Shown here: positions 1-37,332 of the stretch, in pieces
Position numbering within the stretch: the stretch's first letter is position 1
How the letters are laid out: each line of letters starts with the position of its first letter
Origin: Limosilactobacillus sp.
Lineage (GTDB): Bacteria > Bacillota > Bacilli > Lactobacillales > Lactobacillaceae
Length of the DNA stretch: 37,332 nt
Assembly: GCA_030530845.1 (NCBI GenBank)
Contig: JAUMUE010000015.1
Coordinates: 1-37,332, forward strand
Reading direction: 5' to 3'
Program-made: the position numbers and the translations under genes
Notes under the pieces: model-generated
Told to the model about the DNA's origin: nothing
The model's input: only the letters and a program-made list of their open reading frames with translations
Database searches by the model: none

Positions 1-54
1 CACGCCGAAAGTAGTTGGGGGATCGCTCCCTGCGAGGATAGGACGTCGCCATGC
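1..54 (+). rRNA. rrf: 5S rRNA, 3' end (partial)
   Basis: The first 54 bases match the 3' part of Firmicute 5S rRNA, including the loop-E region GTAGTTGGGGGATCGC and the closing GAGGATAGGACG strand. The 5' part lies outside the window, so this is the tail of an rRNA operon reading into it. Only about 5 bases separate it from the following tRNA-Asn, so the two are probably cut from one transcript. The exact 3' end is an estimate. Confidence 0.9.
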
Positions 55-134
55 GTTATTCCGGCATAGCTCAGTTGGTAGAGCACCTGACTGTTAATCA
101 GGTTGTCGTCAGTTCGAGTCTGACTGCCGGAGTT
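54..134 (+). repeat. 81-bp direct repeat, copy A (tRNA-Asn with flanks)
   Basis: Exact match to 755-835: CGTTAT, the whole tRNA-Asn gene, then TT. The upstream CGTTAT includes the last base of 5S rRNA and the 5S-tRNA spacer in this copy. Confidence 0.9.
60..132 (+). tRNA. tRNA-Asn (GTT), copy 1
   Basis: A 73-base cloverleaf: acceptor arms TCCGGCA and TGCCGGA with discriminator G, and anticodon loop CTGTTAA giving GTT. CCA is not encoded. It lies directly behind the 5S rRNA and belongs to that operon. An identical copy lies at 761-833. Confidence 0.96.
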
Positions 135-136
135 GT

Positions 137-175
137 AAAGCTGTTGGCTGGTATGGTTAGCAGCTTTTCTTTTTA
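137..175 (+). terminator. Hairpin with T-rich tail between tRNA-Asn and tRNA-Thr
   Basis: AAAGCTG (137-143) pairs with CAGCTTT (161-167), followed by TCTTTTTA. The loop is long (17 nt), so it may be only a partial terminator or a processing hairpin, because tRNA-Thr follows without an obvious promoter. Confidence 0.5.
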
Positions 176-176
176 T

Positions 177-249
177 GCCGACATAGCTCAGCTGGTAGAG
201 CATCTCCCTCGTAAAGAGAAGGTCGGAGGTTCGACTCCTCTTGTCGGCA
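177..249 (+). tRNA. tRNA-Thr (CGT)
   Basis: A 73-base cloverleaf with acceptor arms GCCGACA and TGTCGGC and discriminator A. The anticodon loop CTCGTAA gives CGT, reading ACG codons. The anticodon stem has one non-pairing position (C-A) next to the loop. CCA is not encoded. It probably shares the rRNA operon transcript. Confidence 0.94.
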
Positions 250-310
250 TTTTTTAATACAGAAATTACGTCACACCAACTATCACTTACCAGCTAGTAG
301 GTGTTTTCTT

Positions 311-339
311 TTGGACAAATTCTTAAAATCGGCTAGAAT
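311..339 (+). promoter_or_regulatory. Promoter of the monooxygenase-fold gene
   Basis: TTGGAC (311-316), a 17-base spacer, and TAGAAT (334-339). It lies 28 bases before the start codon, with an AAGGAGG ribosome site at 354-360. Confidence 0.7.
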
Positions 340-367
340 GTTCGTATAAGTTCAAGGAGGAGATCTA

Positions 368-694
368 ATGTCATTAACGATTAACTTGTACTACACCGGA
401 AAGAACGGTTCTGCACGCCGTTTTATGGATGAAATGGAAGCAAGTGGGATTGCAGACCGGATTCGTAAGGAAGATGGAAACGAACGCTACGAATACTTCA
501 TACCTGCAAATGATCCTGAGACGGTTTTGTTGATTGACAGTTGGAAAGACCAAGAGTCAATTGAACGTCACCACCAATCAGAAATGATGAATGAATTGGC
601 AGCACTGCGCGAAAAGTATGATCTCCATATGAAAGTAGAACGCTTCGTATCAGCGGAAGAACCTGATTCTGATCAAAAGTACATTCGTAAGTAA
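368..694 (+). CDS. Antibiotic biosynthesis monooxygenase (ABM) domain protein
   Basis: A 108-residue protein with the small ferredoxin-like ABM fold. It has an early beta strand INLYYTGKNGSARRFMDEM and a central EYFIP strand. The family signature follows: LIDSWKDQESIERHHQS at about residues 54-70, with the usual W...H pattern. Relatives are dimeric quinol or haem-type monooxygenases, or orphan ABM proteins of unknown substrate, so no reaction is claimed. The start is clear from AAGGAGG 7 bases upstream and its own promoter at 311-339. It is a single-gene unit held between two identical tRNA-Asn genes, with no functional neighbour to suggest a substrate. Confidence 0.75.
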   Translation: MSLTINLYYTGKNGSARRFMDEMEASGIADRIRKEDGNERYEYFIPANDPETVLLIDSWKDQESIERHHQSEMMNELAALREKYDLHMKVERFVSAEEPDSDQKYIRK

Positions 695-712
695 ATAATA
701 TTAAGAAAGTTC

Positions 713-741
713 TTGACGCGGTATTGTATCTTCTATATAAT
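713..741 (+). promoter_or_regulatory. Promoter of tRNA-Asn copy 2
   Basis: TTGACG (713-718), a 17-base spacer, and TATAAT (736-741). The tRNA begins 20 bases after the -10 box. This near-consensus promoter shows that copy 2 is transcribed independently of the rRNA operon. Confidence 0.85.
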
Positions 742-754
742 TATTACGTTAAAT

Positions 755-835
755 CGTTATTCCGGCATAGCTCAGTTGGTAGAGCACCTGACTGTTAATC
801 AGGTTGTCGTCAGTTCGAGTCTGACTGCCGGAGTT
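755..835 (+). repeat. 81-bp direct repeat, copy B
   Basis: Second copy of the repeat at 54-134. Sharing the bases that form the rRNA-operon spacer in copy A suggests that this copy came from the rRNA-linked gene. Confidence 0.9.
761..833 (+). tRNA. tRNA-Asn (GTT), copy 2
   Basis: Identical over all 73 bases to the gene at 60-132, including anticodon GTT. It has its own promoter and its own terminator, so it is a monocistronic unit. The identity extends into 6 upstream and 2 downstream bases. Confidence 0.96.
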
Positions 836-840
836 ATCTA

Positions 841-870
841 AGCACTGTTAATTCAGTGCTTTTTTGTTTT
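841..870 (+). terminator. Terminator of tRNA-Asn copy 2
   Basis: AGCACTG (841-847) pairs with CAGTGCT (854-860), a 6-base loop, then a T-rich tail. Confidence 0.88.
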
Positions 871-989
871 AAATAATTATCTTGCTGCTTTGACTTAATT
901 TAATTAACTTAACAGAGAAAGTTATCTTATTTATTAAAGCAAATGAAGAAAAATCTTCGTTGTTTTCTCACTAAATTCTTATAATAAAA

Positions 990-1018
990 TTGACGTGGTA
1001 AGGTTACACGTTTATAAT
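990..1018 (+). promoter_or_regulatory. Promoter of dtpT
   Basis: TTGACG (990-995), a 17-base spacer, and TATAAT (1013-1018), giving a leader of about 65 bases. The AT-rich stretch 871-989 upstream holds only a weak hairpin (GAAG/CTTC near 945) that I can see. Confidence 0.85.
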
Positions 1019-1090
1019 GTTCATATTCTTATTTTTATTTGCTAAGTAAATGTTGATATATCGGCATTTGCAAACTGGAGGAATTATTAT

Positions 1091-2581
1091 ATGAGTAAAG
1101 AGAGAAACTTAGATACAGCTTTCTTTGGTCAGCCTCGTGGTTTGTCTACTCTGTTCTTCACTGAAATGTGGGAACGGTTTAGTTACTACGGTATGCGGGC
1201 CATCCTGTTATTCTACATGTACTATGCCATTAAAGACGGTGGTTTAGGAATTAACCAAACAACTGCAGCATCTATCATGTCTATCTACGGGTCATTAGTT
1301 TACCTGTCAGGTGTTGTTGGTGGTTGGTTGTCTGACCGTGTATGGGGTGCTCGCCGGACTGTATTGATCGGTGGTATCTTGATCATGTTTGGTCACATCG
1401 CCTTGTCACTTCCATTTGGTATTCCAGCACTGTTTGCATCAATCGCATTGATTGTTGTTGGTACTGGTTTATTGAAGCCAAACGTTTCTGAAATGGTTGG
1501 TGGTCTCTACAGCCCAGAAGATCGTCGTCGTGATGCTGGTTTCAGTATGTTCGTCTTCGGTATCAACTTGGGTGCTGCAGTTGCTCCATGGGCCGTTCCA
1601 GCAGCTGCTAGTGGTTTTGGCCTCTGGCATGGTAACAACTTCCACGCTGGTTTCTCATTGGCAGCCATTGGTATGTTCTTCGCATTGATTCAATACGTAA
1701 TCGGTGGTCGCAAGTACCTTTCAGACGCTAGCCTTTACCCACAAGATCCAATTGAAAAGAGCGAATTGAACAAGGTTATCACTCGCGCAGTTATCGGGGT
1801 AGTTGCAATTGCTATTATTCTTGCCTTACTCGCAGTGCTTGGTCAATTAAGCATCGCAAACATCATCAACTTGATCACGATTATTGCGATTGCATTACCA
1901 ATCTACTACTTTGTTATTATGCTTACTTCCAAGAAGGTTACTAAGACCGAAAAGTCACGGGTTGTTGCTTACATTCCACTTTTCATCGCTGCAGCAATCT
2001 TCTGGGGTATTGAAGAATCTGGTTCTGTTGTTTTGGCACTCTTCGCCGAACAACGGACTGTCCTTCACATTGGTGGTTGGCACTTCGCAGCTGCTAACTT
2101 CCAGACTTTGAACCCATTATTCATCATGATTCTTACTCCAGTATTCGTAACTCTCTGGAGCAAGTGGAAGAACCAACCAAGTGCACCTGGTAAGTTCGCC
2201 GCTGGTCTTGTCTTTGCCGGTTTGTCATACCTGTTTATGGCGTTACCTGCATTGATCCACGGTACTACTGCCGGTCGGGTATCTCCATTCTGGTTAGTTG
2301 GTTCATGGTTCATTGTTGAAATTGGTGAAATGCTTGTTTCTCCAATTGGGCTTTCTGTAACTACTCGCTTGGCACCTAAGACATACAAGTCACAAATGAT
2401 GAGTATGTGGTTCATGGCTGATGCAGCCGGTCAAGCAGTTAACGCCCAAATCGTTAAGTTCTACTCATCATCAACTGAAGTACCTTACTTCTTAGCTGTT
2501 GGTTTTGTCAGTGTAGTATTTGGTATTATCCTGATGTTCATGGTTAAGAAGATCCACGGCTTGATGGCGGGTATCGACTAA
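1091..2581 (+). CDS. dtpT: Di-/tripeptide:proton symporter, POT/PTR family
   Basis: A 496-residue polytopic membrane protein that imports di- and tripeptides with protons. Residues 25-34 carry the POT signature EMWERFSYYG (ExxERFxYYG), which couples proton and peptide binding. The LLKPNVSEMVGGLY stretch near 125-140 is the second family motif. About 12-14 hydrophobic segments span the length, which is normal for the family. The start has CTGGAGGA about 8 bases upstream. It is monocistronic, with a strong promoter at 990-1018 and a long terminator at 2596-2635. For a lactic acid bacterium living on protein breakdown, it fits with the cytoplasmic peptidase PepC encoded at 22487. Confidence 0.93.
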   Translation: MSKERNLDTAFFGQPRGLSTLFFTEMWERFSYYGMRAILLFYMYYAIKDGGLGINQTTAASIMSIYGSLVYLSGVVGGWLSDRVWGARRTVLIGGILIMFGHIALSLPFGIPALFASIALIVVGTGLLKPNVSEMVGGLYSPEDRRRDAGFSMFVFGINLGAAVAPWAVPAAASGFGLWHGNNFHAGFSLAAIGMFFALIQYVIGGRKYLSDASLYPQDPIEKSELNKVITRAVIGVVAIAIILALLAVLGQLSIANIINLITIIAIALPIYYFVIMLTSKKVTKTEKSRVVAYIPLFIAAAIFWGIEESGSVVLALFAEQRTVLHIGGWHFAAANFQTLNPLFIMILTPVFVTLWSKWKNQPSAPGKFAAGLVFAGLSYLFMALPALIHGTTAGRVSPFWLVGSWFIVEIGEMLVSPIGLSVTTRLAPKTYKSQMMSMWFMADAAGQAVNAQIVKFYSSSTEVPYFLAVGFVSVVFGIILMFMVKKIHGLMAGID

Positions 2582-2595
2582 TCTAAATTCCAATT

Positions 2596-2635
2596 ATTGG
2601 GTCAAAATTATTTTAATTTTGACCCAATTTTATTT
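2596..2635 (+). terminator. Terminator of dtpT
   Basis: A perfect 15-bp stem, ATTGGGTCAAAATTA (2596-2610) with its complement at 2614-2628, a 3-base loop and a T-rich tail. Confidence 0.92.
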
Positions 2636-2645
2636 TAAAAAGTGC

Positions 2646-2674
2646 TTGCAAAAAAGTTGTTTCTTCGGTATTAT
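2646..2674 (+). promoter_or_regulatory. Promoter of the tRNA-Tyr/tRNA-Gln unit
   Basis: TTGCAA (2646-2651), a 17-base spacer, and TATTAT (2669-2674). Transcription should start near 2681, about 49 bases before tRNA-Tyr. Confidence 0.7.
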
Positions 2675-2680
2675 ATTTAT

Positions 2681-2729
2681 TGTTGATTAGCGATAGTCAA
2701 CAATGGTGTCAAATGGCGTCACCATTTTT
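2681..2729 (+). other. Two-hairpin leader before tRNA-Tyr
   Basis: TGTTGA (2681-2686) pairs with TCAACA (2697-2702). AATGGTG (2702-2708) pairs with CACCATT (2720-2726) and is followed by TTT, directly against the tRNA 5' end. The second hairpin resembles a weak terminator or a processing guide. Confidence 0.5.
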
Positions 2730-2812
2730 GGAGGAGTAGCGAAGTCTGGTTAAACGCGACGGTCTGTAAAACCGTTCCTCTTGGTTCGGTGGTTCGAATC
2801 CACTCTCCTCCA
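2730..2812 (+). tRNA. tRNA-Tyr (GTA)
   Basis: An 83-base class II tRNA with acceptor arms GGAGGAG and CTCCTCC, discriminator A, anticodon loop CTGTAAA (GTA) and a long variable arm. It is co-transcribed with tRNA-Gln 10 bases downstream. Confidence 0.96.
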
Positions 2813-2822
2813 TTTTTATTAT

Positions 2823-2894
2823 TGGGCTATAGCCAAGCGGTAAGGCAACGGTTTTTGGTACCGTCATGCGCTGGTTCGAATCCAGCTAGCCCAA
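2823..2894 (+). tRNA. tRNA-Gln (TTG)
   Basis: A 72-base cloverleaf with acceptor arms TGGGCTA and TAGCCCA. The anticodon stem ACGGT/ACCGT encloses TTTTGGT, so the anticodon is TTG. The U1-A72 acceptor pair is typical of bacterial tRNA-Gln. Confidence 0.95.
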
Positions 2895-2901
2895 CTGACT
2901 G

Positions 2902-2933
2902 AAGGTTATCAGTGTTAGCTGATAACCTTTTTT
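2902..2933 (+). terminator. Terminator of the tRNA-Tyr/tRNA-Gln unit
   Basis: AAGGTTATCAG (2902-2912) pairs with CTGATAACCTT (2919-2929), a 6-base loop, and six T. Confidence 0.93.
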
Positions 2934-2962
2934 GTATGTCTAATCTTAAAAGGAGTTCTACT

Positions 2963-3604
2963 ATGCCAAAGCAAGGGAAATTCGCTAAGTCATCGCGAAT
3001 TAAACAGCTCAACAGCTTCAAGGTTAAGCGTCACCAACAGGCAAGCGGGATCGAGCAAAAAGACCTCGTGCAATACTTGATCTTGCGTTACGGCTTGACG
3101 CTGGCGAACAGGATGACGGAAGATGAGCGTAATACTACTGATCTCTTTATGCTCCAAGTTTGGGTGCGCCTTGCAAGCCAACAGGGGAACCTGCCGGAAA
3201 TTGTCCAAGAAGTGATCACCGATATGAATTCTAAAGTGCCTTGGCAGTTGTTGCGACTGGTCGATTCAATCTGGACTGACCAGGAGAAATTCCTGAAAAA
3301 AGAACTGGCAAATGCGCCACTGGATGAAAAAGTTTTCCTGACACCACTTAGTCAAGAAGATTTACGGATGATGATTGCTCAAGCACTGGCAATGAAAGGG
3401 GCTGCTGCGACGCTGTTGAAGGGTCACGCAAGTCCTGCAATCGTGAATCAAACGGCGCAGTTATTGCTTCCATCATTTTTCCAAAACGGGGAAATTGATT
3501 GGGAAAAGGTACGTGGGATTTTCAAACCACTACCATACGAACCAGCGGAAGAGTGGAGCAGTGAGACTCGTGACTGGCTGAAACGACTGAGCCAAAGAGA
3601 CTAA
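2963..3604 (+). CDS. Hypothetical protein, helical, basic N-terminus
   Basis: A 213-residue soluble protein that I do not recognise. The first 26 residues are strongly basic (MPKQGKFAKSSRIKQLNSFK). The rest looks mostly helical, with a hydrophobic alanine-rich helix near 145-165 and an acidic, tryptophan-containing end. There is no signal peptide, membrane segment, zinc motif or nucleotide-binding loop. I start it at 2963 because AAGGAG lies at 2950-2955. In-frame ATGs further upstream, at 2912 and 2936, fall in or against the tRNA terminator. The basic start could bind nucleic acid or the ribosome, but that is a guess. No promoter is obvious between the tRNA terminator and this gene, so it may rely on read-through. 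Confidence 0.75.
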   Translation: MPKQGKFAKSSRIKQLNSFKVKRHQQASGIEQKDLVQYLILRYGLTLANRMTEDERNTTDLFMLQVWVRLASQQGNLPEIVQEVITDMNSKVPWQLLRLVDSIWTDQEKFLKKELANAPLDEKVFLTPLSQEDLRMMIAQALAMKGAAATLLKGHASPAIVNQTAQLLLPSFFQNGEIDWEKVRGIFKPLPYEPAEEWSSETRDWLKRLSQRD

Positions 3605-3606
3605 GC

Positions 3607-3635
3607 TTGATGATTGACCAACTTATTGGTATAAA
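3607..3635 (+). promoter_or_regulatory. Promoter of the DHA2 transporter, extended -10
   Basis: TTGATG (3607-3612), a 17-base spacer ending in TGG, and TATAAA (3630-3635). The predicted start is near 3642. The terminator hairpin at 3654-3687 therefore lies inside the leader. Confidence 0.6.
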
Positions 3636-3653
3636 CAGTGAGTTATATTAATC

Positions 3654-3687
3654 AGGCTGTGGTGGAGCTATCACCATGGCCTTTTTT
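3654..3687 (+). terminator. Leader terminator/attenuator before the DHA2 transporter
   Basis: AGGCTGTGGTG (3654-3664) pairs over 11 bp, with two G-U pairs, with CACCATGGCCT (3672-3682), followed by six T. Only 20 bases separate it from the start codon, so no promoter fits in between. It must either end read-through from the upstream gene or attenuate the transporter's own transcript. Confidence 0.75.
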
Positions 3688-3707
3688 AAGCAAATGGAGG
3701 AATTATC

Positions 3708-5102
3708 GTGGAATCAAAACCAAAACATATTTATTTAGCGATTGCATCGTTGGCTGTGCTGACGTTTGTAGGGATCTTAAATGAAACATCGATGAACGTT
3801 ACTTATCCAACTCTGTCGACGGAAATGGGTGTTTCACTCGACACGGTTCAGTGGATCACGACCGGGTACCTGTTGATGGTGACGGTTACGATGGGGACGA
3901 CAGCGTACCTGTTACGTCAATTTAAGGCGCGGAATTTACAATTAGTTGCCGTGCTTGCGTTCGTCCTTGGTGATCTGATGTGTGCGATGGCGCCAAACTT
4001 TACGTTGCTTTTGCTGGGGCGGTTGATTCAGGCGGTGGCAACTGGTCTGTCGACGCCAATCTTGTTCCACTTGATTTTCACGGAAATCCCACGTGAGCGT
4101 CTGGCTTCGATGACTGGTTTTGCGGGAATGGTCATTTCGTTTGCGCCTGCACTTGGTCCTACATACGGTGGATGGATTTCTGCTATCATGTCATGGCGGA
4201 TGATCTTCTGGTTGATCCTGCCATTTGCGCTGATCAGTCTGTTGTTGGGACAATTATTCATCCGCAACACGCCATTCGGTAATGACAAGCAATTCAGTTA
4301 CGCAAGTTTGATTAGCCTGAGTGTGGCATTGGTAAGTACGGTTTATGCGTTCTCTACAATCGGTGAACAAGGATTGTCTTGGCAACTGGTGCTTTGGTTA
4401 GTTATTGCAGCAGTCGCATTCTCATTCTTCATTTACATCAACAACCATGGTGAATCACAACTGTTTGATTTGAGCGTCTTTAAGAACAAGATGCTGTGCT
4501 TGTCAACTTTGACTTACTTCAGTCTTCAATTCGTCAACATCGGGATTTCTTTGGTAATTCCACTCTATGCTCAATATGTGCTGGGTGCATCATCAACAAT
4601 CGCTGGTTTGGTACTGCTCCCTGGTTCAGTCTTCGGTGCCTTTATTGCGCCATTAGCCGGTCGTCTGGCGGACGCACAAGGATTTGCGAAGCCAGTAACG
4701 GCAGGTGGAATAATGTTGCTGGTTGGGACTGCTTGCTTCGTGATCTTCCAACACTGGTTAACGCCATTGCTGGTACTGGTGTTCTTCACCATACTGCGGA
4801 TTGGTTTTGCCATGGCATTCGGTAACACGATTACTAACGCCTCTGTCTTGGTTGATGCAAAGAATAGTGCTGACGTAAATTCTATTTTCAATATGGTTCA
4901 ACAATTTGCTGGCTCACTCGGTACTGGGATTTTGGCATCAATTATTGCTGTCTTCCAAAACAACATGAGTGGAAGCATGGCCAAGAAGACTTACGTAGGT
5001 GGTTTGGTCGATTATTCCTTCCTTACTCTGATTGCGGTAGTTATCCTGATTACGATTATTTCTAACTACCGGATGCAAAAACAAGCTAAAATTAGCAAGT
5101 AA
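3708..5102 (+). CDS. MFS transporter, DHA2 drug-efflux type
   Basis: A 464-residue major facilitator protein of the EmrB/QacA (DHA2) type, which exports drugs or lipophilic compounds using the proton gradient. About 14 hydrophobic segments are visible. TM1 carries LNETSMNVTYPTL. Motif C, ALGPTYGGWI, which is specific to antiporters, lies near residues 148-157. An LLGRLIQAVATG stretch near 103-113 contains the conserved arginine of TM4. The start is GTG, placed by TGGAGGA 8 bases upstream. Substrate is unknown. It has its own extended -10 promoter and a terminator hairpin in the leader, which suggests conditional expression. No dedicated TetR or MarR regulator is adjacent. Confidence 0.85.
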   Translation: MESKPKHIYLAIASLAVLTFVGILNETSMNVTYPTLSTEMGVSLDTVQWITTGYLLMVTVTMGTTAYLLRQFKARNLQLVAVLAFVLGDLMCAMAPNFTLLLLGRLIQAVATGLSTPILFHLIFTEIPRERLASMTGFAGMVISFAPALGPTYGGWISAIMSWRMIFWLILPFALISLLLGQLFIRNTPFGNDKQFSYASLISLSVALVSTVYAFSTIGEQGLSWQLVLWLVIAAVAFSFFIYINNHGESQLFDLSVFKNKMLCLSTLTYFSLQFVNIGISLVIPLYAQYVLGASSTIAGLVLLPGSVFGAFIAPLAGRLADAQGFAKPVTAGGIMLLVGTACFVIFQHWLTPLLVLVFFTILRIGFAMAFGNTITNASVLVDAKNSADVNSIFNMVQQFAGSLGTGILASIIAVFQNNMSGSMAKKTYVGGLVDYSFLTLIAVVILITIISNYRMQKQAKISK

Positions 5103-5106
5103 AGTA

Positions 5107-5115
5107 TGCTAAAAT
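5107..5115 (+). promoter_or_regulatory. Extended -10 promoter of the D-aspartate ligase gene
   Basis: TGC followed by TAAAAT. No good -35 box is visible upstream. The AAAGGAG ribosome site lies at 5144-5150. Confidence 0.45.
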
Positions 5116-5159
5116 ATTAGTTTGTAATATGCACGTTGCAATAAAAGGAGTGAGTAGCA

Positions 5160-6404
5160 ATGAGCGAACAACAATTTGTTCCGCTTATTTTGGGTAGTGA
5201 CTTCAATGCCTATGGAATGGCGCGGTCAATGTACGAAAAATATGGAGTTAAGTCACAGCTATATGCCCGATCACCATTGGCACCAACACGGTTTTCCAAG
5301 ATTGTCGAAATGCACTTTAATCCAGATCTTCAAAAGCCAGAAATTCTGACGAAGACCTTGATTTCCGCTGCAAAGCAATACATCGCAGAAGGCAAGAAAG
5401 TCGTATTGATTAGCTGCGGTGACGATTATACAGAGCTGGTTAGCAAGCACCGCGCGGAATTAGCTGAATACATGGCAATTCCATATGGGGACTATGATGC
5501 GGTTTCTAAGCTAACTAATAAGGAACAATTCTACAATGTCTGTGAAAAGTATGGTTTACCATATCCAAAGACAGATATTTTGAAGCCGGACTTGGATTAC
5601 AAGAATTACAAGTCACCGTTCGAATTTCCAATTGCTTTGAAGGCTGCGGACGCGGTTGAATGGCACAAGGGTAATTTTGAAGGTTACGAAAAGGCCTACA
5701 TTATCAATGATGCTGACCGCCTGCAAAAGGTATTGAAGACGATCTACGAGGATAGCCCATACAACGGTGATTTGATCCTCCAAGAATTCATCCCTGGTGA
5801 TGACAGCAACATGCGGACAATTAATTGCTACGTTGGTAAGGACCACCAAGTTAAGTTGATGAGCCTTGGCCACCCACTTTTGGAAGAGTGCGAACCTACC
5901 AACGTCGGTAATTATGTCGCAATCATGCCGGCTTACGATGAACAAATTTACCAAAATATCAAAAACTTCTTAGAGAGTGTCGACTTCACCGGTTTTGTTA
6001 ACTTCGACCTGAAGTATGATCGCCGTGATGGCCAATTCAAGGTATTCGACCTCAACCCACGTCAGGGACGGAGCAGTTTCTTCGTTTCCTTAAACGACCA
6101 TCAATTGGCAACCTACCCAGTTGAAGATTACGTTTTCGACAGCTTAAAGGATCAAGATACGCTTTACGCTAACCAAGATCCTTCTAAGTACAAGTTGTGG
6201 TTGAGCGTTTCTAAGAAGACCTTCCTGAAATATGCCAAGGACAATGACATTAAGAAGGAAGCTGAGAAGTTGATCAAGGAAGGCCGTTACGGTACGACCT
6301 ATAGCTACTCCAAGGACATGAACTTCATGCGTTGGCTTTTGGGTAAGCGGATTGACTCAGTTTCTGCAAAGAACTTCGCTAAGTACTTTGTGATGAAAAA
6401 GTAA
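5160..6404 (+). CDS. asl: D-aspartate ligase, ATP-grasp (peptidoglycan cross-bridge)
   Basis: A 414-residue ATP-grasp ligase strongly resembling Enterococcus faecium Aslfm. That enzyme activates the beta-carboxyl of D-aspartate as an acyl phosphate and joins it to the side-chain amine of the third stem residue (Lys, or Orn in some lactobacilli) of the nucleotide-linked peptidoglycan precursor. The N-terminus [20 protein letters not shown] (about 9-28) is typical of the family. The ATP-grasp metal site is [10 protein letters not shown], with D297, N299 and R301. It is cytoplasmic, with no signal or membrane segment. Downstream lie an aspartate transporter and an aspartate racemase, which would supply the D-aspartate. 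It has its own terminator at 6412-6444. The choice of Lys or Orn cannot be read from the sequence. Confidence 0.87.
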
Positions 6405-6411
6405 TAAAATC

Positions 6412-6444
6412 AAGGGATGACGGGACTTCCGTGATCCCTTTTTA
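6412..6444 (+). terminator. Terminator of the D-aspartate ligase gene
   Basis: AAGGGAT (6412-6418) pairs with ATCCCTT (6434-6440). An inner ACGG/CCGT stem adds to it, then comes a T run. Confidence 0.82.
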
Positions 6445-6472
6445 ATTTATAATAAGAAGCTTCAAATAACTG

Positions 6473-6501
6473 TTGAATTGGGGCCGGGTGAATGTAATAA
6501 T
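6473..6501 (+). promoter_or_regulatory. Promoter of the aspT-racemase operon
   Basis: TTGAAT (6473-6478), 17 bases, then AATAAT (6496-6501) preceded by TGT, an extended -10. The ribosome site of the next gene (GAAAGAGAA) is weak. Confidence 0.5.
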
Positions 6502-6538
6502 AGGCAAGAATTATTAAAATGAAAGAGAATCGAAATCG

Positions 6539-8185
6539 ATGAAACCAATCATTCACTTTATGGTCGAAAACCAGACCTTCACATTGTTTATTTGTGTGGC
6601 GCTTGGATTTGCGCTTGGTAATTACAAAATCGCCGGACGATTCAACATGGGTGCAACGGTGGGGACACTGGTTGTAACTTTGATTGTCGGACAAATTGGA
6701 GCTTTCCCACGAAATGAAATGCTCGGGACGATCTTCTTCGGAGCCTTCATGTTCTCGGTCGGATACCGGATCGGACCACAGCTGATGGTCAGCCTGAAGA
6801 TTTTCGGAATTCGGATCGTGATCGCCAGTCTCTTCTGGATGCTGGTCGCATTTGGTGTCTCATGGGGCCTCTTCGTCGCGTTCAAAGTCGGGCCGGGTGT
6901 CGCTGCCGGGATTATCTCTGGTTCATTGACACAGTCGGCAACTCTGGCCAGCTCCCTGCAGACGATCAGTTCACTGCCGGTGAGTGATGCGGTCAAGGCT
7001 ACGTACGAGTCGCAGATGCCGGTTGCGTACGCTTTGACCTATGTATTTGGTACCCTGGGTGTCATCATTTTCCTGCGTGACCTCTCACCAAAGATTACCG
7101 GGATCGAGATTCCAGAACAGGGTCCACGAATGGCGCGGCGTTACCACTTCCACGCGAAGAATCCTAACCCTACTTGGCGGCGGACTTACGAGATCAATGA
7201 AGGTTCTCCATTAGTCGGCAAGTCAATTGCAGAATTTAACGAATGGTCTGAATACCACTTGATCGCACTGGCGGCCTTTCATAATGATGAGATGACCGAC
7301 CACCTGGAATACGTGATCCAACCAGGCGACCTGGTGACTGTTATTGGATACGCGGTCTACTACGATCGTTTGCACGGGGTGAAGGCAATCAAGGAAGTTC
7401 TGACGCCAACCAACGCGCCAAAGGAACAAAAATTTGTGATCGGTCGTAACTTCAAGCCGGTCCAAATTGCGATCTTGCGTCAACATGGTGTTTTCATTAA
7501 TATTCAAGATCCTAACACCGGGGCAGAGCAGTTGGTCAACCAATTGCGCCCTGGTAGCGTGATTTCCGTGACTGGTAACACTTCACGGACTTCTAAGATC
7601 CTGAAGATGATGGGACGCTGGCACACGAGCGAAGATGCTGTGAACTACACATTGTTCGCTCTGGGGATTGGTGGCGCTTCCCTTTTAGGACTTCTTGGGA
7701 TAAAATTAAATGGTATCCCATTGCAACTTGGTAACGGTACAGCGGCGTTGATCATGGGTCTTTTCTTGAGTACCTGGATCAGTCGCCACCACGATTACAA
7801 GTCGATTCCACGAAACATCATGTCATTCTGCCAAAACGTTGGTCTGACAATCTTCGTGGGGACAGTCGGATTGCAATCAGCCCAAGCCTTCACGTCCGCT
7901 ATCAAGTCGCTTGGATGGGGTGTCTTATTCATCGGTGCGGTGGTTACGATTGCACCACACCTGTTGACACTCCTCTTCGGACGTTACGTATTAAAAATTG
8001 AACCACTGGCATTGATTGGTGCCTTGACTGGTTCAGGCACGAGTGCAGCTTCAATGAGCGAAGTTGTTCAAAAGGCAGGTCCTGAAGGTGGGGCTTACTT
8101 TGCGGCCGCATTTACACCAGCATTCGTTGTTGGTAACATTGGTATTACCTTGCTAGGCCCAGTTTTCGTTGCGTTACTGGCTTAG
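6539..8185 (+). CDS. aspT: AspT/YidE-type aspartate transporter with TrkA-C domains
   Basis: A 548-residue membrane protein of the aspartate:alanine antiporter (AAE/AspT) family. Two hydrophobic halves (about 1-185 and 365-548) are internal repeats, each ending in a GSLTQSAT or GSGTSAAS type loop. They flank a cytoplasmic region with two TrkA-C-like regulatory domains (about 205-360; EGSPLVGKSIAEF and PGSVISVTGN stretches). Length matches AspT (about 540). In Tetragenococcus AspT is paired with an aspartate decarboxylase. No decarboxylase is seen here, and an aspartate racemase follows after 25 bases. I infer that it moves aspartate for cross-bridge synthesis, but substrate and direction are not proven. 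Confidence 0.8.
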   Translation: MKPIIHFMVENQTFTLFICVALGFALGNYKIAGRFNMGATVGTLVVTLIVGQIGAFPRNEMLGTIFFGAFMFSVGYRIGPQLMVSLKIFGIRIVIASLFWMLVAFGVSWGLFVAFKVGPGVAAGIISGSLTQSATLASSLQTISSLPVSDAVKATYESQMPVAYALTYVFGTLGVIIFLRDLSPKITGIEIPEQGPRMARRYHFHAKNPNPTWRRTYEINEGSPLVGKSIAEFNEWSEYHLIALAAFHNDEMTDHLEYVIQPGDLVTVIGYAVYYDRLHGVKAIKEVLTPTNAPKEQKFVIGRNFKPVQIAILRQHGVFINIQDPNTGAEQLVNQLRPGSVISVTGNTSRTSKILKMMGRWHTSEDAVNYTLFALGIGGASLLGLLGIKLNGIPLQLGNGTAALIMGLFLSTWISRHHDYKSIPRNIMSFCQNVGLTIFVGTVGLQSAQAFTSAIKSLGWGVLFIGAVVTIAPHLLTLLFGRYVLKIEPLALIGALTGSGTSAASMSEVVQKAGPEGGAYFAAAFTPAFVVGNIGITLLGPVFVALLA

Positions 8186-8210
8186 TGGGGAAGAAAAGAG
8201 GATTTATTTA

Positions 8211-8930
8211 ATGAAAAAGTTCTTTACAGTTTTAGGTGGGATGGGGACCCTTGCAACAGAAAGTTATGTGCGGATCCTCGACAAGCGTACGCCAATCACA
8301 TGTGACCAAGACTACCTGGATTACATTGTTGTGAACCACGCGAGCGTTCCTGACCGGACTGAGTGGATTTTGGACCACAGCAAGCCTGATTATAATGTCG
8401 ATTTGATTGAAGACATCAAACAACAAAGCCTGTTGAAACCTGAATTCTTCGTTTTGATTTGCAACACCGCGCACTACGCCTTTGATAAGTTGCAAGCAGC
8501 CACTGATATTCCAATTCTTAACATGTTGGAAGAAACGGTCGCTGATATCAAGAACATCAAGCCTGGTGCCAAGAAGGTTGGTCTGCTGGCGACCCGTGGT
8601 ACTGTAGAATCCGGACTTTACGACAAGTACATTACGGAGGCTGGTTATGAAGAAATCAAGCCAACTCCTGAAATTGTCGATATGACCGAAGATCTGATTT
8701 ACCATGATATCAAGGAAGCAGGTCACTCAGATGGTGCTAAGTTCCACGAATTAGTGCGTAAGATGGTAGAAGAACAAGGTGCCGAAGTGGTAATCCTTGG
8801 TTGTACCGAATTGTCATACGCACAAGAAATGAACCCTGAAACGACCTACCCAGTTGCCGATTCACAATCAATTATTGTTGACCGGTCACTTGAATTGGGT
8901 ATGAAAACACAGGGTCGCAAGCAAAATTAG
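8211..8930 (+). CDS. racD: Aspartate racemase (Asp/Glu racemase family)
   Basis: A 239-residue cytoplasmic, cofactor-independent racemase interconverting L- and D-aspartate. Both catalytic cysteines are present: C84 in LICNTAH and C198 in LGCTELSYA. The N-terminal GGMGTLATESY loop matches aspartate rather than glutamate racemases. The start at 8211 is set by AGAGGA at 8197-8202; an in-frame start at 8169 would overlap the previous gene and lacks a ribosome site. It is the second gene of the aspT operon and close to the D-aspartate ligase gene, so its likely role is supplying D-aspartate for the peptidoglycan cross-bridge. A strong terminator follows. Confidence 0.88.
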   Translation: MKKFFTVLGGMGTLATESYVRILDKRTPITCDQDYLDYIVVNHASVPDRTEWILDHSKPDYNVDLIEDIKQQSLLKPEFFVLICNTAHYAFDKLQAATDIPILNMLEETVADIKNIKPGAKKVGLLATRGTVESGLYDKYITEAGYEEIKPTPEIVDMTEDLIYHDIKEAGHSDGAKFHELVRKMVEEQGAEVVILGCTELSYAQEMNPETTYPVADSQSIIVDRSLELGMKTQGRKQN

Positions 8931-8941
8931 CTAATTTAATT

Positions 8942-8981
8942 AAGTAGGTAAGCGAAACAAACTTTGCTTATCTACTTTTTT
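8942..8981 (+). terminator. Terminator of the aspT-racD operon
   Basis: AAGTAGGTAAGC (8942-8953) pairs with GCTTATCTACTT (8966-8977), with one G-U pair, followed by six T. Confidence 0.9.
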
Positions 8982-8998
8982 GTTTAACGTGGACTAAA

Positions 8999-9030
8999 AT
9001 TGGTATAGGTCATTAAAAACGTGATAAAAT
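8999..9030 (+). promoter_or_regulatory. Promoter of the GntR gene with dre-like operator
   Basis: An extended -10, TGA then TAAAAT (9025-9030), with TTGGTA (9000-9005) as a possible -35 at a long 19-base spacing. ATTGGTATAGGTCATT (8999-9014) resembles the operator of NagR/DasR-type GntR regulators (core TGGTNTAGACCA; two core positions differ) and overlaps the -35, which suggests autoregulation. Confidence 0.45.
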
Positions 9031-9078
9031 ATAGCTATTGTTTTATTGACAGTTTTAATTGGCATAAGGAGGAAAATA

Positions 9079-9780
9079 ATGGGTTCACCGGTCTACATTC
9101 AAATCCACAATCAGTTAAGAGAAAATATTGAAAATGGAAAATGGCGTGTCGGACAAAAGATCCCTGCAGAACGTGAGCTGGCCAGTCAATTTGACGTGAG
9201 CCGGATGACGTTGCGCCAAGCCATCCAAGCACTGGTGGATGAAGGAATCTTAGAACGGCGGGTTGGCTCTGGGACATTCGTGGCTAACCGCAAAGTTCAG
9301 GAAAAGATGGCCGGTGTGACAAGTTTCACCGAACTGATGACCGCTACCGGAAAGACGCCTTCGAGCAAGACGATTTCATATCACTTGACGGTCCCATCAC
9401 AGACTGAGATTGAGAAGCTCCAATTAAAGTCTGATGAACAGGTTCTGCGGATGGAGCGAGTTCGTTCTGGAAATGACGTGCCGATCTGCTACGAAATTGC
9501 GACGGTACCCGCCAAGCTGGTCGAAAAGTTCAGTCGGGAAGAAATTACCACTTCCTTCTACAAGACACTAGAGACTAAGGCCAACCTCTATCCAGGTCAC
9601 GCTGTACAACATATTTCGGCAACTACGGCGACAGAACGGATTGCCACTTACCTGAACATCAAGCGTGGAGATCCACTTTTGCAGATGACGCAACTGTCCT
9701 ACCTGCAAGACGGTCGACCATTTGAGTATGTTCACACACAATACGTGGGATCACGATTTGAATTTGTGCTCGAAAAATAG
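9079..9780 (+). CDS. GntR/HutC-family regulator (NagR-like)
   Basis: A 233-residue DNA-binding regulator. Residues about 1-68 form the GntR winged helix-turn-helix, with PAERELASQFDVSRMTLRQA as the recognition motif and the wing ending in GSGTFVAN. Residues about 85-230 form a UTRA effector domain, with TSFTELM, RMERVRSGNDVPICYE and ending FEYVHTQYVGSRFEF. The overall pattern resembles Bacillus NagR (YvoA), which senses amino-sugar phosphates. The effector here is not proven. The start at 9079 follows AAGGAGG at 9066-9072. No sugar genes are adjacent. The next gene, pncB, begins 89 bases on with its own possible promoter. A NagR-like operator lies in its own promoter. Confidence 0.82.
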   Translation: MGSPVYIQIHNQLRENIENGKWRVGQKIPAERELASQFDVSRMTLRQAIQALVDEGILERRVGSGTFVANRKVQEKMAGVTSFTELMTATGKTPSSKTISYHLTVPSQTEIEKLQLKSDEQVLRMERVRSGNDVPICYEIATVPAKLVEKFSREEITTSFYKTLETKANLYPGHAVQHISATTATERIATYLNIKRGDPLLQMTQLSYLQDGRPFEYVHTQYVGSRFEFVLEK

Positions 9781-9802
9781 TCTTTAATACGAGCGTAAAT
9801 GT

Positions 9803-9811
9803 TGTTATATT
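9803..9811 (+). promoter_or_regulatory. Possible extended -10 promoter of pncB
   Basis: TGT followed by TATATT (9806-9811). No clear -35 box is seen. It lies 58 bases before the pncB start. Confidence 0.35.
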
Positions 9812-9869
9812 AATAGCAATCAAAATTTGCAACCACGTACTATTTGTTATTTTGAAGGGAATTAGAATC

Positions 9870-11348
9870 ATGAAATACAATTATCCAGATGATAGCTTTG
9901 CTTTGCATACTGATGCTTATGAGTTGAGCATGATGCAAACATTTTGGAAGCAAGGTCTGGGGAATCGCAAGGCCGTTTTTGAAACATTCTTCCGTAAGAT
10001 GCCATTCGAAAACGGTTATGCAGTCTACGTTGGGCTCAGCCACATTATCGATTACATCAAGAAACTCCACTTCACTGACACGGACATTGAATATCTGAAG
10101 TCCACGAACCAGTTTGATCCAGAATTTCTGGAGTACCTCCGCAACTTTAAGTTCACTGGTTCATTACGCAGTTTTGAAGAAGGGGACTTTGTGTTTGCTC
10201 ACGAGCCAATTCTGCAAATCGAAACGACAATTCTAGAAGGCCAATTAATCGAAACGGCCATCTTGAACATTTTGAATTACCAAATCATGGTCGCTACTAA
10301 AGCTGCGCGGATTCGTTCTGCAGTAGGTGACCAAAGCGTGATGGAATTTGGTACCCGCCGTGCGCAAGAATTTGATGCTTCAATCTGGGGAACCCGGGCT
10401 GCCTACATCGGTGGTTTTAATTCCACCAGTAACGTCCGCGCCGGTAAGCTCTTCGGTATTCCAATTTCAGGTACCCACGCACACGCACTCGTTCAAGCCT
10501 ACATGAGCGATTACGAAGCATTTAAGGCCTACGCCGAAACGCACCATGATTGTGTCTTCCTCGTTGATACCTTCGACACGTTGAAGAGTGGTGTTCCAAA
10601 CGCTATCCGGGTCGCAAAGGAATTTGGTGATAAGATCAACTTCCTCGGTGTCCGGATTGATAGTGGTGATATGGCATACTTGTCCAAACGTGTCCGCGTG
10701 ATGTTAGATGAAGCCGGATTCCCTGATGCTAAGATTATTGCTTCCAACGGTTTAGACGAAAAGACGATCCAAAACCTGAAGATGCAGGGTGCCAAGATCG
10801 ACGTTTGGGGTATCGGTACCAAGCTGATTACCGCCTACGACCAACCAACTCTGGGTGCGGTCTACAAGATGGTTTCCTTCGAGGACAAAGACGGCAAGAT
10901 GGTTGACACGATCAAGATTTCTAACAACGTCACCAAGATGTCTACGCCAGGCAAGAAGCAGGTTTGGCGGATTAATGACCGCAGCGACGGCAAGAGCGAG
11001 GGGGACTACATCACGCTGTACGATGAAGACCCACGCCAAGAGAAGACGCTGAACATGTTCAACCCAAACTTCCCTCTGCAACAAAAGGACGTTACTGACT
11101 TTACTGCCCGCCCAATGCTGAAGGATATTTTCAAAGACGGTGAACTCGTATACGAAGAGCCAAGTCTTGATGAAATTCGTGACCACCGAAACGCCAGCCT
11201 GGCAGCTCTCTGGGATGAATACAAGCGTGACTTGAACCCTGAAGTTTACCCAGTTGACCTTTCACAACGCTGTTACGACAACAAGATGAAGCTGATACAC
11301 CAAGTTAACAACTATGTTAAGACACTTGGTCGCAAGGAGGAAAAATAA
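9870..11348 (+). CDS. pncB: Nicotinate phosphoribosyltransferase
   Basis: A 492-residue cytoplasmic enzyme of NAD salvage that makes nicotinate mononucleotide from nicotinate and PRPP with ATP. The N-terminus [20 protein letters not shown] is typical of the Gram-positive form, as are [11 protein letters not shown] (about 157-167) and [12 protein letters not shown] near 197-208, which contains the histidine that is phosphorylated in the family. The start at 9870 follows GAAGGGA at 9854-9860, in preference to an upstream in-frame TTG. Its stop overlaps the nadE start by one base (TAATG), so the two salvage steps are translationally coupled. Confidence 0.93.
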
Positions 11349-12175
11349 TGCGTAAGTTACAAGAAGAAATCATTGCTGCATTAGACGTTAAGCCAGAAGT
11401 TGACCCCGAAGCCGAAGTTAACGCCCGGGTGCAATTCATCGCTGACTACCTTAAGAAGACGGGGATGAAGGTTCTTGTGCTCGGAATCTCAGGTGGTCAA
11501 GATTCAAGCTTAGCCGGCCGTTTGAGCCAATTAGCGGTGGAAAAGATGCGCAAGGAAAGCGGGGATGACGGATACAAGTTCATCGCCGTCCGTCTGCCAT
11601 ACGGTGAACAAGCCGACGAATCTGATGCAATGATGGCTATTAACGACTTCATCCGCCCAGACGAAACAGTGCGTGTAAACATCAAGCCCGCTACCGACGC
11701 CATGGTGGCATCACTGGAAGAAGCCGGTGCGGAAATTAGTGATTTCAACAAGGGTAACATTAAGGCCCGTGAACGGATGATTGTGCAATACGGGATTGCC
11801 GGTGCTCACCGCGGTACTGTTGTCGGCACTGACCACGCTGCTGAAGCGGTCACCGGATTTTACACGAAGTTCGGGGATGGTGGTGCTGACCTGACACCAT
11901 TATTTGGACTCGACAAGCGCCAAGGAAAAGCCCTGCTCGAATACCTTGGTGCACCAGCTCACTTATACGAAAAGACACCAACTGCTGATCTGGAAGACGA
12001 TCGCCCAATGCTGGCGGACGAAGAAGCACTCGGTGTACGCTACCAAGACATCGACAACTACCTGGAAGGCCGGGAAGTAGAAGATGACGCTGCTGAAAAG
12101 ATCGAAGCTTGGTACAACCGCACTAAGCACAAGCGTCACCTGCCAGTTGCACCTGCTGATACCTGGTGGAAGTAA
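11348..12175 (+). CDS. nadE: Ammonia-dependent NAD+ synthetase
   Basis: A 275-residue cytoplasmic enzyme that amidates nicotinate adenine dinucleotide to NAD with ATP and ammonia. The P-loop SGGQDSS lies at residues 48-54. The deamido-NAD-binding region [20 protein letters not shown] and the C-terminal [10 protein letters not shown] are as expected. There is no glutaminase domain, so it is the short, ammonia-using form. The ribosome site AAGGAGG is inside the end of pncB. A nadD adenylyltransferase gene, needed between the two steps, is not in this window. Confidence 0.95.
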
Positions 12176-12192
12176 CCGACGACGGAGGATTT

Positions 12193-14364
12193 ATGGATTC
12201 ACAAACACTGCAAATTGTTAGCAAAAACTTGCCTGACCTGCGCCAAAGCCAGGTTGAAGCGGCCCTGAAGTTGATGGATGAGGGGAACACCATCCCATTC
12301 ATCGCCCGGTATAGAAAGGAAATGACCGGGACGCTTGATGAAGTTCAACTCCAAGAAATCCGCGACGAATACCGTCATGTCACGAGTCTGCGGGAACGAA
12401 AGGAATCTGTCATCAACAGTATTCAGGAGCAAGGGAAGCTGACGCCAGAGCTGGAAAAGGCAATTCAAGAATCCACTGACCTGCAAACCGTGGAAGACTT
12501 GTACCTTCCATACAAGCAAAAGCGGCAAACCAAGGCACAAAAGGCTCGTGAAGCAGGCCTGGCTCCACTGGCAAACTGGCTTTTAACCTACCCAGATGAC
12601 GATCTGAAGTCTAAGGCAGCTGAGTTCGTTAATGACGATGTAGAAGACGCAGACGCCGCTTTGGAAGGCGCACACGAAATTCTCGCCGAAGCCATCAGTG
12701 AAATGATCACAGTCCGCTCCTGGTTACGTAATTTCACCACAACCCGCGGGATGATGGTGACGAGCGTGAAGAAGGACGGGGAAGAGGCAGACGAATTGAA
12801 GACCTACAAGCAGTACTACGATTTCTCCGGTGCCGTGAAGGACTTGAATTCATACCAGGTTCTGGCAATTAACCGTGGTGAAAAGGAAAATGTCATCAGT
12901 GTTAAGATCGTGGCTGACGAAGAATTGGTGATGAACTACCTTAAGTTCCGTCTGATCCGGACTAAGAAGCGCAATGCTGCAACGGAATTCATTACTGAGG
13001 CCGCTGCGGATGCCTACAAGCGTTTCTTAGGACCATCAATCGAGCGTGAACTCCGCCGTCAATTGACTGAAGACGCCGACCAACAAGCCATCAAGGTGTT
13101 TGGTGAAAACCTCTACCACCTGCTGATGCAAGCGCCAATTAAAGGCAAGGTCGTTCTTGGATTTGACCCCGCATACCGGACAGGGTGCAAGCTCGCCGTA
13201 TTGGATGAAAACGGAAAGTTCCTGACAAAGGCCGTTATTTACCCTCACAAGCCAGCGCCAGAAAAGCAACGGGCGGTAGCGGAAAGTGAATTTATCGACC
13301 TGCTCGAAAAGTACAATGTCGAGATGATCGCGATTGGTAACGGGACCGCAAGTCGTGAATCTGAACAATTCGTTGCTGAAGCTCTCAAGAAGGTTTCACG
13401 TCCCATCTTTTATGTGATTGTGAACGAAGCCGGTGCCTCAGTCTATTCTGCCAGCCAGGAAGCGCGTGACGAGTTCCCTGACCTCCACGTCGAACAACGG
13501 AGTGCCATAAGTATTGGACGCCGTCTGCAAGATCCTCTGGCCGAATTAGTAAAGATCGATCCGCAATCAATCGGGGTCGGTCAATACCAACATGATTTGC
13601 CAAAGAAGGAACTTTCTGGTGAATTGGATGCGGTAGTTGAACGGGCTGTTAACCGGGTAGGTGTCAACCTCAACACGGCGAGTTACCAACTGCTCACCCA
13701 AATCTCTGGTTTGAACAAGACGATCGCCAAAAACATCGTCAAATACCGTGATGACAATGGTAAGTACACTAACCGGAAACAATTGAAGGAAGTGCCACGG
13801 CTGGGGCCAAAAGCTTATCAACAATCTGTCGGTTTCCTCCGTATCGTTAACGGTGAAAACCCACTTGATAACACTGATGTTCACCCAGAAAGCTACAGCA
13901 TCGCTACTAAGATGATGGAAGCTGCCGACGTCTCCGTGGCTGACCTGGGAAGTGCGGACGCAACTAAGCGTTTGAAGAAGCTTAAAGTGGCCGATTTCGT
14001 GACTGACAAGGCCGGGGATGAAACGGTCAAGGATATTGTCGACTCACTGCAAAAGCCGGGCCGGGACTTCCGTGATCAAATGCCTGCACCACTCCTGCGT
14101 AAGGACGTCATGACGATGGAAGACTTGAAGCCGGGGATGCAACTACAAGGGACCGTCCGGAATGTCGTTGATTTCGGTGCCTTTGTGGACATTGGTGTGA
14201 AGCACGATGGACTGGTCCACATCTCCAAGATGACCAAGAAGTATACTGATGACCCACGCTCTGTAGTGTCCGTTGGTGATATTGTCGATGTCTGGATCGA
14301 TAGCGTGGATCTGGACCGGCAAAGAATTCAACTGACAATGTTGGAACCAAAGAACAATGACTAA
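12193..14364 (+). CDS. tex: Tex-family S1 RNA-binding protein
   Basis: A 723-residue cytoplasmic nucleic-acid-binding protein, a bacterial relative of Spt6. Order: an N-terminal helical Tex region; a YqgF/RNase H-like domain from about 318 (VLGFDPAYRTGCKLAVLD); a helix-hairpin-helix pair at about 492-545 (NTASYQLLTQISGLNKTIAK); and an S1 domain at about 646-715 (GTVRNVVDFGAFVDIGV). Length is normal. The start at 12193 follows GGAGGA at 12184-12189. It lies 17 bases after nadE and overlaps the next gene by 8 bases, so it is probably part of a pncB-nadE-tex-sprT transcript. The role is broad (transcription and RNA handling) and not tied to NAD salvage. Confidence 0.93.
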   Translation: MDSQTLQIVSKNLPDLRQSQVEAALKLMDEGNTIPFIARYRKEMTGTLDEVQLQEIRDEYRHVTSLRERKESVINSIQEQGKLTPELEKAIQESTDLQTVEDLYLPYKQKRQTKAQKAREAGLAPLANWLLTYPDDDLKSKAAEFVNDDVEDADAALEGAHEILAEAISEMITVRSWLRNFTTTRGMMVTSVKKDGEEADELKTYKQYYDFSGAVKDLNSYQVLAINRGEKENVISVKIVADEELVMNYLKFRLIRTKKRNAATEFITEAAADAYKRFLGPSIERELRRQLTEDADQQAIKVFGENLYHLLMQAPIKGKVVLGFDPAYRTGCKLAVLDENGKFLTKAVIYPHKPAPEKQRAVAESEFIDLLEKYNVEMIAIGNGTASRESEQFVAEALKKVSRPIFYVIVNEAGASVYSASQEARDEFPDLHVEQRSAISIGRRLQDPLAELVKIDPQSIGVGQYQHDLPKKELSGELDAVVERAVNRVGVNLNTASYQLLTQISGLNKTIAKNIVKYRDDNGKYTNRKQLKEVPRLGPKAYQQSVGFLRIVNGENPLDNTDVHPESYSIATKMMEAADVSVADLGSADATKRLKKLKVADFVTDKAGDETVKDIVDSLQKPGRDFRDQMPAPLLRKDVMTMEDLKPGMQLQGTVRNVVDFGAFVDIGVKHDGLVHISKMTKKYTDDPRSVVSVGDIVDVWIDSVDLDRQRIQLTMLEPKNND

Positions 14365-14809
14365 CGAACAATTACAATCACTGGTCGAAAAGTGGTCGCT
14401 GGAATATTTCCACCGGCCATTTTTGCACCAGGCATACTTTAATAAACGCTTGCGGACGACAGGTGGACGCTATCATCTGAATGACGTGCACATCGATATC
14501 AACCCATTGATGTACACGGAATTCGATCTCGATAACCTCAAAAAAGTCGTCTTGCATGAACTTTGTCACTATCACTTGCACCAAACCGGGCATGATTTTC
14601 ACCATCGGAGCCAAGAATTCAAAAAATTATTGGCCCAAGTTGGTGGCTCACGATACGCACCAGCGACTAGTAAACGGGAAAAAACGAAAAAAATTCGGTG
14701 GATTTACCAGTGTTCTGGATGTGGCGTAATCGTTGCTAGACAGCGCCGTTTCAACACTTCACGCTATGTTTGTCGACGGTGCGGAAAACATTTTTTGCTA
14801 AAAAATTAA
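14357..14809 (+). CDS. SprT-like zinc metalloprotein
   Basis: A 150-residue SprT-family protein. The zinc protease motif HELCH (H67, E68, H71) lies in VVLHELCHYHLHQTGHDF. A C-terminal zinc ribbon has C119, C122, C139 and C142. The N-terminal FHRPFLHQAYFNKRLRTTGG is typical of the YpjP/SprT-like proteins of bacilli and lactobacilli. Eukaryotic SPRTN cuts DNA-protein crosslinks. The bacterial role is not established, so none is claimed. Its start ATG overlaps the tex stop by 8 bases (ATGACTAA) and lacks a good ribosome site, which suggests translational coupling to tex. Confidence 0.88.
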   Translation: MTNEQLQSLVEKWSLEYFHRPFLHQAYFNKRLRTTGGRYHLNDVHIDINPLMYTEFDLDNLKKVVLHELCHYHLHQTGHDFHHRSQEFKKLLAQVGGSRYAPATSKREKTKKIRWIYQCSGCGVIVARQRRFNTSRYVCRRCGKHFLLKN

Positions 14810-14817
14810 AAAAGTGC

Positions 14818-14846
14818 TTGTCAATGAGTAGTGGGGTTGATATAAT
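14818..14846 (+). promoter_or_regulatory. Promoter of tRNA-Leu
   Basis: TTGTCA (14818-14823), a 17-base spacer ending TGA, and TATAAT (14841-14846). The tRNA begins 14 bases later. Confidence 0.88.
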
Positions 14847-14859
14847 ACTATTTGTTGAT

Positions 14860-14944
14860 GCGGCCGTGGCGGAACTGGCAGACGCGTAAGATTAAGGATC
14901 TTATGGTCGTTTAGACCGTGGAGGTTCAAGTCCTCTCGGCCGCA
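14860..14944 (+). tRNA. tRNA-Leu (AAG)
   Basis: An 85-base class II tRNA with acceptor arms GCGGCCG and CGGCCGC, discriminator A and a long variable arm. The anticodon stem TAAGA/TCTTA encloses TTAAGGA, so position 34 is A and the anticodon is AAG. Most bacteria use GAG for this codon box. A34 in tRNA-Leu is known from some Lactobacillales. Confidence 0.93.
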
Positions 14945-14949
14945 CTACT

Positions 14950-14990
14950 AAAACACCTGACTAATTATTAGTCAGGTGTTTTTTTATTTT
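14950..14990 (+). terminator. Terminator of tRNA-Leu
   Basis: A 15-bp stem (14950-14964 with 14968-14982) built on ACACCTGACTAA, a 3-base loop, and a long T-rich tail. Confidence 0.93.
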
Positions 14991-15023
14991 TTTATTTTAC
15001 TATTATCGGGAGAGTTAAAACGA

Positions 15024-15038
15024 TATACTTGGTATAAG
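15024..15038 (+). promoter_or_regulatory. Possible promoter of lacLM
   Basis: Two overlapping choices: TATACT (15024-15029), or the extended -10 TGG then TATAAG (15033-15038). Neither has a good -35. TACTT and AAGTA form a small inverted repeat around GGTAT and could be an operator. No convincing cre site is seen here. Confidence 0.4.
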
Positions 15039-15059
15039 TAAAAATGAGGAGGATTCCTA

Positions 15060-17006
15060 ATGAATGCAGATCTGAAGTGGCTTGATGATCCGGAAGTATT
15101 TCGGGTTAATCAATTGCCTGCCCATAGTGACCACCGTTATTACGGGGACTATGACGAATATAAACAAGACCGCAGTCACTTTGTCCAATCACTGGACGGG
15201 GAGTGGCAATTTAAGTTCGCTCCTAATCCATCAGAGAGACAAGAGGACTTCTATGACCCAGCAGCACAGTGGACTGGTTATGATGAAATTAAGGTGCCTA
15301 GTGAAATCGAACTTAACGGTTACGGGCAAATCCAATACATCAACACACTGATGCCTTGGGAAGGGAAAACCTACCGTCGTCCTGCTTATACAATTAACGG
15401 TGCAGACCAAGCTGGATCGTTCAGCAAAGCCAAGGACAATACTGTCGGCATGTACCGGAAAGTCTTTGATCTTGACCCAGAGTTACGGGGAGAGACTGTC
15501 CGGGTTTGCTTTGAAGGTGTTGAGCGTGCGATGTACGTTTGGTTAAACGGACATTTCATTGGTTATGCTGAAGATAGTTTTACACCATCAGAATTCGACC
15601 TAACGCCATACATCAAGGAAACTGGTAACGTGCTCGCAGTTGAAGTGTTCAAGCACAGCACGGCCTCATGGTTAGAAGACCAGGATATGTTCCGTTTCTC
15701 CGGGATTTTCCGCTCAGTTAAATTACTGGCCCAACCAGCTACCCACCTGGAAGACATTAGAATTAGAGCGACCGTTGACGACAATTATATTGATGGTCAC
15801 TTCCAGCTTGCTTATAAGGCCGCTGGTGAGCTTTCTGGCTCGATCCACGTAATTGTTCAGGATCAGGACGGAAAACAGCTTATGACGATGGACAGGGCCG
15901 TACAGGGGGCAATGGTGCTGACATCAATCCCATTGCAATATATTCACCTCTGGGATCACCGTGACCCATACCTGTACCAATTACTGATCGAGGTCAAGGA
16001 TAAAGAGGGCAACTTAATCGAACTGATCCCATACAAGTTTGGATTCAGACGGATTGAAATCAGTGACGACCATGTGGTGAAGCTCAACGGCAAGCGTTTA
16101 ATTCTCAACGGGGTCAACCGGCACGAATGGAACAAGAAGACTGGCCGGGCCATCACGATGGACGATATGGAATCGGATATCACGACCTTTAAGGAAAATA
16201 ACATCAACGCTGTCCGGACATCACATTATCCAAATCAAATTCCGTGGTACTACCTCTGTGATCAAAACGGAATCTACGTGATGGCGGAAAACAACTTGGA
16301 GTCACACGCAACCTGGCAAAAGATGGGGAAGGTTGATCCAACATACAACGTTCCGGGATCTTTGCCTGAATGGAAAGAAGCAGTGTTAGATCGTGCGCGG
16401 TCTAACTACGAAACATTCAAAAACCACACTTCAATTCTCTTCTGGTCACTCGGTAACGAATCGTTTGCGGGTGATAACTTGGTGGCAATGAATGAGTTCT
16501 ACAAGAAGAAGGACAACATGCGTCTTGTGCACTATGAAGGGGTTTGCCACACGCATGACTACAGCAAGCGGATTCCGAGTCTGGACATGGAAAGTTACCT
16601 GCCAGATCAACCGGTGACCGATTACCGGAATCAGATTTCTGACGTTGAGAGCTGGATGTACCTGGCTCCAGTGCACGTTGAGGAATATCTGAAGTCACAT
16701 CCGGATAAGCCATTCATGGAGTGCGAATACATGCATGACATGGGTAACTCCGCTGGTGGCATGGGATCTTACATGGAATTGCTGGACAAGTATCCACAAT
16801 ACTTCGGTGGATTTATCTGGGACTTCATCGACCAAGCACTGGAAGTTGAAGATCCAGTGACTGGTCAAAAGGTTCTGCGCTATGGTGGTGATTTTGACGA
16901 CCGCCACTCCGACTACGAATTTTCTGGCGATGGTCTGATGTTTGCGGACCGGACTCCTAAGCCAGCGATGCAGGAGGTGCGTCATTACTATGGTTTACAC
17001 AAATAA
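15060..17006 (+). CDS. lacL: Beta-galactosidase large subunit
   Basis: A 648-residue GH2 enzyme subunit that, with LacM, hydrolyses lactose in the cytoplasm. Order: the sugar-binding jelly roll (about 35-220), an immunoglobulin-like domain (about 225-330), and a TIM barrel. Catalytic residues are E467 in SLGNES (acid/base) and E556 in CEYMHDMGN (nucleophile), the counterparts of E461 and E537 in Escherichia coli LacZ. It lacks the LacZ C-terminal region, which is carried by lacM. GAGGAGG precedes the start by 8 bases. The last 17 bases overlap lacM, the arrangement reported for lactobacilli. No lactose permease or lac regulator is adjacent. Confidence 0.96.
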
Positions 17007-17943
17007 ATTACATCTGGTATACGGCGACGCGACGCTGGGTGTTGGCGGGGATGGATTCCACTACATCTTCTCCTACGAACGCGGTGGACTGGAATCAATG
17101 CTGGTAGACGGCAAGGAATGGCTCTACCGGGTTCCTACCCCAACGTTTTGGCGTGCGACAACCGATAATGACCGCGGTAGTAGATTTAACATCAAGTCTG
17201 CCCAATGGTTGAGCGCCGACTATTTTCAAAAGTGTGTCGGAATTGATGTGACAGTAGATGAATTTGATTTTGATGGCCTGCCACTCGTTAACGACCATTA
17301 CAGTGATAACGAGACGGCGGAGAAAGTCATGGTTGAATATACATTTGCGACCCTGACCGTGCCAGAAACGACCGTGAAGGTAAAATATACGGTGACTGCT
17401 GACGGTCAAATCACTGTTCACGTTCACTACGAAGGAAATGCTGACTTGCCTGACCTTCCCGTATTCGGATTACGGATGATCATGCCAACACCGGCAACCG
17501 GATTTGAATATGAGGGCCTTTCAGGTGAAACCTACCCAGATCGGATGGCTGGGGCAGAGAAGGGTATTTTCCACGTGGCGGGGATGCCTGTCATTAAGTA
17601 CCTGGTACCTCAGGATAATGGCATGCACATGGAAACCAAGTGGGTAAAAATTTCCCGGGAAATAACGCAAAATAACGCGGATGTGGATGAGAAACTATTT
17701 AGCCTTAAGATTGCTCAATCAAATCAACCCTTTGCCTTTAGCTGCTTGCCATACACTGCACTCGAATTAGAAAACGCTACGCACATTGAGGAACTGCCTG
17801 CTCCACGGCGGACGGTCCTGGTGATTGCCGGTGCAGTTCGTGGTGTTGGTGGAATTGACAGTTGGGGTGCGGACGTAGAAGAGCGTTACCACATCCCAGC
17901 AGGTAATAACATCGACTTTGAATTTATCTTAAATGCACAATAG
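16990..17943 (+). CDS. lacM: Beta-galactosidase small subunit
   Basis: A 317-residue protein equivalent to the C-terminal part of LacZ (the second immunoglobulin-like domain and the beta-sandwich domain 5). It forms the active heterodimer with LacL. Recognisable parts are [17 protein letters not shown] (about 38-54), GLRMIMPT, and the C-terminal [15 protein letters not shown] start it at 16990 ([12 protein letters not shown]). GGAGGT lies about 10 bases upstream, inside lacL, and this gives the known 17-base overlap. An upstream in-frame start would add foreign residues. A perfect Noc-type palindrome lies inside the coding sequence at 17650-17663. Confidence 0.95.
17650..17663. promoter_or_regulatory. 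Noc-type palindrome within lacM
   Basis: ATTTCCCGGGAAAT, a perfect 14-bp palindrome identical to the Bacillus subtilis Noc-binding consensus. A 17-base core including its flanks is repeated exactly at 20845-20861. As it is inside a coding region it is unlikely to be a promoter operator. Confidence 0.6.
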
Positions 17944-17944
17944 A

Positions 17945-17981
17945 AAAACGACTAGCCAAGTTTGGCTAGTCGTTTTCTTTT
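17945..17981. terminator. Bidirectional terminator between lacM and the convergent membrane protein gene
   Basis: AAAACGACTAGCCAA (17945-17959) pairs with its complement at 17962-17976, a 15-bp stem. T-rich tails follow on both strands. Confidence 0.92.
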
Positions 17982-19740
17982 AGGAAATAATCTTCCGATA
18001 TTTAATTGGCAGCCAGACGCCAAAACGGTAGAAACCATACAGACTGTACAAGGCGAGTGCTATCAGTGAGAAGGACATTAGGTAGGTGAACCAAGTTGAT
18101 TGGTGGAAACTCAAGATGACCGTATTCTTACCCTTTCGTTGGTAGACGTATGGTGCACCAACCTTAGAACGGTGGTAGTGGTGGATCGTCTTGCCGTTTA
18201 ACACAAGCTGTGATTCTTGATAGGTGATGATCGGAAGCCGAACCGTGCCAGACTTTTTTGCGTTCCACGTAAGCATTAAGCGTCCGTGAGAGAGTACCTT
18301 GTGGCGATACTTATGCGCTGGCTTGATGATTTGGCGTTGGTAAGCGTATGAGCGGACATACTTTTCTTTCAAGTATTTACTTGGAATTGGTAGGTAGTCC
18401 GGTGACCGCTTTTCCACCTTTTCTAGGAGTTGTCCCGGATATTCGGTATGAACAGAACGGCGGAGGCTTTTGGTATCATGTGTGACCCAAGCAATCGCCG
18501 ATGAGGTGTTGAGAACCTCATAGGACTTGTAGGTTGCTGTACGCCGGAAAATAATCATGCTGGTGGGGATCATTACCTGGAAGAAGGTAAATATTAACAC
18601 ACCGAAGATGATGAACCGGTGGACGGTTTCGTGAGGCCAAGTGTCGATGATGCGCTGGCAGCTGTATGCGATGCCGGCTAGCAAGAGTGGGTAGGCGATT
18701 ACAGTCAGACGGTTGGGAAATTGCAGGAGTTCGGTGAGGGCGGGGATGGATTTTTCCACGTGCGCCCATGGGAACCAGATTGAGCTGACGTACAAAATCA
18801 AACTTCCCATCAACGTGATCGTGGTGTTTACCAGTGACTTGCGGAAGGTGCAGAGAACGTAGATCAGTTGGGCCAAGAAAATCAGCCAAACGAAGTAGAT
18901 TAAGAAGTCACGCGAGCTGTTGAATTGTGATGGCTTCAAGGAGTTCTTTACCATGTCGAATGGTGCTGGCTGAGCGATGTGGTTGTGCAGCTTCAGCATC
19001 AGCAACGCACCCCAGACGTTACCGGTTAGTATGATTGTACCGACTACTGATTTTAGCGTATCAATCAGCATCTGCTTGCGGTTATTGGCTAAAATTAAGC
19101 CGATGACGAAGAATGGGATTAGTGCTAACGTGAAGAATATTGAGCTCAGTAAGTGGATTTGAATGATGATTGTCATCAAGGTCATCAAGGCCATCCAGTG
19201 TACTGGGCGGTTGCGATCTTCAATCATCGTGATTCCAATCATGATACAGTACGGCGCGATTGCTGCACCCCATGCGTTCATGTTCTGTGCCATTTCCCAC
19301 CGTGGCAGCCACCCGAGGCAGAGGAAAATCATGCTGATCAGTAAGGCTAGCATCCGTTGTGCCTTCATCTTGAGCGCCAGGTGGTACATCCCAACACCGC
19401 CAATGAAGTAGACCAGGAAACTCGAGACAATCTGGTACCTGAACCAGGTGGAGCCGAGCAGCCCAAGCAAGATCCCGTTGAGGTAGGCGAAGAGAGGACC
19501 GTAGACAGCGTTGATGACACGACCGCTCTGCTGGAAGGAGTAATTACTCTGGAAGTAGCTCCAGTTCCACTGCTGGATTTGCTTTGCCGCATCGTAAAAG
19601 CGGTTGAAGTGGAAAATGGAGTCCGTGCCCAAAATTACCCCGTGTGAAATGATTTGCGGGTACATGATTATATATATCATGGTCGCTAGTGAAACGTATG
19701 GAAGCGACCAATCGATTATTTTTATTAAATCTTTTCTCAT
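17980..19740 (-). CDS. Polytopic membrane protein, possible GT-C-like/PTPS-related
   Basis: A 586-residue membrane protein with about 11-13 hydrophobic segments in the first 400 residues, a soluble region at about 400-545 (rich in basic residues and tyrosine), and one last membrane segment. After the first segment comes ILGTDSIFHFNRFYDAAKQI, with a D...H...R pattern like the first outer loop of GT-C glycosyltransferase-type and 6-pyruvoyl-tetrahydropterin-synthase-related membrane proteins. It may act on cell-envelope sugars or lipids, but I cannot name a reaction. The ribosome site (GAGATGAG) is weak. It is transcribed alone, convergent to lacLM and divergent from the AEC transporter gene. 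Confidence 0.65.
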   Translation of the reverse strand: MRKDLIKIIDWSLPYVSLATMIYIIMYPQIISHGVILGTDSIFHFNRFYDAAKQIQQWNWSYFQSNYSFQQSGRVINAVYGPLFAYLNGILLGLLGSTWFRYQIVSSFLVYFIGGVGMYHLALKMKAQRMLALLISMIFLCLGWLPRWEMAQNMNAWGAAIAPYCIMIGITMIEDRNRPVHWMALMTLMTIIIQIHLLSSIFFTLALIPFFVIGLILANNRKQMLIDTLKSVVGTIILTGNVWGALLMLKLHNHIAQPAPFDMVKNSLKPSQFNSSRDFLIYFVWLIFLAQLIYVLCTFRKSLVNTTITLMGSLILYVSSIWFPWAHVEKSIPALTELLQFPNRLTVIAYPLLLAGIAYSCQRIIDTWPHETVHRFIIFGVLIFTFFQVMIPTSMIIFRRTATYKSYEVLNTSSAIAWVTHDTKSLRRSVHTEYPGQLLEKVEKRSPDYLPIPSKYLKEKYVRSYAYQRQIIKPAHKYRHKVLSHGRLMLTWNAKKSGTVRLPIITYQESQLVLNGKTIHHYHRSKVGAPYVYQRKGKNTVILSFHQSTWFTYLMSFSLIALALYSLYGFYRFGVWLPIKYRKIIS

Positions 19741-19829
19741 AGCTCATCTCATACTAACTTGTTTGCTAAAAAATATTATAGACCAAAATAGGTTTTTCAT
19801 GCCGATATGGTTGAAATGTTTGACTTCTT

Positions 19830-19858
19830 TTAAGATTTCTCGGGAGATGTTGTACAAT
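19830..19858 (+). promoter_or_regulatory. Promoter of the AEC transporter with Noc-type motif in the spacer
   Basis: TTAAGA (19830-19835), 17 bases, and TACAAT (19853-19858). The spacer contains ATTTCTCGGGAGAT (19835-19848), which matches 12 of 14 positions of the palindrome found at 17650 and 20846. Confidence 0.55.
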
Positions 19859-19887
19859 AGACGTTAAATTAGCAAAGGGGTTTTTCA

Positions 19888-20838
19888 ATGTTCTCAATAT
19901 TTCTCTCAGCTGTATCAGGAGTAGCAATCATCCTTGTGATGGTGGTTGTCGGTTTTGTCCTGAACGAACGAGGCTGGTTTAACGAGCAATCACCAAGAAT
20001 CATCTCACGGATTGTTACACAGGTTTCACTGCCTTGTTATATGGTGACGACCATCATGCGGGACTTTTCGGCCAATCAGCTGAAGTACCTGCTTCCTGAT
20101 CTCCGTTACCCAGTTATTTCAATGATCATCCTCTTTGCGTTTTCCTTCGCAGTAGCGCGTGTAATCGGGATCAAGCGGTCACACCTGGGACTCTTTTCAT
20201 CGATGTTCTTTAATTCCAATACCGTCTTTATCGGACTGCCCATCAATTTGGCGCTGTTCGGGGATGCCTCAATTCCATATGTCCTGGTCTACTACATGGC
20301 TAACACGACTTTCTTCTGGACGCTTGGTGTATGGTTGATCCAAAAAGACGGAATCGGCGAGGCTAAAATTTCACCAAGCACGGCACTGAAAAAAGTCTTC
20401 TCACCACCACTGCTCGGTTTTATCCTCGGTGTGATCCTCGTGATCGCTAAGGTGCACCTGCCAAAGTTCATTATGAGCGACCTGACTTATATCGGGGGAC
20501 TGACGATTCCGATGTCAATGATCTTTATCGGGATTGCGATTTCCAACGCCGGCCTCAGTCGGATGAGGTTATCACGTGACTCCTGGGGGATCTTACTAGG
20601 TCGGTTCTTGTTTGCTCCTGCATTGATGGCCCTCCTGGTAATTCCAAGCTCAATGTCGCCACTGATGAAACAAGTCTTTATCCTTCAAGCAGCCATGCCC
20701 GTGATGACGAACGCACCGGTTGTTTCGAAACTTTACCATGCTGATTCCAACTATGCGGCGATCATGGTAACCGAGACCACGGTACTCGCAATTGTCGTTA
20801 TCCCAATTCTGATGGTGCTGATTAAGACGTTCTTGTGA
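19888..20838 (+). CDS. AEC-family transporter (auxin efflux carrier/malate permease type)
   Basis: A 316-residue membrane protein with about 10 hydrophobic segments arranged as two five-segment repeats. It has the family's GFVLNERGWFN after TM1, broken-helix residues around SLPCYM (about 49-54), and NSNTVFIGLPI (about 113-123). Lactic acid bacterial members move malate or other organic acids (MleP type), and other members take other substrates, so the substrate is open. No malolactic enzyme gene is adjacent. The start has AAAGGGG about 8 bases upstream. It may be co-expressed with gpmA 56 bases downstream, although gpmA has its own promoter. Confidence 0.82.
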   Translation: MFSIFLSAVSGVAIILVMVVVGFVLNERGWFNEQSPRIISRIVTQVSLPCYMVTTIMRDFSANQLKYLLPDLRYPVISMIILFAFSFAVARVIGIKRSHLGLFSSMFFNSNTVFIGLPINLALFGDASIPYVLVYYMANTTFFWTLGVWLIQKDGIGEAKISPSTALKKVFSPPLLGFILGVILVIAKVHLPKFIMSDLTYIGGLTIPMSMIFIGIAISNAGLSRMRLSRDSWGILLGRFLFAPALMALLVIPSSMSPLMKQVFILQAAMPVMTNAPVVSKLYHADSNYAAIMVTETTVLAIVVIPILMVLIKTFL

Positions 20839-20839
20839 T

Positions 20840-20869
20840 TTGATAATTTCCCGGGAAATAAGATATCAT
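20840..20869 (+). promoter_or_regulatory. Promoter of gpmA with a perfect Noc-type palindrome in the spacer
   Basis: TTGATA (20840-20845), 18 bases, and TATCAT (20864-20869). ATTTCCCGGGAAAT (20846-20859) fills most of the spacer. Its offset to the -10 box (18 bases, start to start) is the same as at 19835. Confidence 0.65.
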
Positions 20870-20894
20870 ATGAAGGTAAAGGAAGTGCGATTTA

Positions 20895-21578
20895 ATGGCT
20901 AATTTAGTAATCGTTCGGCATGGTGAAAGTCAGGCTAACCGCGATAATATCTTTACCGGTTGGACTGATGTTCCTTTGACGGACAAGGGAATTCAACAGG
21001 GTGTCGCTGTCGGGAAGGAACTTGAGCAATTGGGCATCCAGTTCTCCGACGTCAATACTTCTTATATGTCACGCGCAATTAAGACGGCGGATATCATTTT
21101 GGAAGAAATTGACCAACTCTACATTCCCGTACATAAGACTTGGCGGCTGAATGAGCGTCATTACGGTGCTCTGTCTGGTCGCAATAAGGATGAGGTGAAG
21201 GCAGAAGTTGGTGCTGAACAACTGCATCGCTGGCGGCGTGGATATACTGAGTTTCCACCTGAGCTCAAGGAACGGCAACACGACCGTCGCTATGACCGCC
21301 TCGGAATCAAGATGCCATTGAGTGAAAGTTTAGAAATGACGCAAGAACGTCTGCTGCCATTCTGGGAAGACCAGGTAGCACCACGCTTGCTTGATGGCAA
21401 AGACCAATTGATTGTGGCCCATGGTAGTTCATTGCGGGCGCTGATCAAGTACCTTGACAACATTTCAGACGACGAAATTGACAAAGTGGAAGTGCCAAAT
21501 GGTAAGCCAATTTGGTATCAATTCGACGAACACTTAAACGTAATTAAGAAGACATTCATAACAATGGACGGTGAGTAA
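20895..21578 (+). CDS. gpmA: 2,3-bisphosphoglycerate-dependent phosphoglycerate mutase
   Basis: A 227-residue cytoplasmic glycolytic enzyme converting 3- to 2-phosphoglycerate through a phosphohistidine. The signature IVRHGESQANRDNIFTGWTD lies at about 6-25, with H9 as the phosphorylated residue. The second histidine is H176 in VAHGSSLRAL, and the basic stretch WRRGY is also typical. The length is slightly shorter than many GpmA (228-250). AAAGGAAG precedes the start. The next gene starts one base after the stop, so the two are cotranscribed. Other members of the histidine phosphatase superfamily are less likely, given the full WTDVPLTDKG region. Confidence 0.92.
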   Translation: MANLVIVRHGESQANRDNIFTGWTDVPLTDKGIQQGVAVGKELEQLGIQFSDVNTSYMSRAIKTADIILEEIDQLYIPVHKTWRLNERHYGALSGRNKDEVKAEVGAEQLHRWRRGYTEFPPELKERQHDRRYDRLGIKMPLSESLEMTQERLLPFWEDQVAPRLLDGKDQLIVAHGSSLRALIKYLDNISDDEIDKVEVPNGKPIWYQFDEHLNVIKKTFITMDGE

Positions 21579-21579
21579 G

Positions 21580-22446
21580 ATGCCAATCAAAGAAATTGCA
21601 AACAATCCCGCATTAAAATATCAGGTGCGCTTGCTTGATGACATCACTTACGCAGCCATCGATGGTAAGCCACTCAAGATGTGCCTGCTCGAACCATGGA
21701 CGCAACGTTACCCGGACAAATTTGAGCCACAAGCTCGACCATTAATCGTCTTTGTTCAGGGAAGCTCCTGGCGTGTTGGTAAGATGGGTGAGCAGTTGCC
21801 ACAGCTGGCTCAATTCGTGAAGGCCGGTTACGTGGTTGCCAGCGTCCAACACCGGAATGCAATTGACGGAAACCCATTTCCAGCATTCCTTGAAGACATT
21901 AAGACGGCGATCCGTTATCTCCGTTACCGCTCCAAAGACTTCCAGATCGATCCTAACCGCGTGGCAATTTGGGGAACTTCCTCTGGTGGTAACGCTGCGA
22001 TGTTAGTTGGACTGACCGGGGATGATCCTAAGTACCGCAATGATTTTTATCCAGACCAATCTGACAAGGTTAATGCGGTAATTAGTTGTTTTGCACCAAT
22101 GGATGTTGCGGATACATTAAAGTACACTGCACATGTTCCCGGTAGTGACTTGCTGGGCTACTACCTTTTTGGCCGTGACGTAAAGAAATGGCCAGAAAAG
22201 CAGGCAGAGATGAGCCCACTCTACCAAGTGCAAGCGGGACAAGATTACCCAGCATTCCTTTTGCTGCACGGTGACGCCGACATGGTAGTCCCATATCACC
22301 AAATGGAAGACATGTACAATAAGCTGTCCGAGTTTGGGTACGACGTCGATGCATACCGGGTTAAGGGTGCTAACCACGAATTTGATTTTTGGAGCGACCA
22401 GATTTATTCAATTGCCCAAGAATTTCTCGACAATAAGATCAAATAA
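21580..22446 (+). CDS. Alpha/beta hydrolase, esterase-like
   Basis: A 288-residue cytoplasmic alpha/beta hydrolase. The nucleophile elbow is GTSSGG, with S134. The likely acid is D234 in HGDADMVVP and the likely base H266 in ANHEFDF, all in the order expected. The oxyanion region reads VFVQGSSW, where the hormone-sensitive lipase/esterase families usually have HGGG. It is closest in type to bacterial BD-FAE/prolyl-oligopeptidase-like esterases; the substrate (feruloyl, acetyl or short-chain esters) is unknown. ATG 21580 is chosen over an in-frame GTG at 21571 that would overlap gpmA. There is no signal peptide. Confidence 0.8.
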   Translation: MPIKEIANNPALKYQVRLLDDITYAAIDGKPLKMCLLEPWTQRYPDKFEPQARPLIVFVQGSSWRVGKMGEQLPQLAQFVKAGYVVASVQHRNAIDGNPFPAFLEDIKTAIRYLRYRSKDFQIDPNRVAIWGTSSGGNAAMLVGLTGDDPKYRNDFYPDQSDKVNAVISCFAPMDVADTLKYTAHVPGSDLLGYYLFGRDVKKWPEKQAEMSPLYQVQAGQDYPAFLLLHGDADMVVPYHQMEDMYNKLSEFGYDVDAYRVKGANHEFDFWSDQIYSIAQEFLDNKIK

Positions 22447-22478
22447 AAAAGCTCAAAGGCTGTCTGCCTTTGAGCTTT
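22447..22478. terminator. Terminator between the hydrolase gene and pepC (convergent)
   Basis: AAAGCTCAAAGGC (22448-22460) pairs with GCCTTTGAGCTTT (22466-22478). The T tail is stronger on the minus strand, so it mainly ends pepC, but it can serve both genes. Confidence 0.88.
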
Positions 22479-22486
22479 CGTTGTTG

Positions 22487-23827
22487 TTAGGCCAAAGTTC
22501 CCATTGGATCCCATGGCTTGAGGACAACTGGCTTTTGTTCTTGTTCTTCCTTGAGTTGATCGGAGAGGTACTTCTTGTTGATCACGATTTGGAAGCAGTA
22601 TTTGTCCATCCATTCGTCACTCATAACAAAGTAACCCTTCTTACCGACTTTGTCACCCCAGGAGTTTTCGACCTTCCACTTAGTTGGCTTGTCGTCAACC
22701 AGGTCTACACCGGTAAGTACCATTGCGTGGTCCATCATGCTTTGGCCGTAGTCGAGCATATCAGCCTTAGACATGTCGAGGTCAACGTCGAATAATTCAT
22801 CGTACTTGAAGGTGTTGAGAGCCATGATACCAAGCTTGGTTTCGGAGTACTTAATGACGTCAGAACCAAACCAGACACTTTCACCGTTCTTGAGTTGTTC
22901 GATCGCCAATTCCTTGAATTCGTCCATTGGCAGGTTCAAGTGCTTAACTTGGCGACCACCAACCACGTTACCGAGCATGTCGATGGTGTAAGTCTTGTGG
23001 TATTCCTTGTCGTCAGTAGGAGCTTGGATGATTGAGATGTAGTCATCGAGGTTCCATCCCACGTACTTCTTGAAGAATTCTTGTGGAGTGATGTTTTCTT
23101 CGCGGTGGAACTTCTTGTCCTTCTTTGTCCGGTATTCGAAATCAAAGTGAGTGACAGGTTCACCAAATGCGTATGCGAGCATCCGGTAGACTTCATTTAA
23201 CATCTTTTGGCGTGCTTCGTTCAATTCCTTTTCGCTGGCCTTGTCTTCGTTAATCATCTTACGCAAGATCACAGCGTCGTGACGGAGCTTGTTGTTCAAG
23301 ACGTCATTAATACCACGAGATTGGCTGGAGTTGAATGATTCTGGCATTGCGGACTTTGGCATTACACCGTATTTTTCGATTAATGCACAGAGCATGTCCC
23401 ATTGACCACCGTCGCTTTGTGGAGCGGCCATCAGCCATGCAACACGGCGACTGTCGGCATCCTTGTCAGCGGTCCGGATGACATTTTCGTAGAAGTAGTT
23501 GGCTTTTTCAAACTTGTCCCAGAAGAATTGGTAGGATTGGGAGAGTTCGAAGTCGTCAGGGAGGTTAAACTTAGCTTGCATGTCATGACGCATAGTGTTT
23601 AACGCAGCGAATAACCAGCAACGACCAGATTGCTTTTGGTCCGCAACTTCACCAGTAGTCAGGTCAATTGAGAAGTGTGGTGCATCGTCAGCGATGGAGT
23701 GCCAGTCAAAACTAGCATTGCGTACACCATTCTTTGTGACGGTCCGTTCTAAAACTTTTGCGTCGCGTCGGCTTTGGTAGTCAGCGCGGAAGTTAGCAAT
23801 ATCATCATTTGAAATTGAAAAACTCAT
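22487..23827 (-). CDS. pepC: Aminopeptidase C (bleomycin hydrolase family)
   Basis: A 446-residue cytoplasmic cysteine aminopeptidase of the C1B family, hexameric in relatives, that trims amino acids from peptides. The catalytic triad is visible: C70 in QKQSGRCWLFA, H367 in MDHAMVLTG and N388 in VENSWGDK. The C-terminus PWDPMGTLA is the arm that reaches into the active site and gives aminopeptidase action. Length is typical. AGGAGG lies just upstream. A TATAAT (-10, plus-strand 23856-23861) is seen between the rpiA terminator and the start, without a clear -35. It works with the peptide importer DtpT in amino acid supply. Confidence 0.95.
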   Translation of the reverse strand: MSFSISNDDIANFRADYQSRRDAKVLERTVTKNGVRNASFDWHSIADDAPHFSIDLTTGEVADQKQSGRCWLFAALNTMRHDMQAKFNLPDDFELSQSYQFFWDKFEKANYFYENVIRTADKDADSRRVAWLMAAPQSDGGQWDMLCALIEKYGVMPKSAMPESFNSSQSRGINDVLNNKLRHDAVILRKMINEDKASEKELNEARQKMLNEVYRMLAYAFGEPVTHFDFEYRTKKDKKFHREENITPQEFFKKYVGWNLDDYISIIQAPTDDKEYHKTYTIDMLGNVVGGRQVKHLNLPMDEFKELAIEQLKNGESVWFGSDVIKYSETKLGIMALNTFKYDELFDVDLDMSKADMLDYGQSMMDHAMVLTGVDLVDDKPTKWKVENSWGDKVGKKGYFVMSDEWMDKYCFQIVINKKYLSDQLKEEQEQKPVVLKPWDPMGTLA

Positions 23828-23861
23828 AAAATAACCTCCTAAAGTTGTTATGCATATTATA

Positions 23862-23894
23862 AACAGAAAAAGCTGCTGGTGGTACCCAACAGCT
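23862..23894 (-). terminator. Terminator of rpiA (minus strand)
   Basis: On the minus strand AGCTGTTGG pairs with CCAGCAGCT (plus-strand 23886-23894 and 23871-23879), with one G-U pair, then TTTTTCTG. Confidence 0.83.
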
Positions 23895-23912
23895 CTATAA
23901 AATTATTAGTGA

Positions 23913-24596
23913 TTAACGGGCGTGGAGAATCTTTGGACCTTCTTCAGTACCAACAATTACGTCGTTAACACGGTTTAAGAACAGTCCAGTTTCAACAACA
24001 CCAACCATGTGAATCAGTTCGTCGGCTAATTCCATTGGGTGGTCGATTTCGCCTAAGTGGAGGTCGATGATGTAATTCTTTTCGTCAGTCAAGAACTTCT
24101 TGTCACCGTCCATCCGCCAGCTAGGCTTGTAACCCTTCTTTTCCATCCGATCGAATACCAATTGAGAACCAAATGGGATAACTTCGACTGGAAGAGGGAA
24201 GGCACCTAACTTGTGTACTAACTTGCTTTGGTCGACAATCCAAATCTTCTTGTCAGATGCGTTGGCAACAATCTTTTCCCAAAGAAGTGCGCCACCGCCA
24301 CCCTTGATGCCTTGGAAGTCATCGCTGATTTCGTCAGCACCGTCGATACATAAGTCGATGTGGTCGATTTCGTCAATGTCCTTGATGGTGATACCTAATT
24401 CCTTGGCTTGCTTGGAAGTGCGGCTAGAAGTGGTAACACCCACGATGTCTGTTAACTTACCTTCCTTAATTTGCTTACCAAGTTCGTCCACCATGTAACG
24501 AACTGTGGAACCAGTACCCAAGCCGACGATCATGCCTGACTTGATGTATTTAACAGATTCTTGACCAGTTTGTGCCTTTAATTCGTTTTGATTCAT
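23913..24596 (-). CDS. rpiA: Ribose-5-phosphate isomerase A
   Basis: A 227-residue cytoplasmic enzyme interconverting ribose 5-phosphate and ribulose 5-phosphate. It has the phosphate loop GLGTGST at 25-31, DGADEI at 85-90 with catalytic aspartates, and [11 protein letters not shown] near 95-105. Length is typical. AGGAGG lies upstream. Its start is 11 bases from the end of the GNAT gene, so the two form one transcript, ending at the terminator at 23862-23894. In a heterofermentative lactobacillus it connects pentoses to the phosphoketolase pathway. Confidence 0.95.
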
Positions 24597-24607
24597 AAAA
24601 GCTCCTC

Positions 24608-24898
24608 CTAATCCATCCGGTCTTCCGGAAGAAGTAATTCTTGATATTCTGGATGTCTACGAAAGGCTTCCTTAGCGTACGGACACATCAGCTTAACGGT
24701 CAAATCTTGTTTCTTAGCGTAATCAACAAATTCTTTGACTAACTTGCCTGCAACTCCTTGACCACGAAAGTCAGGATCAACAAATACTCGTTCAACAACA
24801 ACGCGACCATCAGTTACTGGTGGGAAATCAATTTCTCCCATCATTTTTTCGTTCGCGTCTAGTGCAATAATCCGATTTCCATATACTTTGAATTCCAT
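24608..24898 (-). CDS. Small GNAT-family N-acetyltransferase (YjdJ-like)
   Basis: A 96-residue single-domain GNAT protein. The acetyl-CoA loop [15 protein letters not shown] includes RGQGVA at 45-50. The short C-terminal part [18 protein letters not shown] is typical of the YjdJ/Gtn10 subgroup. The acceptor is unknown. I start it at 24898 because GGATGTGAT, a good match to the anti-Shine-Dalgarno complement, lies at the right distance. A start 15 bases upstream would overlap that site. It is the first gene of a two-gene unit with rpiA. Confidence 0.85.
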
Positions 24899-24922
24899 TA
24901 TTATCACATCCATTCATATTTA

Positions 24923-24951
24923 ATTTTCGATAAAGTAATCAGAAAAGTCAA
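24923..24951 (-). promoter_or_regulatory. Promoter of the GNAT-rpiA unit (minus strand)
   Basis: On the minus strand: TTGACT (24946-24951), 17 bases, GAAAAT (24923-24928). The dut gene diverges from here; its likely -10 is TATAAT at 24984-24989, with no clear -35. Confidence 0.5.
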
Positions 24952-25025
24952 GTGAACCAATACCATAAAAATTCAAACTATCCTATAATATTAAGATAGC
25001 AATTATTAAGTACGAGGTGACACAT

Positions 25026-25574
25026 ATGAAGCGTGGATTTGAAGTTGTTTCACACAAAAAGGACCAGGGGATTAACCTCCCAAAGCGGCAAACTGCCCAA
25101 GCTGCTGGTTACGACTTTGAAGCATCTGAAGATTTTACTTTACCATCAATTTGGAAGGGGAATTTTATCAAGGCCCTCATGAAGATCTGGGACTTTGGTT
25201 TCTCTAAAAAAGAATTGAGCGACGAAGATTTCCAAAGTGCGGATGCGAACTTAAAACCGTATTTAGTACCTACAGGGATCAAAGCCTACATGCAAAGTGA
25301 TGAATACCTGTTGCTTGCCAATCGCTCAAGTGGTCCATTGAAGCGCCGCCTGATTTTGCCAAACGGGATCGGAATCGTGGACGCGGATTACTACAACAAC
25401 GAAGGTAATGAAGGGGAAATTTTCTTCCAACTGATCAACTTCGGACTCCGCGACTACCACATCAAGAAGGGTGAACGGATTGGCCAAGGAATCTTCATGC
25501 CATTCTTGACTGCGGACGAGGAAGTTGCACCTCAAGCACAACGAAAGGGCGGCTTTGGTTCAACTAAGAAGTAA
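25026..25574 (+). CDS. dut: dUTP diphosphatase with an insertion
   Basis: A 182-residue trimeric-type dUTPase that hydrolyses dUTP to dUMP and protects DNA from uracil. All five motifs are present: AGYDFEA (27-33), NRSSGP (99-104), GIVDADYY (116-123), GERIGQ (149-154), and the C-terminal GGFGST (175-180). It is about 35 residues longer than the E. coli enzyme. The extra part lies at about 42-75 (WKGNFIKALMKIWDFGFSKK and after), between motifs 1 and 2. The start at 25026 has GAGGTGA just upstream. radA begins 13 bases after its stop. Confidence 0.9.
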   Translation: MKRGFEVVSHKKDQGINLPKRQTAQAAGYDFEASEDFTLPSIWKGNFIKALMKIWDFGFSKKELSDEDFQSADANLKPYLVPTGIKAYMQSDEYLLLANRSSGPLKRRLILPNGIGIVDADYYNNEGNEGEIFFQLINFGLRDYHIKKGERIGQGIFMPFLTADEEVAPQAQRKGGFGSTKK

Positions 25575-25587
25575 GGAGAGTTAATTC

Positions 25588-26967
25588 ATGGCAAAGGTTA
25601 GAACACAATATGTTTGCCAAAATTGTGGTTACAATTCACCTCGCTACCTGGGGCGTTGTCCAAACTGTGGCGAATGGAATACATTAGTTGAGGAGCAGGT
25701 CCAATCTGCGAGTTCATCAACTCAAAAGCGGGCGACGACTACTCTGACCGGGCTGGTTTCAAAGCCACAAAAGATTAGCGAGATCGACTCCAAGGAAATG
25801 CCACGGGTCAAGACTAAGCTCAACGAATTAAACCGGGTGCTCGGTGGCGGTATCGTTCCGGGTTCACTGATTTTAATCGGTGGTGATCCAGGAATCGGTA
25901 AGTCCACACTCCTGCTCCAGGTGTCTGGACAATTGAGTGATGACAAGCACCGCGTTTTATACGTATCCGGTGAAGAAAGTGGTACGCAGATCAAGATGCG
26001 TGCCGAACGACTGGGTGTTTCCGGGGATGAATTCTATGTGTACCCAGAAACTAACATGGAAAGCATCCAGGAGACTATCCGTGACATCAATCCAGAGTAC
26101 GTGATCATCGACTCTGTTCAGACTATGCAGGCGACCGATGTGACAGCTGCAATCGGTTCAGTCTCCCAAATCAGAGAAGTCACCGCACAGCTGATGCAAA
26201 TCGCCAAGAGCAACAACATCACGATCTTCGTTGTTGGTCACGTTACCAAGGGTGGTGCGCTGGCTGGTCCGAAGATTCTGGAACACATGGTTGATACGGT
26301 GCTCTACTTTGAAGGGGATCTCCACCACACTTACCGGATCCTGCGTTCAGTTAAGAACCGGTTTGGATCAACCAACGAATTAGGGATTTTTGAGATGCAC
26401 ACCAACGGACTTTCTGAGGTGCAAAACCCATCCGAGATTTTCTTGGAGGAACGGCTTCGTGACGCCACGGGATCTGCGGTCGTGGTTTCCCTCGAAGGTA
26501 CCCGTCCAATCCTCGTCGAAATCCAAGCTCTGGTCACCCCAACCGTATACGGTAACGCCCAACGAACAGCGACCGGACTCAACCGCAACCGGGTCTCATT
26601 GATCATGGCCGTGCTCGAAAAGCGGGCCAATTTGATGTTGCAGAACCAAGATGCATACCTAAAAGCGGCTGGTGGTGTTAAACTAGATGAACCAGCAATT
26701 GATTTGGCGATCGCGATGAGTATTGCCTCAAGTTATCGTGACAAGGGGACTAATGCCTCCGACGCCTTTGTTGGTGAACTCGGTTTGACTGGTGAAATTC
26801 GCCGGGTTAACCGAATTGAACAACGTGTGGCCGAAGCACAAAAGTTGGGCTTTGAACGCATTTTTGTTCCAAAAAATAATCTCAAGGGCTGGAACCCAAC
26901 AACTGGCATACAAGTGATTGGGGTTTCCACTATAAAAGAAGCTCTTCGTTTAGCATTAGGCAATTAG
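25588..26967 (+). CDS. radA: DNA repair protein RadA/Sms
   Basis: A 459-residue cytoplasmic helicase-like ATPase that helps branch migration in recombination repair and transformation. The N-terminal zinc finger uses C10, C13, C24 and C27. The Walker A motif [10 protein letters not shown] lies near 97-106. The RadA-specific KNRFG motif is near 256-260. A Lon-protease-like C-terminal domain starts at about 330. Length is normal. AGGAGAG precedes the start. It lies in a dut-radA-PIN/TRAM operon, and the order radA then PIN/TRAM is conserved in Firmicutes. Confidence 0.95.
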
Positions 26968-26985
26968 AGAAGGAGGGATGATGCG

Positions 26986-28095
26986 ATGTTAAAGCGGATT
27001 ATTCGATTGCTTTACGTCCTGGCCGGTGCGATGGTCGGTTTCTACTACCTGCCATTAATATGGGACTTGCTGGGGCTGAGACTTGACCGTTCGCTGTTGG
27101 TATTTATGGATATCGCAATTGGTGCAATTATTCTTTGGTTATTATCGCTGGTATTGGTAAATCCAACAGAGAAACTTGTTCATCGCCTAGAAAAGGAATT
27201 GACCAACCAGAGCCCGATCTACATTTTCTTCGGGGGATTACTGACGATCATCGGTTTGGTAATCGCAGTGTTGATCTCAATTCCACTGTGGCGTTCACAC
27301 ATTCCAGTAGTAAATAACCTGGTACCAGTCATTTTGATGGTGGCATTCTCATACTTTGGATACAAGATTGGGACTTCCCGCCTCGATGACTGGAAGACCC
27401 TGGCATTTATCCGCCGTGGTAAGGATAGTTCTACCAGTGGCGAAGTTATTAAGCAACAGGATGCAAACTACCACCACTATAAGATTTTGGATACCAATAT
27501 TCTGATCGATGGCCGGATTTATGACCTGGTCAAGACTGGATTCTTGGAAGGGACGCTCTTGGTACCAAACTTTGTCCTGTATGAACTGCAATACATTGCG
27601 GATTCTGGGGAAAGTATCAAACGGGTCCGCGGTCGCCGTGGTTTGGATATTTTGAACAAGCTGCGTGAAGAAAAGATCGTTCCAGTTGAAATGTACGAAG
27701 ATGACTTCGAGGACATTCCAGAAGTCGATTCTAAGTTGATCGCTCTGGCCAAGAAGGTTGACGGAATCATTGTTACCAACGACTACAACCTCAACAAGGT
27801 GATTCAGTTCCAAAACGTTGACGTGCTTAACATCAACAATCTGGCTAAGTCACTGCGTCCACGAGTGATTCCTGGTGAAAAGCTCAAGGTTGTGGTTGTC
27901 AAAAATGGTACCGAACGTCAACAGGGTGTTGCCTACCTTGATGACGGTACGATGGTCGTGGTTGAAGATGGACGTTACTTTATGGATCAACCAATTGACG
28001 TCGAAGTTACGAGTGCCTTGCAGACGGATGCTGGTCGGATGATTTTCGCCCGTCCACTTCACTCACAAAAAGGTATTAAGGAAGATCATAAATAA
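26986..28095 (+). CDS. yacL: Membrane-anchored PIN/TRAM domain protein (YacL family)
   Basis: A 369-residue protein. Four hydrophobic segments (about 1-125) anchor it in the membrane. A PIN nuclease-type domain (about 160-285) follows, with acidic residues in ILDTNILIDGRIYDL, YIADSGES and VTNDYNLNK. The C-terminal TRAM domain (about 290-350; KLKVVVVKNGTERQQGVAYL) is expected to bind RNA. An RNase activity is inferred from the fold only. The ribosome site is GGAGGG. In Bacillus and many Firmicutes this gene sits between radA and the gltX-cysS region. Here gltX is missing and cysS follows after a 374-base gap holding a small RNA. Confidence 0.88.
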   Translation: MLKRIIRLLYVLAGAMVGFYYLPLIWDLLGLRLDRSLLVFMDIAIGAIILWLLSLVLVNPTEKLVHRLEKELTNQSPIYIFFGGLLTIIGLVIAVLISIPLWRSHIPVVNNLVPVILMVAFSYFGYKIGTSRLDDWKTLAFIRRGKDSSTSGEVIKQQDANYHHYKILDTNILIDGRIYDLVKTGFLEGTLLVPNFVLYELQYIADSGESIKRVRGRRGLDILNKLREEKIVPVEMYEDDFEDIPEVDSKLIALAKKVDGIIVTNDYNLNKVIQFQNVDVLNINNLAKSLRPRVIPGEKLKVVVVKNGTERQQGVAYLDDGTMVVVEDGRYFMDQPIDVEVTSALQTDAGRMIFARPLHSQKGIKEDHK

Positions 28096-28097
28096 GA

Positions 28098-28139
28098 AAA
28101 GGGTGCTAGATCTGGATTAAACCGGACCTAGCACCCTTT
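28098..28139 (+). terminator. Terminator of the dut-radA-yacL operon
   Basis: AAAGGGTGCTAG (28098-28109) pairs with CTAGCACCCTTT (28128-28139). An inner TCTGG/CCGGA stem extends it; the T tail is short and interrupted. Confidence 0.82.
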
Positions 28140-28156
28140 AATTTTGGTTTGGAGAC

Positions 28157-28306
28157 AAAAAAAGAGATAGCCTGGGAGTGCTATCTCATTAGGGAGTATT
28201 ACGATACCTTGGGGGAGATTTCGTAATCATTTAATTTTTCGGTTACTATTGGGAGGAGTAATTGAAAAATAATAGGTTTCATTAATGTAGCAAGTTATCT
28301 TGCTAC
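28157..28306 (-). ncRNA. Candidate small RNA with CUCCC loops (minus strand)
   Basis: Read on the minus strand, a -10 box TATAAT (plus 28311-28316) precedes four hairpins. H1: GTAGCAAG/CTTGCTAC, plus 28287-28306, right at the predicted start. H2: TTACT/AGTAA, 28243-28261, loop CCTCCCAAT. H3: ATTACGA/TCGTAAT, 28198-28227, loop AATCTCCCCCAAGGTA. H4: GAGATAGC/GCTATCTC, 28164-28187, loop ACTCCCAG, followed by seven T at 28163-28157, a perfect intrinsic terminator. A single-stranded ACTCCCT lies between H3 and H4. The CUCCC motifs can pair with ribosome-binding sites; AATCTCCC is complementary to cysS bases 28456-28463. No open reading frame is evident. The -35 box is poor. I know no named family matching it. 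Confidence 0.72.
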
Positions 28307-28310
28307 GGTT

Positions 28311-28316
28311 ATTATA
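28311..28316 (-). promoter_or_regulatory. -10 box of the small RNA (minus strand)
   Basis: Plus-strand ATTATA reads TATAAT on the minus strand, giving a start near 28304-28306, where the first hairpin begins. At 17 bases upstream only TTTTCT is found, so an activator may be needed. Confidence 0.55.
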
Positions 28317-28410
28317 GTAACAAGAGAATGTGAAGAAAATATGACCAAAACTTGCAAATAATTTAACTACATTATTGTTGCCAGGGGCCAAAAACACATG
28401 GCATGGAATG

Positions 28411-28419
28411 TGGTAAAAT
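28411..28419 (+). promoter_or_regulatory. Extended -10 promoter of cysS
   Basis: TGG then TAAAAT. Around the -35 position lies an inverted repeat, TGCCA (28379-28383) and TGGCA (28399-28403). No T-box features are seen between here and the cysS start. Confidence 0.5.
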
Positions 28420-28469
28420 GATTGAGACTTTGATAATAAAGGAAATTCAAACGATGGGAGATTATTGAT

Positions 28470-29882
28470 ATGTTAACGATATACAATACTTTAACGCGAA
28501 AAAAAGAGGAATTTAAGCCAATGCAACCGGGCGTTGTTAACATGTATGTATGTGGTCCCACCGTTTACAACTACATTCATATCGGTAACGCGCGCAGTGC
28601 AATTGCCTTTGACACAGTTCGTCGCTACCTTGAATTTAAGGGCTACAAGGTCAACTATGTATCAAACTTTACGGACGTTGACGATAAGATGATCAAGGAA
28701 GCAAATGCGGAAGGGATTACTGTCCCACAACTGGCTGACAAGTTCATCAAGGCCTTTATGGAAGATACCGAAGCGGTCAACATCGAACCCGCAACGATGC
28801 ACCCCCGCGCCACCGAAAACATCACAGAGATCATTGCCTTCATTTCTAAGCTGATCGACAATGGTTATGCTTATGAAAGTGACGGGGATGTCTACTACCG
28901 CGCACGCAAATTTAAGCACTATGGTGAATTATCCGGTCAATCAATTGATGATCTGGAAGTCGGCGCCAGTGAACACGTGAGCGAAGATGAAATCGGCAAG
29001 AAGGAGGATCCAATGGACTTTGCATTATGGAAGTCCGCTAAGCCTGGTGAAATCAACTGGGATTCTCCATGGGGCAAGGGTCGCCCAGGCTGGCACATCG
29101 AATGTTCAGTGATGTCCACCAAGTACTTAGGTGAAACTATTGATATTCACGCTGGTGGTCAAGATTTACAATTCCCACACCACGAAAACGAAATTGCCCA
29201 AAGTGAAGCTGCAACCGGTAAGCCATTTGTTCGCTACTGGATGCACAACGGTTTCGTCACAATCGGTAAGGACAACGAAAAGATGAGCAAGTCCTTGCAC
29301 AACTTCATTACCGTTCACGACATCATCAAGACGGTCGATCCACAAGTGCTGCGTTTCTTCATGGCGACAACTCAATACCGCCGTCCAATCCAATATAGTG
29401 AAGCTAACCTGACTGATGCTAAGAACAACCTCGACCACATCCAAACTGCTTATGATAATTTGACCTACCGGGAACAAGACGCCCAAGCTGGTGAAGATCA
29501 AGCGGTGAGTGCACAAGTGGCCGAATTTAAGGACCGTTTCGTTGACGCGATGGACGACGATATCAACGTGCAAAACGGTATCGCTGTTGTCTACGAACTC
29601 GTCAAGGCAGCGAACACATATGCCCAAGAAGCAACCGTTAAGGACCAAGCACTCAAGGCATACAAGGATGCAATTGCTAAGTTAATCAGCGTCTTCGGAA
29701 TCAAGCTGGTTGAAAGCAACAACGAGATTAACGATGACGAGATTATGGCATTGATTGAAGAACGTAACGAAGCTCGGCGCAACAAGGACTTCGCGCGCAG
29801 TGACCAAATTCGTGACGACTTGAAGAAACAGGGGATTATTCTGGAAGATACCCCACAAGGAACTCGTTACAAGAAGGAGTAG
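28470..29882 (+). CDS. cysS: Cysteinyl-tRNA synthetase
   Basis: A 470-residue cytoplasmic class I synthetase charging tRNA-Cys. The zinc ligand C28 ([10 protein letters not shown]) comes first, then the HIGH-type motif YIHIGNARS at 35-43, and KMSKS at 271-275. The C-terminal [19 protein letters not shown] is the tRNA-contact region. Length is typical. Its ribosome site is GGGAGATT at 28456-28463, an unusual GGGAG core that is complementary to a loop of the neighbouring small RNA. It begins a cysS-mrnC-rlmB operon, with mrnC only two bases downstream. Confidence 0.96.
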
Positions 29883-29884
29883 TA

Positions 29885-30298
29885 ATGGAACAAGCAGATT
29901 ATAAGCAATTAAACGGGATTGCGCTCGCCTACATTGGGGACGCAGCCTATGAAGTCTTTATCCGTCAGCACTTGTTGGCATCGGGATTGGGTAAGCCCAA
30001 CAGACTTCACCACCTGGCCACTCATTACGTTTCAGCAAAGGCCCAGGCTTCTTTGATTGATTTAATGAAGGAAGACGACTTTTTGACTGAAGAGGAATGG
30101 GAATATTTTAAGCGTGGACGCAATGCCAAGAGTTACACCCACGCAAAGAACACATCACCACTGACATACCGGATGTCGACCGGATTTGAAGCGATGATGG
30201 GATACCTCCAATTATCAGGACAACACGACCGCCTGGCTGAAGTATCAGCTTGGTGCATTAAACAAGTTGAAGAAGGACGGACAAAACATGAAAAGTGA
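29885..30298 (+). CDS. mrnC: Mini-ribonuclease III
   Basis: A 137-residue RNase III-type nuclease without a double-stranded-RNA-binding domain. It matures the 23S rRNA ends in Firmicutes. The catalytic stretch is [18 protein letters not shown], with D19 in the GDAAYE signature, and [10 protein letters not shown] follows later. Ribosome site AAGGAG lies at the end of cysS. It overlaps rlmB by 11 bases. The position after cysS and before rlmB is conserved in the phylum. Confidence 0.94.
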
Positions 30299-31034
30299 AA
30301 ACAGTGATTTTATTATCGGCCGGCACCCCGCTGTGATGGCACTCAAATCAGACCAAGAAATTAACAAGGTCTTTATTCAAAACGGACTCAAGACCGACGC
30401 AATTTCTGAAATCGTCAAGTTAGCGAAGGAAAAGCATTTGGTAATCTCAAACGTACCAAAAAACAAGCTGGACCTGATGACTGACCACCAAAATCACCAG
30501 GGTGTTGCCTTAGCTGTCGCTGCCTACCAGTACGCGGATATTGACGACCTTTTTGCCAATGCGGAATCTAAGGGAGAGGATCCATTCTTCCTGATCCTGG
30601 ATGAACTGGAAGATCCTCACAACCTGGGTTCGATCATGCGGACCGCCGATGCAGCCGGTGTTCATGGGATTATCATTCCACGGCGCCGTGCAGTCGGCCT
30701 GACATCAGTCGTGGCCAAGACTTCTACCGGTGCTATCGAACACGTTCCTGTTGCTCGGGTCACTAACCTGGTGCAAACCGCTAATGAATTGAAGGACCGT
30801 GGTGTATGGCTCTTTGGTACTGACATGAAGGGTAAGGACTACCGTCAGTGGGATGCTCACGGTGCCGTGGCTTTGGTAATTGGAAACGAAGGAAAGGGAA
30901 TTTCACCGCTTTTGAAGAAGCAATGTGATGAAATGTTGACCATTCCAATGATCGGTCACGTACAAAGTTTAAATGCAAGTGTCGCTGCTAGCCTATTAAT
31001 TTACCAAGGCTATAATTCCAGAAATCCGCTCTAA
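30288..31034 (+). CDS. rlmB: 23S rRNA 2'-O-methyltransferase RlmB (SpoU/TrmH family)
   Basis: A 248-residue cytoplasmic RNA methyltransferase using S-adenosylmethionine. The N-terminal substrate-binding domain (about 5-80, with [11 protein letters not shown]) precedes the knotted SPOUT domain. Its three motifs are [20 protein letters not shown] (about 100-119), [10 protein letters not shown], and [19 protein letters not shown] at the end. The start at 30288 lies inside mrnC. An earlier in-frame ATG at 30267 would overlap even more. Bacillus has yacP next; here that gene is absent and the sigma factor gene follows after 331 bases. Confidence 0.92.
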
Positions 31035-31158
31035 AATAAATTAATTTATAAATGCTGTCTATAATTTTATAAAACAAAGAAAATACCGGGAGTGTAACCG
31101 TTTGCTTTATTAAATGAAATCGCCATTTTAAAAAAACTTTTTTTGAGGTAACCTTTAC

Positions 31159-31187
31159 TTGAAGTATACGTATCAACGTATTACAAT
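31159..31187 (+). promoter_or_regulatory. Promoter of the sigH-like gene
   Basis: TTGAAG (31159-31164), 17 bases, TACAAT (31182-31187). The leader would be about 170 bases. The spacer has two ACGTAT copies. Direct repeats TGATAAGT at 31249 and 31259 lie in the leader. The 331-base gap 31035-31365 is AT-rich and holds no gene or terminator that I can see. Confidence 0.55.
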
Positions 31188-31365
31188 TTATCGTTCGATA
31201 AGATGTTCGGCTAATTTTTAAAAAGTGTTGAATTTCTACATAAAAGTCTGATAAGTTATGATAAGTAAATCGATAATATATCTAATGAAATTACGGAAAA
31301 GTATAAATTAATGCAATATATTTAGCCATTAATTAATAAATGACGAAAGGAGCACTAATTTTATA

Positions 31366-31971
31366 ATGAGTAATTTCAACTCAGAAAAAAACAAAATAAA
31401 TAAAAAGGTTTCTGAAGAGGAAGTAATTGTGGAGGAACAAGTGGACGAACAAGTGATAGCCACGGAGGAGTTCGCTGATTTATTCCACCAGTACATGCCT
31501 TTGGTTCGCAAACTTTGGCAATTTTACTATGTTGCTGATCTAGAACTAGATGATTGGATTCAGGAGGCAAGTATGGTTTTTCTTAAGGTATTGAAGTCTT
31601 ACAAAGGCGAGACGCGTGAGCAACTGGGAGGATTCTTTAAGCAGAGTCTGGTCAACAGAATTCTGGATCTCTATCGTTCCCGTCAAGCAAATAAGCGGAT
31701 CCCCGAAGGAAAACTTTCTGCTTTGACTGATGATTACAACGAGTTGGTACGTGACACTAAATGGGGAGAGCCTGAAGATATTTCATTCTGTCAACAGTGT
31801 CTGCGCCGTTTGATGGAAGAGCTGTCCGACTTTGAACGTGACGTTCTGGTTTCGTTGCATCAGGGGTATACAACGGATGAATTAGCGGAAAAGATGAATT
31901 GCAGTAAACGCAAAATTCAAAGTTCGCTGAGTCGTTCACGCATGAAACTTCTTAAGATCATGAAACAATAA
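31366..31971 (+). CDS. sigH: Sigma-70 family factor, SigH/ComX-like
   Basis: A 201-residue alternative sigma factor. An acidic N-terminal tail (EEEVIVEEQVDEQ) precedes region 2 (about 44-85; YMPLVRKLWQFYYVADLELD and DWIQEASMVFLKVL). Region 4 with a helix-turn-helix is at about 150-197 (SDFERDVLVSLHQGYTTDEL, KMNCSKRKIQSSLSRSR). The place upstream of rpmG-secE-nusG is that of Bacillus sigH. In Lactobacillus sakei the ortholog activates competence genes, so a competence role is likely but unproven. AAAGGAG lies 13 bases before the ATG, further than usual, so translation may be weak or controlled. Confidence 0.85.
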   Translation: MSNFNSEKNKINKKVSEEEVIVEEQVDEQVIATEEFADLFHQYMPLVRKLWQFYYVADLELDDWIQEASMVFLKVLKSYKGETREQLGGFFKQSLVNRILDLYRSRQANKRIPEGKLSALTDDYNELVRDTKWGEPEDISFCQQCLRRLMEELSDFERDVLVSLHQGYTTDELAEKMNCSKRKIQSSLSRSRMKLLKIMKQ

Positions 31972-31996
31972 TATGGATTTGCTAGCCTGCTTGCTT

Positions 31997-32002
31997 TATA
32001 AT
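31997..32002 (+). promoter_or_regulatory. -10 box of rpmG-secE
   Basis: TATAAT, 42 bases before the rpmG start. No convincing -35 at 16-18 bases. Confidence 0.45.
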
Positions 32003-32043
32003 AGATGTTCGTGATAACCTATGTATCGTGTGGAGGTGTTTGT

Positions 32044-32193
32044 ATGTCACAGAAAAAGGTTGCTTTAGAGTGTACCAAGTGTGGTTCTCGTAACTATACG
32101 GTTGCTACAAACCCTCAGCGTCAAGAACGTTTAGAATTACGCAAGTTCTGCAAAAAATGCGGGGAATATACACTTCACCGCGAAAGTAAATAG
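32044..32193 (+). CDS. rpmG: 50S ribosomal protein L33
   Basis: A 49-residue ribosomal protein of the zinc-binding (C+) type, with C10, C13, C36 and C39 in CTKC and CKKC. Positions and length match L33. The start at 32044 follows TGGAGGTG. It lies between sigH and secE, as in Bacillus. A second, zinc-free L33 would be expected elsewhere in the genome. Confidence 0.95.
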
Positions 32194-32206
32194 GTGGAGG
32201 CAAGAC

Positions 32207-32383
32207 ATGCATTTATTTCGTTTTCTTAAAAGTGTAAAACATGAAATGAAGCTCGTCGTTTGGCCAACAGCAAAGGAAAACCGTCGCGATACTACGATTG
32301 TTTTATCTCTGACGATTTTCTTCATTCTGTTCTTTGCCTTATTCGACTGGCTGATCCGGATGATGGTCGGGCTATTTGTTTAA
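32207..32383 (+). CDS. secE: Preprotein translocase subunit SecE
   Basis: A 58-residue inner-membrane protein that clamps SecY in the translocon. It begins MHLFRFLKSVKHEMKLVVWP, with the conserved VWP before the cytoplasmic helix, then TAKENRRDT, and a single membrane segment (about 31-55). It is shorter than E. coli SecE, as in other Firmicutes. The ribosome site is GGTGGAGG at 32193-32200. It lies 13 bases after rpmG. Confidence 0.94.
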   Translation: MHLFRFLKSVKHEMKLVVWPTAKENRRDTTIVLSLTIFFILFFALFDWLIRMMVGLFV

Positions 32384-32408
32384 TTTAGTGGCAAAATCAT
32401 CTGGCTTC

Positions 32409-32417
32409 TGCTATACT
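32409..32417 (+). promoter_or_regulatory. Extended -10 promoter of nusG
   Basis: TGC then TATACT (32412-32417), predicted start near 32424. There is no strong -35. Confidence 0.55.
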
Positions 32418-32436
32418 GGCTTTGTTACGAAAAAAG

Positions 32437-32467
32437 ATCTCGCAAAATTGCGGGGTTTTTTATTTTT
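32437..32467 (+). terminator. Terminator hairpin in the nusG leader
   Basis: ATCTCGCA (32437-32444) pairs with TGCGGGGT (32449-32456), with two G-U pairs, followed by TTTTTATTTTTG. It ends the secE transcript or attenuates the transcript starting near 32424. Confidence 0.72.
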
Positions 32468-32493
32468 GTCAAAATTCAAAAGGAGGATTCGCT

Positions 32494-33039
32494 GTGGAAT
32501 CACAAGAAAAGCATTGGTATGTTCTTCATACCTACGCCGGTTACGAAAATCGGGTGAAGAGTAACTTACTTTCTCGTGCGCAATCAATGGGAATGAAGGA
32601 CTACATCTTCCAAGTTATTGTTGCTGAAGAAAAGGTACGCGAAGTTAAGGACGGCAAGGAAAAGGAAGTAGTAGAAAATACTTTCCCAGGTTACGTTTTG
32701 GTTGAAATGATCATGACTGACCAATCCTGGTACATCGCTCGTAACACACCTGGTGTAACTGGTTTCCTTGGTTCACACGGTGGTGGTTCCAAGCCAACCC
32801 CATTGCTTCCAGAAGAAGTAGAACGTATCTTGAAGCGGATGGGTGCCGAAATTACCGTTAGTGACATCGATGTTAAGGTGGGCGAAACTATCAAGGTTAT
32901 CGCCGGTGCCTTTGCTGACTTATCAGGTAAGGTAACAGAAGTCGATCACGAAAAGCAAAAGGTTAAGGTTAACATCGATATGTTTGGTCGTGAAACTCCT
33001 GCTGAATTAGGTTTCGACCAAATCGATACGATCGACTAA
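32494..33039 (+). CDS. nusG: Transcription elongation/termination factor NusG
   Basis: A 181-residue factor that binds RNA polymerase and tunes pausing and termination. The NGN domain (about 1-115) begins KHWYVLHTYAGYENRVKSNL and includes NTFPGYVLVEM and NTPGVTGFLG. The KOW domain (about 125-180) has GAFADLSGKVTEVD and FGRETPAELGF. The start is GTG at 32494, set by AGGAGG at 32481-32486, and gives the usual length. It has its own promoter and a terminator hairpin in the leader, which may allow feedback. Confidence 0.95.
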   Translation: MESQEKHWYVLHTYAGYENRVKSNLLSRAQSMGMKDYIFQVIVAEEKVREVKDGKEKEVVENTFPGYVLVEMIMTDQSWYIARNTPGVTGFLGSHGGGSKPTPLLPEEVERILKRMGAEITVSDIDVKVGETIKVIAGAFADLSGKVTEVDHEKQKVKVNIDMFGRETPAELGFDQIDTID

Positions 33040-33099
33040 ATAATTGTTGAATACCACGTCATTTCGTGGTAAGTTATTAGGGTATGCTATTGACATACT

Positions 33100-33135
33100 G
33101 TGGGAGAGGTAAATTTTCTGCCTCATCATCACCAC
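33100..33135 (+). promoter_or_regulatory. L1-type leader hairpin before rplK
   Basis: GTGG (33100-33103) pairs with CCAC (33132-33135) and GAGG (33106-33109) with CCTC (33121-33124). This two-part stem resembles the L1-binding region of 23S rRNA and has a counterpart before rplA at 33629-33656. The rplK promoter is unclear; TATGCT at 33083-33088 is a possible -10. Confidence 0.45.
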
Positions 33136-33161
33136 AACACGGACTAAGGAGGTTTTGTCTC

Positions 33162-33587
33162 GTGGCAAAGAAAGTAGCTAACGTTGTCAAGTTGCAAATT
33201 CCTGCCGGTGCAGCAACACCAGCTCCACCAGTAGGTCCTGCGCTTGGTCAAGCAGGTATTAATATCATGGGCTTCACTAAGGAATTTAACGCTCGGACTG
33301 CAGATCAAAAGGGTCTGTTGATTCCAGTTGTTATTACCGTATATGAAGACCGTTCATTCGACTTCATCACTAAGACTCCACCTGCTGCTGTCTTACTGAA
33401 GAAGGCCGCTGGTGTTGAACACGGTTCCGGTGAACCTAACACTAACAAGGTTGCTACTGTAACCAAGGATCAAGTTAAGCAAATCGCCGAAACTAAGATG
33501 CAAGATCTAAACGCAGCTGACGTTGAAGCAGCTATGCGCATGATCGAAGGTACTGCTCGTAGCATGGGCTTCGTTGTTGAAGGCTAA
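33162..33587 (+). CDS. rplK: 50S ribosomal protein L11
   Basis: A 141-residue ribosomal protein of the GTPase-associated centre. The N-terminal domain has [20 protein letters not shown] and [12 protein letters not shown]. The C-terminal RNA-binding domain ends [15 protein letters not shown]. The start is GTG at 33162 with AAGGAGG at 33146-33152, which gives exactly the usual length and the standard MAKK start. rplA follows after 92 bases that contain a promoter and leader. Confidence 0.96.
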
Positions 33588-33615
33588 TTGCTAGGCAGTC
33601 CGGACACATTATAAA
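33588..33615 (+). promoter_or_regulatory. Internal promoter before rplA
   Basis: TTGCTA (33588-33593), 16 bases, TATAAA (33610-33615). Transcripts would start near 33622, just before the leader hairpin. Confidence 0.45.
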
Positions 33616-33628
33616 AGTAGTGCGTCCC

Positions 33629-33656
33629 GTGGGAGGTATATACTCCGTTAGACCAC
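33629..33656 (+). promoter_or_regulatory. L1-type leader hairpin before rplA
   Basis: GTG (33629-33631) pairs with CAC (33654-33656), and GGAG (33632-33635) with CTCC (33643-33646), leaving GTTAGAC unpaired on one side. GTGGGAG and ACCACA are shared with the rplK leader. Feedback by L1 is inferred. Confidence 0.5.
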
Positions 33657-33679
33657 ATTTGCAAGGAGGAAAACACAAG

Positions 33680-34375
33680 ATGGCTAAGAATCGTGGTAAG
33701 AAGTACCAAGATGCGCTTAAAAAGGTTGACAGCAAGAAAGAATACGCTGTAAACGACGCAGTTCAATTAGTAAAAGATATTGACTTTGCTAACTTTGACT
33801 CAACTGTTGAAGTTGCATTTAACTTAAATTTAGACACTAAGCAAGCAGACCAACAATTACGTGGTGCCGTTGTATTACCAAACGGTACTGGTAAGGATCA
33901 AACTGTTATCGTTTTTGCTAACGGTGACAACGCTAAGGCTGCTGAAGACGCCGGTGCTGACTTTGTTGGTGACGACGACTTAGTAGAAAAGATCCAAGAC
34001 GGTTGGTTGGACTTTGATGTTGCTATTGCAACACCAGACATGATGCCTAAGGTAGGTCGTTTGGGTCGTGTGCTTGGTCCTAAGGGATTAATGCCAAACC
34101 CTAAGACTGGTACTGTTACTATGGACGTTGCTAAGGCTGTTTCTGACGCCAAGGCTGGTCAAGTAACTTACCGTACTGACCGTGATGGTAACGTTGCCGT
34201 TCCATTCGGTAAGGTATCATTCGACACTGACAAGCTTGTTGGTAACTTGAAGGCTTTGAACGATGTTATCGTTAAGTCTCGTCCAGCATCTGTTCGTGGT
34301 ACTTACATCAAGCACGCATCAATCGCCTCAACTTTTGGCCCAAGTGTTACGCTTGATTTAACTTCATTCGAATAG
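33680..34375 (+). CDS. rplA: 50S ribosomal protein L1
   Basis: A 231-residue ribosomal protein of the L1 stalk, also a translational repressor in many bacteria. It begins [20 protein letters not shown]. The middle part has [20 protein letters not shown], and the end [20 protein letters not shown] is typical. The start at 33680 follows AAGGAGG at 33663-33669. In most Firmicutes rplJ-rplL follow directly; here an aminotransferase gene and a long gap intervene. Confidence 0.96.
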
Positions 34376-34383
34376 GATGAAAT

Positions 34384-34414
34384 AAAAGCTGACGTTTCGA
34401 CGTCAGCTTTTTGT
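34384..34414 (+). terminator. Terminator of rplA with TTCG loop
   Basis: AAAAGCTGACGT (34384-34395), tetraloop TTCG, and ACGTCAGCTTTT (34400-34411), a 12-bp stem with a T-rich tail. Confidence 0.92.
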
Positions 34415-34552
34415 GTTTGGTACAAATCATTATTTATGACTAGAATCAATGCGCGATCAACACAAGCGCTTTATTTGCGCTGGATTAATCTTGTATCATG
34501 AAAAGTTTGAGGTTAGCGGAAACTTATGAAATTCTAATCATGTTTATTTTCG

Positions 34553-34655
34553 TGATAAAATACAATCAAGTAATCGTAATTTCACGATTACTGTTATCTT
34601 TCGTTTAGAATCGCTCAGTGAACTGATTCGTCAGTTTACTGGGTGATTTTCGTTT
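34553..34655 (+). ncRNA. Possible structured leader or small RNA upstream of the aminotransferase gene
   Basis: An extended -10, TGA then TAAAAT (34556-34561), is followed at once by hairpin AGTAATCGT/ACGATTACT (34569-34592). A second, stronger hairpin (34613-34626 with 34631-34644, loop TTCG) precedes GATTTTCGTTT. This could be a short terminated RNA. TTTCGTT recurs at 34599, 34648 and 34671. The rest of the gap 34415-34552 holds an inverted repeat, AGCGC/GCGCT, but no gene that I can see. Confidence 0.35.
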
Positions 34656-34695
34656 AAATTGTTCTGTGACTTTCGTTAGAGAATTCTAATTAAGC

Positions 34696-34710
34696 TTGAA
34701 AGCGTTTTAG
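34696..34710 (+). promoter_or_regulatory. Possible CcpA (cre) site
   Basis: TTGAAAGCGTTTTAG fits the catabolite-control consensus WTGAAARCGYTTWNN. It lies 54 bases upstream of the -35 box of the aminotransferase promoter. Confidence 0.5.
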
Positions 34711-34763
34711 CGAAATGACTTACTTAGGTTTCTTAATAAAAGCGATTAAATTAAATGTTTTTC

Positions 34764-34792
34764 TTAACAAAATGAATATTTACATGTATACT
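34764..34792 (+). promoter_or_regulatory. Promoter of the aminotransferase gene
   Basis: TTAACA (34764-34769), 17 bases, TATACT (34787-34792). Confidence 0.75.
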
Positions 34793-34858
34793 TCTATCAA
34801 CAATATTGAATTAAAAAATGATTAGAAAATATTGTGGGAAAAGTTAGGAGAGATGACA

Positions 34859-36052
34859 ATGACTAAGTTTAAGTATTCTAAACGAGTTCCAGCAGAAGGC
34901 ACAGATACTGTAGGTGCAATCTTAAAAGCGGCCGCTGATCCAAAAATTATTTCCTTCGCTGGTGGGTTGCCTGCTCCTGAATTATTCCCCGTTGAGAAGA
35001 TGAAGGCAGCAGTTGACAAGGTTTTTGAAACACACCCAACTGAAGCAATGCAATACGGCGCTGCTAAGGGTGTGACTGTATTACGTCAAGCAATCCTCGA
35101 TCGTGTCTCTAAAAAAGAGGGCGTAAAGGGGACTTTGGACAACGTAATGGTAACAACCGGTTCTGAACAAGTATTGGACTTAGTAGGTAAGGCTTTCGTT
35201 GATCCGGGCGACACTGTCTTGGTTGAACAACCTACATACCTTTGTGCCCTCGACGTATTTAAGTCCTATGGCGCCAAATTTGCAGGCGTAGAAATGGACG
35301 AAAAGGGGATGCGCATGGATTCCTTAGAAGAACAACTTAAGGCGCACCCAGAAGCGAAGTTGGTATACACAGTTGCTAACTTCCAAAACCCAACTGGACG
35401 GACAATGGTAGTGGAACGCCGTAAGAAGATGGCTGAATTGGCTGCTAAGTATGATGTCTTAGTGCTTGAAGATAACCCATATGGTGAAATTCGCTTTGAA
35501 GGTGAACACGTACCTGCAGTTAAGTCCTTTGACGAAACAGGTCACGTCATCTACATGAGTACCTTCTCCAAGACGCTTGCTCCTGGGTTCCGTTTGGGTT
35601 GGTTAGTTGCCGATGAAGAAATTGTAACTAAGCTTACCGTGCTTAAGCAATCTGCCGACTTACACTCTGATAACCTGGCACAATTCGCTGTTGCACAATT
35701 CTTGGAAGACAATGATCTTGACGAACACGTTAAGAAGATCAGTGACCTCTATGGTAAGCGCAAGCAATTGATGGTTGAAGGAATTGAAGAATACTTCCCT
35801 GCTGGTGTTAAGTACACACATCCAGAAGGTGGGATGTTCCTGTGGGTTGAAGTGCCTGGTGTAGATGATACAGTAGAGCTCTTCAAGGATAGTCTCAAAC
35901 ACAATGTTGCCTTCGTTCCTGGTGACCCATTCTATGCTGGCAAGCCAAAGCCAGGTGCCTTCCGTCTGAACTACTCTAACATGGACGAAGAAAGTATCAA
36001 GGTCGGCTTGAAGCAATTAGGTGAAGCACTCCACGAAGCTGTAAATAAGTAA
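34859..36052 (+). CDS. PLP-dependent class I aminotransferase (LysN/AadAT-like)
   Basis: A 397-residue cytoplasmic fold-type I aminotransferase. The Schiff-base lysine is K238 in STFSKTLAPGFRLGW. The cofactor contacts GSEQVLDLVGK (about 98), NFQNPTGRTM and LEDNPYGEIRFEG are in place, and the C-terminal arginine is in GAFRLNYS. The start region FAGGLPAPELFP is typical of the 2-aminoadipate/MocR-like subgroup, which handles aromatic, branched or aminoadipate substrates; the substrate is not settled. The start at 34859 (rather than ATG 34853) suits AGGAG at 34846-34850. It sits alone between rplA and rplJ, with its own promoter, a possible cre site, and a terminator at 36058-36095. Confidence 0.87.
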   Translation: MTKFKYSKRVPAEGTDTVGAILKAAADPKIISFAGGLPAPELFPVEKMKAAVDKVFETHPTEAMQYGAAKGVTVLRQAILDRVSKKEGVKGTLDNVMVTTGSEQVLDLVGKAFVDPGDTVLVEQPTYLCALDVFKSYGAKFAGVEMDEKGMRMDSLEEQLKAHPEAKLVYTVANFQNPTGRTMVVERRKKMAELAAKYDVLVLEDNPYGEIRFEGEHVPAVKSFDETGHVIYMSTFSKTLAPGFRLGWLVADEEIVTKLTVLKQSADLHSDNLAQFAVAQFLEDNDLDEHVKKISDLYGKRKQLMVEGIEEYFPAGVKYTHPEGGMFLWVEVPGVDDTVELFKDSLKHNVAFVPGDPFYAGKPKPGAFRLNYSNMDEESIKVGLKQLGEALHEAVNK

Positions 36053-36057
36053 ATATA

Positions 36058-36095
36058 ATGGACCGTGCCCAGAAAACTACACGGTCCATTTTTAT
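36058..36095 (+). terminator. Terminator of the aminotransferase gene
   Basis: ATGGACCGTG (36058-36067) pairs with CACGGTCCAT (36080-36089), a 12-base loop, then TTTTTATTT. Confidence 0.9.
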
Positions 36096-36107
36096 TTAGA
36101 AAATCAC

Positions 36108-36137
36108 TTTACACCGATCGAAATGATGTGATATACT
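36108..36137 (+). promoter_or_regulatory. Promoter of rplJ-rplL
   Basis: TTTACA (36108-36113), 18 bases, and TATACT (36132-36137) preceded by TGA, an extended -10. Confidence 0.8.
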
Positions 36138-36143
36138 ACCATA

Positions 36144-36280
36144 GTTGATTAAATATGACTCTGCCTAAGACTCAGGTGGCATTTAGCCTTAATCTTGCCT
36201 GCCGAGGAAGAAATGAAAGTTCCTTCTCTATGTCTGCGGTCATAGGGATTTTTTATTAAATCCGATCAAAAATACATTGC
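36144..36280 (+). promoter_or_regulatory. L10 leader (ribosomal protein autoregulatory RNA)
   Basis: The leader has the conserved Firmicute L10-leader segments: CCTAAGACTCAGGTGGC (36164-36180) and CCTTAATCTTGCCTGCCGAGG. An intrinsic terminator follows, TCTCTATG (36225-36232) with CATAGGGA (36241-36248) and six T. In the known family, the L10(L12)4 complex binds the leader and favours termination. Confidence 0.85.
36225..36254 (+). terminator. Attenuator terminator of the L10 leader
   Basis: An 8-bp stem with one G-U pair, loop TCTGCGGT, and six T at 36249-36254, about 40 bases before rplJ. Confidence 0.82.
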
Positions 36281-36294
36281 AGGAGGTGAAATTC

Positions 36295-36795
36295 ATGAGT
36301 GAAGCAACTATTGCAAAGAAAGCTGAAATGGTAAAGCAAACTGTTGAATTGCTTAACAATGCCCAAACAGCCATCGTTGTAGACTACCGTGGTCTTACCG
36401 TTGCCGAAGTTACTGACTTGCGTAAGCAACTCCGTGACGCCGGTGTTAAGATGTCAGTTATCAAGAACAAGATTCTTGACCGTGCCGTTGAAGGTACTGA
36501 CTACGAAGGCCTTCGCGATACTTTCGTAGGACCTACTGCCGTTGCATTCTCAGACGAAGATGCAATTGCTCCAGCAAAGATCCTTAAGAAGTTTGCTGAA
36601 GACCACGACGCTCTTGAAATCAAGGGTGGTTTCGTTGAAAAGAGTGTCAAGACTGTTGACGAAATCAACGAATACGCTTCTCTTCCAGGTCGCGAAGAAT
36701 TGCTGTCCATGCTTGCATCTGCATTGCAAGATCCAATGCGCAAGATTGCTCGGGCAGTCAAGGCTGTTGCCGACAAGGGCGAAGAAGCCGCATAA
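36295..36795 (+). CDS. rplJ: 50S ribosomal protein L10
   Basis: A 166-residue ribosomal stalk protein that carries the L7/L12 dimers on its C-terminal helix. It has [20 protein letters not shown] and [20 protein letters not shown] early, and [20 protein letters not shown] before the C-terminal helix ([11 protein letters not shown]). The start at 36295 follows AGGAGGTGA at 36281-36289. An in-frame ATG at 36277 would remove this site. Expression is controlled by the L10 leader. rplL follows after 62 bases. Confidence 0.96.
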
Positions 36796-36857
36796 TTACC
36801 GTATATCGGTTATCTATCAAACAAAAAATAATTACCTAAATATTGGAGGAAACTAAC

Positions 36858-37223
36858 ATGGCTTTTGATAAGGATGCTATTATCGCTTCATTAAAGGAAG
36901 CATCAATCTCTGACCTTAACGATCTTGTTAAGGCAATCGAAGAAGAATTCGACGTTTCTGCTGCTGCTCCAGTAGCAGTTGCAGGTGCTGCAGGTGCTGC
37001 AGGTGCCGCTAAGGACACTTTCACTGTTGAATTGACTGAAGCAGGTTCTGCTAAGGTTAAGGTTATCAAGGTTGTTAAGGACATCACTGGTGCAGGTCTT
37101 AAGGAAGCTAAGGACCTTGTTGATGGTGCTCCATCTGCAATCAAGGAAGACGTTAAGGAAGACGAAGCCAACGAAATCAAGGAAAAGCTTGAAGCCGCTG
37201 GTGCTACTGTAACCCTTAAGTAG
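36858..37223 (+). CDS. rplL: 50S ribosomal protein L7/L12
   Basis: A 121-residue stalk protein that recruits translation factors. The N-terminal dimerisation part ([20 protein letters not shown]) is followed by an alanine-rich hinge (about 38-52; [13 protein letters not shown]). The C-terminal domain begins at about 55 ([20 protein letters not shown]), with the factor-binding face [15 protein letters not shown]. The start at 36858 follows TTGGAGGA. The codons are strongly biased to one or two choices, as expected for a very highly expressed gene. It is cotranscribed with rplJ. Confidence 0.96.
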
Positions 37224-37244
37224 TCTTAAACAAACAAAACGTTC

Positions 37245-37274
37245 GTTGAGCTATTTTGAATAATTTAGTTCAAC
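37245..37274 (+). terminator. Weak hairpin after rplL
   Basis: GTTGAGCT (37245-37252) pairs with AGTTCAAC (37267-37274), with one G-U pair and a 14-base loop; only ACCCTTT follows. The real terminator may lie beyond this. Confidence 0.35.
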
Positions 37275-37332
37275 ACCCTTTCACTCAATGTTTAAATTTA
37301 CTTAATTTTTAAGCCAAAGACACCTGAGTTCT

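Follow-up and report, generated by a model that had tools for sequence, protein, structure and literature searches.

A predicted small RNA with anti-Shine-Dalgarno loops between yacL and cysS of Limosilactobacillus, and its apparent relationship to LhrC and Ref84

The yacL-cysS gap and the predicted RNA

The window, a stretch of 37,332 nucleotides from a Limosilactobacillus genome (contig JAUMUE010000015.1), contains the genes yacL (26986-28095) and cysS (28470-29882), and the minus strand of the gap between them encodes a predicted RNA of about 150 nt, running from 28306 to 28157. The RNA, its putative promoter and its parts are as follows:

28157..28306, minus strand: small RNA, predicted start 28306 and terminator end 28157 (fold, conservation, covariation and full-length model match)
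28329..28345, minus strand: direct repeat GTCATA-TTTTC-TTCACA, found in loose form in 49/49 promoters of the genus
28314..28322, minus strand: extended -10 TGTTACTAT (conserved TG-n-TAnTAT), from the promoter alignment
28287..28306, minus strand: hairpin H1, without the CUCCC motif; compensatory changes in 6/9 pairs
28234..28270, minus strand: hairpin H2, 5' arm and loop AUUUUUCAAUUACUCCUCCCAAU, complementary to Shine-Dalgarno + UUG + AAAAA; stem without compensatory change
28235..28280, minus strand: near-invariant core GAAACC...GAAAAA (alignment of 39 sequences)
28198..28227, minus strand: hairpin H3, loop CCCCCA (predicted fold and alignment)
28188..28197, minus strand: single-stranded linker UACUCCCUAA (predicted fold; ACTCC in 38/49 copies of the genus)
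28157..28187, minus strand: terminator hairpin H4, UCCC loop and U7; stem recoded between species, compensatory changes in 9/9 pairs

The four minus-strand hairpins of the original prediction, the last of them a perfect terminator stem (8 pairs, seven U), are present as claimed. It had also placed four unpaired copies of CUCCC in the RNA; the H2 loop CCUCCCAAU, the linker UACUCCCU and the H4 loop ACUCCCAG are all single-stranded in the predicted fold, but the H3 loop is CCCCCA only, the preceding UCU being paired. A promoter-like box lies upstream as described, but its TATAAT (28316-28311) is not a conserved hexamer and relatives keep the extended -10 TG-n-TAnTAT instead; a plain sigma-70 scan reported no promoter at the RNA locus. 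The folding energy of 28150-28330 is -39.0 kcal/mol, compared with -18.4 +/- 3.3 kcal/mol for 200 shuffled sequences, none of which folds as well (z -6.2). Just past yacL, at 28097-28142, is a long inverted repeat, almost perfect and with runs of A and of T, which, by eye, is likely to be a two-way terminator; elsewhere in the window there is an ordinary ribosomal protein L10 leader (36146-36263; RF00557, 72.3 bits).

The RNA was at first thought to be antisense to the cysS leader, with cysS as a candidate target, and neither proposal is supported. The likely cysS promoter (TGGTAAAAT, 28411-28419, identified by eye) lies beyond the start of the RNA and outside its extent, and the two transcripts should therefore not overlap. 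The ribosome site GGGAGATT is found in 1/47 cysS leaders, that of the window species only, and cysS ranks 130/365 in predicted pairing; cysS was rejected as a target on these results. The suggestion that the locus occupies the usual place of gltX is half right, since two loci (L015 and L071) do have gltX upstream in the same gap, yet the RNA adjoins cysS there. In two other species (L036 and L037, from G026 and G047) the RNA adjoins gltX (assigned with NCBIfam), with no cysS within the approximately 1.5 kb read; the arm of these two copies is complementary to AUG instead of UUG.

The plus strand carries a perfect Shine-Dalgarno sequence and then TTG (GGAGGAGTAA-TTG-AAA), as would a cysS leader or a small open reading frame on that strand. 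We consider such an element highly improbable: the terminator and the extended -10 are on the minus strand, the locus is away from cysS in two species and no cis-regulatory Rfam family reaches its threshold in the gap. In the stretch read, the plus-strand frame has 7 codons in 28/49 copies and 9 to 40 in 18 and is missing in 3, and on this variation the opposite-strand open reading frame was rejected.

Conservation in Limosilactobacillus and the wider family

A match was obtained in each of the 50 Limosilactobacillus genomes, but in G035 it covers 16 bp and is due to chance, and the RNA is therefore carried by 49/50; model R1 found no copy in the one-contig genome of G035. Alignment A1 comprises 39/49 copies, those omitted (L004, L008, L009, L010, L019, L022, L023, L024, L039 and L044) being mostly near-duplicates; copies from related species are not independent of each other. 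Across the 39 aligned copies 93.5% of cells pair in the four-helix structure and both partners vary in 18/41 pairs; the structure has a covariation score of 0.295, compared with 0.135 +/- 0.006 for shuffles and 0.04-0.10 for slid positions. The H4 stem is freely recoded. In H2, 9/12 pairs are invariant and the other three depart by unpaired cells alone, with no compensatory change, and H2 therefore looks constrained in sequence and not in shape only. Among the 49 copies of the genus, the H2 motif ACTCCTCCC and an H3 loop with at least four C are found in all (TCTCCCC in 38), and the H4 loop has TCCC in 43. Compared across Limosilactobacillus, the gap thus has covarying stems and conserved C-rich loops, the pattern on which the original prediction depended, and the feature is confirmed as a real, conserved RNA-like structure. 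It has the characteristics of a trans-acting base-pairing small RNA, namely its own predicted promoter and terminator, covarying stems and a location free of its neighbours. One copy (L044, from G037) is a natural half-mutant: the U-rich part of its H2 5' arm, 11 nt, is missing, and the anti-Shine-Dalgarno part is kept.

The complement of the H2 arm reads as a putative Shine-Dalgarno sequence, then a start codon, then codons for an M-K-K/N beginning. In 44/49 copies of the genus the complement of the H2 arm and loop is GGGAGGAGUAA-UUG-AAAAA; AUG takes the place of UUG in 2, and 3 have neither codon. Outside the genus, 87 distinct copies were compared, from other genera and from other families, and their complement contains GGAG-n3-8-ATGAAA in 67 and GGAG-n3-8-ATGAAAAA in 51, and the anti-start triplet is CAT in 61, CAA in 12, CAC in 2 and missing in 12. 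A comparison of the arms in 78/107 copies (1.05 bits for the 5' arm, 0.73 for the 3' arm) gives weak support. The only near-perfect complement of the arm found in a genome-wide search was the RNA locus itself.

A scan of the gap with Rfam 15 found no family at threshold, in keeping with the description of the RNA as undescribed-looking. The best sub-threshold bacterial small RNA on the window is ar14 (RF02344), with 22.8 bits for a cut-off of 58.8. LhrC (RF00616; gathering score 110 bits) gave no match on the window even at E 10, and Ref84 (RF02846; gathering score 52 bits) gave none.

Model R1 matches 58/301 genomes of the family Lactobacillaceae at E <= 0.1 per genome, 53 of them at E <= 0.001, in 13/40 genera including Limosilactobacillus, Paucilactobacillus and Lactiplantibacillus. 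Model R2, built from 82 Lactobacillaceae matches outside Limosilactobacillus and including no Listeria sequence, matches 163/345 genomes of the order in 49/79 genera at E <= 0.01, with one to at least nine copies each. E-values of both models are rough and 9 or 10 candidates were scored per genome, such that copy numbers are lower bounds; other Lactobacillaceae genera have up to at least four (R1) or at least six (R2) copies per genome, and the window genome has one with either model. A control with R2 over 200 genomes drawn from the class as a whole gave three matches outside the order, of 33-38 bits each. For locus L139 (G438) and genus g53 (family f9), several members have at least nine matches per genome, some in tandem, and these copies have the same arm and linker. 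In G121 a T-box leader (L084:2507-2750, 109.3 bits) lies approximately 0.8 kb from the RNA copy.

The original prediction considered the RNA to be without recognisable homology, which the model scores do not support. R2 gave 42 matches of 23-34 bits on ten LhrC loci called by Rfam, the next best being 17 bits, and the eight of these copies inspected by eye fit LhrC. In G337 an R2 match coincides with a true Ref84 (79.5 bits for a cut-off of 52); among 16 other R2 loci scanned for Ref84, eight score 34-41 bits and eight have no match. Copies of intermediate form also occur in other families of the order. It is unlikely, on these three lines of evidence, that the Lactobacillaceae RNA arose independently and resembles LhrC and Ref84 by convergence on CUCC loops, U-rich arms and a terminator. 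Such an origin would fit the window copy, which matches neither model, and the LhrC scores of the Lactobacillaceae copies scanned, which are far below the cut-off of 110 bits (at best 35.5 bits; LhrC is matched from end to end by two short copies in L093, at 35.5 and 32.9 bits). It would also fit the R2-LhrC alignments, which skip H3 such that the likeness is in H2, the linker and the terminator, and the promoter repeat described below, which is carried by 0/15 LhrC copies tested. Common descent is the reading we prefer: judged by model score, the Lactobacillaceae copies, LhrC and Ref84 are probably one old family, of which the RNA appears to be the Limosilactobacillus branch within a wide order-level group. 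Matches to RF00616 are concentrated in family f8, taken to be the Listeriaceae: 34 of the 36 genomes with a match, among 345 in all, belong to it, with 28 above the cut-off.

A plasmid or phage origin was rejected, with no match in plasmid or phage collections. No Lactobacillaceae RNA family of this kind is described in the literature searched, which covered few subscription papers, or in the accessible part of a paper on lactococcal small RNAs (PMC13109727), and no paper was found under the name Ref84.

Promoter repeat and predicted targets

The consensus GTCATA-n5-TTCACA is at -35 distance from the extended -10. Direct repeats with an 11-bp period that replace the -35 element are typical of OmpR-type response regulators, and the repeat is likely to be a response-regulator box. 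Upstream of the distinct copies from other genera and families TCA[ACT]A-n5-TTCA[ACT]A is present in 51/87, compared with a mean of 0.2 and a maximum of 2 of 87 in 100 rounds of shuffling.

The form TCAYA-n5-TTCAYA has six sites in the window genome (the RNA, htrA and four others), against two for the reversed pattern. The htrA box is 64 nt before the gene and differs from that of the RNA in 1/16 bases; the protein has trypsin-like and PDZ domains and matches the NCBIfam HtrA models below their cut-offs. A matrix made from RNA promoters alone was applied to htrA in 30 hand-picked genomes, a pass being a score at or above 198/200 shuffles. The region upstream of htrA passes in 20/30, with six weaker and four without a site, and the best sites are within 100 nt of the htrA start in 16 of the 20 and 170-210 nt upstream in the other four. 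The summed log-odds is above zero in just 6/30, and some passing boxes (G016, G017) look degenerate. The four without an htrA box include G035, the sole member of the genus without the RNA, and this co-loss, a single case, is suggestive only. The RNA may thus share its on-switch with the stress protease htrA. Two of the six box sites lie just upstream of large surface-protein genes but point the opposite way, one (L273, G000:C7:4204-4219) before the PARCEL-repeat candidate of L227, the other (L278, G000:C42:1693-1708) before the gene of a YSIRK-type surface protein.

GGAG-n3-9-TGAAAAA occurs at 17 sites in the genome, two of which are the RNA locus, compared with 6 for the reversed pattern. 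Judged by eye, about ten of the other 15 sites belong to exported or membrane-bound proteins, including two PARCEL-repeat surface proteins and one LPXTG protein. Extended sites in 46 genomes of the genus number 30 outside the RNA locus, and the 22 that were read divide, by eye, into 9 at membrane or exported proteins, 8 at others and 5 at no real gene.

Pairing was predicted for 360 sampled genes (from 356 kb and the window), with gene starts of our own calling and surface-gene classes set by simple rules of our own, not SignalP. With the arm alone, genes with a hydrophobic N-terminus pair better (p 0.0002, 360 genes), and the best of the 360 encodes a 1343-aa LPXTG protein. Membrane genes exceed the others both with the Shine-Dalgarno part alone (p 0.005) and in what the U-rich part adds (p 0.005); a shuffled U-rich part equals or beats the true arm in 4/60 cases for the median shift and in 33/60 for the top-20 share.

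With the whole RNA and 365 genes, two lipoproteins lead and the PARCEL-repeat protein L227, which was added to the sample because the pattern search had found it, is third; it pairs with the arm at -27.2 kcal/mol. The LPXTG protein is outside the top 20 here, and five other pattern-picked genes (membrane, lipoprotein) rank 147-339 of 365. In a set of 358 genes, ten for lipoproteins or adhesins show stronger pairing than the others (p 0.0003). Surface genes are favoured by 11 shuffled RNAs as well (median p 0.025), by 0/11 as strongly as by the true RNA. The top 20 contains 3 surface genes with the true RNA and 1-3 with shuffled ones, which gives no separation, and the class of hydrophobic N-termini does no better than p 0.074. 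Surface-protein starts appear to pair better than others among the genes sampled, but the signal is of moderate strength and the controls are mixed.

Part of the signal would also be expected of a general brake on translation, in which ACUCCUCCC would mimic the tail of 16S rRNA and bind strong Shine-Dalgarno sequences of all genes alike: the Shine-Dalgarno part on its own already favours membrane genes, several top candidates look cytoplasmic and shuffled RNAs give similar top-20 counts. Such a brake is improbable, as the anti-start-codon and U-rich arm recur across the order and membrane genes gain more in pairing from the U-rich part than other genes do. For surface proteins as the targets, the mixed pairing controls and the mixed genus-wide sites place the case at about an even balance, or somewhat better.

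Proposed mechanism and comparison with known systems

We consider it likely that the locus is transcribed into a trans-acting repressor small RNA, under the control of an envelope-sensing two-component system and directed at surface-protein mRNAs. The two-component system, probably the same as that for htrA, would activate the RNA promoter. Any C-rich loop could make the first contact with a Shine-Dalgarno site; H2 would then open, and its 5' arm and loop would pair with the Shine-Dalgarno sequence, the start codon and the following AAA-AA to form a duplex that shuts the ribosome out. The likely target mRNAs would encode adhesins, PARCEL-repeat proteins and lipoproteins.

More tentatively, and with the balance somewhat against it, the order-wide family (Lactobacillaceae copies, LhrC and Ref84) could be the RNA arm of one envelope-stress response, in which one regulator drives both HtrA and the RNA, and the RNA recognises the start signature of exported proteins (Shine-Dalgarno, start codon, AAA-AA) and not a single gene. 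HtrA would then clear misfolded exported proteins while the RNA halts the synthesis of new surface proteins. To our knowledge, few regulatory RNAs of gut and food lactobacilli have been characterised; for genera used as probiotics, the present results describe the anatomy of one conserved RNA family, with htrA as its candidate regulon and adhesins and lipoproteins as its candidate targets.

The gathering scores of LhrC and Ref84 are not reached and the CiaR box is missing, and membership of LhrC, Ref84 or the csRNAs as defined was rejected. Similarity to ar14 of the Alphaproteobacteria, three hairpins with CUCC-rich loops, is an analogy only, given the low score and the distance between the bacteria. 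Ref84 of Enterococcus has the same layout of H2, ACUCC linker and terminator but is a shorter model (87 positions) and is typed as 'antisense' by Rfam.

The csRNAs of Streptococcus, like the RNA, combine an anti-Shine-Dalgarno with an anti-start-codon sequence. According to the accessible part of PMC3091779 their promoters have a direct repeat with an 11-bp period that is read by a response regulator, CiaR of streptococci reading TTTAAG-n5-TTTAAG, and homologues of CiaH were not found in Lactobacillus. Here the repeat is instead GTCATA-n5-TTCACA, and whereas the pairing stretch of csRNAs is unpaired, between hairpins, that of the RNA is a hairpin arm and loop.

LhrC shares one hairpin with a U-rich 5' arm and a CU-rich loop, the ACUCC(C) linker and the UCCC terminator loop, and, in the wider family of the RNA, tandem copies. 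The three UCCC sites of LhrC, in two loops and a linker, have counterparts in the H2 loop, linker and H4 loop, to which the H3 loop is added. The RNA differs in its extra hairpin H3, its one copy per genome in the genus (as in the window genome) where LhrC has several, its promoter repeat and a score here below the cut-off. LhrC depends on LisR and is induced by envelope stress, for which the only counterpart seen here is a repeat partly shared with htrA. An adhesin is among the LhrC targets, together with further surface proteins, as far as the accessible part of PMC8079631 goes. On lapB, in the part of PMC4132741 available, LhrC makes first contact through any UCCC site before the final duplex, which extends from -21 to +7, with stem-loop A opened over the start codon; the same source has lactobacilli without Hfq.

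The mechanism and layout are thus of a known kind, and a conserved, independent, multi-site anti-Shine-Dalgarno small RNA of LhrC/csRNA logic, as originally proposed, is supported. The connection of the lactobacilli with LhrC and Ref84, the occurrence of the promoter repeat at htrA too and, for this group, a predicted pairing site that takes in the start codon are new as far as searched. The results also suggest an older family, common to harmless relatives, of which LhrC, known from work on the regulation of Listeria virulence, would be one branch.
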